Part shown: piece by piece, positions 1-56,667 of the stretch
How positions within the stretch are numbered: the first letter of the stretch is position 1
How the letters are laid out: every line of letters begins with the position of its first letter
NCBI GenBank assembly: GCA_020427985.1
Contig: JAGQNR010000002.1
Span: 20,475 to 77,141, forward strand
DNA: 56,667 nt
Reading direction: 5' to 3'
Source of the DNA: Candidatus Saccharimonadota bacterium
Lineage (GTDB): Bacteria > Patescibacteriota > Saccharimonadia > Saccharimonadales > UBA4665
Position numbers and translations under genes: made by a program
Notes under the pieces: model-generated
The model's input: only the letters and a program-made list of their open reading frames with translations
Told to the model about the DNA's origin: nothing
Databases searched by the model: none

Positions 1-363
1 GAAACACCCGAACAAGCAGCAGTGCGTGAGTGCCATGAGGAAATTGGCGTCACCCCCATTCATATCGAGAACAGGGGAATACTGCATTTTACCCAAGAGC
101 CACGTCTCGACATCTACTCCAATCTCGACTCGCACCTATATATATGTACCAAGTGGAAGGGCGAACCAACCGAGACAGAGGAAATGCAACCGCAGTGGTT
201 TGCTACCAATGACGTACCATATGACACTATGTGGCCAGATGACACCCATTGGTTGCCCGCAGTGATTGCCGGACAGAGCGTGGAGGGTTGGTTCCATTTT
301 GACGGCGACTACACGCTTCAGACAATTAAAGTGGAGGTGTTTGATGGCAGTAGTACAGCCTAA
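1..363 (+). CDS. MTH1-like Nudix hydrolase, 5' truncated by window edge
   Basis: The reading frame is open from base 1 and begins inside the Nudix box: Glu, seven residues, then RE, two residues, EE, one residue, G. The C-terminal half carries the MTH1-type signature WF, then MWPDD, then W.P, then G.F.F, which fits 8-oxo-dGTP diphosphatases that clean oxidised purine nucleotides from the pool. This is strong family-level evidence; the exact substrate is inferred. The stop at 361-363 overlaps the start of the downstream HAD gene by 20 bases, so the two are probably one translationally coupled operon. The true start lies upstream of the window. Confidence 0.85.
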   Translation, partial: ETPEQAAVRECHEEIGVTPIHIENRGILHFTQEPRLDIYSNLDSHLYICTKWKGEPTETEEMQPQWFATNDVPYDTMWPDDTHWLPAVIAGQSVEGWFHFDGDYTLQTIKVEVFDGSSTA

Positions 364-1054
364 ATTTGCGGTGTTTGATATTGACGGCACACTCATGCGT
401 TGGCAGCTGTTCCATGCCATCGTTCACGAACTAGGCAAGCAAGGGTTCTTGTCAGTTGGCGCACATGAAAAAATTCGATCCGCTCGCTTTGCCTGGAAGA
501 ACCGTCTCAGTAAGAATGGTTTTGCTGACTATGAGGCCGTCCTCGTTGAACTGTATATTGAAGCGCTACAAAACCTCGATGCGCAGGAATATCGACTCAT
601 TGTCGACCAAGTATTTAGCGAGTACAAAGACCAAACTTTTACCTATACGCGTGACCTTGCAGCCAAACTAAAAGCTCAGGGATATTTGCTCTTTGCCATT
701 AGTGGCTCACAGCAAGAAATCGTCGAACGAATAGGACATCATCATGGATTTGACGCGGCCGTGGGCGCTCGGTTGGTAATGAAGAACAGCGCTTTCACCG
801 GCGAAATTGTTACACCTATTCATAACAAAGCGGCCGCTTTGCAGCGGCTCGTCGACCAGTATCACTGCACCTACGACGAAAGTTATGGTGTGGGCGATAG
901 CCCAAGTGATTCGTCAATGCTCGACAAAGTTGCCCACCCGATTGCATTTAACCCCGACCAGAAGCTGTACGATATTGCTCAAGATAAGGGGTGGCAAGTA
1001 GTCGTTGAGCGTAAAAATGTCGTCTACGAACTCCCTAAGCCCAAGGCGGGGTAG
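344..1054 (+). CDS. HAD-superfamily phosphatase (SerB-like, subfamily IB)
   Basis: 236 aa with all HAD motifs in order: DIDGT near residue 13 (nucleophile and general acid Asp), ISGS around residue 125 (motif II Ser), a downstream Lys, and GVGDSPSD (motif III acidic pair). The helical insert between motifs I and II suits the SerB/PSPase-like branch that dephosphorylates small metabolites. I chose ATG 344, which overlaps the Nudix stop, over an upstream in-frame start, because residues before 344 do not fit the family. It is probably cotranscribed with the Nudix gene, suggesting nucleotide or phosphometabolite clean-up. The specific substrate is unknown. Confidence 0.85.
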   Translation: MAVVQPKFAVFDIDGTLMRWQLFHAIVHELGKQGFLSVGAHEKIRSARFAWKNRLSKNGFADYEAVLVELYIEALQNLDAQEYRLIVDQVFSEYKDQTFTYTRDLAAKLKAQGYLLFAISGSQQEIVERIGHHHGFDAAVGARLVMKNSAFTGEIVTPIHNKAAALQRLVDQYHCTYDESYGVGDSPSDSSMLDKVAHPIAFNPDQKLYDIAQDKGWQVVVERKNVVYELPKPKAG

Positions 1055-1250
1055 TTGGAGGTGTCTTGACGTGGGCTGCTTCGGCTGCATTGTAGGCAGC
1101 TCGTTCTTCTGGTGTAAGTGCGGTAAAGGGCCGACTGGCGATGGAGCCTAAGCGGCCAAAAACTGCAGCATGCCTATCTTGAAAAATAGCAACCTCGACC
1201 AATATGCGGGGTTGGTCAGTTAACAAGGGAGCTTCATTTGGATTTGCCAT
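1035..1250 (-). CDS. Small hypothetical protein, 71 aa
   Basis: The ORF starts at ATG 1250 and a perfect TATAAT lies 9 nt upstream on the - strand (1260-1265), so the mRNA would be leaderless or nearly so. The product is soluble, with no membrane segment; an Ala/Glu-rich helix (EERAAYNAAEAAH) is followed by a short Pro/Thr tail. It overlaps the end of the HAD gene by 20 bases tail to tail. I do not recognise a family. The promoter placement, not similarity, is the main support. Confidence 0.5.
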   Translation of the reverse strand: MANPNEAPLLTDQPRILVEVAIFQDRHAAVFGRLGSIASRPFTALTPEERAAYNAAEAAHVKTPPTTPPWA

Positions 1251-1259
1251 AATTATTAC

Positions 1260-1272
1260 ATTATAGCATAAT
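1260..1272. promoter_or_regulatory. Back-to-back -10 boxes of a divergent promoter
   Basis: The - strand has TATAAT at 1260-1265, 9 nt before ATG 1250. The + strand has CATAAT at 1267-1272, 7 nt before ATG 1280. Initiation about 7 nt after each -10 would put both transcript starts at or next to the start codons, so both mRNAs are predicted leaderless. No clear -35 hexamer is visible for either. Confidence 0.5.
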
Positions 1273-1279
1273 ATATAAT

Positions 1280-2083
1280 ATGAATCAAGTCTACTGGCAC
1301 AAACAGACCGAACAACCACTATTCCCAGACTTATTATGGGCACGGCCCGAGACCAAACAAGCTGCCGGTAAACTGCTGATTGTCGGGGGGAACGCCCATA
1401 GTTTTGCCACGCCCGCCACAGCTTATACCGCTGCTAACAGTGCTGGTATTGGTAGCACGCGGGTCCTTTTACCTGACACGCTCCATAAGACACTCCGTAA
1501 CGTGTTCCCTGAGGCCGAATATGCTCCTAGCACCCCAAGTGGCAGCTTTGCCCGTCGCAGCCTAGCAGAACTCCTCGCAGCGTCAGCATGGGCAGAGGGG
1601 GTCTTACTGGCTGGAGACATTGGCAAAAATAGCGAAACAACTGCTACGTTAGAATCGTTTATCACCAAATATCAAGGGCTGCTCACAGTGGTTGCCGATG
1701 CCGCCGATGCCGTCATTCAGCAACACACCGCGGTCCTAGGTCGCAAGGCAACGCTCTTAGTACTACCATTGCCGCAACTACAAGCGCTCACCGTCCAGCT
1801 CCGTTCACCCTATGCCTTTACAATGTCAATGAGCCTTACAAACTATGTCGAGCACCTCCACCAGCTCACCACCGACCACCCCAACCTATTTGTTATGACC
1901 CCTCATGCAACAACTTGGCTTGTAGCCGTACACGGAGAGGTAAGTTCTACACCTACTCACCCCGGTGAGTCTTCGGGTGTTATTGAGACTGCAGCAATAG
2001 CTGCCACCTGGTGGCTTCAAAACCCTACAGAACCCTTTGCCGCCCTGACGACATCGCTTCTGGCGCGAGGTGGTAATGAGTAA
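1280..2083 (+). CDS. Divergent NAD(P)H-hydrate dehydratase-like (NnrD / ribokinase-fold) protein
   Basis: 267 aa. An early segment, GKLLIVGGN followed by an Ala-rich helix and then G.G..RV..P, matches the nucleotide-fold start of the C-terminal domain of YjeF (NnrD), which repairs hydrated NADH/NADPH using ADP or ATP. Further on come AGDIGKNSET, where NnrD has its GPGLG loop, and MTPHATTWL, where NnrD has TPHPGE. Several canonical residues differ, so catalytic activity is uncertain. It is a free-standing domain with no N-terminal epimerase. Translation likely starts on a leaderless mRNA. An alternative is another ribokinase-fold kinase. Confidence 0.6.
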   Translation: MNQVYWHKQTEQPLFPDLLWARPETKQAAGKLLIVGGNAHSFATPATAYTAANSAGIGSTRVLLPDTLHKTLRNVFPEAEYAPSTPSGSFARRSLAELLAASAWAEGVLLAGDIGKNSETTATLESFITKYQGLLTVVADAADAVIQQHTAVLGRKATLLVLPLPQLQALTVQLRSPYAFTMSMSLTNYVEHLHQLTTDHPNLFVMTPHATTWLVAVHGEVSSTPTHPGESSGVIETAAIAATWWLQNPTEPFAALTTSLLARGGNE

Positions 2084-2125
2084 ACTATTTGCATTTTATT
2101 ATGTTTGTGCTTTAATATAATATTG

Positions 2126-2746
2126 ATGAATACGCTTAGGCCCAACTATGTTGGGTATTTTGAACTCTCACGGCCAGTGCTCAATAGTGAGCCTATTTCT
2201 CGTTTACAAGATGTTCTTAACCCTGTGCTTGGGAGTTATTATCCATATTTATACAATCAACGCGGGCACGGCAGACGCAACCGAGAGTTGATGCTTCCCA
2301 AGCGTACACTTCATCGACTCATAATCGGTAGACGGCAGCAGTATTGTCGAAGCCGACCAAAAATATATCGGTAATCAATCTCTTGAGGCAGAACTAAATG
2401 CATTCATGCTGTCCTCTTTCAAGGATACCCAACCGCAGTCCGCAGAGCGTTTATTCGCTACCTATGAGAGTCTGTCTCCAATTATTGAGTTGGCTATATT
2501 GTCGATGATGCGTGGGCCAGACGAGAGAATCATGTGATGACCGCAGCACTGCAGCAGTTTGGGCTTAGACTCAACCAAAGGGCCTCACAACGTTGTTTCA
2601 TTACCTTAGCCAAAGTCCCATTTCATACAGACGGCACCGAAGCTATCCTTGGGGCGCTTGAAGAGCACACACCCTCTCAACTGGAATTGGACCCAATGGA
2701 AATTATGACCGCAACAGTGCGCAAACTTCACTCAATCACAGCATAG
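2126..2746 (+). pseudogene. Decayed gene, possibly 2H phosphoesterase-like
   Basis: Protein-like sequence is spread over two frames. Frame A begins MNTLRPNYVGYFELS at 2126 (TATAAT at 2116-2121) and stops at 2374. A second frame carries a plausible stretch around 2330-2530 ending ..MMRGPDERIM. Frame A then resumes after a TGA at 2486-2488 with VGYIVDDAW and later CFITLAKV, and ends at 2746. The ITLAKV segment resembles the second half of 2H phosphoesterase (RNA ligase-like) motifs, though the motif His is absent. At least two frameshifts are needed for a full protein. I read it as a remnant; the family is a weak guess. Confidence 0.4.
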
Positions 2747-2770
2747 TTTGCGATGAATAGATGACTTTTT

Positions 2771-2857
2771 TGGTGGGTCGGGGGGGACTTGAACCCCCAC
2801 GAGCAAATGCTCACAAGATTTTGAGTCTAGCGCGTCTACCAATTCCGCCACCAACCC
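2771..2857 (-). tRNA. tRNA-Leu (anticodon CAA)
   Basis: On the - strand the acceptor arm GGGTTGG pairs with CCGACCC (one G-U pair), followed by discriminator A and an encoded CCA. The D arm region reads GCGGAATTGGTAGACGC, the anticodon loop CTCAAAA gives anticodon CAA, there is a long class II variable arm (TGAGCATTTGCTCG) and a T arm with GTTCAAG. The long variable arm and the anticodon identify leucine (UUG codon). Confidence 0.95.
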
Positions 2858-2955
2858 ATATAACCAAAGAAATCATCTACAATTCACCAGAGGTGAAGCA
2901 TCTCTTACGATAAATAGCCATAAGATTATTCATGGCTACTAGAGGTGTATTGTAC

Positions 2956-2961
2956 TATACT
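2956..2961 (+). promoter_or_regulatory. -10 box (TATACT) upstream of sortase gene
   Basis: TATACT lies 5 nt before ATG 2967, which opens an 11-codon ORF directly ahead of the sortase start. Transcription would begin at or just inside that mini-ORF. Confidence 0.45.
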
Positions 2962-2966
2962 GTGGT

Positions 2967-3002
2967 ATGAAACGCGAGTGGGCCGCTAGCTCTTTCGTGT
3001 AG
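2967..3002 (+). CDS. Possible 11-aa leader peptide upstream of sortase
   Basis: ATG 2967 encodes MKREWAASSFV and ends in TAG at 3000-3002, six bases before the sortase ATG. Its start lies where the transcript should begin (TATACT at 2956-2961), so it could be translated leaderlessly and feed ribosomes to the sortase start, which lacks a clear Shine-Dalgarno sequence. This rests only on geometry; conservation in relatives is untested. Confidence 0.3.
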   Translation: MKREWAASSFV

Positions 3003-3008
3003 AAGCCT

Positions 3009-4358
3009 ATGAAGACCATTCAGCCCCTCCCACCAGATGCAAAAGACGAAGCAGCTATTCGCTTACAACGCGAAAAGGTGGCCCGTGCCTACGGTGATGA
3101 GCCAAATGCAGTCGAAACTATTACCAAATCACAAGCCGAAGCGGCTCCAAGCAAGCATCAGCTGTATATGCGTGAGCTGTCGGCGTCGGGCAGGAGCCTA
3201 GCCGAAATTCAAACTGCTTGGCATCACTATTACACCAAGCTGTCAGATGCCGAAAAGCATGAAGTCTGGCAAGAATTTTATAGTGCTAACCAGCATACTC
3301 CCTACCAAAAGCTATTTCAAAAACAACAACCGGTCGCCTCACGTCTCGGGATTGACAATCAAGCAGCAGTCGTTCAGCCAGGCGGTAATGGTATTCCAAC
3401 CCCAGTTAGCTCGAGCACAGGCGTATTTGTTGGCGCGCCCGCTCTTTCAGAAAACACCATCAGTCCTCGGGCTCAACGTTCACCCAAAAAACCCAAGCAA
3501 CCCAGCCGGCTTGCCGCCGCAGTACGGTCTTCTAAGACTACCCAAAAGGTTCTTGCCACCACTGCCGGCAAAAAAGCCCAAAAGCACTTAACCAGAGCCA
3601 AAAAAACTATTAGCGCCAACGGCAAACTAAACACCAAGCATCATTTACAGTCGCTAGCATTTGGCCTAGGTATGGGCGGAATAGTGTTGGCAATATTGCT
3701 TTTTAGCTTCTTTAACGAGTACATAATCGCACCCTTTATTCAGCCGAGTCGCAAGGTCACAGCGGCGCCGGTTATTATGAGCACGCAAACGGCAGCAGCA
3801 AGTGCGCAGCCGACGGTCATTGTCCCAAAGATTAATATTCAGATACCAATCGACTTTAATCTGTCGGCGACCGATGAATCGACCGTTCAAACCGCCCTCG
3901 AAGAGGGAGTTATTCATTACCCCAGCACCGTCTTGCCTGGCCAAAATGGCAACGGAGCCTATTTTGGCCATAGTAGTTCAAACATCTTTAATAATGGTAA
4001 ATATAAGTTCGCCTTTGTGCTTTTGCACCAGCTTACGACGGGAGATATTTTTTATATTACCCACAACGGCAAAGTGTATGCGTACCAGGTATTTGCACGC
4101 GAGATTGTGCCACCAACCCAGGTGAGCGTTTTGCATGACACCAAAGGTAAAACCGCAACCGCTGTACTCATAACCTGCGACCCGCCAGGTCTGAGCACCA
4201 ATCGGCTTGTCGTTTGGGGCGAGCAGGTGAGTCCAAATCCAGCGACTAACACCACCCCTGAGCCAAAAGCCCAAACTACCCCCGATAAACTTTCGAGTAA
4301 CGGCCCAACTCTATGGACTCGTATTGTGCGCGGTGTACAGTTTTGGAAACGCGACTAG
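3009..4358 (+). CDS. Membrane-anchored class D/E-like sortase
   Basis: 449 aa. The first 210 residues are cytoplasmic, basic and low in complexity. One membrane segment runs about 216-236 and an external sortase domain about 268-415. The catalytic triad is visible: His321 in YFGHSS, Cys390 in LITCDPPG, Arg399 in STNR. Sortases cleave a C-terminal sorting signal and join the protein to the envelope or to pilin partners. The very long cytoplasmic N-terminus is unusual and its role is unknown. No LPxTG-type substrate gene lies next to it. No strong SD is seen; an 11-codon leader ORF lies just upstream. Confidence 0.9.
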   Translation: MKTIQPLPPDAKDEAAIRLQREKVARAYGDEPNAVETITKSQAEAAPSKHQLYMRELSASGRSLAEIQTAWHHYYTKLSDAEKHEVWQEFYSANQHTPYQKLFQKQQPVASRLGIDNQAAVVQPGGNGIPTPVSSSTGVFVGAPALSENTISPRAQRSPKKPKQPSRLAAAVRSSKTTQKVLATTAGKKAQKHLTRAKKTISANGKLNTKHHLQSLAFGLGMGGIVLAILLFSFFNEYIIAPFIQPSRKVTAAPVIMSTQTAAASAQPTVIVPKINIQIPIDFNLSATDESTVQTALEEGVIHYPSTVLPGQNGNGAYFGHSSSNIFNNGKYKFAFVLLHQLTTGDIFYITHNGKVYAYQVFAREIVPPTQVSVLHDTKGKTATAVLITCDPPGLSTNRLVVWGEQVSPNPATNTTPEPKAQTTPDKLSSNGPTLWTRIVRGVQFWKRD

Positions 4359-4390
4359 CGGCAGTAGGGAGCTATCAGAGCAGAGGGTTT

Positions 4391-4471
4391 AGGGTATCGG
4401 GAACGCAGCAAGAGCTTAGATTGTAGAGCTTAGAGCTTAGAAAAGACGAGCATTTCACAATTATAAGAATG
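4391..4471. repeat. Dispersed intergenic repeat, copy A (81 bp)
   Basis: This 81-bp stretch is nearly identical to 45381-45461 in the same orientation. It contains AGAGCTTAG-type heptamer reiterations and the shared ending AAGACGAGCATTTCACAATT. It lies in the 320-bp gap 4359-4678 between the converging sortase and PEGA genes. The rest of that gap shows no ORF I would support. Confidence 0.8.
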
Positions 4472-4678
4472 CCTGGTGACTTACTTGGCACTCCGGAAGC
4501 CTAGGGATAATGGAGTAAAAAGAGGCATAAAATAACAGATAGAAGTGAGTAAAATGAGGTGAAAACAATAAACCGAAGATGACAAACGATAGTTAGTTGC
4601 CCGATGGACTACAACACGAACCAACAAATGAGCAGTCAAAGACTATCAGACTGTTTCTGGCGCTTTATAATTCACTCT

Positions 4679-6187
4679 TTACTGGGCAACGAGTGCAGTT
4701 TGTGTTAATACCACGCCGGAGGTATCGGTCATCAAAGGTGCTAGTGTATACATAGTATGAAAATCTGGAGCCAAAAACGGCTTAAATCCGGGCAGGGCAG
4801 GCTGCAGTAGTTGCTTATTTTGATTATCGTAATCCATCATCACCACCTTGCCTTGACTCACATAAAGCAAGCGGTGGCCGTCCATCCAACTAAGGTTACT
4901 TTGTGGCGAATCCATTGGGTCAGTCAGAGTATACCGCTTGGTTTCTACCATTTCGGCATCATAAACGCCAATAGTAGCGCCACTTTGTACCAAAATAAAC
5001 CGTGCAGTATCCGAAAACGCAACGTATCTTGGTGAAGCCACGCTTATAAACCGCCAAGGCTTAGGGAGCGAACCTGTCTCTAAAACTTGTGTCTGAGGGT
5101 TTTTGTATACATATACACCCTTGTCGGCTGTGGAACCTATGGTAACGTACCATTGGCTATCGTAGCGAGCAATGTCTAACAAATAGCTCGTGTCGGGCGG
5201 CTGATTCGTCGAGTATCGGCGCAGTGTCGTCGTGCGTGAGCCCTGCTGCAATACCACGCTTACTTGGTCGGCAATGACCTTACCACTAGGAGGCTGGGAG
5301 GTAACATACAGAACGGTATCGTTGGCATAGGTTTTATAGGCCAATACTGCCGGCAAGATAGTTCGGCTATCTTGAGATTCTATTGTAAAAGAACGAAGTG
5401 TTTTGGTGGAAGGGGAATACCCGTAAAAATGATCGGGCTTTTTGTCAAAGAGCGTTACCACTTCTTCTTGGGCAAGGCCAAGCTGCTTAGAGATGTTCTG
5501 ACTCAATTCTGGTTTTTCGACATTTACAACAATGTACTCTTTGTTTGTTTGGGCCTCAACAGTATAGCTGTGTGTGAATAAGATGTTTTTGCTATCAGAC
5601 GCCCACTCGAGAGGCTGCCAAGATTGAACGCCAGTGCCAGCTGTAATGAGGGCGTCGGGGACTTTTACAATCGATGACTTGAGTTTTTTGGGGTCGTTAA
5701 TAGCCATCAGGCTAAATTGTTCTGGCGCGGATTTGTCTAGCACTAAAAGGCGCTTGCGGTTGGGGCTCTGAGTTGCAAACTCAATAGCACTACCATAGTT
5801 GGCGCTGGTGGTAGTTGACAGGTTTGTTGGTATTAAAAAGGGATAGTCATAGCGCTGCACATCACCGCCGGTAACCGCAATTGTTCTTTCCCAACTCCTA
5901 TAGCCCTCCGCACTGACACGAAGAGTGTGGATACCGGTATGGAGTTCGAGTTTAGTATTGGTAACAGCTTTTTTGACACCATCTACACTGACGCTTGCGC
6001 CAGTTGGCTGACTCGACACAAATACCAACCCTCGCTGTTGCACATCGCCCTTACGATCAACCGTATAGCCGTATGAAGCATACAGCAGCACTGTACTCGC
6101 AATAGCAATCGCAATCGCAACCAACAAATAGCCTGCAAACAGGGCAATACGATGACGACGTTCCTTGGCGGGGTTCAAAAAGTCCAT
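4679..6187 (-). CDS. PEGA-domain membrane protein, 502 aa
   Basis: ATG 6187 is chosen because it precedes a cytoplasmic tail (KERRHR) and a single membrane segment at about 14-38. A PEGA domain follows (about 52-115: SSQPTGASVSVDG, then tG.HtL.vs..GY..w), a beta-strand module found in surface proteins. The remaining 380 residues are beta-rich, with repeated short blocks that could form a propeller, facing outside. A TATACT lies 11 nt upstream of the start. Upstream in-frame codons to 6367 look non-coding. The ligand is unknown; a cell-surface role is inferred. Confidence 0.75.
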   Translation of the reverse strand: MDFLNPAKERRHRIALFAGYLLVAIAIAIASTVLLYASYGYTVDRKGDVQQRGLVFVSSQPTGASVSVDGVKKAVTNTKLELHTGIHTLRVSAEGYRSWERTIAVTGGDVQRYDYPFLIPTNLSTTTSANYGSAIEFATQSPNRKRLLVLDKSAPEQFSLMAINDPKKLKSSIVKVPDALITAGTGVQSWQPLEWASDSKNILFTHSYTVEAQTNKEYIVVNVEKPELSQNISKQLGLAQEEVVTLFDKKPDHFYGYSPSTKTLRSFTIESQDSRTILPAVLAYKTYANDTVLYVTSQPPSGKVIADQVSVVLQQGSRTTTLRRYSTNQPPDTSYLLDIARYDSQWYVTIGSTADKGVYVYKNPQTQVLETGSLPKPWRFISVASPRYVAFSDTARFILVQSGATIGVYDAEMVETKRYTLTDPMDSPQSNLSWMDGHRLLYVSQGKVVMMDYDNQNKQLLQPALPGFKPFLAPDFHTMYTLAPLMTDTSGVVLTQTALVAQ

Positions 6188-6347
6188 AGCTGTGCTTAAG
6201 TATACGCTAGCACTGCGGGCCTGGCTATGGGGCGAGGGATGTTTTTGTAAATACCAAAATGTTGTGTATAACGCTTGCGTTTGCAAGGGATAAGCGGTAT
6301 GATACCGATAGAAAATTGTACGAAAGCAAAAAAGAGGAAACAGAACT

Positions 6348-7307
6348 GTGACCACCAAAATCATCAAACTAAATGGCAGCAGCTACAACGCCACTACTGG
6401 CTCTAAAGTTGCAGCAAAAAGTGCTAAAAAAGTCGTTGCGCAGCCAAACCATACCTCGCATCGCACTCCTCAGTCTTCAACTACTCTCATGCGACGTGCC
6501 GTTAAAAAACCCACTAAAAAGCCTATTACCGTTACAACTGCCGCTCTCGCGCACCCCACAACCATCACTGTAAAACAATCGGTTCATACTATTCAAAAAG
6601 ACCGTCTCACGCGTGCCAAAGCTATTCCTCATCACGAACAGGTGACGAAATATTCCTCTGTCAACCATAGTGTACCCGTACGTTTTTCTCATGTTCCGGT
6701 TACACCAGCACCTACCGCTGGTCAGGCACCCGTAGCGCCACCCCCTTTGACTCCTTTTGCTCCTGCCAACGAACTTTTTGAGCGAGCGGTGGCTCATGCC
6801 AATCACTACGTTGACTTTCGCGGCCAACGCACAGCGTTCCGCAAAAAGGCCCGACTGCATGCGGCAGGTATGACCGCAGGAGTTTTGGCTATCTTAATGC
6901 TTACGGCATTTGCTACCTACCTCAATAACCCTAATCTACAGTTCACGGTAGCCGGTATTAGAGCTGGCGTAGACACCACTATGCCAAACTTTGCAGCTGC
7001 AAATATGGCCTACGACGGCGCAACTACCGCCCGCGGTGCTCGTACCATACATTTGTCGCACAATGGCTCACGCTACTACCTTTCTCAGCGCAGTACAAAC
7101 TGGAGCGACCGTGAAATGATACAGTCTGTAGCGGCCAAAAACCTCTCCGGAGAACAAAACTACCAAAAAGACTCTGTTGGCAACCAAACGGTATACCGTA
7201 TGAACAATGGCAGTACGCTATGGGTTAAAAACGGAGTTTGGTACACGCTAAACGGCGACAAGCAACTGTCCGATTCAGAACTCGGTGCACTCGTTCAGAA
7301 CGTATAG
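6348..7307 (+). CDS. Single-pass membrane protein with basic/Pro-rich cytoplasmic tail, 319 aa
   Basis: GTG 6348 has GAGG 11 nt upstream. Residues 1-140 are rich in Lys, Thr and Pro with almost no order, residues 171-191 form one membrane helix, and 195-319 form an external domain ending in repeated short blocks (YRMNNGSTLWVKNGVWYTL). I do not recognise a family. The layout, with a disordered positively charged inner tail and a small outer domain, is shared with the sortase nearby. It diverges from the PEGA gene; the 5' regions are adjacent (6188-6347). Confidence 0.65.
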   Translation: MTTKIIKLNGSSYNATTGSKVAAKSAKKVVAQPNHTSHRTPQSSTTLMRRAVKKPTKKPITVTTAALAHPTTITVKQSVHTIQKDRLTRAKAIPHHEQVTKYSSVNHSVPVRFSHVPVTPAPTAGQAPVAPPPLTPFAPANELFERAVAHANHYVDFRGQRTAFRKKARLHAAGMTAGVLAILMLTAFATYLNNPNLQFTVAGIRAGVDTTMPNFAAANMAYDGATTARGARTIHLSHNGSRYYLSQRSTNWSDREMIQSVAAKNLSGEQNYQKDSVGNQTVYRMNNGSTLWVKNGVWYTLNGDKQLSDSELGALVQNV

Positions 7308-7331
7308 ATTGTATTTGACGTATAAATATGC

Positions 7332-7337
7332 TATAAT
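7332..7337 (+). promoter_or_regulatory. -10 box TATAAT, 6 nt before ATG 7344
   Basis: A perfect TATAAT with only 6 nt to the start codon places the predicted transcript start on the A of the ATG (leaderless mRNA). No SD sequence could fit. Confidence 0.6.
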
Positions 7338-7343
7338 ATATAA

Positions 7344-7952
7344 ATGCCACCTCGTCGTTATGCCGTATATGTCGAATCTCGCGACCGCTTTTCACCAGGG
7401 GTCAACCCTGAACTTGCCAAAGAAATACTTTGCTTAACTCGAGAGCGCCTACGCCCTTTTTTGGGGCCATTAATTGTCGCAAGAGACATTACTCCTTTTA
7501 GGCTGCCGCCAACCGACCTCCTAGACGAGCACGCCTTTTTGCCGCCAGATGACAAAGCTATACTATTAACCACTAAGTCTCCCGTGGTACCAGATGCACC
7601 ACGTGCAGTAGGGGCCCATCGAACGTACCGCAGCACGACTCAAAAACAGCATAGTTACCTTATCACACAAGTAGCACCCAGTGAGAGTCACAAAACTATT
7701 GGTGTTGACAATGCGGCCTCGGTGCTCGCCCACGAAGTCTGCCACGATTACGGAATTGGCCACTGTGCAGTTAGTTCATGTCTCATGGCGCCCACCCAAC
7801 AATCAGAGGCCGATGGCGCTGCATTTATGAAGATTCCTAACCCCTTTTGCAGCGACCATCGCGACGAGCTAGCCGTCATTAGTCATCTACCAAAAGTGCC
7901 CCTGACGAGTGAGCTGTCACCATCTGAGCTACTCGCCAGCCTGCGTACATAG
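7344..7952 (+). CDS. Archaemetzincin-like zinc metalloprotease
   Basis: 202 aa. The zinc motif HEVCHDYGIGHC (His130, Glu131, His134, Gly137, His140, Cys141) is followed by Cys146 and Met148, matching the archaemetzincin pattern HExxHxxGxxHCx4CxM. Archaemetzincins then have CxxC about 17 residues later. Here a Cys169-x-x-His172 comes 20 residues after the Met, so the last structural Cys has become His. There is no signal peptide, so it probably acts in the cytoplasm. Its peptide substrate is unknown. Translation is predicted to be leaderless. Confidence 0.8.
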   Translation: MPPRRYAVYVESRDRFSPGVNPELAKEILCLTRERLRPFLGPLIVARDITPFRLPPTDLLDEHAFLPPDDKAILLTTKSPVVPDAPRAVGAHRTYRSTTQKQHSYLITQVAPSESHKTIGVDNAASVLAHEVCHDYGIGHCAVSSCLMAPTQQSEADGAAFMKIPNPFCSDHRDELAVISHLPKVPLTSELSPSELLASLRT

Positions 7953-7972
7953 AAGCAGGGAAACGCAGGCAC

Positions 7973-8341
7973 TTAGTCTTGCGGCTTGGTATACACTGGG
8001 CGATGACTATCCTCAAACAAACCAACCGCCCACACGAGGTTACGCGGCGTTGTAGCTGGTGGCTCAATGATACTCTGCATGGCCGCACATCCACAGCCTG
8101 CCTCAACTCTAACTCGAGCAGGTGCCAGCGCTTCATTCATAAGCGCTTCTCGTGGCAATATAGTTACGACTCCTTCGATGTGGCAGACTTGGCCTGCACC
8201 CACCGAACAGGCACCCTCTTGAGCGCGAACAATACTGTCCGCGAGGTCTTGTGCGACCACCGCAGAGCTTGGCCCGACTGGAGTGTCAACAATATATTCA
8301 CCGCTAAATTTTGGACGGTTGCCGCCAGTTGGTTTCATCAT
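7973..8341 (-). CDS. Hypothetical protein, 122 aa (136 codons if the upstream start is used)
   Basis: The frame is open from 8380. Starting there would give MVVLSLTGC, a very short lipobox-like lead with no positive charge. Starting at ATG 8341 gives a soluble protein, and TACACT then lies 6 nt upstream, the spacing seen at many starts here, so I prefer 8341. The product has several Cys residues (ACSVGAGQVCHIEG, GCGCAA) but no known fold. It converges on the metalloprotease gene with 20 bp between them. Confidence 0.5.
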   Translation of the reverse strand: MMKPTGGNRPKFSGEYIVDTPVGPSSAVVAQDLADSIVRAQEGACSVGAGQVCHIEGVVTILPREALMNEALAPARVRVEAGCGCAAMQSIIEPPATTPRNLVWAVGLFEDSHRPVYTKPQD

Positions 8342-8428
8342 GTGGTCAGTGTAACAACCGGTGAGACTAAGCACAACCATAAAATGCTATCATTCTATCA
8401 TCTCTATGCAACAGGGGTAATTGACTGT

Positions 8429-8434
8429 TATACT
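8429..8434 (+). promoter_or_regulatory. -10 box TATACT, 7 nt before gltX
   Basis: TATACT with a 7-nt spacer to ATG 8442 predicts a leaderless gltX message and argues against the TTG start at 8421. Confidence 0.55.
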
Positions 8435-8441
8435 ACCTGTT

Positions 8442-9890
8442 ATGAACACACCGATTCGTACTCGATTTGCCCCCAGCCCTACCGGCTACCTCCATGTTGG
8501 TGGCATTCGTACCGCACTCTTTGCCTACCTGTTGGCACGCCAAAACAAGGGCCAGTTTGTGCTACGGTTTGAAGATACCGACAAAAAACGCGAGGTCGTC
8601 GGCAGTGCCGAACACCTTATTGCTAGTCTGCGTGCTATTGGCATTGATTACGACGAAGGCCCCGATATTGGTGGTCCCTACGCACCTTACATCCAAAGTC
8701 AACGTCTTGATAGCTATCGTCAGTGGGCACAAAAACTCATCGACAAAGGTCTGGCCTACGCCGACCCCTACACTCCCGAACAGGTCCAGCAATTTCGTGA
8801 ACAAGCTCAAGCTGCCAAAAAAGCTTTTTTGTACCGCAACCATCGTCCTAAGCAGCCTCCGGCCTGGGATGGCACCCAACCACTACGATTTAAGTCTACT
8901 CCCCAGAGCTATACCTATCATGATGCCGTCATGGGTGAAACGACCACTAGCTCAGAAGTAATTGACGATATTATCCTTATAAAGTCCGATGGCTATCCAA
9001 CCTACAACTTCGCTCACATCATCGATGACACCGAGATGCACATTACCCACATCATCCGCGGTCAAGAATTTTTGAGCAGCATGCCCAATTATTTGGCGCT
9101 CTATGAGGCGCTCGAGCTTACGCCACCGGTGTTTGCTCATATGCCGCACATCATGAACGAACAGGGCAACAAAAAACTTGGCAAGCGCGATGGCGCCAAA
9201 GACGTGCTAGATTACATTCGGGACGGCTATCTGCCAGAAGCCCTTATGAGCTTTATTGCGACAATGGGGTGGAACGACGGTACTACTCAAGAAACTTATA
9301 CGAAAGCTGAGCTCATTAAACGCTTTAGCCTAGAAAAAATCCAGCGGAGTGGCGCACGGTTCGACGAAAAACGGCTGCTGTGGATGAACGGTCAGTTTAT
9401 TCGTGAGCTTCCCCTCGACGAGCTTTATACACGGGTTTCTGGGAATGGGCAAAGTGTTGGCCATGAAAACTTCTGGCCAGAAGCAGCCGCTGGAGCAGAT
9501 GAAGCCTATAAAAAACAGGTGCTTGCTCTTGCACAAGACCGGCTAAAGACCTTAGCTGACCTAGGTGGGTTTGGATACTTTTTTACTATTCCAAGTAAAG
9601 ACCTCTCACTCATAACAGATAACAAACAGCTTAAAAAACTCAAACCAAGTGAAATTGCCCAACTGGTGCAAGCCAGCTACGATAAACTGGCGGCCCTCAC
9701 CGAGTGGACACCAGAAACCATCCAGGCCGCCCTAAATGAGCTCCTTGAGCAAACGGGCCAAAAGCCGGGTATACTTTTTAGCCTGATACGTATTTATGCC
9801 ACCTGGGCGCCGTTTAGCCCCCAGCTCAACAACACACTAGCCTTGCTCGGTCAAACCCAAACTCTTGAGCGTCTAGGAGCGAGCCTTTAA
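8442..9890 (+). CDS. gltX: Glutamyl-tRNA synthetase
   Basis: 482 aa, the usual length for the bacterial enzyme. It starts MNTPIRTRFAPSPTG with the HIGH-type motif HVGG at 18-21, then RFEDTD, and the KMSKS-type loop KLGKR at 245-249. The C-terminal anticodon-binding helices follow. The enzyme charges tRNA-Glu; with no GlnRS seen here, it may also feed a GatCAB pathway, but that is outside this window. A matching tRNA-Glu lies at 21.7 kb. The stop overlaps by 4 bases the end of a WhiB-like remnant on the other strand. Confidence 0.97.
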   Translation: MNTPIRTRFAPSPTGYLHVGGIRTALFAYLLARQNKGQFVLRFEDTDKKREVVGSAEHLIASLRAIGIDYDEGPDIGGPYAPYIQSQRLDSYRQWAQKLIDKGLAYADPYTPEQVQQFREQAQAAKKAFLYRNHRPKQPPAWDGTQPLRFKSTPQSYTYHDAVMGETTTSSEVIDDIILIKSDGYPTYNFAHIIDDTEMHITHIIRGQEFLSSMPNYLALYEALELTPPVFAHMPHIMNEQGNKKLGKRDGAKDVLDYIRDGYLPEALMSFIATMGWNDGTTQETYTKAELIKRFSLEKIQRSGARFDEKRLLWMNGQFIRELPLDELYTRVSGNGQSVGHENFWPEAAAGADEAYKKQVLALAQDRLKTLADLGGFGYFFTIPSKDLSLITDNKQLKKLKPSEIAQLVQASYDKLAALTEWTPETIQAALNELLEQTGQKPGILFSLIRIYATWAPFSPQLNNTLALLGQTQTLERLGASL

Positions 9891-10194
9891 GATCTGTAGC
9901 GGTTGTAGTTCTTGGCACCCCAAACCCCGTAGCCTAGACTAGCACTCTTACCAAAAGCAAGACATGCTTGCCGCACGGCGCATCTGCCGCAAACTGTCTT
10001 AGCCTGTTTAATCGATTGTTTAACTGTAGAAAAAACAGCTCCGGGCTTTCCTTAAGACACACCGCTTCGTTTCTCCAATCTCCGTTACTATATAGGTCGA
10101 GTTCAGACGCACTGAGGTCATTTTTACTTCTAGACTGAGCTACTCCAGCAGGCTCGACTTCCTGGGAAGTATCAATTGTACGATTAACTGCCAA
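9887..10194 (-). pseudogene. WhiB-like iron-sulfur regulator, frameshifted
   Basis: Read on the - strand from TTG 10194, frame 1 gives an N-terminal part ending DWRNEAVCLKESPELFF. After a run of six T (GAGCTGTTTTTTC), the frame one base back gives STVKQ, then VCGRCAVRQACLAFG and GYGVWGAKN, ending at 9887. Together these match WhiB architecture: DWR..A.C, then C..C.....C ligands for a [4Fe-4S] cluster, then the G.WG turn and a basic tail. WhiB proteins are otherwise typical of Actinobacteria and their phages. The break may be decay, a sequencing error at T6, or -1 slippage; two stops in the upstream ORF favour decay. Confidence 0.65.
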
Positions 10195-10540
10195 AACCCG
10201 AGTGCATATTTCGTGGAGCGACCTTGCCAGAAGTAGCAATGATATCTGGTCCGTATCTCTTGGCAATATGCGTTCACACCCGTGACCAGTGGACGATAGG
10301 GTCAGTGTTGTCTGGTATGCCGCCATGTTCAGCCAAAAAAGGAAACACCTCGCCGACACCAATCGGGCGCTCAGTTGCAAACATATGCCTAATGACACTA
10401 TTTGCTTGCTCGTGGATAATTTATTTACGTTGTTGCTCAGGCGAAAGTTCAACCGCTCTTTGGGCCCTCGGAAAAGCAACAGGACTCAAAAAATCTAGTT
10501 GCGCTGCGTCGTTAACAGATAATTGGCTCGTCCAGGTCAT
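10184..10540 (-). pseudogene. Unknown gene upstream of WhiB remnant, two in-frame stops
   Basis: From ATG 10540 one frame reads MTWTSQLSVNDAAQLDF and continues as convincing protein sequence. It is cut by TAA at 10421-10423 and TGA at 10274-10276 and ends at 10184, overlapping the WhiB start. Segments such as IIHEQANSVIRHMF and HIAKRYGPDIIA look coding on both sides of each stop. I do not recognise the family; the HIAKRYG segment could belong to a helix-turn-helix. Together with the WhiB relic this fills 9891-10560, which holds no intact gene. Confidence 0.5.
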
Positions 10541-10625
10541 TTGTTCGCCTATACTAATGTTGTGCTCCTTTTGCAGGACAGTGCACCACCCATTACCCAG
10601 ACTGCAAGCATAAACAAAATTCTGC

Positions 10626-10631
10626 TACAAT
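10626..10631 (+). promoter_or_regulatory. -10 box TACAAT, 7 nt before ATG 10639
   Basis: The spacing predicts a transcript starting at the ATG (leaderless). Confidence 0.5.
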
Positions 10632-10638
10632 AATCGAT

Positions 10639-11841
10639 ATGCAAAGCGACTTTAAGCCTTGGCGCTCAAAACCAAAACCTTTACCGTCGAATCAAACCAA
10701 CATTGCCGAGCCAGCCGCTGTCGACCCTATAGCTACTGAGCATGATACGCCCGCTCCACAGTTAGCCAGTACTCAAGCGCTCCGTAAGCACTTCTGGGAA
10801 CGACATTGGACGCTTAACCGCAAACGCACAAGTATGATTGGGCTCGTGGCTGCAGTACTACTCAGCGCAGGCCTGTTTGGCCTATGGTATAGTCGTCAGC
10901 CCATGCCAGAGCCCCCGACACCCAAAGTCAGTATTAAACCCAAGCCCAAAGCCCCACCCATCTATAGTAACCTAAGTGGTCTGCCAGTAGACGCAGCCGC
11001 TAATCAGCGGCCTGTCATTGGAGTGATGATTGAAAACAGTCTTGAAGCTCGGCCGCAAAGCGGATTAGGCGAGGCAAGTGTCGTTTTTGAAGCCATTGCC
11101 GAGGGTGGTATTACCCGATTCTTAGCATTCTATCAAGATACTCAGCCCAGTTCGATTGGTCCCGTGCGAAGCGTGCGCCCTTATTACGCACAGTGGTGTA
11201 TGAGCTTTGACTGTGCGCTGGCTCATGCCGGCGGCAGCCCCGAGGCCCTGAGTAACATTCGCACCTGGGGAACAAAAGACCTCGACCAGTTTGTCAACGG
11301 TGCGGCCTACAGCCGAATACAGGGGAAATACGCTCCTCACAATCTTTATACCTCATACAGCCAGCTAGCTGCTTTGGCATCGGCCAAGAGTTATGGGCCG
11401 GCAACTTTTACTTCGTTTTTACGCAAAAAAGAGGCACCCTCTAAAACACCTTCAAACCCAACGGTCTCTGTCGCCATATCGAGTCCCAACTTTTCGTCTA
11501 GCTACACTTACGACGCCAAAACAAACAGCTATCATCGTTCGCAGGCCGGGGCGCCTCACCTTAGCATTCAGTCCGACGGTAAACAAGTGCAAATAACACC
11601 AAAGGTTATTGTTGCTCTCGTTATGGGGTATGGAGTGGCGGCCGATAAACATTCTCAGTACACGACAACGGGTTCTGGCGAAGCCAAAATATTCCAAGAC
11701 GGCAATGTAGTGGTCGGTTCCTGGAGTCGCGCCAATGAAACAGCACCGTTTGTGCTCACTGATGCCACTGGACAAGCTGTAGCGCTCAATCCTGGCCAAA
11801 CCTGGATTGTAGCTGTTTCGAGTAGCGGACTCGTACGGTAG
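10639..11841 (+). CDS. DUF3048 (YerB-like) membrane-anchored protein
   Basis: 400 aa. There is a cytoplasmic tail, one membrane segment at about 64-83, then the DUF3048 domain with its hallmarks RPVIGVMIENS, ARPQSGL, A..VFE..AEGGITRFLA and IGPVRSVRPYY. YerB-family proteins sit on the outer face of the membrane; their molecular role is not established. The stop is 4 bp before the histidine kinase start, so the two are almost certainly one operon, hinting that this protein works upstream of or alongside that sensor. Confidence 0.88.
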   Translation: MQSDFKPWRSKPKPLPSNQTNIAEPAAVDPIATEHDTPAPQLASTQALRKHFWERHWTLNRKRTSMIGLVAAVLLSAGLFGLWYSRQPMPEPPTPKVSIKPKPKAPPIYSNLSGLPVDAAANQRPVIGVMIENSLEARPQSGLGEASVVFEAIAEGGITRFLAFYQDTQPSSIGPVRSVRPYYAQWCMSFDCALAHAGGSPEALSNIRTWGTKDLDQFVNGAAYSRIQGKYAPHNLYTSYSQLAALASAKSYGPATFTSFLRKKEAPSKTPSNPTVSVAISSPNFSSSYTYDAKTNSYHRSQAGAPHLSIQSDGKQVQITPKVIVALVMGYGVAADKHSQYTTTGSGEAKIFQDGNVVVGSWSRANETAPFVLTDATGQAVALNPGQTWIVAVSSSGLVR

Positions 11842-11845
11842 CAAG

Positions 11846-13378
11846 ATGAATTTTTACGACAAATTTTTGCGCCACATCAGCACGCATATATTAACAGTGC
11901 TGATTATTCTGGCGGTGGTACCAGCAGGAGTTGCCCTGTTAGTACGCCACTATCTGCCCGTAGAAGGGGTGTTGTTGTTTGTCGTTGCAATTGGGCTAGT
12001 GGGAGCGCTTGTGGCGCAGCGAAGCATTATCGAGCGAACGACAGAACCTGTTAAGGCACTCTGGGACGTCATACAGTTTGTTTCACCCAAAAGCACCCAG
12101 ACTGCCGCACCAAAGCTTGATATATTGCATAGCGGTCGCGAAATGATAGCCGTCATGGCTAACCAGGTGTATCAACTTGCCCAATCAGTTGACCACGCCA
12201 AAGACCTACGAGGTGCCAAAGATACTTCTCTACATGCAAGCTTCATTGCTAATAGCTTGCCCTTACCTCTAGTTGTCCTAGACAAAGATGAATCAATTGT
12301 TTTTGCCAATAAGGCAGCCTTGGAGTACCTTGCTCGGCCAGCTGACGAAGTTGAGGGCAATAATGTTTACAGTATCTTTGATTTTTCATTTTCCGACGAC
12401 GATACATTTGACACTTGGCTCAAACGCAGCAAGCATAAATCGGTTAGCACGAGTAGGACGTGGGAAAGAGTCCGTCTTGGCCTGGTTGACCAAGCGAACA
12501 ACAAACAGTTCGATCTGGCTGCTCACTACAATAAGTCAAACCCCTTTGGCTACGAAACAGTGTTAGTGCTTTTTGACCACACCGAAACGTACGGACAAGA
12601 CGACCAATCCCTTGGGTTTATTGCCCTAACGGTGCACGAACTGCGCACGCCGCTCACCTTGCTACGAGGCTATATCGAAGTATTTAAAGAAGAAATTGGC
12701 CCCAAGCTAGCTCCTGACTTGCAGGAATTTATGCAAAAAATGGAGGTTTCAGGACAGCAGCTCTCGGCCTTTGTTGATAATATTCTTAACGTTGTTAAGG
12801 TGCAGGATAACCAGCTTGAGCTTCACCTTAAACAGGAAAACTGGAATGAGGTGCTTGACCATGTTGTCAGCGACCTCTCTTTGCGAACTGAGGTCAGAGG
12901 TATTACGATTAAAACAGATATCGCCAGTGACCTTCCGCCTGTCGCAGTTGATCGTTATAGTATATACGAAGTACTGAGTAATCTTGTTGACAACGCGGTT
13001 AAATATTCAGGTACGGCTAAACAAATATTCATTAGTGCCTCTGTCAACAAAGAGGGTATGGTTGAAACGAGCGTCAAAGACTTTGGAGTAGGTATCGACA
13101 GTTCTATCTTGCCACATATTTTTGACAAATTTTATCGCGACCACCACAACCGTGCAAAAGTTGGAGGCACGGGTTTGGGTCTGTACCTGTGTCAGGCAAT
13201 TGTAAAGGCGCATCATGGGAGCATTTTTGTTCGCAGCAAGGTGGGCCAGGGGAGTACCTTCTTCTTTACGGTGGTACCCTACCACAAGCTTTCTGACGAG
13301 CTTAAGGCCAATGCCAAAAACGGTATTACCCGCGAAGCACATGGCTGGATAAAAAACCACTCATATTACAAGCGCTAG
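11846..13378 (+). CDS. Membrane PAS-domain sensor histidine kinase
   Basis: 510 aa. Two membrane helices (about 14-33 and 40-57) with a very short outer loop are followed by a PAS domain (about 130-245), the HisKA dimerisation helix with phospho-acceptor His264 in VHELRTP, and an HATPase with N box (SNLVDNAVKYS), G1 (DFGVGID) and G2 (GGTGLGLYLC). With almost no external domain it probably senses an intracellular signal or the membrane itself. It follows the DUF3048 gene by 4 bp. A single-domain response regulator lies 146 bp downstream under its own promoter. Confidence 0.95.
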   Translation: MNFYDKFLRHISTHILTVLIILAVVPAGVALLVRHYLPVEGVLLFVVAIGLVGALVAQRSIIERTTEPVKALWDVIQFVSPKSTQTAAPKLDILHSGREMIAVMANQVYQLAQSVDHAKDLRGAKDTSLHASFIANSLPLPLVVLDKDESIVFANKAALEYLARPADEVEGNNVYSIFDFSFSDDDTFDTWLKRSKHKSVSTSRTWERVRLGLVDQANNKQFDLAAHYNKSNPFGYETVLVLFDHTETYGQDDQSLGFIALTVHELRTPLTLLRGYIEVFKEEIGPKLAPDLQEFMQKMEVSGQQLSAFVDNILNVVKVQDNQLELHLKQENWNEVLDHVVSDLSLRTEVRGITIKTDIASDLPPVAVDRYSIYEVLSNLVDNAVKYSGTAKQIFISASVNKEGMVETSVKDFGVGIDSSILPHIFDKFYRDHHNRAKVGGTGLGLYLCQAIVKAHHGSIFVRSKVGQGSTFFFTVVPYHKLSDELKANAKNGITREAHGWIKNHSYYKR

Positions 13379-13512
13379 GCGAAGAGTTTATAAGAAACTG
13401 TTAGAGCATCTTTCTTCACCGAAGCTGCGGAGAACAAGGACAGCAGAGGCTCGAGTGAAGCACGCAGTTCTCTATCCAAGTAAGTCTTCTAGTTTTTGCT
13501 CTTGCAACCGTC

Positions 13513-13518
13513 TATACT
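13513..13518 (+). promoter_or_regulatory. -10 box TATACT, 6 nt before ATG 13525
   Basis: The 6-nt spacer predicts a leaderless response regulator mRNA. It also shows the regulator can be expressed separately from the kinase gene upstream. Confidence 0.55.
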
Positions 13519-13524
13519 AAACGC

Positions 13525-13917
13525 ATGACCCCCACACTTAAAAACATCCTCTGCATAGAAGACGAGCATTTTATTAGTGAACTTTACGTTCGAGCCCTTA
13601 CTAAGGCCGGCTACGAGGTAGACGTTGAGATGGACGGCCAAAAAGGCCTCGACCGCGCCAAGAGCAACCAATACGACATTATTCTACTCGACCTAATGAT
13701 TCCCACGATTACTGGTATAGAAGTCCTCCGCCACTTGCGTGACAAGTCTGAAACCCCCAAGCTGAAAGCCCGAATCATCATTACGACCAACCTTGAACAA
13801 CGCCAAGATATTCGCGAGGATATCGAGAGCCAAGCCGATGGCTACCTTGTTAAAGCTTCTATAACCCCTCACGAGCTTGTTGACTTTTTATCGCAGCTCG
13901 AGCCCAATACGCCCTAA
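13525..13917 (+). CDS. Single-domain response regulator (REC only)
   Basis: 130 aa, a complete receiver domain: acidic pair IEDE at 11-14, phospho-acceptor Asp56 in LLDLMIP, switch Thr in ITTN, and the conserved Lys in YLVKAS. No output domain follows, so it must act by protein contact or as a phosphate relay. It is the likely partner of the kinase just upstream. The spacing between acceptor Asp and Lys is normal for an active receiver. Confidence 0.92.
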   Translation: MTPTLKNILCIEDEHFISELYVRALTKAGYEVDVEMDGQKGLDRAKSNQYDIILLDLMIPTITGIEVLRHLRDKSETPKLKARIIITTNLEQRQDIREDIESQADGYLVKASITPHELVDFLSQLEPNTP

Positions 13918-14161
13918 CGTAACAGGCTTGTTCGTTGCACAAACTACACTATGCTTGTGGTTTGCAGTGGCGTACACTGTGAATAGCCACGTGAGGACTG
14001 GTAAGCTACTTACAGAACTGTTAGCCTATTTTTACCCCACGGACTATACCATTGGGTTGCATACTCCGGTCCCTGCAATACCTCATTACAACAAGATTCC
14101 TTATTTGAGTAGGTGAGTCAACGGTCTCCCGCGCTACAGGCATCTTATTTATAAAACCCGT

Positions 14162-14193
14162 TGCCGACAAACAGCTTTGTTTTCGGCATTTTT
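14162..14193 (+). terminator. Hairpin followed by T-run upstream of SOS cassette
   Basis: TGCCGA (14162-14167) pairs with TCGGCA (14183-14188), with an inner CAAA/TTTG extension and a TT bulge, then TTTTT. It lies in the 308-bp gap 13918-14225 and would end transcription from the kinase/regulator region before the umu cassette. Nothing else is supported in that gap. Confidence 0.5.
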
Positions 14194-14225
14194 GCGTTTT
14201 ACTAAACTGTAATGAGGACTCACTT

Positions 14226-14480
14226 ATGACCACTATTAACCAACCGGTAACCGTCGCCGCCTATTACTTTACCGGCAGCGAACTCCGTTCATTTCCACGC
14301 ACTATCGAGCACTCTGGCCGAACCATTACCTTTCAAAACGGTCTGCGCTATCTTGTACGGCGTGGCCAGCAAGCCATCAAACTCTTTGACATGGCCAGCG
14401 ACGACGGCCATACCTACCGTCTGCGTCAAGACGGTCAAGCTTGGACACTCCTGGGACTACGGGCAGGGGAGGACCGCTAA
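14226..14480 (+). CDS. Small conserved-looking protein, first gene of the umuDC cassette (84 aa)
   Basis: ATG 14226 is preceded by GAGGA at good SD distance. The product is a compact beta-rich soluble protein with strand pairs such as RTITFQNGLRYLVRRG and HTYRLRQDGQAWTLLG. No family is recognised. It is followed after 1 bp by a 60-aa ORF that overlaps umuD, and then by umuC, so it belongs to one SOS-type operon and may help or restrain the mutagenic polymerase. That role is inferred from position only. Confidence 0.6.
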   Translation: MTTINQPVTVAAYYFTGSELRSFPRTIEHSGRTITFQNGLRYLVRRGQQAIKLFDMASDDGHTYRLRQDGQAWTLLGLRAGEDR

Positions 14481-14481
14481 T

Positions 14482-14664
14482 ATGGAGCGTTACTACCTTA
14501 CCGAAGACATCGCACAGATACAGCACCATTTTCCTGGGTCAGAAGCAGTCGCCATCGAGACACCATTTGACCTCACCGATAAGCCAGTGCAGCGCCGTAC
14601 ATACACTGATATATTTCAAACCATAACTCCTAAACTACGCTGGGATATACGATGGATACACTAA
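14482..14664 (+). CDS. Small protein, second gene of the umuDC cassette (60 aa)
   Basis: ATG 14482 lies 1 bp after the previous stop, with GGGGAGG upstream. The product begins MERYYLTEDIAQIQHHFPG and ends in a basic/aromatic tail, with no membrane segment. Its last 13 bases overlap the umuD start, so translation is probably coupled. It is of unknown family. The tight packing argues that it is real and works with the UmuD/UmuC pair. Confidence 0.55.
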   Translation: MERYYLTEDIAQIQHHFPGSEAVAIETPFDLTDKPVQRRTYTDIFQTITPKLRWDIRWIH

Positions 14665-15032
14665 ATCTCTTGCAAGAAACAGCTACCGCCCTCGGGAGCG
14701 ACGTCGCAACTCACGCTGGGTTTCCTAACCCCGCCGCTGGACGCACCAGAACGCCCCTCAGCCTTGATAAGCTCCTCATTACCTCACCGGCCAGTACCTA
14801 TTTGTTTCGCATTCGCGGGCACAGTTGGCATGACAGCGGTATATATGACGGTGATATCGCTGTTGTTAACCGAGCACTTCGGCCCAAACCAAGTGCAATC
14901 GTCGTCTACACAACAGATACCGGCGAGCTTTGCATAGCCAAATGGAGTAAAATCTGCCCGCAACACACCACTCAAGATGCCACTCTCTGGGGTGTTGTCA
15001 GCGCAACTATCCACTTAACTCTTAACTCTTAA
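14652..15032 (+). CDS. umuD: UmuD-like self-cleaving S24 peptidase
   Basis: 126 aa. An Ala-Gly cleavage site in HAGFPNPAAG corresponds to the UmuD CG/FPSPAAD region. Catalytic Ser is in RGHSWHDSGI (UmuD GDSM) and catalytic Lys in ELCIAKW. SGIYDGDIAVVN and WGVVSATIH complete the LexA/UmuD fold. In the SOS response RecA filaments stimulate self-cleavage, and the product joins UmuC to form DNA polymerase V. There is no N-terminal HTH, so it is not LexA. The last codons and stop lie inside the heptamer array 15015-15070, which therefore encodes its C-terminus (HLTLNS). Confidence 0.9.
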   Translation: MDTLNLLQETATALGSDVATHAGFPNPAAGRTRTPLSLDKLLITSPASTYLFRIRGHSWHDSGIYDGDIAVVNRALRPKPSAIVVYTTDTGELCIAKWSKICPQHTTQDATLWGVVSATIHLTLNS

Positions 15033-15070
15033 CTCTTAACTCTTAACTCTTAACTCTTAACTCTTAACTC
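15015..15070 (+). repeat. Perfect tandem array, 8 copies of heptamer TTAACTC
   Basis: Eight uninterrupted TTAACTC units (56 bp) span the end of umuD and the gap before umuC. The identical unit, also in 8 copies but on the other strand, lies at 51039-51094. Unit number could affect the spacing between umuD and umuC, and a change within the first two units would change the UmuD tail. Confidence 0.95.
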
Positions 15071-15080
15071 ACATTTTCTC

Positions 15081-16403
15081 ATGTACGCACTCATCGATTG
15101 TAATAATTTTTTTGTCAGCTGTGAGCGACTCTTTCGGCCCGAGTTTGCGACGGTACCGGTTGTCGTGCTTAGCAGCAACGACGGCTGTGCCATATCACGC
15201 AGTGCCGAGGCCAAAGCCCTCGGCATCACCATGGGCGAGCCACTCCACAAACTCCGTGAGCGCTTTACCGTAATTGACCCGACAAGCCAATGCTCAGTGC
15301 CGTCACAGGGTCGACCGAGCGTCGTGGCGTATAGCGCCAACTTTGAGCTCTACGGCGATATAAGCGAGCGCATCGTCAGCACACTCTGTAGCATTACCCC
15401 CCAAATTGAGATATATAGCGTTGATGAGGCATTTTTGGACCTATCACCCCTCGATATCGATAATTACATTAAGTGGGGAGGGCGCATCCGGGACTACCTC
15501 CTGCGACAGATTGGCATACCGGTAAGTATTGGTGTCGCCCCGACCAAAACACTCTGCAAGCTTGCGAACCACCATGCCAAAAAAGACCTCTCGACCGGTG
15601 GTATGGTATATCTAGACCCATACCATAACGCAGCCCACTACCAACAACGACTCCGAGACACAGCCGTTGAGACCGTCTGGGGAGTTGGCTGGCGACTGGC
15701 ACCAAAACTCCGGGTCGAGGGTATCAGTACTGCCCTGGAGCTCGCACGACTGCGACCAAGGCAGGCTCAGCAACTCATGCATATTCAGGGTAGGCGGCTT
15801 GTTACCGAGCTGAGTGGCACAGCTTGTCTGCCACTCAAGCAAGCAACACCACCACAACACGCTATCGCCCGCGGTAGACAGTTTGGACATGATACCGACA
15901 GTTTGGGCGTCATTACCGCAGCCGTGACGAGCCTGGCCGCCCGCGCAGCTGCTGAACTCCGCCGTGAACATCAGCGGGCACACGATGCTACAGTGCTGCT
16001 TTCTACCAACCGGCGCAAGCCCAACTATACTCGTCGTGCACTTGCTATTAGACTCACCGCTCCGACTGCCGATACAGGAACTATTTGCCGCGCACTCATC
16101 GAGACTCTGGAACAGGGCTTTGAGCCGTACAAATACCATAAAGCCGAGGTTATCTTGCATAACCTCAGTAGCGATCAGCTGCTGCAAATCGATCTGCTCG
16201 GCAAGGTCGACGCCCGCAGTACTGAGCGCTCTGAGCGGCGCATGCATGCCCTCGATAGCATCCGCGCCAAATACGGCTCAGCGAGCCTCGGCTACGCCTC
16301 AGAACACCTCAGTACTGCCTGGCAGCCACGCAAGGCACTTTCCAGCCCTCGCTATACAAGCCACTGGCAAGAACTACCAGTAGCAACCATACTCGCAGAT
16401 TAG
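15081..16403 (+). CDS. umuC: Y-family DNA polymerase V catalytic subunit
   Basis: 440 aa. It starts MYALIDCNNFFVSCE with the first metal-binding Asp, followed by SNDGCAISRS, the catalytic YSVDEAFLDL, and SIGVAPTK. The C-terminal UmuC-specific little finger follows. The enzyme performs error-prone synthesis across lesions when bound to cleaved UmuD. It lies 48 bp after umuD, separated by the heptamer array, and ends by overlapping a - strand gene by 4 bases. This is full length for UmuC rather than DinB. Confidence 0.96.
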   Translation: MYALIDCNNFFVSCERLFRPEFATVPVVVLSSNDGCAISRSAEAKALGITMGEPLHKLRERFTVIDPTSQCSVPSQGRPSVVAYSANFELYGDISERIVSTLCSITPQIEIYSVDEAFLDLSPLDIDNYIKWGGRIRDYLLRQIGIPVSIGVAPTKTLCKLANHHAKKDLSTGGMVYLDPYHNAAHYQQRLRDTAVETVWGVGWRLAPKLRVEGISTALELARLRPRQAQQLMHIQGRRLVTELSGTACLPLKQATPPQHAIARGRQFGHDTDSLGVITAAVTSLAARAAAELRREHQRAHDATVLLSTNRRKPNYTRRALAIRLTAPTADTGTICRALIETLEQGFEPYKYHKAEVILHNLSSDQLLQIDLLGKVDARSTERSERRMHALDSIRAKYGSASLGYASEHLSTAWQPRKALSSPRYTSHWQELPVATILAD

Positions 16404-17017
16404 CTCGCGGCAGCCCAAAAGGGCTCAGCGAGCAGAGGACTACTCATGGCAATGTCAGAGGTTTCATGTAGCGCAAGATCACGCGCATCGTTTACTGTAA
16501 CACCGCATAGCTCACCGAGTTTCTGCAAAAACTCACTACTTGGGTTAGGAAATACCGAACAATGACCGCCATCATCAAGCAATTCCTCGTAGGCAGGCAT
16601 TCTGACTATAAACCCGGCATCCACAAGCGCTTGTAACCCCTGTCGGCCGAGTCGGTTCATAGCTTGCGACGATAAAATACTTCCACAGCGTTGGGGAGAT
16701 AGACTCACCGCTATTTCTTCGGTGTGGATGGCTTCGATAATACTGTCGGTCACACGCTGAGCGGCCGTGCTTTCAACCGTGGGTGGGCTAAATCTTTCGG
16801 TGCCGGTTTGGTCAACAGTAATTTTTGTAATCCCCAGACCGCTAGCCAAAATATCGAGTGGCAGCCGAGGAACGTGTCGAGTTCCTAGGCCCTCTGGGAT
16901 AGACTGAGATGATACGTTATGCTCATAGCCAGCTGGCAGCCTGGTACCAGACAGTCTGTCAGCCCATCTTAAGTCATGGACTACCGATGGCTGAACAAAA
17001 TGCATAGTTGCTGTCAT
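16400..17017 (-). CDS. Unknown protein, 205 aa, operator-linked cluster
   Basis: ATG 17017 has AAAGG in good SD position, unlike many leaderless genes nearby. The protein is soluble and acidic, with a central helix-rich part (AAQRVTDSIIEAIHTEEIAVSL, shown here as its key helix residues) and a C-terminal half (QALVDAGFIVRMPAYEELL). No family is recognised. A 20-bp near-palindrome lies 66 bp upstream; the same box precedes the other two - strand genes of this cluster. This suggests joint control, perhaps by the TrmB-like protein at 18250. Confidence 0.6.
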   Translation of the reverse strand: MTATMHFVQPSVVHDLRWADRLSGTRLPAGYEHNVSSQSIPEGLGTRHVPRLPLDILASGLGITKITVDQTGTERFSPPTVESTAAQRVTDSIIEAIHTEEIAVSLSPQRCGSILSSQAMNRLGRQGLQALVDAGFIVRMPAYEELLDDGGHCSVFPNPSSEFLQKLGELCGVTVNDARDLALHETSDIAMSSPLLAEPFWAAAS

Positions 17018-17082
17018 AGAACGCCTTTCTTAATTCGATACAGGCATACTACTCTTGTCATCCGTAAGCCACTAGACAATCT

Positions 17083-17102
17083 GGTGACAATATTTTGACA
17101 CC
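17083..17102. promoter_or_regulatory. Operator copy 1 (GGTGACAA-N4-TTGACACC)
   Basis: A 20-bp near-perfect palindrome, with one non-pairing position per arm, lies upstream of the gene starting at 17017. Its right half TTGACACC is identical in the copies at 17657 and 18193. Confidence 0.6.
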
Positions 17103-17139
17103 ATTTTACCCACCCTCATAGCAGCAGTCGAGAGCGAAT

Positions 17140-17286
17140 TTACTCCTCAGGTCTAACAATGGGTGAGGCGTCCCGATCCACAACCGAAGGCAACAAAATC
17201 TCACCCGTAAAGCTTGGCACATCAACACTGGCAGGACTCGGCAATCCAGACCACTTTTCAAAACCGGGATCAAATATTCCAGACAT
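17140..17286 (-). CDS. Possible small protein, 48 aa
   Basis: ATG 17286 opens a 48-codon ORF beginning MSGIFDPGFEKWSGLPSP and ending SPIVRPEE. Its composition looks coding, and it sits between two - strand genes of the same cluster. Its start overlaps the stop of a 16-codon ORF (TAAAATG). There is no clear SD, and two + or - shadow ORFs overlap it, so this is tentative. Apart from the operator, the stretch 17018-17355 holds nothing else I support. Confidence 0.3.
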   Translation of the reverse strand: MSGIFDPGFEKWSGLPSPASVDVPSFTGEILLPSVVDRDASPIVRPEE

Positions 17287-17355
17287 TTTAGATGATTACT
17301 CTCGAAATTACTTTGCAACTATACGCCGGCTCGGGCATGATTGCAACTATAACCA

Positions 17356-17595
17356 CTATGCCGAACAGCCTCCGAGCGCTATATTGCCAAGCTTTTGCGG
17401 AACCATAACAGGGGTGATTAATTGAGCCTCTGGCTCGTCTGGTAGCGCCTGAAGAGCAGGCGGCAGATCCCAATTATTACGTCTAAAAACCTCAAGCAAA
17501 TGCGTGGTGCTGCGTTGTTGAGCAGCCTGCGCGGCCTCGCCGAGCTGAAATTGTGCCATGCCTTCATGAAATAGTGAATCAAACATAGTAGCCAT
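17356..17595 (-). CDS. Unknown small protein, 79 aa, operator-linked cluster
   Basis: ATG 17595 follows a strong AAGGAGT SD. The N-terminal half is helical with Gln/Ala repeats (FQLGEAAQAAQQRSTTHLL) and the C-terminal half is Pro-rich (PPALQALPDEPEAQL). No family is recognised. A predicted promoter (TTGTGG-18-TATTCT on the - strand) lies just downstream of operator copy 2. The shared operator and SD style tie it to the 205-aa and 133-aa genes. Confidence 0.55.
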   Translation of the reverse strand: MATMFDSLFHEGMAQFQLGEAAQAAQQRSTTHLLEVFRRNNWDLPPALQALPDEPEAQLITPVMVPQKLGNIALGGCSA

Positions 17596-17656
17596 AGGTA
17601 CTCCTTACGGTTTAGGTCAGAATAACAACCGTAGTACCGGCTCCACAACCCAAGTC

Positions 17657-17676
17657 GGCAACAAATTTTTGACACC
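17657..17676. promoter_or_regulatory. Operator copy 2 (GGCAACAA-N4-TTGACACC)
   Basis: This box lies 61 bp upstream of the 79-aa gene (start 17595). The right arm is identical to the other two copies; the left arm matches copy 3 exactly. Confidence 0.6.
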
Positions 17677-17701
17677 ATCCGCCAAAGGCTATTCCATGTA
17701 T

Positions 17702-18103
17702 TTACCGCAAATAGTACTGAATAGCCGGTATCTGGCCCTGATAGCCCCTAGCTAACACCGCAAGAGACACTGCATCATTACCTGGGAACTCCGTAACGGG
17801 CGCCGGTTTCTGGACTGCCAGAGTCATAAGTGTTTGAGTTGCTAGGGCTTGTTCGGCCCCTGATAAAATGCGGGGTAATTCAGCGGGCATGTCTGCCAAA
17901 AGACGCTCCCGTAAATCTTGAGCAGCCACAAGCTCATCTGAAGCAACCTGCACTAATCCAGCCTCGGCCGATTGGGTAAAGAACTGCAGGGCGGCACTTG
18001 TTAGGTAGCGCTGTTCGGGAGTACGAATCACTTTCCATGGCAGGCGTTCGTAGTCAGCAGCCAAGCTACGTTGGCGATGGCGAAGAGGACGCTGAGGTGT
18101 CAT
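17702..18103 (-). CDS. Unknown protein, 133 aa, operator-linked cluster
   Basis: ATG 18103 follows GGAG. The product is helical and soluble, with a basic N-terminus (PQRPLRHRQRSL) and repeated Leu/Ala heptad-like helices (AAQDLRERLLADMPAELPRI). No family is recognised. Its upstream region, shared with the divergent TrmB gene, holds TATACT and operator copy 3 at 18193-18212. Control by the divergently transcribed regulator is therefore plausible. Confidence 0.6.
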   Translation of the reverse strand: MTPQRPLRHRQRSLAADYERLPWKVIRTPEQRYLTSAALQFFTQSAEAGLVQVASDELVAAQDLRERLLADMPAELPRILSGAEQALATQTLMTLAVQKPAPVTEFPGNDAVSLAVLARGYQGQIPAIQYYLR

Positions 18104-18192
18104 ATGTTGGCTCCGTTCTACTTCTATACAACGACTTTTGTTACGTTCTGCCTCCTAGTATACGCTTATTGCCAAGCAAAACAACTCAAGGT

Positions 18193-18212
18193 GGCAACAA
18201 TATTTTGACACC
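18193..18212. promoter_or_regulatory. Operator copy 3 overlapping -35 of the TrmB gene
   Basis: GGCAACAA-TATT-TTGACACC. The TTGACA at 18205-18210 also forms a consensus -35 for the + strand gene at 18250, with TATGCT at 18229-18234 (18-bp spacer). Binding here would block that promoter, so autoregulation is likely. Confidence 0.65.
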
Positions 18213-18249
18213 CTAATGCTTAAAGCTATATGCTACTATTGATTATAGT

Positions 18250-19005
18250 ATGAGTAGTAGCTTTGATTTTAAGCAAATTGGTCTAACAACTCGTGACAAG
18301 CGTGTCTACGAGGCACTCGTTACAACCCCGCGGAGTAGTCTGCGCAAAGTTGCTGTCGATACCGGCATTAACCGCGGAAGTGTGTATGAATCGGTCAAAG
18401 CTTTAGCGGCAGAAGGCCTGGTCGGGTCTATTGAAATCGGTAAGCAGCGACGTTACACCGCCTCGAGTCCACAATCAATTGTCGAACTTATCCGTGAAAA
18501 ACGGCAAAAACTCGACGGCGCAGAGCAGAGCGCTGAAGACTACATCCGCTCACTCACCATAACAACCACTTCTTCTGAAGCAGTGCCCTTTGCTACCTTT
18601 TACGAAGACACCGAAGGCGTAGCCGCGGTCCTACGCGATGTACTTGCAACCTGTCGCGGCGGCCGCAATGGGAGTGCTTACCGCGTTATTTCAACCAAGC
18701 AGGTTCGTGAATTCATGTACGAGAACTTCCGCAACTTTACTCAGCGGCGAATTGCCGAAGGTATCGAAGTGCGAGTGATTGCGGTTGGCCAGGGTGGAAG
18801 TAATGACAAGCTTTCCCAGCGACACTGGCTCGAATCATCACGTGGTGACGCCCCAAACTGCTATACCATTATTTACGGTAACAAAACCGCTTTTATTACT
18901 ATGAATGCCAGCAACCTCCTTTCGACAATTGTTATTGATAACCCAGGTACTACCCATCTGCAAAAAGAACTGTTTGACTATATGTGGAATTCGCTTACAC
19001 ACTGA
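18250..19005 (+). CDS. TrmB-family transcriptional regulator
   Basis: 251 aa. The N-terminal winged helix-turn-helix (about 8-85) shows the TrmB order: GLT..DK.VYEAL, then L..VA..TGINRG.VYE.V..L...GLV, then ..IGKQRRYTA. A linker coiled coil and a C-terminal sensor-like domain follow (FYEDTEGVAAVLRDVL). TrmB proteins respond to sugars or other small ligands. The gene is divergent from a - strand cluster whose members carry the same operator as its own promoter, so it is the obvious candidate regulator. It is followed by a methyltransferase with a TGATG stop-start overlap. Confidence 0.85.
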   Translation: MSSSFDFKQIGLTTRDKRVYEALVTTPRSSLRKVAVDTGINRGSVYESVKALAAEGLVGSIEIGKQRRYTASSPQSIVELIREKRQKLDGAEQSAEDYIRSLTITTTSSEAVPFATFYEDTEGVAAVLRDVLATCRGGRNGSAYRVISTKQVREFMYENFRNFTQRRIAEGIEVRVIAVGQGGSNDKLSQRHWLESSRGDAPNCYTIIYGNKTAFITMNASNLLSTIVIDNPGTTHLQKELFDYMWNSLTH

Positions 19006-19637
19006 TGGGCAAGATTTATCCACGGGATGACAGCGTTCAACAGCTGATTGCCCGAGTGCCACTTATTTCCGACCAGATAAATCAACGTCAACTCAGCAGC
19101 CTCTTAATCGAGCTCGACCGTGTTCTTACTGCTGGCATACCGGGTGCACTAGTCGAGCTCGGTTGCTACATTGGTACAACTAGTTTGTTTCTGAGACGGC
19201 TGCTCGATGCCCGCGGCCAAGACCGAGCCTTTCATGTCTATGATAGCTTTGAAGGGCTACCACCCAAATCCGTCTGGGATGCGTCAATAACAGGGGAGGG
19301 ATTCACCGCGGGTGTTCTGGCAGTAAGTAAGAAGCAGTTTCTGCAAGAATTTGCCAAGGCCAGCCTAAGGCCACCTATCATACACAAAGGTTGGTTTGCT
19401 AACCTCAAAGCCGCCGACATACCCGACCACATTGCATTTGCATTTCTTGATGGTGACTTCTATGAAAGCATTCGCGACTCATTACGGCTCGTGATACCAA
19501 AAATGCAAGCCGGAGGAGTTATCGTTATCGACGACTATGCCCGCGAGGCTCTCCCGGGAGTAGCCAGGGCCACACATGAATTCTTTTTACCCGACCAGGT
19601 GCAAACCCAGCATAATCTTGGCATCATCCGTCTGTAG
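19005..19637 (+). CDS. TylF/MycF-like SAM-dependent methyltransferase
   Basis: 210 aa. ATG 19005 overlaps the regulator's TGA (TGATG), implying coupled translation. Motif I reads LVELGCYIGTTSLFLRRLL, then FHVYDSFEGLP (the Asp that binds SAM ribose), then AFAFLDGDFYESI and VIDDYA with the metal-binding acidic residues typical of macrocin O-methyltransferases. This family methylates sugar hydroxyls, which would suit a glycan or surface modification regulated by TrmB. The actual substrate is unknown. Confidence 0.8.
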   Translation: MGKIYPRDDSVQQLIARVPLISDQINQRQLSSLLIELDRVLTAGIPGALVELGCYIGTTSLFLRRLLDARGQDRAFHVYDSFEGLPPKSVWDASITGEGFTAGVLAVSKKQFLQEFAKASLRPPIIHKGWFANLKAADIPDHIAFAFLDGDFYESIRDSLRLVIPKMQAGGVIVIDDYAREALPGVARATHEFFLPDQVQTQHNLGIIRL

Positions 19638-19710
19638 TAATACCCCCTTCTTTTTGCTTTTCTAGCTACCGCTTTTATTACGAGGCAGCAGGCGAGTATA
19701 GTGGAAGGAT

Positions 19711-20142
19711 ATGAAGATACATATTGTGGTAGTTGGCAAGCCAAAGCTAGCATATGCCAAACAAGGGTTTGCCGAATATCTCTCGCGCCTGCAACGGCTA
19801 CATACGGTACGTGTCACCCATATCGCAGATAAGCACGCCTATAACTCAGGCGAAATTCTAGCTGTCACTCACGGCAGCGTGCGTATTGTGCTCGAGATTG
19901 AGGGCAAGCAGTACGATAGCGAGGCGCTGGCGAAATTTTTGAAACACCGAGAAATCGACAGCAAGGAAATAAGTATTCTTATTGGGGGTCCCGAGGGACT
20001 ACCTGCTGACGTCCGCAACCAGGCAAACTACCTCTGGAGTCTTGGCAAACACACCCTACCACATGACTTAGCCATGGTAGTGACCCTAGAAGCCCTGTAC
20101 CGCACCAGCACCATCAATGCTGGACTACCGTATCACAAGTGA
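19711..20142 (+). CDS. rlmH: 23S rRNA pseudouridine-1915 N3-methyltransferase
   Basis: 143 aa, close to the standard length for this SPOUT enzyme. Visible signatures are ILIGGPEGL (knot, SAM site), LWSLGKHTLPHDLA and LYRTSTINAGLPYHK, with the invariant YH at the C-terminus. It methylates pseudouridine 1915 in helix 69 of the large subunit. TATAGT at 19697-19702 and GGAAGGA directly before the ATG give a very short leader. Confidence 0.95.
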   Translation: MKIHIVVVGKPKLAYAKQGFAEYLSRLQRLHTVRVTHIADKHAYNSGEILAVTHGSVRIVLEIEGKQYDSEALAKFLKHREIDSKEISILIGGPEGLPADVRNQANYLWSLGKHTLPHDLAMVVTLEALYRTSTINAGLPYHK

Positions 20143-20236
20143 TTCATGTATACGATACGATAGGGTAGTCCGCATGATTTCGTTGTATAATGGATGGGGC
20201 GAATACTATCTCGGGACAGCTAAGGAGGCGGTAGCA

Positions 20237-20623
20237 ATGGTAACAAAGTTTTTGATAACAGGGGTGCTTATGGCAATCATCGATGCTGCTTGGCTTGGTT
20301 TTGTCGCTAATAAATTCTACAAAAGTCAGATTGGTAGTCTGCTACTCACCAAACCAAACATGGCAGCCGCCGCAGCTTTTTACCTCATTTACGTATTAGG
20401 CATCATCTTGTTTATATTGAATCCTGCACTCGAAAAGGCATCATTGCAGCACGCTCTCGTCTACGGCGCGGTGTTTGGATTTGTTTGCTATGCCACCTAT
20501 GACCTTACCAACTTAGCGACTCTTAAAGGGTTCTCTCTCAAATTAGTACTCGTTGACCTCGTATGGGGGGCAGTATTGACAGCGACGGTTGCGGGGCTAA
20601 GTTATGTCATCCTCAGCCGCTAA
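20237..20623 (+). CDS. DUF2177 membrane protein
   Basis: 128 aa with four hydrophobic segments. I place the start at ATG 20237 because AAGGAGG lies at ideal distance; the longer frame from 20117 overlaps rlmH. The signatures AIIDAAWLGFVANKFY, GAVFGFVCYATYDLTNLATL and DLVWGAVLT are those of DUF2177. Its function is not established. It overlaps the next membrane gene by 20 bp, indicating coupled expression of two small membrane proteins. Confidence 0.8.
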   Translation: MVTKFLITGVLMAIIDAAWLGFVANKFYKSQIGSLLLTKPNMAAAAAFYLIYVLGIILFILNPALEKASLQHALVYGAVFGFVCYATYDLTNLATLKGFSLKLVLVDLVWGAVLTATVAGLSYVILSR

Positions 20624-21479
20624 AAAACAAGGTTTCGTCCTGCTACTTGGCACGGCTTTCATTGTGTCGGCAACAGGCCTGGCTGCAGCAGACAATGAGC
20701 GCGTTTGGCTGACACTGGCAATCGCATTGTTCTCGGCCGTACTAGTGATGAGTATCCTATTTGTGATTGCTCTGAGGAAGGAACGCTACGACTACGTCGA
20801 TGTTGGCTGGGGCCTGAGTATAACGACAATCACCGCCGTGAGTTACTTACTGAGCCGACAGCCAGTGTCACTCTATAGGCTTGCGGCCCTGCTGCTGGTA
20901 GGCGTATGGGGAGTACGACTAGCAGCTCATGTGTGGCGGCGGATTGTAGCTTCCAAGCAAGAAGACCAACGCTATGTTGCACTGCGGGCAAGATGGAATA
21001 CCGCCACGCCCAGTGCAATCTACCAGCGTATCTACCTGGTACAATCTGTTTTGGCACTGTTTGTCGCACTCCCAGCATTTTATGTCCAACACAGTCACGT
21101 TGTATGGCCAGCAGTCTATTGGCTGGGAGTTGCCGTAGCACTCTTTGGCCTCATTTTTGAAATTGTGGCCGACTATCAGCTCAAGAAGTTTCTGGGTCAG
21201 CAGCAGGGCAAGCCCGGTTTAATGACCTCTGGGCTTTGGCGATACAGTCGTCACCCAAACTATTTTGGCGAGCTTAGTTTTTGGTGGGGAATAAGTCTGA
21301 CATGTCTCGCATCATCATATGGCTGGATAGGATTGGTTGGTGCAATCCTCATCACCTACCTCATTGTCTATATATCGGGCGTACCGCTGGCTGAAGTTAG
21401 AGCAGCCAAACGACCAGGCTGGAAAGCCTACGCCGCTAGAACCCGCGCACTCGTACCTCTCCCACGACTTTTATTTTGA
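20604..21479 (+). CDS. DUF1295 / steroid 5-alpha-reductase-like membrane protein
   Basis: 291 aa with six or more membrane segments. The C-terminal half carries the conserved pattern GLWRYSRHPNYFGE, the NADPH-linked isoprenyl/steroid reductase-methyltransferase core (as in ICMT and DUF1295). In bacteria these act on lipids, with substrate usually unknown. DUF2177 and DUF1295 genes often sit together, in line with a lipid modification role. The ATG at 20604 lies inside the end of the previous gene. Confidence 0.85.
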   Translation: MSSSAAKKQGFVLLLGTAFIVSATGLAAADNERVWLTLAIALFSAVLVMSILFVIALRKERYDYVDVGWGLSITTITAVSYLLSRQPVSLYRLAALLLVGVWGVRLAAHVWRRIVASKQEDQRYVALRARWNTATPSAIYQRIYLVQSVLALFVALPAFYVQHSHVVWPAVYWLGVAVALFGLIFEIVADYQLKKFLGQQQGKPGLMTSGLWRYSRHPNYFGELSFWWGISLTCLASSYGWIGLVGAILITYLIVYISGVPLAEVRAAKRPGWKAYAARTRALVPLPRLLF

Positions 21480-21544
21480 CCCCGGCGGGCTGACGCCTAC
21501 ATGATATAACTTTCCACTTCATTACAAGTTCTATCATGTGCTAA

Positions 21545-21573
21545 AAACTGTCAAACAAGTTGTTTGACAGTTT
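21545..21573. promoter_or_regulatory. Perfect 14-bp inverted repeat with 1-bp centre
   Basis: AAACTGTCAAACAA, one G, then its exact reverse complement. It lies between the DUF1295 stop and the tRNA-Glu 3' end (converging transcripts). It may be an operator or part of a bidirectional terminator; a second inverted repeat (ACATGATA...TATCATGT, about 21500-21540) is next to it. Confidence 0.5.
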
Positions 21574-21614
21574 CCGCACCCGCTTCGCGGATTCGATGCT
21601 CTGCAAGCATAACC

Positions 21615-21650
21615 AAGTTAAAAGCCCACCTTGCGGTGAGCTTTTAACTT
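21615..21650 (-). terminator. Hairpin downstream of tRNA-Glu
   Basis: AAGTTAAAAGC pairs exactly with GCTTTTAACTT, with an inner CACC/GGTG stem. It starts at the last base of the encoded CCA, as expected for a tRNA terminator or processing hairpin. Confidence 0.6.
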
Positions 21651-21726
21651 GGTGACCCCGGCGGGGTTCGAACCCGCGATCTTTTGGATGAGAACCAAAT
21701 ATCCTGGACCACTAGACGACGGGGCC
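21650..21726 (-). tRNA. tRNA-Glu (anticodon CTC)
   Basis: On the - strand the acceptor GGCCCCG pairs with CGGGGTC (one G-U), then A and an encoded CCA. It has a TCGTCTAGTGG D-arm, anticodon stem TTTGG/CCAAA with loop TTCTCAT (anticodon CTC, codon GAG), and T arm GCGGGTTCGAACCCCGC. It is cognate with the gltX product in this window. Confidence 0.95.
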
Positions 21727-21864
21727 TGGTCACTACTATTGTGCAAGGCACAAAACAGCTGAACAATCATAGCATATTTTTTGCGACAACGCCACTCCAT
21801 ACCAGGCGCATCTGTCACAAAGAGTCAACTTGCCATTTCTGCCAAAAACACCGATACTAATACC

Positions 21865-21870
21865 TATAAA
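21865..21870 (+). promoter_or_regulatory. -10 box TATAAA, 6 nt before ATG 21877
   Basis: Predicts a leaderless histidine kinase mRNA and supports ATG 21877 over the TTG at 21781. Confidence 0.45.
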
Positions 21871-21876
21871 TCGCTT

Positions 21877-23193
21877 ATGAATAAAACTTTGCTAATCGGT
21901 GGGGGCGTGGGACTAGTGGCAATGAGCACAATTGCTCTCTGGTGGCTATGGCAACGGCGCACGCGGCGGGGAGGCGCCCCTAAAGACGAAAGCTGGCTCG
22001 CCAGCAGCCTGCGCGACGAAAAAGCCAAATCAGAAATCATTCTCAACGCGATTGACGACGGAGTAGTTTTGATTGACGACCGACAGACGATACAGCATCT
22101 TAATCAGGGTGGTTGTGACATTGTTGGCTGGGACAAACAAGAGGCCATTGGCTTGGATTGGCGTTCGGTATTTCGCTTTGTCGATGACAAAGGACAAAAC
22201 ATTGCCGATATCGACGTCCCGTTTAACCGCGTTCAGTCCGAAGGTCAGCCGTTTCGCGACAGTACCATGAACCTGGTGTCAAAGTCCAACAAGTCTATCG
22301 CGGTGAGCTTTAGCGTATCGCCGCTGCTCGACGAAAAACGACGAGTCACAGGCCAAGTGGGCATCTTTCATGATGTCAGTCAGGAGCGCGCCGAAGAAAA
22401 CCAACGCGCCGAATTTATTAGCACCGCCAGCCATGAAATGCGCACCCCTGTTGCGGCTATTGAAGGCTATCTCAGCTTGGCACTCAACGACAAAGTAGCA
22501 GCCATCGATGCGCGGGCCCGTGATTATTTAGAAAAGGCACATTCAAGCACACAGCATTTAGGGCAATTGTTTCAGGACCTCCTTACCAGCGCCAAAGCCG
22601 AAGATGGCCGCCTTACCAGCCACCCACAAGTGGTTGAAATTGGTGAATTTCTCGAAAAGCTTGCCAGTGATCTTAAGTTTGCAGCCGAAAAAAAACAGCT
22701 TGAGATGCAGTTTGTTTTTGGCACCAATCAAACTTCATCAAATACCACTGCCGGTGGGGATCGGGTAATCCGCCCTTTTTACTATGCCTCTGTTGACCCA
22801 GACAGGCTTCGCGAAGTAGTGACTAACCTCTTTGATAATGCCTGCAAGTACACCGAGAAGGGTAAAGTCACTCTAGGACTTACCGGCGATAATGCGGTTG
22901 TGCAGCTCTATGTTAAAGACACAGGTAGCGGCATACCCCCTGAAGACATTAATCATCTTTTTCAGAAGTTTTATCGAGTCGACAATAGTACTACCAGAAC
23001 CATTGGCGGTACCGGACTAGGGTTATTTATTTGTCGCAAGATTGTTGAGCTGTATCAGGGAAAAATATGGGTCGAAAGCACTCCGGGCGAGGGGAGTACA
23101 TTTTTTATTAACTTGCCCCGTATTTCCACTCAAAAAGCCAAAGAACTAATGAGCGTCGAATCAAGCTCAAATACAATTCTCCCAAGGGGGTAG
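21877..23193 (+). CDS. Single-TM PAS sensor histidine kinase
   Basis: 438 aa. One N-terminal membrane helix (about 4-24), a PAS domain (about 47-180: VLIDDRQTIQHLNQGG), then HisKA with SHEMRTPVAA (phospho-His), and HATPase with N box (NLFDNACKYTEKG), DTGSGIP and GGTGLGLFICRKI. There is no external domain, so sensing is cytoplasmic. A response regulator starts 69 bp downstream, the likely partner. This is the second PAS-kinase/REC pair in the window. Confidence 0.95.
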   Translation: MNKTLLIGGGVGLVAMSTIALWWLWQRRTRRGGAPKDESWLASSLRDEKAKSEIILNAIDDGVVLIDDRQTIQHLNQGGCDIVGWDKQEAIGLDWRSVFRFVDDKGQNIADIDVPFNRVQSEGQPFRDSTMNLVSKSNKSIAVSFSVSPLLDEKRRVTGQVGIFHDVSQERAEENQRAEFISTASHEMRTPVAAIEGYLSLALNDKVAAIDARARDYLEKAHSSTQHLGQLFQDLLTSAKAEDGRLTSHPQVVEIGEFLEKLASDLKFAAEKKQLEMQFVFGTNQTSSNTTAGGDRVIRPFYYASVDPDRLREVVTNLFDNACKYTEKGKVTLGLTGDNAVVQLYVKDTGSGIPPEDINHLFQKFYRVDNSTTRTIGGTGLGLFICRKIVELYQGKIWVESTPGEGSTFFINLPRISTQKAKELMSVESSSNTILPRG

Positions 23194-23262
23194 CCGTAAC
23201 CGCGCACACTAAAAGACATGCTATACTAACAACATAAACATAACCATGTAAAAGGATGGCAC

Positions 23263-24837
23263 ATGGCGACAATCTTACTTGTTGAAGACGATAATAACTT
23301 ACGTGAAATATATGAGGCACGACTAGCAGCCGAAGGCTACACAATTGTAGCAGCTCAAAATGGCGAAGAAGCGCTTGTACTTGCTAAGCAGAAGCGTCCC
23401 GACTTAATTATTTCTGATGTTATGATGCCACGTATTAGTGGCTATGAGATGCTCGATATTCTACGTAATACCGATGAACTGCGTGATACAAAAGTCATTA
23501 TGCTCACTGCACTGGGGCAGGCCGAAGACAAAGACCGCGCTGGCAAGCTCGGCGCCGATAAATACCTTGTTAAGTCGCAGGTTACACTTGAAGATATCGT
23601 CAATAGCGCCAAGGCTCTCTTGGGTGATACCGCTCCACAACCACCAGCAGTTGCTTTGACCAGCGATATTCCTGCTGCAGCCTCGCCAGTCGAAACTCCT
23701 ACCGAACCAGTTAGCCCTACTGGCGCCAGTGTTGCTACACCCTCCACACCACCCTCTTTGGCTCCTGTTGAAGAGCCTCAAACTCTCAATACATCGGTTC
23801 CTGTCGCAGCTTTGCCGGTACCCAATGCTGTTACTCCGCAAGCCGACCCCGGTACTATGTATGCGCCTTCGACCGCTATTGACCCGCCCGCAGACACACC
23901 AACCTCGACCCCTTTTGACATTACCACCCCAGGACAGGCCGTCGAACCGCCAGCAAGTGTTGGTCAATTCGTTCCTACAGATCCAGCACCGCTTGTAACT
24001 TCTGCTCCGGCAGTAACAGAAAGCCCCTCGCCAGCAACCACCACGTCTGTTAACCCTCCTAGCGATAACACAACCCCAGTAACGGTCGACGAAGTAATCG
24101 CAGCTCAACCCGATGCGAACGGAGAAATCGAGGCACCTTCTGCTGTGGTGGCCGACGTTAAAAACACACCGCTGGGTGATACAAATCTTCCGACCGGCGA
24201 GCCGACTACCCTAGCTACAGAAGAAGCAGCGCTTGAAGCCCAAATGAAGGCACTGTCTGACGATATTGCTACAGCAGCCCCTCAACAAACAGAAGTGAAC
24301 CCCCCCGAAGCTGTCGATTCAGCTGCGAGTCTTACCGATTCTGCCACCAATACAGCCGTAGACAATGATACTGTATTTCCCCAAGCTCTCGAGAGCTTGG
24401 CGGTTGAGCCTACCGAAGCTCCTACTGCAACTCCTCTCACCGAGCAGAGCCCCACTGAAGCCAGCAATCTGGAACAGTCTACTACCTCTTCGTCGGTCGT
24501 TTCACCAGCCATCCCTCCCGGCCCACCGCCGGTACAGGTTTCAGACGACTCTGAAGAGCCAGACAACGACCAAGTAACGGTGGTTGGCAAAAAGGTCATA
24601 CAGCCTATCAATGACCCCCATGCCAAGCCCGACATCAATGCTCTTTTAGCGGCCGAGGAGGCTAAAGGGATTGTGGCTACTCAGCCATCACCAGTTGTCA
24701 TTGACTCGGCTGCTCTGCCTCAACACGACGAACAAATTAGTCCCACCGCCTCTGAACAGCCAGAAAATCCTGTTGAAAAACCGGCCCTCCGCGTTATCGA
24801 CCCTAGTCAGCCTGACCCAAACAGTGTCGCACTCTAG
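23263..24837 (+). CDS. Response regulator with long disordered Pro/Thr/Ala tail
   Basis: 524 aa. Residues 1-124 are a complete receiver (acidic pair EDD 8-10, phospho-acceptor Asp52 in ISDVMMP, TAL switch, YLVKS Lys). The remaining 400 residues are dominated by Pro, Thr, Ala, Val and Glu with no DNA-binding or enzymatic signature. Near the end comes a short conserved-looking stretch (QVTVVGKKVIQPINDPHAKP). It could be a scaffold that changes shape or partners on phosphorylation. AAAGGA gives the SD, and TATACT lies about 40 bp upstream. Such a tail on a REC domain is unusual. Confidence 0.85.
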   Translation: MATILLVEDDNNLREIYEARLAAEGYTIVAAQNGEEALVLAKQKRPDLIISDVMMPRISGYEMLDILRNTDELRDTKVIMLTALGQAEDKDRAGKLGADKYLVKSQVTLEDIVNSAKALLGDTAPQPPAVALTSDIPAAASPVETPTEPVSPTGASVATPSTPPSLAPVEEPQTLNTSVPVAALPVPNAVTPQADPGTMYAPSTAIDPPADTPTSTPFDITTPGQAVEPPASVGQFVPTDPAPLVTSAPAVTESPSPATTTSVNPPSDNTTPVTVDEVIAAQPDANGEIEAPSAVVADVKNTPLGDTNLPTGEPTTLATEEAALEAQMKALSDDIATAAPQQTEVNPPEAVDSAASLTDSATNTAVDNDTVFPQALESLAVEPTEAPTATPLTEQSPTEASNLEQSTTSSSVVSPAIPPGPPPVQVSDDSEEPDNDQVTVVGKKVIQPINDPHAKPDINALLAAEEAKGIVATQPSPVVIDSAALPQHDEQISPTASEQPENPVEKPALRVIDPSQPDPNSVAL

Positions 24838-24860
24838 TGCAGCACCCTAGCAAATAGTGC

Positions 24861-24866
24861 TATAGT
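24861..24866 (+). promoter_or_regulatory. -10 box TATAGT, 6 nt before ATG 24873
   Basis: Spacer of 6 nt; predicted leaderless mRNA. Confidence 0.5.
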
Positions 24867-24872
24867 CTTGGC

Positions 24873-25544
24873 ATGAGAATAAATAAATACGTTGCCCTGG
24901 CAAGTTCACTTAGTCGAAGAGCGGCTGATGCTGCCATCGAAGCAGGCAGAGTAACCATAGATGCCGTGCCTGCAGTGAAGGGAACAGAGGTAAAATTGAC
25001 ATCCCAGGTGAAACTAGACGGAAAGTTGTTGTCGCCGCCCCAAGCATCAACCACCATACTATTTCACAAACCGATTGGTGTGGTGTGTTCTCGCAATGGG
25101 CAGGGGAGTCGCACGGTATTTGACTGTTTGCCGCAGGCCCTCAAATCACTTCAAACGGTGGGCAGACTCGACAAAGATTCGTCTGGGTTGCTACTTCTTA
25201 CCAACGACGGTTTGTTTGCTAATCAACTCACACACCCCAGCTTTTCCAAGGCTAAGCGCTACGAAGTCACTCTCGACAAGCAGCTACAACCGTTTCATCA
25301 ACAGATGATTACCGACTATGGTATTCAGCTTAACGACGGTGGGTCTATGTTTTCGGTGAGTCGGCTCGACACTCACCATGCCAGTTATGAGGTTGTTCTG
25401 TACGAGGGACGTAATCGTCAAATTCGTCGTACTTTTGCGGCACTTGGCTATGCCGTCGTGAAACTGCATAGAACCAATTTTGGACCATATAGTGTTGGTA
25501 CTATTCCTGTTGGTAGTTTTGAAGTAGTCAGCCGTCAAAAGTAA
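24873..25544 (+). CDS. rRNA pseudouridine synthase, RsuA/RluB family
   Basis: 223 aa. An N-terminal S4 RNA-binding domain (MRINKYVA through VKLDGKLL) is followed by the catalytic domain with LFHKPIGVVCS, the active-site GRLDKDSSGLLLLTNDG (Asp100) and GRNRQIRRTFAALG. The enzyme isomerises a uridine in rRNA. Length and motifs fit RluB/RluE/RsuA; I cannot tell which uridine is modified. Confidence 0.92.
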   Translation: MRINKYVALASSLSRRAADAAIEAGRVTIDAVPAVKGTEVKLTSQVKLDGKLLSPPQASTTILFHKPIGVVCSRNGQGSRTVFDCLPQALKSLQTVGRLDKDSSGLLLLTNDGLFANQLTHPSFSKAKRYEVTLDKQLQPFHQQMITDYGIQLNDGGSMFSVSRLDTHHASYEVVLYEGRNRQIRRTFAALGYAVVKLHRTNFGPYSVGTIPVGSFEVVSRQK

Positions 25545-25577
25545 CTCAGTGAACCCTACGCCGGGCTACCAAACGTG

Positions 25578-25778
25578 CTAGGCGGCTCTGTCTTCGTCTG
25601 GAGTATGCACATAGCCATCGTAATGGCATTCAAAGTGGCTTTTTTCGTCATACGACACCTCGCCCAATACTAACTGAGTCATCCGCGCAAGCGCCTCGCA
25701 ACTCTTTTCAAAAACACCAGGAAACAGCTCCACCCTTGCATTGAGTGGAGCACCGACTATTTTAACAATTCTAGTCAC
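25578..25778 (-). CDS. Small hypothetical protein, 66 aa
   Basis: GTG 25778 has AAAGGA just upstream and TATACT about 37 bp further up on the - strand. The product begins MTRIVKIVGAPLNARVELF and ends in an acidic/His segment (SHFECHYDGYVHTPDEDRA). It has two Cys, no membrane segment and no recognised family. It shares its upstream region with the divergent der gene. Confidence 0.55.
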   Translation of the reverse strand: MTRIVKIVGAPLNARVELFPGVFEKSCEALARMTQLVLGEVSYDEKSHFECHYDGYVHTPDEDRAA

Positions 25779-25865
25779 AAGAATTCCTTTTTTTGGGTTA
25801 TATTTTTAGTATACTCCTAGGCGTCAATACAAGAATGCCTCCCTATCTGTTATACTACCTACGAT

Positions 25866-27278
25866 ATGAGTAAAAAATTGCCTATCGTGGCACTTGTTGG
25901 CCGCGCAAATGTTGGAAAGAGCAGTCTATTTAATGCAGTCTTGGACCGCCGCGAGGCGATTGTTTCAGCCGAACCAGGAACTACCCGTGACAGCATCAGT
26001 GCCAAGGCAAGCTGGGAAGGCAATAACTTTTGGTTAGTGGACACCGCAGGAGTAAAAGATGCCGCCGATGACTTTGAATTAACTATTCAAGAACAAATTA
26101 CTCAGGCAGTCGATGCCGCCGATATCATCTGGGTAATCGTGGAAGCCAATGTCCCTATTACTGAAGAAGACCGCAGGGTTGCTCGTACCGCACTAAAGAG
26201 CAAAAAGCCCGTCTTTTTGGTTATTAATAAAGTAGATAGAGCGAGAGGACATGACCTCGAAGGATTTGAACGACTCGGCATTCGTCCAATTCTTCCAACT
26301 AGCACTACCCAAAATCGTGGTATTGCCGAATTACTAGACACTCTGCTTGAGCACATACCCCACCTCTCACAGCCTGATGAGACCAGCCTGCGAATTGCTT
26401 TGCTTGGCAGGCCAAATGTTGGTAAGAGCACGCTTTTTAATGCTCTGGCTAAAAAACAGCAGGCCATCGTAGCCGACAAGGCCGGTACCACGCGTGATAT
26501 CAACCGTGCGGGAATTCGCTACAATAGTGTCGCTGTCGAGCTTATGGATACTGCAGGCATACGTCGTAGTGGCAAGATAGGTAAGGGTATCGAACACTTT
26601 AGCGTTATCCGCAGTTTGGCTGCCATTGAACAGGCCGATGTGTGTTTGCTCCTTACCGATGTAAACGAACTGGGTACCGCCCTAGACCAAAAAATCGCTG
26701 GCATGGTAGAAGATGCCGGTAAAGGGCTTGTTATTGTGGTAAGCAAGTGGGATACCGTAGAGGGTAAAGATGCCTTTACACGAGATGCTTTAGCGCCGAA
26801 AATCGCACAAACGTTTGATTTTGTGCCTTGGGCCCCGCTGCTTTTTACCAGCGCCGAAACTGGCCAAAATGTCACTAAAATTTTTGATATTGCACTCGAT
26901 ATCTGGAAAGCACGGCAAACTCGCCTCACTACATCAGAGCTCAATAACTGGCTTGGAGCTGTCACTGCCAGCCATCCGCCCGCTGGACTCAAAAACCGAG
27001 CACCCAAACTGAATTACATGGTGCAAGAAACCGACAACCCAACCCCGGCCTTCAAAATCTTTGGCTCTCATACCAAATATGTTCACTGGAGCTATCGACG
27101 CTACATGGAACGTGAACTGCGCGAGGAGTTTGGTTTCGAGGGCAGTGCTCTGCAGTTATGGTTTATCGAGAAATCTGGCCGGCACAAACATGGCAATAGT
27201 CCCACTAAACCCGAACGTACTAAGACCCAGCGCAAAATTATCACTAATAAACAGCGGACAGGCAAACTAAAGAAATGA
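25866..27278 (+). CDS. der: Ribosome assembly GTPase Der (EngA)
   Basis: 470 aa with the unique tandem GTPase arrangement: P-loops GRANVGKSS (near 12) and GRPNVGKST (near 179), each with its DT.G and NKVD/SKWD motifs, then a KH-like C-terminal domain that contacts rRNA. It acts in 50S subunit maturation. TATACT lies 9 nt before the ATG, so the leader is minimal. The C-terminus is a short basic tail, as usual. Confidence 0.97.
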   Translation: MSKKLPIVALVGRANVGKSSLFNAVLDRREAIVSAEPGTTRDSISAKASWEGNNFWLVDTAGVKDAADDFELTIQEQITQAVDAADIIWVIVEANVPITEEDRRVARTALKSKKPVFLVINKVDRARGHDLEGFERLGIRPILPTSTTQNRGIAELLDTLLEHIPHLSQPDETSLRIALLGRPNVGKSTLFNALAKKQQAIVADKAGTTRDINRAGIRYNSVAVELMDTAGIRRSGKIGKGIEHFSVIRSLAAIEQADVCLLLTDVNELGTALDQKIAGMVEDAGKGLVIVVSKWDTVEGKDAFTRDALAPKIAQTFDFVPWAPLLFTSAETGQNVTKIFDIALDIWKARQTRLTTSELNNWLGAVTASHPPAGLKNRAPKLNYMVQETDNPTPAFKIFGSHTKYVHWSYRRYMERELREEFGFEGSALQLWFIEKSGRHKHGNSPTKPERTKTQRKIITNKQRTGKLKK

Positions 27279-27315
27279 GTTTTTTACAGCTGACTACTGA
27301 CCAGGAGCCTCAGTA

Positions 27316-27951
27316 ATGGCTCTGTTTCAACGGCGTCCCGACTATGGCAGTCGGCTCAGTTTTACCACCTTTGGCATGAACAAAAACCTGCTTATTGTCG
27401 GACTGGGCAACCCAGGCAATGAATACAATGGCACGCGGCATAATATTGGGTTTACGTGCCTTGACAGTTTTGCATCTTCCCAAAAGTTTGACCCCTGGGC
27501 TCACAAAACAGACCTTAAATGTCTAGTAACAACCCAGACCTTGGGTGACACTCGGGTTATTTTGTGTAAGCCGACCACATTTATGAATCTCAGCGGCGAA
27601 GCCGTCCAGGCCATCGCGCATTTTTATAAAATCCCGCTTGAAAAAATTATCGTTGTGCATGATGAGCTCGATATCCCATTTGGCCAGATTCGTGTTCGTA
27701 CCGGTGGCAGTAGTGCTGGGCACAACGGAATAAAAAACATCTCTCAGCACCTTAGCGAGCACTATGGCCGCGTCCGTATTGGTATTGGGCCAAAAACTCC
27801 TCCGCAAATTGACAGCGCAGATTTTGTGCTACAGCGATTTAGTAAGTCAGAGCAGGCGCACGTACCACTTATCACCCGTGAGGTTGCCGCTCTCCTTAGT
27901 GAATATGCCTACGGAATGCCCGTGAACACCGAGACTCGGAGCTTTTTATAA
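27316..27951 (+). CDS. pth: Peptidyl-tRNA hydrolase
   Basis: 211 aa from ATG 27316, which has AGGAG 9 nt upstream; a second start at 27376 (MNKNLLIVGLGNPG) would give the usual 191 aa but lacks an SD. Catalytic His is in GTRHNIGF, with KPTTFMNLSG, HDELDIPFG and GHNGIKN following. It recycles peptidyl-tRNAs released from stalled ribosomes. It follows der by 37 bp, probably in the same operon. Confidence 0.95.
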   Translation: MALFQRRPDYGSRLSFTTFGMNKNLLIVGLGNPGNEYNGTRHNIGFTCLDSFASSQKFDPWAHKTDLKCLVTTQTLGDTRVILCKPTTFMNLSGEAVQAIAHFYKIPLEKIIVVHDELDIPFGQIRVRTGGSSAGHNGIKNISQHLSEHYGRVRIGIGPKTPPQIDSADFVLQRFSKSEQAHVPLITREVAALLSEYAYGMPVNTETRSFL

Positions 27952-28042
27952 CTTAGTTGACAAAAATAATATTTTAATTTAAAACGATTTTATTAAAATC
28001 TTTACTCATTTTGAAAATAGTGCTCCTACTGTTACTACTCGT

Positions 28043-28588
28043 ATGCGTCGTGGCTTAGCTGCCGGTACAATATGCGCCGTCGTATTGCTTGGCAGCACCT
28101 GATCTACTGAAACAACCAAGCCCTCCTCAGAGACACAAAGTGATCCAATCTTGAAATACCGTATCGCAAATGTAGTTCTTTCGAACTGGTTCACGACACA
28201 ACAGGAAAAGGGTGGAATAGCGGAAGACAAGCTCGCTTCATTTTCTACGGAGAATAATGCTCTAACGTTTCATTTACACGGACGCAGCGCCTAGACCCAG
28301 ATGTCATCAGCTACCGCAAAGTTCCAACCCCTCTTACGCTTCGCTGTGATACTGTAAACAAGATACTGCTAATTGACTCAGACAAAACTACCAATTTTGG
28401 CGAGCAATTACTGGCTAATAAACTAGTAGAAGCAGAGCAAGAAAGTACTGCTTTTTTTATGTATCACTGTGTGAAAAGAATGGCTTACAACAGCTCGACG
28501 CTGCATCTGCAAAAAACTCAAAGAAACTTTGGGCACTATCCAAATTCCTTACGTAGCATTTGATATTGTTGCCGATAACCTTTCCTGA
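28043..28588 (+). pseudogene. Decayed gene, possibly secreted/lipoprotein
   Basis: ATG 28043 gives MRRGLAAGTICAVVLLGST, a good signal sequence, but TGA at 28100-28102 stands where a Cys (TGC/TGT) might have been. The same frame then continues convincingly to TAG at 28292. A shifted frame carries RLDPDVISYRKVPTPLTLRC onward to 28563, and a third carries TIQIPYVAFDIVADNL. One stop and two frameshifts are required. No family is recognised. The gap 27952-28042 is A/T-rich with nothing supported. Confidence 0.4.
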
Positions 28589-28688
28589 ATCTAGATCAAT
28601 ATCCGCGTCGACCGAAACCCCCAACCGGCTAACGCCGTGCCAGCAAAACAGGAGCTACTATGGCAACAGGGGCATATAGCATCTTTAA

Positions 28689-29038
28689 CTACCCGGGTTG
28701 GCTTGGCTGGCTGCTTGTACCAATCGTATTGAGTCCAATAGCATTGAGGGCAGTGTATACCTTTAGCAGAGATTCAATGTCTCTGCGCATGCGATTGTGC
28801 ATGGTAGCATGACTTGACCGTACTTTTCTTTCTAGCTCCGCCAGTTCCCACGCTTCTGGCTGGAGGACGCTCGCAATGTTAGCCACTTGGCCCGCATCGA
28901 TGGGGGGTAGGCACAACTATTTTGGCTATCCTCTGGATTGCCGCCACGGCATCTGGGGACACTATTACCTGGCCACTGCCGATGCCGTTATGCACAAAGT
29001 TAACTGGGTTATTCGGGGCCAAATGCGCGCATAAGACA
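28689..29038 (-). pseudogene. Broken gene with C6 frameshift
   Basis: Two - strand frames join at a run of six C (28903-28912 region). Upstream: LAPNNPVNFVHNGIGSGQV through AAIQRIAKIVVPT. Downstream: PPIDAGQVANIASVLQPEAW through the end at 28689. One base change in the C-run would restore a single protein of about 115 codons. No in-frame ATG is present at its head, though TATACT/TATAGT boxes lie upstream (about 29060-29085). A + strand 50-codon ORF with AGGAG (28660-28812) overlaps and conflicts; I favour the - strand reading. Confidence 0.35.
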
Positions 29039-29139
29039 ACTCACCTCAATTTTTATGATTACACCTTACTATACACCCTAGTATATCTACTCACTATTGC
29101 TCGGTGAAGCCACCAAGCTGACAAGGCACTCCACACTGC

Positions 29140-29416
29140 TCAAGTTTGCCAAGCCATATGTCCTAGCCTTCCACGCTGCAGCTCTGTATAGAGTAAACGG
29201 GGATATATTGCGAACGGATTATACAATACTACCCCGTTTGCTGCTGGTACGTAAGATTGTTTAAGAATTTCATCGGTCGCGGTATAAATGGCAGCAATTT
29301 TCTGACTAAGGCCCAGTAAGTCCTCGTTGTAGCGACACAGGAATACTAGCACGGCATGAGATACTGCTTGCCTCAAAGGCGTTTAATTCTGCAATTCGAT
29401 TTTGATGTATCTTCAT
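29140..29416 (-). pseudogene. Broken small gene with one frameshift
   Basis: ATG 29416 with AGGAG at ideal distance begins MKIHQNRIAELNAFEAS. After about 15 codons the coding signal passes to the next frame (AVSHAVLVFLCRYNEDLLGL, then KIAAIYTATDEIL) and ends at 29140. The family is not recognised. It lies directly downstream of a - strand terminator at 29450-29477. Confidence 0.35.
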
Positions 29417-29449
29417 ATTGCTCCTCATGTATAGCAAATCTACTGCTTC

Positions 29450-29761
29450 AAAAAAAGCCCCACGAGAGGGGGTGGGCACCGCTCGAGAGGCTATTTTTGA
29501 GGACGAACATTACGGCTCGCCCTCGATCCACCCTTCAACCCACCCAAGAAATATGAAACATCGGAACACCTATGAACTCTACAGTGCCGTGTCTTCTAAG
29601 TAGCAGGGCTACTCAAGAAATCGTTCAGACTCATAATGCTTTTCTGGGTCTTTACCGTATGCAACGCATACAGCCAAGTCCTAGTTAAAGGGGTTAGTTT
29701 GTTTTAGAGTGGTGTTTACAGCCTGAGCTCAAACTGCTAAGAAGAAAAGTGGAGGGTAACA
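29450..29761 (-). ncRNA. Candidate structured ncRNA with its own promoter and terminator
   Basis: On the - strand TTGTTT (29789-29794), a 16-bp spacer and TATAGA (29767-29772) would start a transcript near 29761. It contains perfect hairpins GTATGC-AAC/GTT-GCATAC (29657-29671) and AGTAGC-N3-GCTACT (29599-29613), and ends in a GC-rich hairpin (29457-29477) followed by seven T (29450-29456). No ORF on either strand is convincing in 29431-29934. It does not match RNase P, tmRNA or SRP signatures that I can recognise. Confidence 0.4.
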
Positions 29762-29856
29762 ACTGTTCTATATTTTTTAGCGACTCTAAAACAATCTAAC
29801 ACATACCTGTTCTCTATTCTAAGAGAAAGGTAGTAGTTTGGGGATGTAAGGTACAA

Positions 29857-29876
29857 AAGTGATTTAACAATCACTT
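29857..29876. promoter_or_regulatory. Inverted repeat upstream of dprA
   Basis: AAGTGATT-TAAC-AATCACTT, a perfect 8-bp palindrome with 4-bp centre, 58 bp before the dprA start. It is a possible operator. Confidence 0.4.
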
Positions 29877-29934
29877 ACGATTTGTCATTTTAGCAAAAAA
29901 GTGCTTAAATGTCAATACTTATTCACATTTTTGT

Positions 29935-30801
29935 ATGAAAGTAAAAAATCTGTCTATTAATAATTCCGCTTATCCTTCGGTGCTCCGAACGATTAGTGCA
30001 CCTCCAAAAAACCTGTATTATTTGGGAGCAGAGCCAGCAAACTGGCTGCAACGTCCCAGGGTAGCCGTGGTCGGAAGTCGCAACATTAGTGTCTATGGCA
30101 GGCAAGTGACGCTGCAGCTGGTACGACAGCTGGCTGAACGCGGTATTACGATTGTGAGTGGGCTGGCCCTTGGCGTGGATGCGGCTGCACATAGTGCCGC
30201 CCTGGCAGCAGGGAGCGGCACCCATATAGCGGTATTGGCCCACGGACTCGATAAAATTCATCCTGCGAGTAACACCCAGCTAGCCCGTGACCTTCTAAAG
30301 AGTGGGGGTGTGTTGCTGAGCGAATATCCTGAGGGCGTACCAAGTCTAAAGCAACACTTTATAGCCCGGAATCGGTTAGTAGCTGGACTCGCTGATGTCC
30401 TGCTTATTGTTGAGGCAGGAGAAAAAAGCGGCACTCTCCATACTGCACGATTTGCCTTGGAGCAGGGCAGAGATGTCTTGGCTGTTCCTGGCAATATTAC
30501 CAGTCCAACCTCTACTGGTTGCAACAATCTCATAAAATCGGGCGCTACTCCGGTCACTTGCGTCGAAGATATTTTGCACGCCCTTAAGCTTGATTCGTTA
30601 ACAACCACCAAACAAGTTCACCGCGGTGACACGCCCGAAGAGCAAATCATTTTAGACAATCTGTATCAAGGGGTGAGCGACGGATACGTCCTTTTAAGCA
30701 CCACAGGGCTTACTGCCGACCTATTTGCCCAAACACTTACCACTTTAGAACTCAGTGGCAAAATTCGTCCCCTTGGCAGCAACCACTGGGCGCCTCTGTA
30801 G
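29935..30801 (+). CDS. dprA: DNA processing protein DprA
   Basis: 288 aa. The Rossmann-like domain is complete: VAVVGSRNISVYG, IVSGLALGVDAAAHSAAL, HPASN, ARNRLVAGLAD and VPGNITSPTSTGCNNLI, followed by a C-terminal winged-helix domain (about 215-285). DprA binds incoming single-stranded DNA and loads RecA during natural transformation. Its presence fits a host-dependent bacterium that takes up DNA. An A/T-rich promoter region with an inverted repeat precedes it. Confidence 0.95.
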   Translation: MKVKNLSINNSAYPSVLRTISAPPKNLYYLGAEPANWLQRPRVAVVGSRNISVYGRQVTLQLVRQLAERGITIVSGLALGVDAAAHSAALAAGSGTHIAVLAHGLDKIHPASNTQLARDLLKSGGVLLSEYPEGVPSLKQHFIARNRLVAGLADVLLIVEAGEKSGTLHTARFALEQGRDVLAVPGNITSPTSTGCNNLIKSGATPVTCVEDILHALKLDSLTTTKQVHRGDTPEEQIILDNLYQGVSDGYVLLSTTGLTADLFAQTLTTLELSGKIRPLGSNHWAPL

Positions 30802-30919
30802 TTATATACTGGCTATTCTGAACAGTGCCGCGCCAAGCAAGTTCGCTTGCGCCTGCTACCAGAGTAGTGTAGGCTTTTTACTTGTGTCTTTTATTGTGGC
30901 ACGTATACTTATATAGAAT

Positions 30920-33253
30920 ATGTCAAAAAACCTTGTCATTGTAGAAAGTCCGGCCAAAGCCAAAACCATCGAGAAATATCTTGGTGGTGAATTTAAGGTG
31001 CTGTCAAGCATAGGCCACATTCGCTCTATTGCCAAAAAAGCCAAAGATGGCAAGCAGCCTATAGACGTACAGAATGGTTTTGCTACCACCTACGAAGTCG
31101 ACGCCGAAAAAAAGAAGGTTCTAGCCGAACTAAAAAAAGCCGTTAAGACCGCGGAAATAGTTTGGCTAGCAACCGATGAAGACCGCGAAGGCGAAGCGAT
31201 TGCCTGGCACCTCTGTGAAGTGCTTAAGCTTGACCCGAAGACAACCAACCGAATCGTCTTTCACGAAATTACAAAGTCGGCCATAGAAGAAGCCGTAAAA
31301 CACCCTCGCACTGTAGATATGCATCTTGTACAGGCTCAGCAGGCCCGGCAAATCTTAGACCGCATTGTCGGCTTTGAATTAAGCCCTGTGGTTTGGCAAA
31401 AGGTCCCAGGCGGCAAAAGTGCCGGACGAGTTCAGAGTCCGGCTGTGCGGCTTCTAGTGGAGCGAGAGCGTGAGATTCGCAGCTTTGAGGCAAAGTCTGA
31501 CTACAAGGTTACGGCTGTTTTTGCGAGCGAGCAGGGTGAGTTTCGGGCTGAACTGACGCAGCGTTTTGCAGACGAACCAAGTGCAAATGCCTTCTTAGAA
31601 AGCCTAAATGGAGTAAAATATAGCGTTTCTGCCATTACTAAAACTCCGGGCACAAGAAACCCGAGCGCTCCCTTTACCACAAGCACTCTCCAGCAAGAGG
31701 CCAATGCTCGTTTAGGGTTTGGCAGCAAAGCAACCATGACGAGTGCACAGCGCCTTTATCAGGCCGGTAAAATTACCTACATGCGTACCGATAGCGTCAC
31801 TCTAAGCAAACAAGCTCTGGCCGCTAGTGCTGCATATATCGAAAAGACCCATGGCAAAGCCTATCTACAGGTACGCAGTTTTAAAAACAAAAACGCCAAC
31901 GCTCAAGAAGCCCATGAGGCTATCCGTCCTACCGACGTCAGTACCGAAGTTGCTAGCGACGACAGCTATGACCAAAAACTCTATGACCTGATTCGCCGGC
32001 GAACACTTGCCAGCCAGATGGCACCCGCTCAGCTAGAAAAAACCATAATCACCATTACTGTCGGCGGCACTAACTATACCTTTGAGGCCAAGGGTGAGGT
32101 GGTCGTGTTTGATGGGTTCTTAAAAGTATATGGTCGCTCGCAGCAAGATTCTGTACTCCCAGCTACCGAAAAGGGTGCCCTGGTCGAGTCATTGGAAGTC
32201 ACTGCTCGGCAAACCTTTGCTCGTCCACCTGCTCGCTACACCGAAGGAAGTTTGGTAAAGAAGCTCGAAGAGCTCGGAATTGGACGTCCAAGCACCTATG
32301 CTACTATTATTGGAACCGTGCAGGCCAGAGGCTATGCAGTCCGTGGCGAAAACGAGGGTGATGAGCGAGAAGTGATTGTGTTAACCCAAAAAAATGCTGC
32401 CGTTCATCGAGAGATCGTCCAAGAAAAAACCGGTGCCGACAAGGGTAAACTAGTGCCAACTAGCAGCGGTGAAATGATAGCCGACTTTTTGACCAATCAT
32501 TTTAACCAAGTAGTTGACTACGGCTTCACCGCCAGTGTAGAAGCGCACTTCGACGACATTGCCGCTAACAAGCTAGAACGCAATAAAATGCTCACTGATT
32601 TCTATAGTCCGTTTCATGCCCTCATCGAAAAATCCGGCACCATTGACCGTAGCAGCGTGGCCCAAGCGAGGGAAGTTGGCAAGCATCCTAAAACAGCACA
32701 GCCCATCTTTGCTAAATTTGGACGGTTTGGCCCAATGCTTCAGATAGGTAACGGCGAAAACGATGAGAAACCACAATTTGCGCCGCTTCCCAAAGGCACC
32801 CGTATCGAAACTATCACGCTTACCGAGGCCCTTAAGGCCTTTGAATTACCTCGATTAGTCGGCACCACACCAGACGGACAAGACATTAAGGCAAATATTG
32901 GGCGCTTTGGCCCTTATATACAGATAGGAAAGCTATTTGTTAGCATTAAGCCACACGATCCTCACGAAATAACACTCGAAACTGCTCATGAACTCTATGC
33001 CGCTAAGCTCCAAAGTGAGGCCGAAAAGAATATTGCTGATTTTGGTGACGGCATTAAGGTGTTAAAGGGCCGATGGGGACCTTATGTAACCGACGGTAAA
33101 ACTAATGCCAAGGTCGACTCTTCCACTGACCCAACTACAATTACCCATGAGCAGGCCAAAAAACTTCTTGCAGAGGCTCCCAAAACCACCGGAAAGCGTT
33201 TTGCGAAAAGGCAATCTACGGTTCGTAAATTCGCCAATAAACGTAAGAAATAA
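30920..33253 (+). CDS. topA: DNA topoisomerase I
   Basis: 777 aa. The TOPRIM domain starts LVIVESPAKAKTIEKYLG with acidic DEDREGE, and the active-site Tyr is in ITYMRTDSV. The C-terminus has three GR(F/W)GP repeats (KFGRFGPMLQIG, NIGRFGPYIQIG, LKGRWGPYVTDG) instead of Cys4 zinc fingers, then a basic tail. It relaxes negative supercoils. TATACT lies 10 nt before the ATG. It follows dprA by 118 bp, a common pairing (dprA-topA) in many bacteria. Confidence 0.97.
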   Translation: MSKNLVIVESPAKAKTIEKYLGGEFKVLSSIGHIRSIAKKAKDGKQPIDVQNGFATTYEVDAEKKKVLAELKKAVKTAEIVWLATDEDREGEAIAWHLCEVLKLDPKTTNRIVFHEITKSAIEEAVKHPRTVDMHLVQAQQARQILDRIVGFELSPVVWQKVPGGKSAGRVQSPAVRLLVEREREIRSFEAKSDYKVTAVFASEQGEFRAELTQRFADEPSANAFLESLNGVKYSVSAITKTPGTRNPSAPFTTSTLQQEANARLGFGSKATMTSAQRLYQAGKITYMRTDSVTLSKQALAASAAYIEKTHGKAYLQVRSFKNKNANAQEAHEAIRPTDVSTEVASDDSYDQKLYDLIRRRTLASQMAPAQLEKTIITITVGGTNYTFEAKGEVVVFDGFLKVYGRSQQDSVLPATEKGALVESLEVTARQTFARPPARYTEGSLVKKLEELGIGRPSTYATIIGTVQARGYAVRGENEGDEREVIVLTQKNAAVHREIVQEKTGADKGKLVPTSSGEMIADFLTNHFNQVVDYGFTASVEAHFDDIAANKLERNKMLTDFYSPFHALIEKSGTIDRSSVAQAREVGKHPKTAQPIFAKFGRFGPMLQIGNGENDEKPQFAPLPKGTRIETITLTEALKAFELPRLVGTTPDGQDIKANIGRFGPYIQIGKLFVSIKPHDPHEITLETAHELYAAKLQSEAEKNIADFGDGIKVLKGRWGPYVTDGKTNAKVDSSTDPTTITHEQAKKLLAEAPKTTGKRFAKRQSTVRKFANKRKK

Positions 33254-33313
33254 GCTACCTTAGCCATACTGTATTTTCGGGCATACGGCCAAAACGTGAA
33301 CTGATAACTTTTT

Positions 33314-33325
33314 ACAACATGTTGT
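33314..33325. promoter_or_regulatory. Palindrome ACAACATGTTGT upstream of sigma4-HARE gene
   Basis: A perfect 12-bp palindrome. Related half sites follow at about 33388-33393 (CAACAT) and 33444-33450 (ATGTTGTT), so the 235-bp leader region may hold an operator array. Confidence 0.45.
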
Positions 33326-33448
33326 CTACAATTTTTGCCAGTTTGTGCTACAATATGTTTATCAACGTACATTTGTAAGCATTGTGTCAACATATTTGAT
33401 GCTTCTTGAGGTAATACAAGCAGCAAAAAAGATAATCATAGAATGTTG

Positions 33449-33477
33449 TTGACTATATTGTTTAAATATTATATGCT
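33449..33477 (+). promoter_or_regulatory. Promoter TTGACT-17-TATGCT
   Basis: Near-consensus sigma-70 type promoter with optimal 17-bp spacing. The predicted start is about 5 nt before ATG 33489, so the mRNA has almost no leader. It is one of the few starts here with a clear -35. Confidence 0.7.
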
Positions 33478-33488
33478 AGAGAGGATAT

Positions 33489-34517
33489 ATGAGCGAAACC
33501 ACCCAGAAACTACAGACAGAAACAATTGTTCAAGACATTTTGTCTAGCATTGAGCGTGAGCGTGAACGTGAGATTATTGCGCGTCGTTACGGCTTATTTG
33601 ACCGCAAGGAAACCCTTGAGCAAATCGGCGAACTACTTGGTATCACCAGGGAACGTGTCCGTCAGCTCGAAAAAGCCGTTATTACGAAATTACGTCAAAC
33701 AGGCGTAGAACTCCCACATATCGCCGACTCCGAAGCCATACTCCTTGCAGCAATTAAAAGAGCAGGGGATACAGCCCGCGTTTCGGCACTTTCTGCCGAA
33801 CTTACTGCCGAGAACTCTCGTACCGACCAGTCTCGTCTGGCCTTTATTACTGAACTGTGTCCAGCCATTAGTGTGGTTGGCGAAGACGACAACTTTTATC
33901 AGGCGGCAGGAACCGCAGCCGTACATGATACTGCCGCTATCAAAAAAGAGGTTGCTAATATCGTAAGCGGCATTCAGAAGGTTGCCAGTCCGGTCCAAAC
34001 AAAAGACCTGGCTACTACCACTGGTTTAGCGAGCACAGAGTACGCTACTGCTCTGGCCAGCATCTCTAAGCAACTCGCTACTCTTAACGGCCGCTGGGGA
34101 TTGGTCAAATGGCCAACCGTTAACCCAAAAAATATCCGTGACAAAATCTATGTTATCCTTAGCGAAAATGGCAAGCACATGCACTTTAATGAAATTGCTG
34201 AGGCCATCAAAGAAAGTGATTTTAAGCGTAAAGATGTCACTACTCAGGCTATTCACAACGAACTTATTAAAGACAAACGTTTTGTCCTGATTGGACGAGG
34301 CATTTATGCTCTTAAGGAATGGGGCTACAAGCAGGGGACTGTATCTGACATCATCACCGAGGTGCTCAAAAAGGCCGGCGAACCATTGCACCGCGATGAA
34401 ATCGTCAAGCGCGTTCTAAAAAGTCGTTTTGTTAAAGAAACCACCATCCTCCTTAACCTGCAAAGTAAATCACAATTTAAACGCGTCGCTAAAGCCACTT
34501 ACGAGCTCAGCGAATAG
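33489..34517 (+). CDS. Sigma-70 region 4 / HARE-HTH fusion regulator
   Basis: 342 aa. Residues about 18-75 are a sigma region 4 helix-turn-helix (RYGLFDRKETLEQIGELLGI then TRERVRQLEK), which reads -35 elements. Residues about 210-340 contain two HARE-HTH-like modules (DKIYVILSENGKHMHFNEIA and ITEVLKKAGEPLHRDEIVKR), the winged helix shared with the RNA polymerase delta subunit RpoE. There are no regions 2 or 3, so it is not a full sigma factor. It probably modulates RNA polymerase at -35 sites. Palindromic repeats upstream suggest its own regulation. The fusion is known in candidate phyla radiation genomes. Confidence 0.85.
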   Translation: MSETTQKLQTETIVQDILSSIEREREREIIARRYGLFDRKETLEQIGELLGITRERVRQLEKAVITKLRQTGVELPHIADSEAILLAAIKRAGDTARVSALSAELTAENSRTDQSRLAFITELCPAISVVGEDDNFYQAAGTAAVHDTAAIKKEVANIVSGIQKVASPVQTKDLATTTGLASTEYATALASISKQLATLNGRWGLVKWPTVNPKNIRDKIYVILSENGKHMHFNEIAEAIKESDFKRKDVTTQAIHNELIKDKRFVLIGRGIYALKEWGYKQGTVSDIITEVLKKAGEPLHRDEIVKRVLKSRFVKETTILLNLQSKSQFKRVAKATYELSE

Positions 34518-34550
34518 GCGAGGAGAGCCAGAGAGCTCCTATTACGCCTC

Positions 34551-35231
34551 ATGTCGCGCAGTAATGTAGTGCCAGCCTTTTTAAACCAATCAACCTATGC
34601 AGCTATACGGCTCCAAATGGTTGCCGTCGCTCCCAGCCTACCTGGCGCAGCAACTTTTTTTCCGAAAGATGCCGACTAGACCACTCTTCCAACCCACCGC
34701 AATACCGACGCCTCACTTGTTTGACAACTTGCTCAGGTGCTTCATCCCTTAATAGGTCTCGAAGTTCTAGCCCCAGCGCCCACTGCTTTTGCAATTACTG
34801 AGTATTCGGCATTGCCCACGATATCAGCGTCTCAGAGCTTCTTCTCTCAGCATGTTCGAACTACCCCACACTTTAAGACCATCTGTGCTAAACAAAGAAA
34901 AATGGCAGACGCCGCAGTGCGTCATAAGGAAGTAAAACGGCTTCGAAGTACTTTCGACGGGCGTCAGCATGTTTGTGTAGTCGACCAGTATGTAGCCAGT
35001 GGTACCACTGTTAGTATCGCCGGCGATTTGCTGCATGCAGCCGGAGTACGGGATGTAAGTCTTATTAGGAGTAATTGGTATGAACATGCCCAAAGCTCCG
35101 ACGAGGATCCTATTGTGCCCGCTAAAAGCATACCTCAGGAATTTTTTAACCTGATTGGCCTACAAACGTACGAGAGCTACCAAGCATATATCGAACACTT
35201 TGCGAACAGCGGTTTTACGAATAAACTATAG
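34551..35231 (+). pseudogene. Phosphoribosyltransferase-like gene with two in-frame stops
   Basis: From ATG 34551 one frame reads MSRSNVVPAFLNQSTY onward, interrupted by TAG at 34677-34679 and TGA at 34722-34724, then open to 35231. The C-terminal part holds the PRPP loop VCVVDQYVASGTTVSIAGDL followed by a second strand-helix, as in type I phosphoribosyltransferases (canonical VDD is VDQ here). Translation from GTG 34737 could give a 164-aa fragment. I read it as a decayed gene of unknown substrate near the terminus. Confidence 0.55.
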
Positions 35232-35421
35232 TTGAACCAATTTATACAAAATGCGAACAAGGGCACAGCTCATTAGGGGCACCGACAAGAATGTGAGCTT
35301 GTAGTCAAAACAGTGTAACATACATAGAAACGCCAGTAGTAGGTCATGAATACATGCGCACAAAGTATAAATCGCAGAGTCAGAAAGCGTAGGGCAGAAC
35401 GCAAAGCGAACATATACACGA

Positions 35422-35449
35422 TGTCGCACAATGTATATTTTGCGACGTG
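35422..35449. other. dif: dif-like chromosome dimer resolution site
   Basis: A 28-bp site with XerC/XerD architecture: left arm ATGTCGCACAA, six central bases TGTATA identical to E. coli dif, right arm TTTTGCGACGT. The arms are mutual inverted repeats (GTCGCA.AA / TT.TGCGAC). It sits in the 656-bp gene-free gap 35232-35887, exactly where + strand genes from the left meet - strand genes from the right. XerC/XerD would resolve chromosome dimers here. No xer or ftsK gene is in the window. The rest of the gap is A/T-rich; I support no gene in it. Confidence 0.7.
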
Positions 35450-35887
35450 AATATTTATATCATTCAAACATACTTATGCCTCTCTGCGGGGGAGTTATTT
35501 ATGTATGGACCTCGAGTCTATGTAGTATTACTATTCTGCGCTCTTGTATGTACTTATACGCCGTATTAGCCCAGTTGTGTTGCTTGCTTACTGGGTCATT
35601 CTTAGAGATGTTGGAATGGACTAGTGTTTGCTTTTTTGTTATTACGCTATTGTTATATAGTTTTAGTAGAGTTTTCCACAGTTATCGTGTGAAAACATTT
35701 GCAATTTTGGGTATTTGACTTCTTTGTATGTAAATCCCCTTTTTGTCCCCTTACCTATACAAATATTTGACAATCCCCTACTTCTGTATATTTATATGTT
35801 TTTCTGAGTGAGTCATTATTATGATTTGCGAACATTTTATGAACATGAGTAGGGTATTAGTGGGGGAACTGTCGTGGTGGTACGTGG

Positions 35888-36802
35888 CTACTTGTAGTAC
35901 GCCCTTCCCTGCACGCGCATATCCAGATACTCTTTAGGCTCGGTGGTGCCCAAGTGTCTGATAGTAGCAGCCACTGCCCCGCACTGCTGCAAAATATCGG
36001 CCTTAAGATTGAGGCGAATAGCATAGCCCTTGTCATTAAGACGCACAACAAGTTCATATGGGTTTGCGGCAGGCAAAGTATAGCCTTTTACTCCGAGTCC
36101 AGCGGCCGTTAGCTGATGTTCAACCTGCAACACGGACGTGACGGTTGTCCCAGGCAAAAACTGTTCGCCTAGGCGAGGAAGCGTGCCAGACTCATCAACT
36201 ATGAGAGGGAGTTGTGCTGAGTCTGCATCAGAAGCCACAATAAACCCATTTTGGTCGATAGAGTAGGTATGACCGGCTACATTCAGCTTTGCGGCAGGAC
36301 GCGACAGAGTAATTGTCACAATTGGCGACGATCCAATGACCGGGGGGACGAGCAGCACCTCGAGAAGTTCTGGGTGCGCAGCTTGTAGCTGTTTGGCGAT
36401 ACCCTTACTGTTTACCGTTATTTTGGTGCGGTTAAGTAGGCTCTTCTTGAGCAACGTATCAACTTGTTTTTTGTAAATAGCCTTTTCGGCGTCATTTAGT
36501 GTAACTGTATCGCCGTTGGTGTGAGCGTGTATTGTTGCATCGGGCGACAGCGCAAATAGTTGAAAGATTACAAAGGCGGCTCCTAGAAGTATGATTGGCC
36601 GTACAAGAACTAGTAACGACGTAACATAGCTACTTCCAGCCTGTTTTGAACGTTTTTTGTAACTCAAAGCAGCCGACGCACGAGACTCATTACGTGACTG
36701 GGGAGCCTGCGCTGGACGAGATGAGTAGTAGGAAAATGTTTGTCGGCGCAATGGCTGCTGTGTTTGCCGCTGACGCGAACCGACCTTCTTTGATTCACGC
36801 AT
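35888..36802 (-). CDS. ftsQ: FtsQ/DivIB-like division protein
   Basis: 304 aa from ATG 36802, overlapping the murG end by 8 bases. The cytoplasmic tail is basic and Gln/Ser-rich (about 1-60), one membrane segment runs about 66-85, then a short POTRA-like domain and a beta domain follow (LSRPAAKLNVAGHTYSIDQNG, the typical FtsQ position). FtsQ links the late divisome to peptidoglycan synthesis through FtsL. It is the last gene of the division cluster in transcription order, immediately before the terminus region. Confidence 0.85.
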   Translation of the reverse strand: MRESKKVGSRQRQTQQPLRRQTFSYYSSRPAQAPQSRNESRASAALSYKKRSKQAGSSYVTSLLVLVRPIILLGAAFVIFQLFALSPDATIHAHTNGDTVTLNDAEKAIYKKQVDTLLKKSLLNRTKITVNSKGIAKQLQAAHPELLEVLLVPPVIGSSPIVTITLSRPAAKLNVAGHTYSIDQNGFIVASDADSAQLPLIVDESGTLPRLGEQFLPGTTVTSVLQVEHQLTAAGLGVKGYTLPAANPYELVVRLNDKGYAIRLNLKADILQQCGAVAATIRHLGTTEPKEYLDMRVQGRAYYK

Positions 36803-37967
36803 GTGTCTTGCCGCCAGCCTTCCATAAAATTGTGGCCAATGCTTTGGTGGCGTCCGGGCGTGCAAATTGTGCTAAGTTTTGAGACAGTACTTTGCGACGA
36901 GTTGGGTCTTGAAGGAGCGTTGCTGTTTGGGCCAAAAGCGTTTCGGGCTTCTGTAGGTCAAGCTCTTCAACTACAATAATGGCATTGTTCTTCACATATG
37001 CAGTAGCATTTTTTAGTTGATGGCCACCGGTCAGAAGCGGATTTGGTACAATGATACATGGCTTTGCTTGCAAAGCCAGTTCGGCCAAATTAGTGGCGCC
37101 GCCACGTGCAATCACTACATCTGCTGCCCCGCTATAGGCATATAAATTCGGCAGAAAGTCTCGTACAATGACTCTCTTTCGTAGTTCAGCTTCTAGGTTT
37201 TTTGAATATGCTTCGCTCACATCAACCTCGTGTTTCTGACCAGCAGTATGCACAATACAAAGTCCGGGGAACATACGTAGTAACTCTCCCGAAATATGCA
37301 GCAGAGCGTCATTGAGCCTCTGTGCGCCCAAGCCACCGCCCGTCACTAACAATACCAACTCATATTGTTCAAGGCCAACCAACCGTTTGTAAGCAGCCTG
37401 ATGCTTTGCACCGACTTGCTGATATGTGTCAGCTACTGGTACCCCGACAGTGACCGTTTTATCTCGTGGATAGGGGTAGAGCGCCGCATCTAGGGCTACA
37501 GCATGTTTGGTAGCCCACTTGGCAATAATTCGATTAGCGAGACCGGGAATAGCATCAGAGTCATGGGTGACATAAGGAATCTTGCGTAGGGCCGCAGCGA
37601 GCCCCACCGGTACTCCTACAAATCCTCCTTTACAAAACACTACATCTGGTTTAATTTTACCCAGAATTCTCCAGGCCTGCCAAATACCAATAAGGGCCTT
37701 AAAGGCGTCTCGAAGATTGAGGCCAATGGTGTGTACGTCGAGTAGCTGCGCTATTCCTTGCCCGTGGTACCTTCTAAACTTACCAGCCTGAACCGTCTGT
37801 ACTTCATCGATAATTGGCTGTTCCGCCACCATAGAACCAAACCTATCGCCTGCCTGTCCGATATAAGTAATCTGTACGTCGTTGTGATACTGCTTTATCT
37901 CATGCGCGACCGCTAGAATTGGGGTGATATGCCCCCCTGATCCGCCGCCTGTCATTACTATCTTCAT
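36795..37967 (-). CDS. murG: UDP-GlcNAc:lipid I GlcNAc transferase
   Basis: 390 aa. ATG 37967 follows GGGAGG. GGGSGGHITP opens the N-terminal Rossmann domain, LVTGGGLGAQRLN the second, and ARGGATNLAELALQAKPCII plus PNP bind UDP-GlcNAc. It makes lipid II on the inner face of the membrane. The start lies 68 bp inside the ftsW coding region, and the end overlaps ftsQ, so the three genes are translationally linked. Confidence 0.95.
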   Translation of the reverse strand: MKIVMTGGGSGGHITPILAVAHEIKQYHNDVQITYIGQAGDRFGSMVAEQPIIDEVQTVQAGKFRRYHGQGIAQLLDVHTIGLNLRDAFKALIGIWQAWRILGKIKPDVVFCKGGFVGVPVGLAAALRKIPYVTHDSDAIPGLANRIIAKWATKHAVALDAALYPYPRDKTVTVGVPVADTYQQVGAKHQAAYKRLVGLEQYELVLLVTGGGLGAQRLNDALLHISGELLRMFPGLCIVHTAGQKHEVDVSEAYSKNLEAELRKRVIVRDFLPNLYAYSGAADVVIARGGATNLAELALQAKPCIIVPNPLLTGGHQLKNATAYVKNNAIIVVEELDLQKPETLLAQTATLLQDPTRRKVLSQNLAQFARPDATKALATILWKAGGKTHA

Positions 37968-39189
37968 GCTGCCTCCCTCTAGGTGTGAATTCATCCATAC
38001 CCCTCCCCTGTCGTCTTGTTTGTAAGGAGGTGAAATATGATATTTGATACACGAGCCCAAGCGCTGCTCCAACAAAAAGCACGCTTGTACCACCATAACT
38101 CACAAAAGGCAACGTAATACCTTTTAGGGGCAGTAGCCCTAGCATGGCCCCGATATTTATTATAGCTTGTGTGCTCAGCCATGCCAGTACACCAGTAACA
38201 ATAAGCCGACTAAATAAATCAGGTGCCCGTTCTGTCACCTGTCTCATACGGGCAAAAAGCGTCATAAAGATTCCAAGTAGTATCATTGTGCCCAAAAAGC
38301 CAAACTTCTCGGCGTAAATGGCAAAAATTGAGTCATTTTGTGCTTCTGGTAAATAGCCGTACGCTGACACACTTTTTCCGAGACCCAAGCCCGCAATTCC
38401 ACCAGAACCAATTGCCACCAGCGCTTGACATGCTTGATATCCCGTTGTCAAACAATTAGATTCGGGGTTTAAGTAGTTAGCGAGTCGTTCCCGTCGGTAG
38501 CTCACTGGCGCTATAAAGAGAGTCAGTCCAATTACTACCACCAATCCAGCAATTGCTAACCCCCTTAGAGGAACTCCAGCAACAAAAAGCATTGCAATAA
38601 GCATTGCAAGCATAACACCTGTTGAGCCCAGGTCGCTTTGCACACCGGCCACAACAAGCGCAACGCCAACTAGCCCGATCAGTAGCGGCCAGAGCGTTTG
38701 TTTGTTGTTTCCAATCAGTCCGGCTTTGTGGCGACCAGCCAAAAACGCGCTCACCCATATTAAGAGGGCGAACTTTAAGAATTCGACTGACTGCAGCGAC
38801 AGCCCTCCTATCCGTATCCACCTATGCGCCGGATAGTCTGGGTTAACAGGAGTAACCATAGCAATTACCGTAGCAGTTGCGGCAGTTATGAGGAGTGGGC
38901 CCGTTAACTTCTTCCATACCTCTAGAGGAATTTTGGCGGTCACAAAAAAAGCAATCACACTCAAGCCAATGGCAATCATCTGCCGCGTAACAAATCTTGA
39001 GCCGTTCTCGCCGTGCATTTCACCAAGCGCCGGACCCATAGAATACACTACCACCAGGCCAATTGACACAAGGAGTGCACACAACACAATGAGCCAATAA
39101 TCTGGTCTGTGTTTTCGAAGGGGTGACCGAACACTCTCTCTTGGAGTACGCCGATGTAAAGTACCTCTCGCCATACGAGAAGGGTTCAT
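37900..39189 (-). CDS. ftsW: FtsW/RodA-type lipid II polymerase
   Basis: 429 aa from ATG 39189, which overlaps the mraY stop as ATGA. It has about ten membrane helices and SEDS-family motifs including SVEFLKFALLIW, QSDLGST, YRRERLANYLNP and LPFVSYGGTS. FtsW polymerises septal peptidoglycan with its partner PBP (ftsI here). The hydrophilic C-terminal tail overlaps murG by 68 bp, longer than is usual for this gene pair. Confidence 0.95.
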   Translation of the reverse strand: MNPSRMARGTLHRRTPRESVRSPLRKHRPDYWLIVLCALLVSIGLVVVYSMGPALGEMHGENGSRFVTRQMIAIGLSVIAFFVTAKIPLEVWKKLTGPLLITAATATVIAMVTPVNPDYPAHRWIRIGGLSLQSVEFLKFALLIWVSAFLAGRHKAGLIGNNKQTLWPLLIGLVGVALVVAGVQSDLGSTGVMLAMLIAMLFVAGVPLRGLAIAGLVVVIGLTLFIAPVSYRRERLANYLNPESNCLTTGYQACQALVAIGSGGIAGLGLGKSVSAYGYLPEAQNDSIFAIYAEKFGFLGTMILLGIFMTLFARMRQVTERAPDLFSRLIVTGVLAWLSTQAIINIGAMLGLLPLKGITLPFVSYGGTSVLFVGAALGLVYQISYFTSLQTRRQGRGMDEFTPRGRQHEDSNDRRRIRGAYHPNSSGRA

Positions 39190-40232
39190 GCAAAGCGCCC
39201 CATCATAAACAGTGCCAGCCCTACAAGACCAGCCACCATGCCAATCACCCAAAACCGCATCGTAACCTTTGTCTCGGGCCATCCAATGGCTTCAAAATGA
39301 TGATGAACAGGTGAAACTCGGAATATTTTTTTACCACCACGAAGCTTCTTTGAGCCAACTTGCAGAATCACCGACCCTGCCTCGGCCACAAACACGGCGC
39401 CAATTACTGGCAGTAGTAGTACCGTATCGGTGAACATTGCTACTACACCCAACGCAGTACCAAGTGCAAACGATCCTACATCACCCATAAAGAAACGCGC
39501 TGGATACACATTAAACCACGTATAGGCCATCAGCGTACCGACGATTGTGGCACAAAACCCAGCAATACCGTACTTCTGCTCAATCAGCGCAATAACAGTG
39601 TAGACCGCAAAAGCAATCGTCGTGAGCCCACCTGCCAGGCCGTCAAGTCCATCACTAATATTAACCGCATTGGCAGTCGAAACAACCACCAGCACAAACA
39701 ACGGGATTATCAGCCATCCCAGGTATAAACTCGCCGAATGGATACCTGGCAACTGGGTACTATCAAACCCAAGCTTTGTATAGAAATACCAACCGCCTCC
39801 GGCTGCCACCAGCGCAATCAAAAACAGTTTTAACCGTGAGGGTAAGCCAGCTTTCCCAGTGCCATTACTGCGAATGTTAAGAATGTCATCAATCAGCCCC
39901 ACACCAGCAGCCGCCACAAATAATGCGAGCGGTAGCCATGTTTCTTTGAGTTCCAAGTTACAGGCCAAAGTCAAGATGGTAGCAGCGGTGATAAAAATAA
40001 CTCCAGCCATAGTAGGAATATGTCGTTTATGCTTTTCAGCGTGAAGCTTTGTAAACACGGTAGCTGGAGTGCCCATAAGAGAAAGAGTCCGTGGCCTCTT
40101 CCATAACTGAAGCTTATAGGCCGCCGTTGTATAGAGTGGCGTCAGGAGCATAGCCAACAAAAAACCACCCACACCAAGCAGGGCTATTTTAAGTAGTTCT
40201 GAGCCGCCTAATGTTACCTGTGTTACATCCAT
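39186..40232 (-). CDS. mraY: Phospho-MurNAc-pentapeptide transferase
   Basis: 348 aa with ten predicted membrane helices. Catalytic signatures: ISDGLDGLAGG (Asp pair), FMGDVGSFALG and the HHH box (SPVHHHFEAIGWPETKVTMR). It makes lipid I on undecaprenyl phosphate. The ATG at 40232 lies 65 bp after ftsI; the stop overlaps the ftsW start. It requires UDP-MurNAc-pentapeptide, yet no mur ligase gene lies in this cluster. Confidence 0.96.
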   Translation of the reverse strand: MDVTQVTLGGSELLKIALLGVGGFLLAMLLTPLYTTAAYKLQLWKRPRTLSLMGTPATVFTKLHAEKHKRHIPTMAGVIFITAATILTLACNLELKETWLPLALFVAAAGVGLIDDILNIRSNGTGKAGLPSRLKLFLIALVAAGGGWYFYTKLGFDSTQLPGIHSASLYLGWLIIPLFVLVVVSTANAVNISDGLDGLAGGLTTIAFAVYTVIALIEQKYGIAGFCATIVGTLMAYTWFNVYPARFFMGDVGSFALGTALGVVAMFTDTVLLLPVIGAVFVAEAGSVILQVGSKKLRGGKKIFRVSPVHHHFEAIGWPETKVTMRFWVIGMVAGLVGLALFMMGRFA

Positions 40233-40297
40233 TTATCTTAGCTCCTCAGGGTCTTGCTTTTTGATTTTAGTGTTCATCTGGTTATTAGTATACTACG

Positions 40298-42076
40298 CTA
40301 CCGTGACTTTGGCGTCACGTTATAGTTATCAATAAGCATATGAGCAATTTCCGCAAACACTGGTTGCCCAGTCTGGGCGCCAGCGTAGCCACTATAATTA
40401 CGGGGCTCAATGTTGTAAACGACAATTGTATACTGCGGCGTATCGCCTCCAACATATCCCATAAATGTTCCGTTGTAAACGTCAGTCCGATATCCGCCAT
40501 CAGTTTTAGAAATCTCAGCCGTCCCCGTCTTTCCCCCTACACTATACTGCGTGCCAAAGTCCATGTATTTAAACCCGGCTTTTAAATGCGAAGCTGTTAC
40601 ATAGTCAAGCAGCCCCACCATATCTTTGCTCACCTGTTCCGAAACAACATTTGATTTTACTACCTCTGGCTTTTGTAAGGTTGTTTGCCCCACATTTTTT
40701 TCGATACTTGCAACCAATGTAGGTCGATAATACGTCCCCCCGTTAACAATTGCGCTCAGCGCACTTGCCATTTGAATTGCAGTTGCGTTGTAAGCCTGGC
40801 CAAACGACATATTGGCGTACGTAAGATTGATGCCAGCACCATTGTCATTAGCCTCGGGCACATAGCCAGTGCTTTCATAGCCCTGCTCAATACCGGTTTT
40901 CTTGCTCATTCGGTAGTGACCAACAAAATAGTCATAAAGCGCCGAACGTGCAGTCTGGTTAATACTTCCTCCTCCCAGCTGCATTAGTTCCCATGTTGCC
41001 CCGGTGTTAAGGGAATAATCAAGGATATTACGGATGTTTTGCGGGCCACTGCCCTTTCCTTCTGCCACATTGAGTACTTTGGCACCGTCGATAACCCATT
41101 TTCCGGGGTCATTGTAGGTTGAATTTGGAGTAACTACTCCTTTATCAAGCGCGGCAGCAGTGGTAAGTATTTTAGTAATCGAACCAGGTTCGATAGCATT
41201 TGTGACAGCACTGTTTTGAAACAATGCTCCGTCTTCTACCTCCTGAAATTTGGCCGGGTCATATGTTGGATAGTTAGCCATTGCTTTCACTGCACCAGTT
41301 TGAGTTTCAAGCACAACCGCACTGACTGTCTTGGAGCGAAACTTCTCTTGAGTACGTTTCACAATCCCCTCTAGCTGGGCCTGCATACCAAGATCGAGCG
41401 TGAGTGTGACGCTACTCCCAGGAACTGGCTTTTTAGATAGGTTGTTATCGTTTGCAGCAAGGGGCACCCCATTGATATCAGTGACCGCCTTTAGCCAGCC
41501 ATTGGTTCCGGCAAGCGTTGCGTTCATGGCTTGCTCAAGCCCATACCTGCCCTTGCCCTCTTCATCTACAAAACCCAGCAGCTGAGCGGCCATAGTACCC
41601 TGCGGATAGGTGCGATAGTTTCGCTCCTGTGTTCCCACTCCTGGAAGCTTAAGTTCCAGCACTGCCGTATGTTGCTGTTTCGTCAAGCGTTTTGCCAAAA
41701 CCACATAACGGCGTTTTTTGTTCGCCAGTAGCTCTTCTAGAGCTCGTGCATCCTTCCCAATCAGTGGAGCAAGCTTACTGGCTGTCTCTGGTGGGCTCTT
41801 TACGACCATAGGGTCGGCATACAACGTATATAATCGCTGATTGACTACCAACGGCACCGCATCGCCATCACTTGTCTGAGCATACACTGCGCCTCGCTCT
41901 GGGACCACTTCGTACTCGTGCACCTGGTCACTACGAGCTGCTTGTGTATAGTGATTAAACCGAACAATTTGTAGATAAAAAAGACGTATGGCAAATACAC
42001 CAAACACTATCGTCAAGAGCGCGTACCAAAACCGGACGCGATTGACTGCGTTGTGCTCATAAGAATCTTGTTGCAT
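40298..42076 (-). CDS. ftsI: Division transpeptidase (PBP2/FtsI type)
   Basis: 592 aa. One membrane helix (about 14-33), a PBP dimerisation domain, then the transpeptidase with SxxK in EPGSITKILTT, SxN in YSLNTGAT and KTGT in GGKTGTAEI. There are no C-terminal PASTA repeats. It cross-links septal peptidoglycan together with FtsW. It starts 28 bp after the ftsL-like gene. Confidence 0.95.
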   Translation of the reverse strand: MQQDSYEHNAVNRVRFWYALLTIVFGVFAIRLFYLQIVRFNHYTQAARSDQVHEYEVVPERGAVYAQTSDGDAVPLVVNQRLYTLYADPMVVKSPPETASKLAPLIGKDARALEELLANKKRRYVVLAKRLTKQQHTAVLELKLPGVGTQERNYRTYPQGTMAAQLLGFVDEEGKGRYGLEQAMNATLAGTNGWLKAVTDINGVPLAANDNNLSKKPVPGSSVTLTLDLGMQAQLEGIVKRTQEKFRSKTVSAVVLETQTGAVKAMANYPTYDPAKFQEVEDGALFQNSAVTNAIEPGSITKILTTAAALDKGVVTPNSTYNDPGKWVIDGAKVLNVAEGKGSGPQNIRNILDYSLNTGATWELMQLGGGSINQTARSALYDYFVGHYRMSKKTGIEQGYESTGYVPEANDNGAGINLTYANMSFGQAYNATAIQMASALSAIVNGGTYYRPTLVASIEKNVGQTTLQKPEVVKSNVVSEQVSKDMVGLLDYVTASHLKAGFKYMDFGTQYSVGGKTGTAEISKTDGGYRTDVYNGTFMGYVGGDTPQYTIVVYNIEPRNYSGYAGAQTGQPVFAEIAHMLIDNYNVTPKSR

Positions 42077-42104
42077 GAGTTCTGCTTAAGTATATACGTA
42101 AGGG

Positions 42105-42449
42105 CTATCTGACGCTACCGCTCTGAGCGACAGTCACCATGCTCTTTGCCTCTGCGCTCGCACGCACGCGGTCAAGTGAACGAAGCTTGGCCGATGTCAC
42201 ACTGAGGTCGTCGTGCTCGGTTTGAAGCGCTGTTTGTTCGTTCTCTAGAGTGTTAATAGCATAACCGTAAGCATTGGTCTTTGTCACCTGTGTCAGGTAA
42301 AGCAAACCAAGTAGACAGGCCAAAACAATCAGCACAATACTATTGCTAACTGGTCCGAGACGCTTATCGCGCGGCCGAAACGTGACTGAGTTTTGGTTCC
42401 GCATCATCGTCTGCTGACGACCAAACGCAACCGTGCTTGAATATGTCAT
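42105..42449 (-). CDS. ftsL: FtsL-like division protein
   Basis: 114 aa. A basic cytoplasmic tail, one membrane helix (about 37-54) and an external coiled coil (INTLENEQTALQTEHDDL) match FtsL in size, topology and position between rsmH and ftsI. Sequence is poorly conserved in this family, so the call is mainly architectural. The start is preceded by an A/C-rich tract without SD. Confidence 0.75.
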   Translation of the reverse strand: MTYSSTVAFGRQQTMMRNQNSVTFRPRDKRLGPVSNSIVLIVLACLLGLLYLTQVTKTNAYGYAINTLENEQTALQTEHDDLSVTSAKLRSLDRVRASAEAKSMVTVAQSGSVR

Positions 42450-42568
42450 AAATAGTTGTTTTTGTTTATGTTTTTTAGTATTTGTTTTTGGTCAGGAGGT
42501 ACACTAGTTGTACCTCCTGACAGAGCGAACTCTATCCTACTTTTACGCGGACTTTGTACGCACGGGAA

Positions 42569-43495
42569 TTACTTTTTACGCGGATTGGCATATTGGCGTT
42601 CCCTTTCTGTGTTTTTTATTTTTGCTACGACCCGTAGTTTTGCACTACGTGACCGCGGATTGAAAACTATTTCAGTGTCGTCACCGACGACAGGCTTTTT
42701 GGTAACGAGGCGAAAGTCTGCATCATAGCGCTCTCCACTTACCTTGGCAAACACCTGTTTAACAATACGGTCTTCCAGGCTATGAAAGCTGATGACTCCT
42801 AGCCTTCCTCCTGGCGTCAGCAAGCTGAGCCATAGGTCAAGACTGTTTTCTAGCTGGCCAAGTTCGTCGTTGACCGCAATGCGTAACGCCTGAAAAGTAC
42901 GAGTTGCTGGATGAATTTTCCCCTTCTTGGGAATAATCTCGGCAATCGCGTCTGCCAGCTCTAGTGTGTCTGCAAACGGACGCCTGGCAGCTATCATGGC
43001 TGCAATTTTTTTAGCACGTGGCTCTTCGCCGTTGTGCCGCAAAATCTCTACGAGCGCCTGTTCGTCGTATTCGTTCACGATAGTCGCAGCAGTCAGCTGA
43101 TTGCGGCTGTCCATACGCATATCGAGTGGACCTTTGGCGCGGAAGCTAAATCCACGCTCAGGGCTGTCAAGATGCAGCGATGACACACCCAAATCAGCCA
43201 AAATCATATCATACTGATCTCCCTTTTCTGCTAAACTCTGACTCGCCGTCAAAAAATCAGCATGCATGAGGGCAGCGCCCTTATCGGCCAACGGCTGTAG
43301 CGCCGCAATAGCCGTTGCGTCGCGGTCTACAAGCGTCATCCGCTCGGGTGCTTCGGTCTGCTGACACACTGCAGTCGCATGTCCTCCGTACCCAGCAGTC
43401 ACATCAAGATATGATTCGCCACGGTGCGGTGCAAGACACTTGAGTACAGCCGAAAGCAGTACGGGTGTATGTATGGTTTGTGTATTTGGGTGCAT
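42569..43495 (-). CDS. rsmH: 16S rRNA C1402 N4-methyltransferase
   Basis: 308 aa from ATG 43495 (HTPVLL start). The SAM site is VTAGYGGHATAV, with LADLGVSSLHLD, RGFSFRAKGPLDMRM, and TFQALRIAVNDEL later. It methylates C1402 in the ribosomal P site. In most genomes it directly follows mraZ; here 474 bp separate the two. Confidence 0.96.
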   Translation of the reverse strand: MHPNTQTIHTPVLLSAVLKCLAPHRGESYLDVTAGYGGHATAVCQQTEAPERMTLVDRDATAIAALQPLADKGAALMHADFLTASQSLAEKGDQYDMILADLGVSSLHLDSPERGFSFRAKGPLDMRMDSRNQLTAATIVNEYDEQALVEILRHNGEEPRAKKIAAMIAARRPFADTLELADAIAEIIPKKGKIHPATRTFQALRIAVNDELGQLENSLDLWLSLLTPGGRLGVISFHSLEDRIVKQVFAKVSGERYDADFRLVTKKPVVGDDTEIVFNPRSRSAKLRVVAKIKNTERERQYANPRKK

Positions 43496-43590
43496 AAACG
43501 CACTTTTTTTGCAGATGGCTCGCACACCGCCTGCAACCAGAATTTTGTGTTTGTTTTGGTGATTTTTGTTTTTCTAAGCTATGCCTAGGG

Positions 43591-43857
43591 TTTGATATCA
43601 CCTATTCAGCAGTCAGCTATTTGTTTTTTTCATAGTTTTTGTTTTTGTTGGTGCGCTCTGACCGTTAGTGCTACTAACCAATGTCGTTAAACGAGATTTA
43701 GAAATCTTTTGTGGTTAGTAACCGGTCAAGCGCATAAGTTGAGAGACTTATGTGTGAGGTGGAGTTTTGGGAGGTGTTTTGATGGAAAGAACTAAAGCTT
43801 GTTTACAGTGGTGCTTTCGTTTGTCCACTTGCTGACTGCCGAATAGGTGACCACAAA
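43591..43857. other. Structured inverted-repeat element between mraZ and rsmH
   Basis: A 20-bp arm TCACCTATTCAGCAGTCAGC (43598-43617) is repeated inverted with one mismatch at 43831-43850, extended outward by TTTG/CAAA. Inside lie perfect hairpins CGTT-A-AACG (43685-43693), AGATTT-AG-AAATCT (43694-43707) and CATAAGT-N6-ACTTATG (43733-43752), and a closing stem ACTAACC/GGTTAGT (43673-43719). It could be a MITE-like insertion or a structured leader RNA of the division operon. No ORF is supported in 43496-43969. Confidence 0.65.
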
Positions 43858-43969
43858 CTCATCTAGAGTTATGTCTATTCGTGAATAAAGCCAGCACTAT
43901 AGAGTTATCTGCTCTTTAGTAACACTGACTTATGTTTTAATGTTCCGCACCGCCGCTTCCAAGACGAGC

Positions 43970-44335
43970 TCAGGAATCGACTGCCATAATCCGCCAATAT
44001 TTGCCCACAGACACCGCAGCAACCTCTCGTTCAATACCCGCATAGTCCAGCAAATGCTGTTCTAGCGTAATACGTCCCTGCTTGCCGTCGAGCGACTGCT
44101 CTACCTTACCCATTCGGAACTGGACATTAAGGTCAGCCGTGCGCTCGTCGAGAATATCCCCTTCAAGCCGCGGTTCAACCAAATTGTCCCACACCCCTTT
44201 GGGGTACAGGTGCAAATACGTACCAAATCCTCTGGTAATGACTGCTCCGCTGGCAAACGTATCTCTAAGTTCGGTCGGTATGGTTAACCGCCGTTTCTCA
44301 TCGAGCTTGCGCTGAAAGTAGTCCACCTGTGTCAT
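43970..44335 (-). CDS. mraZ: MraZ transcriptional regulator of the division cluster
   Basis: 121 aa, a tandem of two AbrB-like halves with the family signatures LDEKRRLTIPTELR and the second-half DGKQGRITLEQHLLDYAGI. MraZ forms rings that bind repeated GTGGG-type boxes at its own promoter and controls the division operon. Three GTGGGT boxes lie upstream here (44423-44459). It is the first gene of the cluster. Confidence 0.93.
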   Translation of the reverse strand: MTQVDYFQRKLDEKRRLTIPTELRDTFASGAVITRGFGTYLHLYPKGVWDNLVEPRLEGDILDERTADLNVQFRMGKVEQSLDGKQGRITLEQHLLDYAGIEREVAAVSVGKYWRIMAVDS

Positions 44336-44422
44336 TGGCTTTGCTTTGTTAAATAACCTTTACGTGAGTGTTTATTTTGTTTTTGCCGCAGGATGCCTAA
44401 TTTGGATGGGCTACCTACGATT

Positions 44423-44464
44423 ACCCACTGCCAACAGTGTACTACCCACCCTCACCCACTACAA
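44423..44464 (-). promoter_or_regulatory. mraZ promoter with MraZ boxes
   Basis: On the - strand, TTGTAG (44459-44464), a 17-bp spacer and TACACT (44436-44441) form a promoter. GTGGGT occurs at 44454-44459, 44444-44449 and 44423-44428, i.e. at 10- and 21-bp steps, two of them within or touching the spacer. This spacing fits MraZ repression of its own promoter. Confidence 0.65.
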
Positions 44465-44477
44465 TACACATTGTATG

Positions 44478-44506
44478 AAAAAAGTGGTGACATTTACACC
44501 ACTTTT
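44478..44506 (-). terminator. Intrinsic terminator after the 44541-45301 gene pair
   Basis: AAAAGTGGTG pairs perfectly with CACCACTTTT across a 7-nt loop, followed on the - strand by a T-run. It isolates the mraZ promoter from upstream transcription. Confidence 0.75.
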
Positions 44507-44540
44507 CCACATAGTTGCTCGCTCGTTTTGTCGACGATTT

Positions 44541-45050
44541 TTACTTCTTAAGTAAGTCGGCGGGCACTATTACTAGCTTGCCAGGCTGAAGGTGGTTGCT
44601 GTTGCCATCCGGTGTTGCTTGTGCAGTAATAACCTCTGTTACCGCTGTGGAGTCGTCTAGCCCCGGCGCCAATTCTGCTGCAATCGAGGTAGGTGTCTGA
44701 CCCGTTTGGGTTTGCTCAACAGTTACCCGGGTGCCGTTCGCAAGCACGGTCGAGAACGGCTTAAACCCATTAGGATTGGCAGCCGCATCGGCCCGAATGG
44801 AAGCTGCCGTTCGGGGGTCAAGCCCGCTCGCGCTGTCTTTGGCTAGTGTGTCAAAATAACCGGTTTGGCTAAATTCTTCCTTTAGTTGTATATCGTTGTA
44901 GGCGTCGGCTGTTTTGGCCCCAAGCCCAACCAGAGCAAGTGTGCCGGCCATCCCAATAGCCACTCCACCTCGGCGACCACGGCGAACAGCTTCATTTGCT
45001 ACTGTAATAGTATCGGTGCTTGGCTTATATTCATATGTAATAGTTTTCAT
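44541..45050 (-). CDS. Secreted or membrane-anchored LysM-like protein, 169 aa
   Basis: A basic cytoplasmic start (NEAVRRGRRGG) and a hydrophobic segment (about 30-48, ending KTADA) are followed by an external part. The C-terminal 65 residues (TGQTPTSIAAELAPGLD through HLQPGKLVIVP) resemble a LysM domain, which binds GlcNAc-containing glycans. It follows the 78-aa membrane protein by 14 bp in one operon, ended by the terminator at 44478. A role at the cell wall is inferred. Confidence 0.65.
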   Translation of the reverse strand: MKTITYEYKPSTDTITVANEAVRRGRRGGVAIGMAGTLALVGLGAKTADAYNDIQLKEEFSQTGYFDTLAKDSASGLDPRTAASIRADAAANPNGFKPFSTVLANGTRVTVEQTQTGQTPTSIAAELAPGLDDSTAVTEVITAQATPDGNSNHLQPGKLVIVPADLLKK

Positions 45051-45064
45051 TATCTGTTCCTTTG

Positions 45065-45301
45065 TTACACCCCAGCTACGTAGACACGACGAGCCATGCT
45101 GACGCTCATATGACCATGCAGCGTCTCGGCCTCTCGAATATTGGTAGCTTGAACCCCTTCATAATGCACCGGCATCGCATAAGCCGTCCTAATAAGCTCG
45201 CTGCTGTGCTTGCCTGTCGTCACAAATATAGTAGCGATGGCTAACAACACACTGAGGTGCAAATGAAAGTGTTTAATTTTGTGTTTTTTGTGTTTTGACA
45301 T
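45065..45301 (-). CDS. Small exported protein, 78 aa
   Basis: ATG 45301 gives a strongly basic, His/Lys-rich start (MSKHKKHKIKHFHLHL) and one hydrophobic segment ending near residue 32, then a 45-residue outer part. This looks like a signal peptide or anchor. A consensus promoter (45325-45353) drives it and the LysM-like gene downstream. The family is not recognised. Confidence 0.6.
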   Translation of the reverse strand: MSKHKKHKIKHFHLHLSVLLAIATIFVTTGKHSSELIRTAYAMPVHYEGVQATNIREAETLHGHMSVSMARRVYVAGV

Positions 45302-45324
45302 ATTTGTTTTTATGTAACAAGAGC

Positions 45325-45353
45325 ATAATAGCAAAGTTTAATAATTTTGTCAA
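45325..45353 (-). promoter_or_regulatory. Consensus promoter TTGACA-17-TATTAT
   Basis: The -35 is a perfect TTGACA (45348-45353) with 17 bp to TATTAT (45325-45330). It is the strongest promoter seen in the window. It leaves a leader of about 18 nt that is A-rich with no SD. Confidence 0.75.
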
Positions 45354-45380
45354 GTATATGCTGTTACTTAAAAGGCCTGT

Positions 45381-45461
45381 AGGGCGTCGGAAACACAGCA
45401 AGAACTTAAATTGTAGAGCTTAGAGCTTAAAAAAGACGAGCATTTCACAATTATACGAATG
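45381..45461. repeat. Dispersed intergenic repeat, copy B (81 bp)
   Basis: Nearly identical to 4391-4471. A partial third copy (TTGTAGAGCTTGGAGCTTAG) lies at about 46983-47019. The following stretch to 45603 contains a GGCCGC-TCCC-GCGGCC hairpin related to one at about 47234-47262. No gene is seen in the gap 45354-45603. Confidence 0.8.
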
Positions 45462-45603
45462 ACTTGCGACTAACTTTGTACTCTGCTAGCTCTTGAAACA
45501 AGTTTCAGGGGACCCCATCTTTACTTTGGCAAGAACAGTAATTCGGGAGGCCGCTCCCGCGGCCTGTGAAATGGGATTAAGGTAATGAACCAACAATAAG
45601 AGG

Positions 45604-46284
45604 TTAAGAGATGACAAGGTTGCGGCCAGGGTCAGGTGCAAGCAGACTAGCCTCGTCAAGCTCACACCCCTGCCCCATTCCAAGCGGCATAAACACAATC
45701 CCATGTTGCCGAAACACCTCGCCGAGCCGGTCATACGACCATTGACGGGCATTTTCTTGCCAAAACCAATCGTGTACTGGAATAACGACTCGAGGCTTTA
45801 ATCGCAGCGCCACCTCAAGCGCATGAACAGTCGTTCCCCAAGGGGCGGTAACTGGCAAAGCCAACACTGGCATTGTTTCATCAAAGCTGTGACTATCGCC
45901 AGGGTGAGTAAAAAGTTCTGCCAGGTGTATGCCGATTTGCTGCGGCACCGGACCACCAAATGGCTCAACAACTTCGTGGGGTGACACAAAAAAACGTATG
46001 CCGCCCCCGGCAACGTCCAGAGCAGTCAGTCCATGAGCATTCAACTGCGCCGCCACCTCAGTTGTTGTCGTAATGCGTACTTCCGGAAACTTACGATGCA
46101 ACTGTAGGAGTACCTCAACGTCGCAATGGTCAGCGTGTTCGTGGGTGATACATATGTCGTCGAGCCGCGTGAGGCTGTCGACGGGCACTTCGCTAAACAC
46201 TCCCGGGTCAAACAAAACCGTCTTGCCATTGTCGCCAGCTAGCTCGACAAGTATGCAGCTATGTCCAAATTTGGTTATTTTCAT
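45604..46284 (-). CDS. UlaG-like metallo-beta-lactamase-fold hydrolase
   Basis: 226 aa. MKITKFGHSCILVE begins the fold, FDPG and ITHEHADHCD (HxHxDH metal motif) follow, then a THPGDSHSFD histidine and PVHDWFW as the last metal ligand. This family hydrolyses a range of phosphoesters and lactones; the substrate here is unknown. It shares a short intergenic spacer (17 bp) with the NYN nuclease gene upstream and is probably cotranscribed. Confidence 0.88.
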   Translation of the reverse strand: MKITKFGHSCILVELAGDNGKTVLFDPGVFSEVPVDSLTRLDDICITHEHADHCDVEVLLQLHRKFPEVRITTTTEVAAQLNAHGLTALDVAGGGIRFFVSPHEVVEPFGGPVPQQIGIHLAELFTHPGDSHSFDETMPVLALPVTAPWGTTVHALEVALRLKPRVVIPVHDWFWQENARQWSYDRLGEVFRQHGIVFMPLGMGQGCELDEASLLAPDPGRNLVIS

Positions 46285-46301
46285 ATGTCTATAGTAGCAG
46301 T

Positions 46302-46952
46302 TTAGGTTTGTCGTTTGTTGCGTCCACGACGAAAATCGCGGTAGGCCAGCTGGTTACGGTGTTGGTCAATACCGTCAATATAGGTATCAAATCCCTGCAG
46401 CAGACTCGAGAACCGTCGATTAGGCGTCATGAGTTTGAGAAGCTTTTTTTGTTCGATAAGATATTCAACCAGCGCAAAAAAGTCGCCGTCGCCACTAATA
46501 ATAATGGCTTTGTCATAATTGGGCAGCTCTTTCATGGCATACAGCACGAGGTCGGCGTCAACGTTACCTTTCACCGGGGGCTTTTCTGGCTCATCTGTTT
46601 TTTTAACTGATTTTTCACCTGGTTTTGATTCTGGCAATTTAGGTTGCTTAATCTCGACAGTTGGTTTGAGTACCACCAAGAAGCCGTGGTCATACATTTG
46701 TTGGTATAACGATTCATTTTCCTGCATGTAACCAATAAACATAAATGCCTGTTCGACATTGTATTCGGCGCGCAGCCACTCACGCAGTTTTGCCCAGTCC
46801 ATTTTCCAGCCCATCTTCTGCACACCTAGGTTAAGATTTTGACTGTCAATAAAGGCATAGTTGCCCTTGGGCTTGGGCGCTTCAACTGGCTTTTTCTTGC
46901 GTCTAAAGTACCATGGCCGCTTGCCACTCCCCTGTTTTTGATTTTCACTCAT
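46302..46952 (-). CDS. NYN-domain (LabA/DUF88-like) putative RNase
   Basis: 216 aa. After a basic tail comes the PIN-like core: YAFIDSQNLNLG (first Asp), a central acidic site in KGNVDADLVLYAM, and ISGDGDFFALVEYL (last Asp pair). A charged linker about 100-125 separates the halves. NYN proteins cleave RNA with metal-binding Asp residues. The C-terminus is basic (YRDFRRGRNKRQ), suited to RNA contact. Confidence 0.88.
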   Translation of the reverse strand: MSENQKQGSGKRPWYFRRKKKPVEAPKPKGNYAFIDSQNLNLGVQKMGWKMDWAKLREWLRAEYNVEQAFMFIGYMQENESLYQQMYDHGFLVVLKPTVEIKQPKLPESKPGEKSVKKTDEPEKPPVKGNVDADLVLYAMKELPNYDKAIIISGDGDFFALVEYLIEQKKLLKLMTPNRRFSSLLQGFDTYIDGIDQHRNQLAYRDFRRGRNKRQT

Positions 46953-47062
46953 ACCTTCATAATAGCAGAGTTAGAAGCAATCAGGGCTTAGTTTGTAGAG
47001 CTTGGAGCTTAGAAAACTCACTACACTTCCATTCCGTAGCAATTACACGTCCTTAGTCTCTA

Positions 47063-47204
47063 CCCCGGGGATGCATAACGACTGATTTCAAATGTAGATA
47101 GGATTGCGGGAGCGATGAGGATGTTTGAGTGATAACGAGTTCCGCAAGAGCCAAACAATCGTATCTACATTTGAAGTAAGCCGGTCGTTTGCATATTCCC
47201 CGGG
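47063..47204. repeat. Large imperfect inverted repeat (hairpin element)
   Basis: The arms begin CCCGGGGA..GCATAACGAC and contain TTCAAATGTAGATA (47087-47100), repeated inverted exactly at 47162-47175, then GTCGTTTGCATATTCCCCGGG outward. The left end is homologous to 51197-51218. The gap 46953-47276 also holds the partial copy of the 81-bp repeat and a GC-rich hairpin at about 47234-47262; no gene is supported there. Confidence 0.7.
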
Positions 47205-47276
47205 AAGCTTTGCCTCTTTTGAGGCAAAAGAGGGCGGAGGCCGCTCCGCGGCCTGCGAAATGGCAAAATTATAGAA

Positions 47277-47507
47277 CTAGAAAATGTAATCAGCGGGATC
47301 AAAATTATCATCTTGATGTATGGGCTGTCGATAGCCATCACCCACGCCGATATCCTCACTTGATTCAGCAACCGTGGGTGCAGAATTGAATCGCAAATCA
47401 CTGCCCACTGGCCTCGATTCCCATCGCTCATCGGGCTGGTTAGAGGCATCATATCCAGCAGTCTCATCATCCGGAAACCAATGATGCGTTTCGTCATCTC
47501 GTATTAT
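47277..47507 (-). other. Acidic ORF in the +1 frame after the helicase, no start codon
   Basis: Directly after the helicase stop (TAG 47509-47511) the +1 frame is open for about 75 codons and reads as convincing acidic protein: IIRDDETHHWFPDDETAGYD through QDDNFDPADYIF. There is no ATG, GTG or TTG at its head. Either the helicase is extended by a +1 frameshift at AAG-TAG-A, or a base is lost in the sequence or in evolution. The competing frame from ATG 47497 has less natural composition. Confidence 0.35.
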
Positions 47508-47508
47508 T

Positions 47509-49017
47509 CTACTTTGTCAATATTTTTAAGAGCTCAGCGCCGTATCTCTCGACCTTCATCGCCCCCATCCCCTTCACCCCAAGCAGTGCCTGTGTGCTAG
47601 TAGGCTTACGTGTGGCCAGCTCGCGGAGCACCGTATCATGCGCCACCATATAGGGCGGAATGTTTTGTGCGCTCGCCTGCTCTGTCCGCCACTGGCGCAA
47701 AGCATCAAACACCCCTTCATCAAAACTTGCTAGCGCTTCACTAACAGTATCCTGCTTGTAGTCGGGCGTGACATTGGCCACGAAGTCAGATTGCTCTCTG
47801 AGCACTTGGTCAAGCTCTGCAATTACTGGATGCATGGCGAGTGCCATAGTGTTGACACCTTTTAGATAGATACCTTCCATGCTTCTTGCACGGCTGAGTG
47901 CTACATACCCCATCCCAGGAGTAAAACTACGGCTTAAGTCAATCTCGGCAGCATCAAGGCTCATACCCTGGCTTTTGTGTATGGTAATAGCCCAGGCTAA
48001 TCTAAGTGGCAGCTGGCTGACTTCGGCCTTTACTCTGCCATCTTCTTCGAGCTTCCAGCTATGTGGCTCAACCTTAACCTCTTTACCCTCCGCTAAAACC
48101 ACCAGTGGAACATTACCCACAAAATCTATCACCGTCCCACGTGTTCCATTCACAAAGCCAGCAGCAAAATTATTGGCCACAAACATGACTTCTGCACCTT
48201 TTTTAAGCTCAAGTATTTCTGGGGCTAAAACGCTTTTTTGCAGCTGCTCACGCTTGGCTGCCACACCAGTAGCAAAAGCGGTAAATCGCTTGCTGTCACC
48301 TGGAAGACGTTTGAGATGTGTATCGTTGATGGTATCGACATCGAGATTGTGAGAATACAGCCTTGTTATTACGCTATCCGCCTCCGGTGTCGCCTGCATT
48401 CTGTCCTGAAGTGCCCGTTCATGCAGCTCGTTGACATCACCTCGTCGCATTGCGCTCAGCAAGTCCAACAGCGTATCACCAGTCTGCACTCGGTGCTGCT
48501 CACTAAGATAACAAATGGTTGGCTTAAGCTCTTGCCACGCATGAGACAGATGAATAAAGTCTGCCGCCTCCCTACCCCGGCTAATCGGCGGCAACTGAAA
48601 CAAGTCTCCTACCAAGATGATTTGCAGTCCTCCGAATGGTGCCGAATTTTGACGCAACTTTTTTGCAACTACATTTAACATATCAAGTCGCGCACCATGG
48701 AGCATCGACACCTCATCAATAACCAGTGTGTCGGTAGCATTATAGCGCTTTACAAGAGTTTTGTTTGCTGACATATGAGTAAGGTCATGTTCACTCACGG
48801 TGTCGCGAATACCGAGCCCTGACCAGCTGTGAATAGTCGTACCGCCAATATGAGTTGCAGCGATTCCCGTACTCGCCGTGACCGCGATATTTTTGCCGGC
48901 ACGCTTTGCGGCGCCAATAAACTGGTTGAGCACATAGGTCTTACCCGCCCCCGGCGCACCAGTCAAAAATACCGAGCGCCCATCCATCATCAATCTGAGC
49001 GCTTGGAGTTGTCGCAT
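47509..49017 (-). CDS. Pif1/RecD-like DNA helicase with HRDC domain
   Basis: 502 aa. Walker A FLTGAPGAGKTYVLNQF, then TASTGIAATHIGGTTIHSW, Walker B VIDEVSMLH, GDLFQLPP, QHRV, and late motifs TIHKSQGMSLDAAEIDL and GYVALSRARS define the Pif1 branch of superfamily 1B (5'-3' helicases). The last 75 residues form an HRDC domain (FDALRQWRTEQA.., IPPYMVAHDTVL, LGVKGMG), which binds DNA. Roles may include replication past obstacles or recombination. It follows the 420-aa membrane gene by 5 bp. Confidence 0.92.
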   Translation of the reverse strand: MRQLQALRLMMDGRSVFLTGAPGAGKTYVLNQFIGAAKRAGKNIAVTASTGIAATHIGGTTIHSWSGLGIRDTVSEHDLTHMSANKTLVKRYNATDTLVIDEVSMLHGARLDMLNVVAKKLRQNSAPFGGLQIILVGDLFQLPPISRGREAADFIHLSHAWQELKPTICYLSEQHRVQTGDTLLDLLSAMRRGDVNELHERALQDRMQATPEADSVITRLYSHNLDVDTINDTHLKRLPGDSKRFTAFATGVAAKREQLQKSVLAPEILELKKGAEVMFVANNFAAGFVNGTRGTVIDFVGNVPLVVLAEGKEVKVEPHSWKLEEDGRVKAEVSQLPLRLAWAITIHKSQGMSLDAAEIDLSRSFTPGMGYVALSRARSMEGIYLKGVNTMALAMHPVIAELDQVLREQSDFVANVTPDYKQDTVSEALASFDEGVFDALRQWRTEQASAQNIPPYMVAHDTVLRELATRKPTSTQALLGVKGMGAMKVERYGAELLKILTK

Positions 49018-49022
49018 AAACC

Positions 49023-50285
49023 TTAACGTACGCTCGTCTGGGCAGCTTGCATTTGTTGCTGAATCTGAGCCGCAAAGTCCATGGCAGGTATGGCACCCGT
49101 TGGCTTTTCTACCGTAACATCTTTGTAGCTCATAACTACAGATAGTGCACCGTTTTGAGCCGAGCTGGTATTTTTACTTGTAACTTTGGCTGCCAATTTC
49201 ACGATTTTCTTGTCACTTCCTACCCACACTGTCATAGGTGTTTTGTCACTGCTTTTTGCAGCTTCATTGGTAAGTTTGTCAGTCTGGTTCTTGGCACATT
49301 CTTGGAGCTTTTTAAATGAATCTAGTTTAGCCAGGGTATTCTGTGAGAAGCTGATTGCCTTCTTATTGTCTATTTCAATTTCAAACTTTTTGGCGCTTAC
49401 TCCTTCTACGGTATCGCCAGAGACTTTTTTGATAACCATGAACGGTGCTTTGTCATAGGCAGTGTTGAGTTGTTTAATTTCTGCATCACTCAAAGTTGTA
49501 GGTGTCTCTAGGTAACAGGCCACTCCCGCCTGCTTTAGAAGTGTCTTGTCAAATTCTATCCATTTGCCAGAAACTTGCTGTAATATTGCCGATGACCCCG
49601 GAGCATAGCCCTCAGCCAATTGGCTCACCGTTTTTAAGTCGCCGAATTTAATGTAGGCATTTTGGTCAACATACCGCATCTCAGCGCTTACCTTTACCCC
49701 CGAGACGGTTACGTCCACTTGACCAGAGTGTAGCTTTTTGGGAGTGTTACTGTGAAAATCAAAGGCTACTGCAGCCGCAGAGGTTCCCGCGTCAACATCA
49801 ACCGTTCCTTTGGCAGACACATTTTCGGCTTTCATTGTTTTTACAAGGGCCATTTTTAGAACGTTTTCGGGTTTGTTTGGCAGCACTACTCCCATATATG
49901 CAGCCACGCTCGCTGCCAGGAGTAGCGGCACGGCAACGGCGAGTCCAATCAGCCATTTCTTGCCCCCTTTTGGCGATGAGGCAACTGGAGCCGGAGTGGC
50001 TACGGTGGCATTGGGCGTTATTACTCGGTCAGATGGAGGTATTGAGCTTGTTGATACAGGCGCTTCACTCGTAAGAGGTGTTGTTGTTGGCGTTGATTGG
50101 TCTTGGACGAGTTGAGGTGCTGTATAAGGTGCGACTACCACACTCGGAGTAGGCGCAGGGCTAGGCTGCGAAGGAATAGCTGGAGACACTGCGGTTGGTG
50201 ACGTTGGCATTGGTGCTGTGTTGCTTTGAGTAAATGCTGGTGTTTTTTGGTCAAGGTCCGTTTGCCCATTGTTCTCTGGCTGCAT
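49023..50285 (-). CDS. Single-pass membrane protein with Pro/Thr-rich tail, 420 aa
   Basis: ATG 50285 with GAGGGAG upstream. Residues 1-110 are Pro/Thr/Ser-rich and disordered on the cytoplasmic side, one membrane helix lies about 115-137, and the outer 280 residues form a beta-rich domain with paired Cys (VACYLETP and LQECAKN). It resembles lipoprotein-like carriers in strand pattern (NVSAKGTVDVDAGTSAAAVA), but I cannot name a family. The gene lies directly ahead of the helicase and may share its transcript. Confidence 0.65.
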   Translation of the reverse strand: MQPENNGQTDLDQKTPAFTQSNTAPMPTSPTAVSPAIPSQPSPAPTPSVVVAPYTAPQLVQDQSTPTTTPLTSEAPVSTSSIPPSDRVITPNATVATPAPVASSPKGGKKWLIGLAVAVPLLLAASVAAYMGVVLPNKPENVLKMALVKTMKAENVSAKGTVDVDAGTSAAAVAFDFHSNTPKKLHSGQVDVTVSGVKVSAEMRYVDQNAYIKFGDLKTVSQLAEGYAPGSSAILQQVSGKWIEFDKTLLKQAGVACYLETPTTLSDAEIKQLNTAYDKAPFMVIKKVSGDTVEGVSAKKFEIEIDNKKAISFSQNTLAKLDSFKKLQECAKNQTDKLTNEAAKSSDKTPMTVWVGSDKKIVKLAAKVTSKNTSSAQNGALSVVMSYKDVTVEKPTGAIPAMDFAAQIQQQMQAAQTSVR

Positions 50286-50399
50286 AGTTTCTCCCTCTTT
50301 ACTATTCACCTCAGTATACCTCCCCCACATACCAACAAGCAAACGCTTATTGCCGTCTGTTGATGGTGGTATACTGGCGGGAGTAATTAAGGAGCCGTT

Positions 50400-51029
50400 A
50401 TGAATTTTAGTCAATATCCACATCTACAATTTCGTCGTAAATTTTGGAAGCTATTTGGAGCCGAAATACGTATCTTTACTCCTGCCGAAGAACATTTGGC
50501 AACCATTCACCAAAAAGCTTTTAAACTAAAAGAAGATATCCGGCTTACGAGCGAGCTTGTGCCTGGAGCACCTTTACTTGCGATTAGATCACGGCAAGTG
50601 ATTGACTTTGGCGCAACATATGACATTTTCTTAGCAGAATCGCCCACACCAAGTTTTTCACTTCAGCGCAAAGGCTTACAATCAAATTTTGTACGGGACT
50701 ATTGGAAGGTGCTTGATGCAAACGGTACGCAGGTTGGATCGATACGTGAAACCAGCGGGAGTCTCGCTGTTATGCGCCGCTGGCTAGGGATTATCCCGTT
50801 TGTCGGACCAATTATCGACTTGGTTTTTGCCTTCATTCCCCAAACATACGGTATATATATGGGCGAAGACAATCTCGACACGCCGGCCGATGCTATCATT
50901 ACGCACCGCAAAAATCCGGTTTTAGTCCGGATGGACTTAGACATCTCGGCCGCACCCAGTGGCTACGACTACAACCTAGGGGTTGCTGCTACTGCCCTTC
51001 TGAGTGTTATCGACGCCGTTAAGAACTAG
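50400..51029 (+). CDS. LURP-one / scramblase-like (Tubby-fold) protein
   Basis: 209 aa. AAGGAG gives a clear SD before ATG 50400 and TATACT lies about 30 bp upstream. The sequence alternates strands in the pattern of LURP-one-related and phospholipid scramblase proteins (FKLKEDIRLTSE, then SRQVIDFGATYDIFLAES, then WKVLDANGTQVGSIRETSG) and has one hydrophobic C-terminal region (LGIIPFVGPIIDLVFAFIP). It is the only + strand gene right of the terminus. It is divergent from the 420-aa membrane protein gene. Confidence 0.6.
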   Translation: MNFSQYPHLQFRRKFWKLFGAEIRIFTPAEEHLATIHQKAFKLKEDIRLTSELVPGAPLLAIRSRQVIDFGATYDIFLAESPTPSFSLQRKGLQSNFVRDYWKVLDANGTQVGSIRETSGSLAVMRRWLGIIPFVGPIIDLVFAFIPQTYGIYMGEDNLDTPADAIITHRKNPVLVRMDLDISAAPSGYDYNLGVAATALLSVIDAVKN

Positions 51030-51038
51030 GGGCTCATA

Positions 51039-51094
51039 GAGTTAAGAGTTAAGAGTTAAGAGTTAAGAGTTAAGAGTTAAGAGTTAAGAGTTAA
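51039..51094 (-). repeat. Perfect tandem array, 8 copies of TTAACTC (as GAGTTAA on +)
   Basis: Eight uninterrupted heptamers, the reverse complement of the array at 15015-15070, starting 9 bp after the LURP-like stop. Both arrays have the same copy number and read TTAACTC towards the dif-like site. Confidence 0.95.
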
Positions 51095-51158
51095 TCTCAT
51101 TGTAAGACATGGGTTGTTTGTTGTGTCAAATCTGTACCCCACTCAAACACACCTAACC

Positions 51159-51205
51159 TGCATCCCGCAGCAACTACGCGTCGTAGTTGCTGCTTCGGGG
51201 ATGCA
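51159..51205. repeat. Hairpin element of the mosaic repeat family
   Basis: GCAGCAACTACG (51167-51178) pairs perfectly with 51182-51193, and outer TGCATCCC with GGGATGCA, giving a near-continuous 20-bp stem. The following ATAACGACTGATTT is shared with 47078-47091. A second GC-rich hairpin (GAGAGCGGCTTCGCCGTT) follows. The gap 51030-51374 contains no supported gene. Confidence 0.75.
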
Positions 51206-51374
51206 TAACGACTGATTTACCAAATAGGTTTCGGCCTCTTTTGACGGAGCAAAAAAGGGCGAGAGCGGCTTCGCCGTTGTCAAAATGGTGTTGATGAGGT
51301 GAAAAGTAGCCACAAGTTATCAGATGGGCGATAATCGAACGAAGTGAAAAAGGTAAATACTAGATGGTACAGTG

Positions 51375-52394
51375 TTACACTTCTGGGATTTCGTCGTCAT
51401 CACTCGCCTTGAGCGGCCGCTTCTTGAGTATCTCATAGCGCTCCCCTGTCAGCGGTGATTCCCAATAATCTTCATTAATGACATTTACAAATGTTGTGAG
51501 GTCTTTGTCGTCCATAATAATAATTTTGCCACCGTCATCGGGCATCAAGTTTAAGTCCATGTCTTCGGCATATTTGAGTGCCTGTTCTTGAGTCACTTTA
51601 CCCACGTCAAGCTTTTGCAGCTTTTTAACCAAAGCTTTTTTTCCCTTTAGTAAAGCCTGTAAGCCAACACCATCCGAGAAGCTCAGCTGATACGCTTCTT
51701 CGATTTCTTTAATCTTTGCCTCGGCAATACTGGCCTCTTTAGCATCGTAACCAAATAAAGTCTTCAGTTTTGACTCATTAAACACGTACAAATCCTGCTC
51801 TAGCACTAGAAGCTGGGGGTCGAGTGGCAAACGTAGTGCCGCCTCGGCATCAAATGGTACAAACTTGTCACTACGTAGCATCCACCCCTGTTTGCCCTTC
51901 ATTACTTGCGATTTTGGAAGTACTTTCGCAATGTAAAATGGCTTACCTATTTCGGTATGGGTCACCCGTGCCAAGACACCTTTCATATGGTTTATATCGT
52001 GCTCATCCTCTTTAAAGACAGCTATCTCACGCTCTTGGGTCTTAAGCCACCCAAGAGTCTCGCGCAGTTTTTCTACTTTAAACACCTGAGTGCGCTGCAA
52101 GACATTTTGTTCGGCTTCAGCTTGCTCAAAACCACGTACTATTAGACCATTGCCAGCTCCGTCAAGTACGTATTCAAGCAGTTGGTCAATAAATATCGGC
52201 TCAAGCTGACCCTTGAGCCCATCAGACATAGCAGTCCGATAAAGAACATAATTTTTGCTAATAAAAAACAGCTCAATTTTTAGCTCGTCCTTGTACTGGA
52301 CAAGGTTATTTGCCCAGGCAAACACATCTGTCTCGTGATAATCGTCGACTTCTTTTTGGAGCGCTGCTTCAGCCGCAAGAATATCTTCGTTCAT
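51375..52394 (-). CDS. DUF4868 (KwaB-like) protein
   Basis: 339 aa from ATG 52394 with AAAGGGGA upstream. The fold pattern (VFAWANNLVQYKDELKIELF, a central strand-rich half, then LYVFNESKLKTLFGYDAK and a helical domain) matches DUF4868, the family of KwaB, a component of the Kiwa phage-defence system. Kiwa normally pairs KwaB with the membrane protein KwaA; no four-helix KwaA-like gene is adjacent. So it may be an orphan defence protein or have another cellular role. It has no membrane segment. The C-terminus is acidic. Confidence 0.7.
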   Translation of the reverse strand: MNEDILAAEAALQKEVDDYHETDVFAWANNLVQYKDELKIELFFISKNYVLYRTAMSDGLKGQLEPIFIDQLLEYVLDGAGNGLIVRGFEQAEAEQNVLQRTQVFKVEKLRETLGWLKTQEREIAVFKEDEHDINHMKGVLARVTHTEIGKPFYIAKVLPKSQVMKGKQGWMLRSDKFVPFDAEAALRLPLDPQLLVLEQDLYVFNESKLKTLFGYDAKEASIAEAKIKEIEEAYQLSFSDGVGLQALLKGKKALVKKLQKLDVGKVTQEQALKYAEDMDLNLMPDDGGKIIIMDDKDLTTFVNVINEDYWESPLTGERYEILKKRPLKASDDDEIPEV

Positions 52395-52433
52395 GGCATA
52401 TCCCCTTTTAAAACTCACTTTATTGTATAGCAA

Positions 52434-52458
52434 AACCAACCAAATTTATTGGTTGGTT
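52434..52458 (-). terminator. Perfect hairpin after the DUF937 gene
   Basis: AACCAACCAA-ATTTA-TTGGTTGGTT, a 10-bp perfect stem, lies 23 bp after the DUF937 stop on the - strand and is followed by TTTTG. The next gene's -10 (TATACA) comes right after it. Confidence 0.6.
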
Positions 52459-52480
52459 GCTGTAAAATTTGCCTCTGGGG

Positions 52481-53053
52481 TCACTTCTTGCCAAAAAGAT
52501 TGGTACCCATACGCAAGATATCATCAATAATACTGCCGTCCTTATTCTGGTCAAGCATACCTGCTACAACATTTTCTATGCCACTACCACCGCTTTTACG
52601 TACGGTATCGGCAACTTCTTCTGAGTTTAAATTTTTATCCTTTTTCAGTTTACCAAGCTGGCCCAGGACAATTGGCGCCAGTGCAATCATTAGGGCAATT
52701 ACCGCTTGTTTATCCAGCCCAGTTTGTTTGCCCACCTTGGTCGCTACCTGGTTCTGTTGACGACCAAAAATGTGATCCAATATTTTGCCGCCATCAGTCT
52801 GTACTGCTCCACTACCGAGTGCGCCCAGAACATCGTTTAGAATTGAACCGTCATGATTTTTACCAAGCGTGGCATCGAGCTTCTCTGCCCCCGCAGCTGT
52901 ATTGGTATTGCTCTTTAAGCCGCCTAGAATTGCATCAACTGCGGATTGGATAGCATCGTCTGATATACTCCCTCCTGAGCCTGCTTGAGTGCCAAGCTTC
53001 TTCTTAGCGGCTGTGGTCAGCTGCTGCATAATCATGCCTTGCAATACTCCCAT
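52481..53053 (-). CDS. DUF937 (YidB-like) protein
   Basis: 190 aa from ATG 53053 (AAGGAG upstream; a GTG two codons earlier is less likely). Helical repeats with glycine turns (LDATLGKNHDGSILNDVLG, ILDHIFGRQQNQVATKVGKQ, MLDQNKDGSIIDDIL) are typical of DUF937. Function is not established; relatives are small cytoplasmic proteins. It lies downstream of the Excalibur gene. Confidence 0.85.
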   Translation of the reverse strand: MGVLQGMIMQQLTTAAKKKLGTQAGSGGSISDDAIQSAVDAILGGLKSNTNTAAGAEKLDATLGKNHDGSILNDVLGALGSGAVQTDGGKILDHIFGRQQNQVATKVGKQTGLDKQAVIALMIALAPIVLGQLGKLKKDKNLNSEEVADTVRKSGGSGIENVVAGMLDQNKDGSIIDDILRMGTNLFGKK

Positions 53054-53084
53054 AGACACTCCTTCGTTTAAACTACCTAAACTA

Positions 53085-53720
53085 TTACTTCTCGCAGGCT
53101 ATACCGTCACTATCGCGATCAAGACGTGGCTCGTATGATGCGTTAGAGCGTTTAATGTTAAACACGCCGGCATCAAATGCCTCTGTACAGTTAGCAAACT
53201 TTCGACCATTACTGTTTTTGCTTTCAGATTGTTGAGCAATCTTCTCCTTAGCGGCTTGGCTGGCAGTGTTAACACTGTCAATCTTACCTACCTGCTCACC
53301 ATTTGGGGCCGTTTGAATTGGAGAATATTTACCGTTCGCATCGATTTGCGCGGGGTTAGTTACTACTAGCCCAGCATACCCTGCCCAGGCAATTGTTAGT
53401 GCAATGAGTGCCTTGGCCCACGGGCTACGTTTGAAACCTTCTGGGTCGTTGACGTACCAAAGTACCATCGCAACGATAGGTATGATAGGTAACACAATAA
53501 TCCATAGGAGCCACCCAACTAGAATACGTCGACTGGTGGTCCAATTTTGATATTTGTTTCGAGTTAAGAAAAACCGGGATAAGATCCAGTTGGCCCCGCG
53601 CAAGAAGAAACCTGGGTGAGCATTTTTGTCCCGTTCGGCCAGTACACGACGGTCGGTTGTTGTGGCGCTGTAATCGGTCGTATCGATCTTGGCCTTATTT
53701 TTCAGTTTATGCTCTGACAT
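53085..53720 (-). CDS. Membrane protein with Excalibur calcium-binding domain
   Basis: 211 aa. A cytoplasmic tail, two membrane helices (about 65-88 and 100-120), a flexible outer linker, and a C-terminal Excalibur domain: FANCTEAFDAGVFNIKRS through LDRDSDGIACEK, with the DxDxDGxxC calcium loop and paired Cys. Excalibur domains sit at bacterial surfaces. In Saccharibacteria such proteins are plausible host-contact factors, but this is inference. Confidence 0.88.
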   Translation of the reverse strand: MSEHKLKNKAKIDTTDYSATTTDRRVLAERDKNAHPGFFLRGANWILSRFFLTRNKYQNWTTSRRILVGWLLWIIVLPIIPIVAMVLWYVNDPEGFKRSPWAKALIALTIAWAGYAGLVVTNPAQIDANGKYSPIQTAPNGEQVGKIDSVNTASQAAKEKIAQQSESKNSNGRKFANCTEAFDAGVFNIKRSNASYEPRLDRDSDGIACEK

Positions 53721-53803
53721 TTCACATTCCTCCCCAGAAAATTATGATAGTTTCACTGTAGCATACAATCAGTGAGTCATACCTAATTTTATGCCCAGCC
53801 CAC

Positions 53804-54319
53804 TTAGACATCCGTTATTCTATTGGTGCTACATCGCAGCTCAGAAATAGTAACTACTCCGTCTGATTGACGGTTGGCAATAATGTCATGCGGGTTCATA
53901 AAATAATCAGTGTTATCTATAATCTTATAGCGAAGCTCAGCCACACCCTGCGGGTCTTGATGTAGTACATGCCCTTCCCATATTTTAAACTCTCTTGAGC
54001 TATGAGGTCGCAACGGATAATCTAGTTCTGTCTTAGCCCCTAGGAGAGTAATACTATCGAGCTCAACTTCAAAGGGAGACTCATTGTGAATATCCGCCCA
54101 AAGCTGTGCATGCTCACCAGACATATGCATGTTGCAGTGCGTCACTCGCACAACGGGATAAATCTTTTTGCCTGACTGTTCTATGTATAGATTATCGGCG
54201 TGTGCTGCAGCCACATGATTATCTGATTCAGGTGATTTTTGAGCCGTCTTATCAACCTCAAAAGCTGGCTTTCCCTGCAGGACACGTTTGAACACCTCCC
54301 AGGCGCCGTTATTTGCCAT
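53804..54319 (-). CDS. Unknown beta-rich protein, 171 aa, coupled to RND transporter
   Basis: The ATG at 54319 overlaps the last 11 bases of the RND gene, so expression is coupled. A short helical start is followed by a beta-sandwich-like body (VVRVTHCNMHMSG, then AQLWADIHNESPFEVELDSI, then EFKIWEGHVLH). It has no signal peptide or membrane segment. No family is recognised. Its position suggests a soluble accessory to the transporter. Confidence 0.6.
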   Translation of the reverse strand: MANNGAWEVFKRVLQGKPAFEVDKTAQKSPESDNHVAAAHADNLYIEQSGKKIYPVVRVTHCNMHMSGEHAQLWADIHNESPFEVELDSITLLGAKTELDYPLRPHSSREFKIWEGHVLHQDPQGVAELRYKIIDNTDYFMNPHDIIANRQSDGVVTISELRCSTNRITDV

Positions 54320-56667
54320 GACTCCTCAACCTATGCCAACTGCGTCGTGTTATGCCTCTCAGGTATTCACCGACAAGATAGAAGTACGGGAAGACAGTAA
54401 TTACCAAGAAGGTGCTGCTTAGAAGTCCACACATCAGCACTACTGCTAGCCCCTGCCAAAAGGGACTGCTCATGGCAAGCGGCACTAGCGAAACAACTGC
54501 TGTCAAGCTTGTTGCAATAAGTGGTCGAAAACGTTCGGCCACTGCTTCATGAGCCGCATCAACTGGGTTCATTCCAGCTCGTCTTGCCTGATTGGCATAG
54601 TCAGTCAAAAGTATTGTGTTCTTAATACTGAGCCCAATTAAGGCAAAGAATCCAAGCATTGCAAAGAAGCTGAATGGATTATCACTTAGCCACAGACCAA
54701 GTGTTACGCCAAAAAGACTGAAAGGGATAGCCATAAATATTAACAGCGGCTGCAATAAGCTGCGGAATTGCACAGCAAGCAACACATAAATAGCTAGTAG
54801 TAGCGCTGGAAAGGCTAGCACCATTGTTTTAAAGCTATCCTGGTTCTCTGCTTCTTGGCCTAAATCAAACTGGAGCGCATCCTTGGCAAGACCATATGAA
54901 GCGATTTTTTTGGCATTGAACTGTTTCTTAATGGCGTCTTGGGTAAGCACAATCAATGCACTGGTATCGGTGTCCTCAAATGCTGCCGTGGTTGCGACAT
55001 ATGATTTACCGTCTGCACGTTGATAGTTTTTATTATCTTCAGCCGTAACCGAGGCAAATCGAATCACACTGCCATCGACACGTTTGATAGGGTTATTCTG
55101 TAAATACTGTGCGATGTCTTTGGCAAGCAGTACAGCACCAGGGCGGTTGTCATCAGCAGCTATCTGCACCTCAACCCCAGCCGGTGGCGGCCCAACGTCA
55201 GATACACTTGTCGTAACAGCAGCCTGATTAAACTGCTCGAATGCCTTATCAACTTTTTGTTTTAGTTCAACTGAGGTAATTTTGCGATCTTTGTAATCTG
55301 TTAAGTCAATGTACATCGAAGCGCTCTGCGCATTGGCCGAGCCGTAGTACGAGCTTTTAACAAAACTATCTCCGATTTCGCGTGACAATATTTTGTTAGC
55401 CTTATCGGTGATTTTTTGCGCACCAGCTAAGTCCGTTCCAGCCGGAAACCGCATCATTACTGACATAATATTTGAATCTTTTGAAGATGGAAAAATATTA
55501 AATTTCACCTTCGACCCAATGCTACCGGCCGCACCAATAAACGCTATACTAATAAGCAAGGCAGCGGTACACACCAGTGCCAGTTTTTTGCGGCTATGTT
55601 GGGCCCACAGCATTGGGGCCGATACAAAGCGAGCAACCTTTGCCTCGTAGGCTGCTGCCAGTTCAGCTTTGGTATGTGATCCTAACTGCCCTTTACCAAG
55701 GAGTATGTAACGAGCCAAAAATGGAATAATAACGAGCGCAACTAACAGGCTCACAAGTAGTGCCGAGATAATCGTTACAGGTATCGCTTTAATAAAATCA
55801 CCCATTACACCACCAACAAACAGTAGTGGAGCAAAACTCAGTGCAGCAGTTGAAGTTGCGGCTATCATAGCACCTCCAACCTTTTTCACAGCAGTTGAAA
55901 CTATCTTTTGTCGATTTGTATTTTTACGGCGCTGCGCATCAAGCGCCTCTACCATAATGATAGTATCGTCAACAATAAGACTCAGACCAAGAATGAGGCT
56001 AAAGAGTGTAATTGTATTAAGCGTGTAGCCAATTACCTGCAAGACACCCAGAGTAACCGCAATCACGCTTACCATAGACAAGACAGTTATGAGCGAAGCT
56101 CGAACCGCAATCACCACGGCGGCAATCACAAGCACGGCAAGCAAACCCTCTAGTAGTGATTTTTGAAGCTCACTAATCTGTTGTCGAATGCCTGGACCAT
56201 AACTAGCTGTCAACAATGTCTTGTATCTCCCGTCGTTGCTAGTGTTGTAGGCATCAACTAGTTTTTGAACATCGGCGTCAAAAGCTAATTTATCTGCCCC
56301 CTGGACGGCTTTAAAACCTATTGATACGGCCGGGTCAAATGTTGTTGTACCCCCAACTCGCTGTCCGAGTGTTTCGTAAGATTGCTGAATCGTCACAGAC
56401 GATCCATCAACTGGGTTCTTGGCTTCAGCAAATTGTTCTACAGGGGCAATAGAAGCAATCGTTGGACTTTTTTGCATCGCAAACTTTTTGCTCAACTCAT
56501 GCGCTTTCTTCATAAGAGCTTGCGCCGAAACCATGGTCGCATCTTGACTATACAAAGAAACTACTGCATCATCACCTCGATTGGTATATCCAAACTTTGC
56601 CGGGTCAATCTGTAATTGGGCAGCGCTAGGAAGTATAGCTTTTGCCTGAATCGTTTTTGTTATATCT
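54309..56667 (-). CDS. RND-superfamily transporter, 5' end beyond the window
   Basis: The frame stays open to base 56667, so at least 786 residues are visible and the N-terminus is missing. It contains two sets of membrane helices around large outer loops, a TM4-type motif GLSLIVDDTIIMVEAL (HAE1/AcrB-like, the Asp pair of the proton relay) and a second helix bundle (FFAMLGFFALIGLSIKNTIL). Such pumps use proton flow to export drugs or lipids. With no outer membrane known in this lineage, its path differs from AcrB. It is followed by the 171-aa gene. Confidence 0.88.
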   Translation of the reverse strand, partial: DITKTIQAKAILPSAAQLQIDPAKFGYTNRGDDAVVSLYSQDATMVSAQALMKKAHELSKKFAMQKSPTIASIAPVEQFAEAKNPVDGSSVTIQQSYETLGQRVGGTTTFDPAVSIGFKAVQGADKLAFDADVQKLVDAYNTSNDGRYKTLLTASYGPGIRQQISELQKSLLEGLLAVLVIAAVVIAVRASLITVLSMVSVIAVTLGVLQVIGYTLNTITLFSLILGLSLIVDDTIIMVEALDAQRRKNTNRQKIVSTAVKKVGGAMIAATSTAALSFAPLLFVGGVMGDFIKAIPVTIISALLVSLLVALVIIPFLARYILLGKGQLGSHTKAELAAAYEAKVARFVSAPMLWAQHSRKKLALVCTAALLISIAFIGAAGSIGSKVKFNIFPSSKDSNIMSVMMRFPAGTDLAGAQKITDKANKILSREIGDSFVKSSYYGSANAQSASMYIDLTDYKDRKITSVELKQKVDKAFEQFNQAAVTTSVSDVGPPPAGVEVQIAADDNRPGAVLLAKDIAQYLQNNPIKRVDGSVIRFASVTAEDNKNYQRADGKSYVATTAAFEDTDTSALIVLTQDAIKKQFNAKKIASYGLAKDALQFDLGQEAENQDSFKTMVLAFPALLLAIYVLLAVQFRSLLQPLLIFMAIPFSLFGVTLGLWLSDNPFSFFAMLGFFALIGLSIKNTILLTDYANQARRAGMNPVDAAHEAVAERFRPLIATSLTAVVSLVPLAMSSPFWQGLAVVLMCGLLSSTFLVITVFPYFYLVGEYLRGITRRSWHRLRSHGK

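Follow-up and report, generated by a model that had tools for sequence, protein, structure and literature searches.

A putative dif site in Saccharibacteria that appears displaced from the replication terminus

Results

Gene layout and anatomy of the site

The window analyzed here is a 56,667-nucleotide stretch that belongs to a 978-kb Saccharibacteria (TM7) genome assembled in 45 contigs. Between about 10.6 and 35.2 kb its main genes lie on the plus strand, and between 35.9 and 56.6 kb on the minus strand, a switch that an earlier note on this DNA had pointed out and that is real and clade-wide. AT skew changes sign together with gene strand at the junction, and no GC skew sign change occurs there within the window. 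The division genes of the window (PBP/ftsI, mraY, ftsW, murG and, last, an FtsQ-like gene) form a cluster that ends at 35888, beside the junction, as had also been observed. The FtsQ-like gene has no Pfam match and was named by its place and its relatives; its end lies approximately 0.2-0.6 kb from the site described below in 63 of 78 loci. The gene on the left is not a conserved neighbor, being matched at only three of the compared loci. No Rfam families matched at the locus.

Between these genes lies the 28-mer ATGTCGCACAATGTATATTTTGCGACGT, in which 11-bp arms, pairing at 9 of 11 positions, surround TGTATA (Table 1). The site is real, and the inverted arms and the center are as the earlier note described them; its span is 35421-35448, one base to the left of the 35422-35449 given there. 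Judged from the window alone, the site is no better than chance: the 56.7 kb contain 13 places of 11-6-11 form whose arms pair at no fewer than 9 of their 11 positions, and the match of the 28-mer to E. coli dif, 18/28, is tied with that of another place. This doubt is removed because the site is conserved across genomes.

Table 1. Features at and around the site (window coordinates unless a genome is named)
Feature	Position	Strand	Remarks
Left neighbor gene	34737..35231	+	Stops 190 bp short of the site
AGGGCAG, nearest KOPS-like motif on the left	35391..35397	+	Points at the site
Putative dif (Xer recombination site), ATGTCGCACAA-TGTATA-TTTTGCGACGT	35421..35448	+	Conserved block of about 28 bp; single copy in own genome; found in 371/393 class genomes
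Left arm	35421..35431	+	Core GTCGCACAA nearly invariant in the class, about 2 bits per column over most of GTCGCACAA
Center, 6 bp, TGTATA	35432..35437	+	Presumed strand-exchange region; TGTATA, TATATC or TATACC in relatives
Right arm, inverted	35438..35448	+	More variable; altered in phage copies
DnaA-box-like nonamer TTTTCCACA	35672..35680	+	Conserved companion of the site
T-rich stretch with TTTGAC repeats	35714..35772	+	Strand-specific array; TTTGACTT at 35714, TTTGACAA at 35766
FtsQ-like gene, last of the division cluster	35888..36865	-
AGGGNAG, nearest KOPS-like motif on the right	35904..35910	-	Points at the site
Filamentous phage at the site in G111	G111:C1:124635-129646

Conservation of the site

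We searched 393 Saccharimonadia genomes for the 24-bp core GTCGCACAATRTATMTTTTRCGAC with at most three mismatches; most of the assemblies compared are metagenome-assembled genomes. The core was found in all but 22 of them, nearly always at one place, and the reversed pattern matched in one genome only. The motif is thus normally present once per genome, as would be expected of a dif site; few genomes of the class have several copies, and these exceptions were examined. Among 78 loci, information is confined to about 28 bp and the flanks are weakly conserved, with extra preferences for A at positions -10, -8 and -6 of the core. The flanking genes are convergent in 64 of these loci, and in 75 the site is intergenic, with no open reading frame of at least 100 amino acids covering it.

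Across the phylum, the site was found within three mismatches in 194 of 381 sampled Patescibacteria genomes, about 157 of them outside the class, with no reversed-pattern match among those listed. Approximately half of the other Patescibacteria carry the same site, at varying distances from dnaA, about 0.24-0.5 of the chromosome (genome lengths rounded). The literature that we searched names no dif site for Saccharibacteria or Patescibacteria, which does not prove that none exists.

Xer recombinase and FtsK

A PF00589 recombinase is encoded in 370 of the 393 class genomes and in that of the window. The latter protein has 302 amino acids and is closest to XerC/XerD. It scores about equally on the XerC and XerD models, without reaching the equivalog cut-off of either, and narrowly exceeds that of the archaeal XerA model (228 bits against 220); XerH and XerS are weaker sequence matches. 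A second match in this genome is a 118-amino-acid fragment. Of 15 single-contig genomes, 11 show a single PF00589 match each. The earlier description of an XerCD site therefore holds as regards an Xer-type, dif-like site; the recombinase pair is doubtful, since most genomes have one full-length Xer. The xer gene lies approximately 145-190 kb from the site in three genomes (G204, G068 and G073). FtsK gamma was searched for in the window's genome, where a 772-amino-acid open frame contains the motor and gamma domains (gamma E-value 6.6e-31).

Polarized motifs converge on the site

Words of six to eight nucleotides were scanned exhaustively in five sampled chromosomes, with the two gene strands treated separately. 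Ordinary skewed words keep their sign across the site to 0.5 of the chromosome; AGGGAA, GGGGAG, AGGGCA, GCAGGG and GGGCAGGG flip polarity at the site, and GGGCAGGG fits the E. coli KOPS consensus GGGNAGGG. In four chromosomes, the best flips of AGGGNAG fall at 0.335, 0.315, 0.290 and 0.340, compared to sites at 0.329, 0.316, 0.287 and 0.330, and a flip forced to 0.5 lowers the fit by 13-46 lnL. The fifth chromosome has a best flip that is tied with the site, and the penalty for 0.5 there is 5.7 lnL. When the chromosomes are pooled, the best flip is 0 kb from the site, with a ratio of 27:1 in the 20 kb before it and 0:26 after it.

AGGGNAG was picked from these same five chromosomes; a test on 24 loci (the window and 23 others, one of them from G393) is largely independent of that choice. 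There, AGGGNAG/GGGNAGGG motifs point toward rather than away from the site by 259:24, and the control motifs AGGGNTG (73:95) and AGGGNCG (67:80) show no such preference. In the window, 14 such motifs on the left point toward the site and 2 away, and on the right 8 and 1. By context, the toward:away ratio of AGGGNAG is 184:1 in sense, 13:12 in antisense and 62:11 in noncoding DNA, the antisense value standing against 4:66 to 13:187 for controls; the polarity is thus seen in all three contexts. The same letters in other A/G-rich orders lean too (median difference 0.61 versus 1.44 for AGGGNAG). The polarity thus partly shares the coding-strand bias that flips at the site, yet it persists in noncoding DNA.

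Replication skew turns beyond the site

The earlier note had taken the locus for a replication terminus, with the extremum of GC skew expected there. The distance between dnaA and the site is approximately 0.21-0.35 of the chromosome in 14 genomes assembled as single or large contigs, and in each of them the site is on the minus strand with respect to dnaA. Skew was analyzed in five genomes (G093, G039, G012, G106 and G393) sampled at 40%, two of which were read fully near the site. A two-segment GC-skew fit places the origin at dnaA (0.00-0.05) in all five and the turning point at 0.50, 0.47, 0.48 and 0.43 in four and at 0.35 (raw) in G012, compared to sites at 0.29-0.33. If the turn is forced to the site, the fit loses 2.2 lnL in G012 and 19-32 lnL in the other four; these values are indicative, as adjacent 5-kb bins are not independent.

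Once gene strand is separated, skew at fourfold-degenerate sites shows no change of sign between the site and about 0.5 in G093, G039 and G106, and in G393 it weakens gradually from 0.41 onward. In G012, where few plus-strand genes are available, the strand-corrected skew is sparse, and the raw turn is close to the site. The fully read stretches of G393 and G039 agree with a skew that turns beyond the site. A terminus based on raw GC skew was rejected once gene strand was separated, as the raw drop is largely a change in gene strand. No sign change of strand-corrected skew was found at the locus in these relatives, a result that counts against the terminus half of the earlier proposal and not against dif. 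Replication skew and gene/KOPS polarity are uncoupled at the site. Known dif sites of Proteobacteria and Firmicutes lie at most 3% from the skew shift (PMC3025954); the Saccharibacteria site is off by roughly 10-21%.

Between the site and about 0.5 in these five genomes, genes are mostly head-on to the inferred fork, a zone that spans a fifth of the chromosome.

Phages at the site

G111 contains two direct copies of the site 5.0 kb apart, the second of which keeps the left arm and center and not the right arm. Between them lie genes for small coat-like proteins, Zot and a rolling-circle Rep. Among IMG/VR contigs, L306 has the order host FtsQ-like gene, site, Zot, Rep, and L304 is a 3.9-kb contig that bears Zot and the site. 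Zot was found in 14 of the 393 class genomes, and lies at most 4 kb from the site in all four genomes for which both positions are listed (G068, G111, G165 and G256). A looser search gave 51 viral stretches, many with an inverted CGAC right arm that is absent from the query. The phage copies retain the left arm and center and have an altered right arm.

Longer viral contigs (L305, L307, L303 and others), some with terminase-like genes, also carry the 28-bp site; in L303 it is next to an integrase of phage type, at what is probably a provirus junction.

A companion array beside the site

A one-sided, conserved array, comprising a DnaA-box-like nonamer followed by TTTGAC repeats, lies 200-400 bp from the site. 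TT[AT]TCCACA was found in 58 of 73 loci, between +24 and +480, at about +200 to +350 from the core; 61 of 62 such nonamers near the site share one orientation, and the background is 0.07 per kb. TTTGAC/TTTGC T-rich repeats occur beside the site at 3.98 per kb on one strand and 0 on the other (background 0.022), an enrichment that is partly due to selection, as the motif set was chosen from the same loci. In the sampled genomes, clusters of this set were found only at the site itself. The array may be part of the dif locus. A second oriC was considered and rejected: the site usually has a single box, whereas several flank dnaA, which is also where the skew origin lies.

Discussion

We conclude that the 28-bp site is almost certainly dif, because four independent lines agree: the recombinase, FtsK, the KOPS-like polarity and the phages. 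The dif-like site proposed from the window alone thus proves to be clade-wide, a single conserved copy of 28-bp 11-6-11 form in genomes that encode Xer, with FtsK gamma in that of the window and polarity converging on it. Position at the GC-skew shift, which is usual for dif without strictly defining it, was not found. We hold with high confidence a reading in which Xer, FtsK and KOPS-like motifs would resolve chromosome dimers about 0.3 of the chromosome from dnaA, and forks, as placed by strand-corrected GC skew, would usually meet near 0.5. An XerC/D-like tyrosine recombinase, usually the sole one, would exchange strands between two copies of dif; FtsK would be guided to the site by AGGGNAG/GGGNAGGG motifs, and its gamma domain would activate Xer. 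On this evidence, dif appears displaced by about a fifth of the chromosome from the apparent end of replication.

A reading in which dif is also the true terminus, with the skew turn near 0.5 as a relic or artifact, would account for the joint flip of gene strand, AT skew and KOPS-like polarity at the site, and for the sharp drop of raw GC skew there in G393 and the turn at 0.35 in G012. However, the replication component at fourfold sites persists to about 0.5 in three genomes and weakens gradually in G393, the raw drop at the site mostly reflects the change in gene strand, and the displaced pattern holds across several families. We consider this reading unlikely.

Use of the site by mobile elements could suggest that it serves them only and that the real dif is elsewhere, given that inoviruses use it, as does at least one provirus junction with an integrase. 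However, nearly all genomes have the site, most of them without detectable Zot, KOPS-like polarity converges on it and not on the skew turning point, and in the known parallel, CTX-type phages of Vibrio use dif itself (PMC5357621); this is very improbable. That the site is an operator or other regulatory palindrome without recombination would fit its near-palindromic, intergenic and highly conserved nature and the nearby DnaA-box-like element. It was rejected, and we give it next to no weight, since the convergent neighbors usually leave no promoter facing the site and phages carry it and integrate at it, keeping left arm and center and changing the right arm; KOPS-like motifs also converge on it.

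Stable uncoupling of the FtsK/dif axis from the replication axis could be combined with a composite dif locus in which the nonamer/TTTGAC array has a further role, a proposal to which we assign a small probability. The array might, for instance, allow DnaA to unwind the DNA there, pause forks or couple dimer resolution to the state of replication.

The predicted system shares with that of E. coli the 28-bp 11-6-11 site, in the window with the TGTATA center, an XerC/D-like recombinase, FtsK gamma, GGGNAGGG-type KOPS pointing at the site, and filamentous phages integrating there. It differs in that there is usually one Xer instead of two and the site lies about 0.3 from dnaA, not where GC skew turns. 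XerS/difSL and XerH/difH likewise have one recombinase per genome, whereas the Saccharibacteria site is of the 28-bp type and xer is not adjacent to it. By analogy, the nearest parallel for the position is the dif of Thermococcales, 122-142 degrees from oriC (PMC2958812). The archaeal XerA/dif system also has a single Xer, a site off the antipode and short polarized motifs pointing at it; in contrast to archaea, which have no FtsK and whose termination zone could not be located by skew, Saccharibacteria have FtsK with gamma and G-rich KOPS-like motifs. As with IMEX filamentous phages of the CTX and VGJ types, phages with Zot and a rolling-circle Rep lie at dif with one arm changed in the phage-side site; here the hosts are Saccharibacteria, and the likeness is known from sequence alone.

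Because these places coincide in well-studied bacteria, it has been debated whether dif is where replication ends and what determines GC skew and chromosome polarity (PMC3025954, PMC3317982). Saccharibacteria could offer a natural experiment, as dif and the replication end appear apart across the whole class. In E. coli, an inversion that displaces the polarity junction makes FtsK translocation essential (PMC2585057); Saccharibacteria may live permanently with such a displaced junction. The dif of Saccharibacteria and much of Patescibacteria could also serve as a marker when genomes are finished and when phages of these epibionts, most of them uncultured, are sought.

In three genomes (G182, G374 and G045), two contigs each end within tens of bases of the site, which is only suggestive of element insertion; about 0.8 such genomes are expected by chance. 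In two others, variants of the dif site form inverted pairs 1.2-1.4 kb apart in repeated surface-protein cassettes (L298 and L299, from G069 and G275) that are FISUMP-like by eye, and the variants read in frame as VAQHTLRD. Inversion between the paired variants would swap C-terminal cassettes. Xer or a close relative may drive such a shufflon in G275, whose single PF00589 match lies about 10 kb from the inverted pair.
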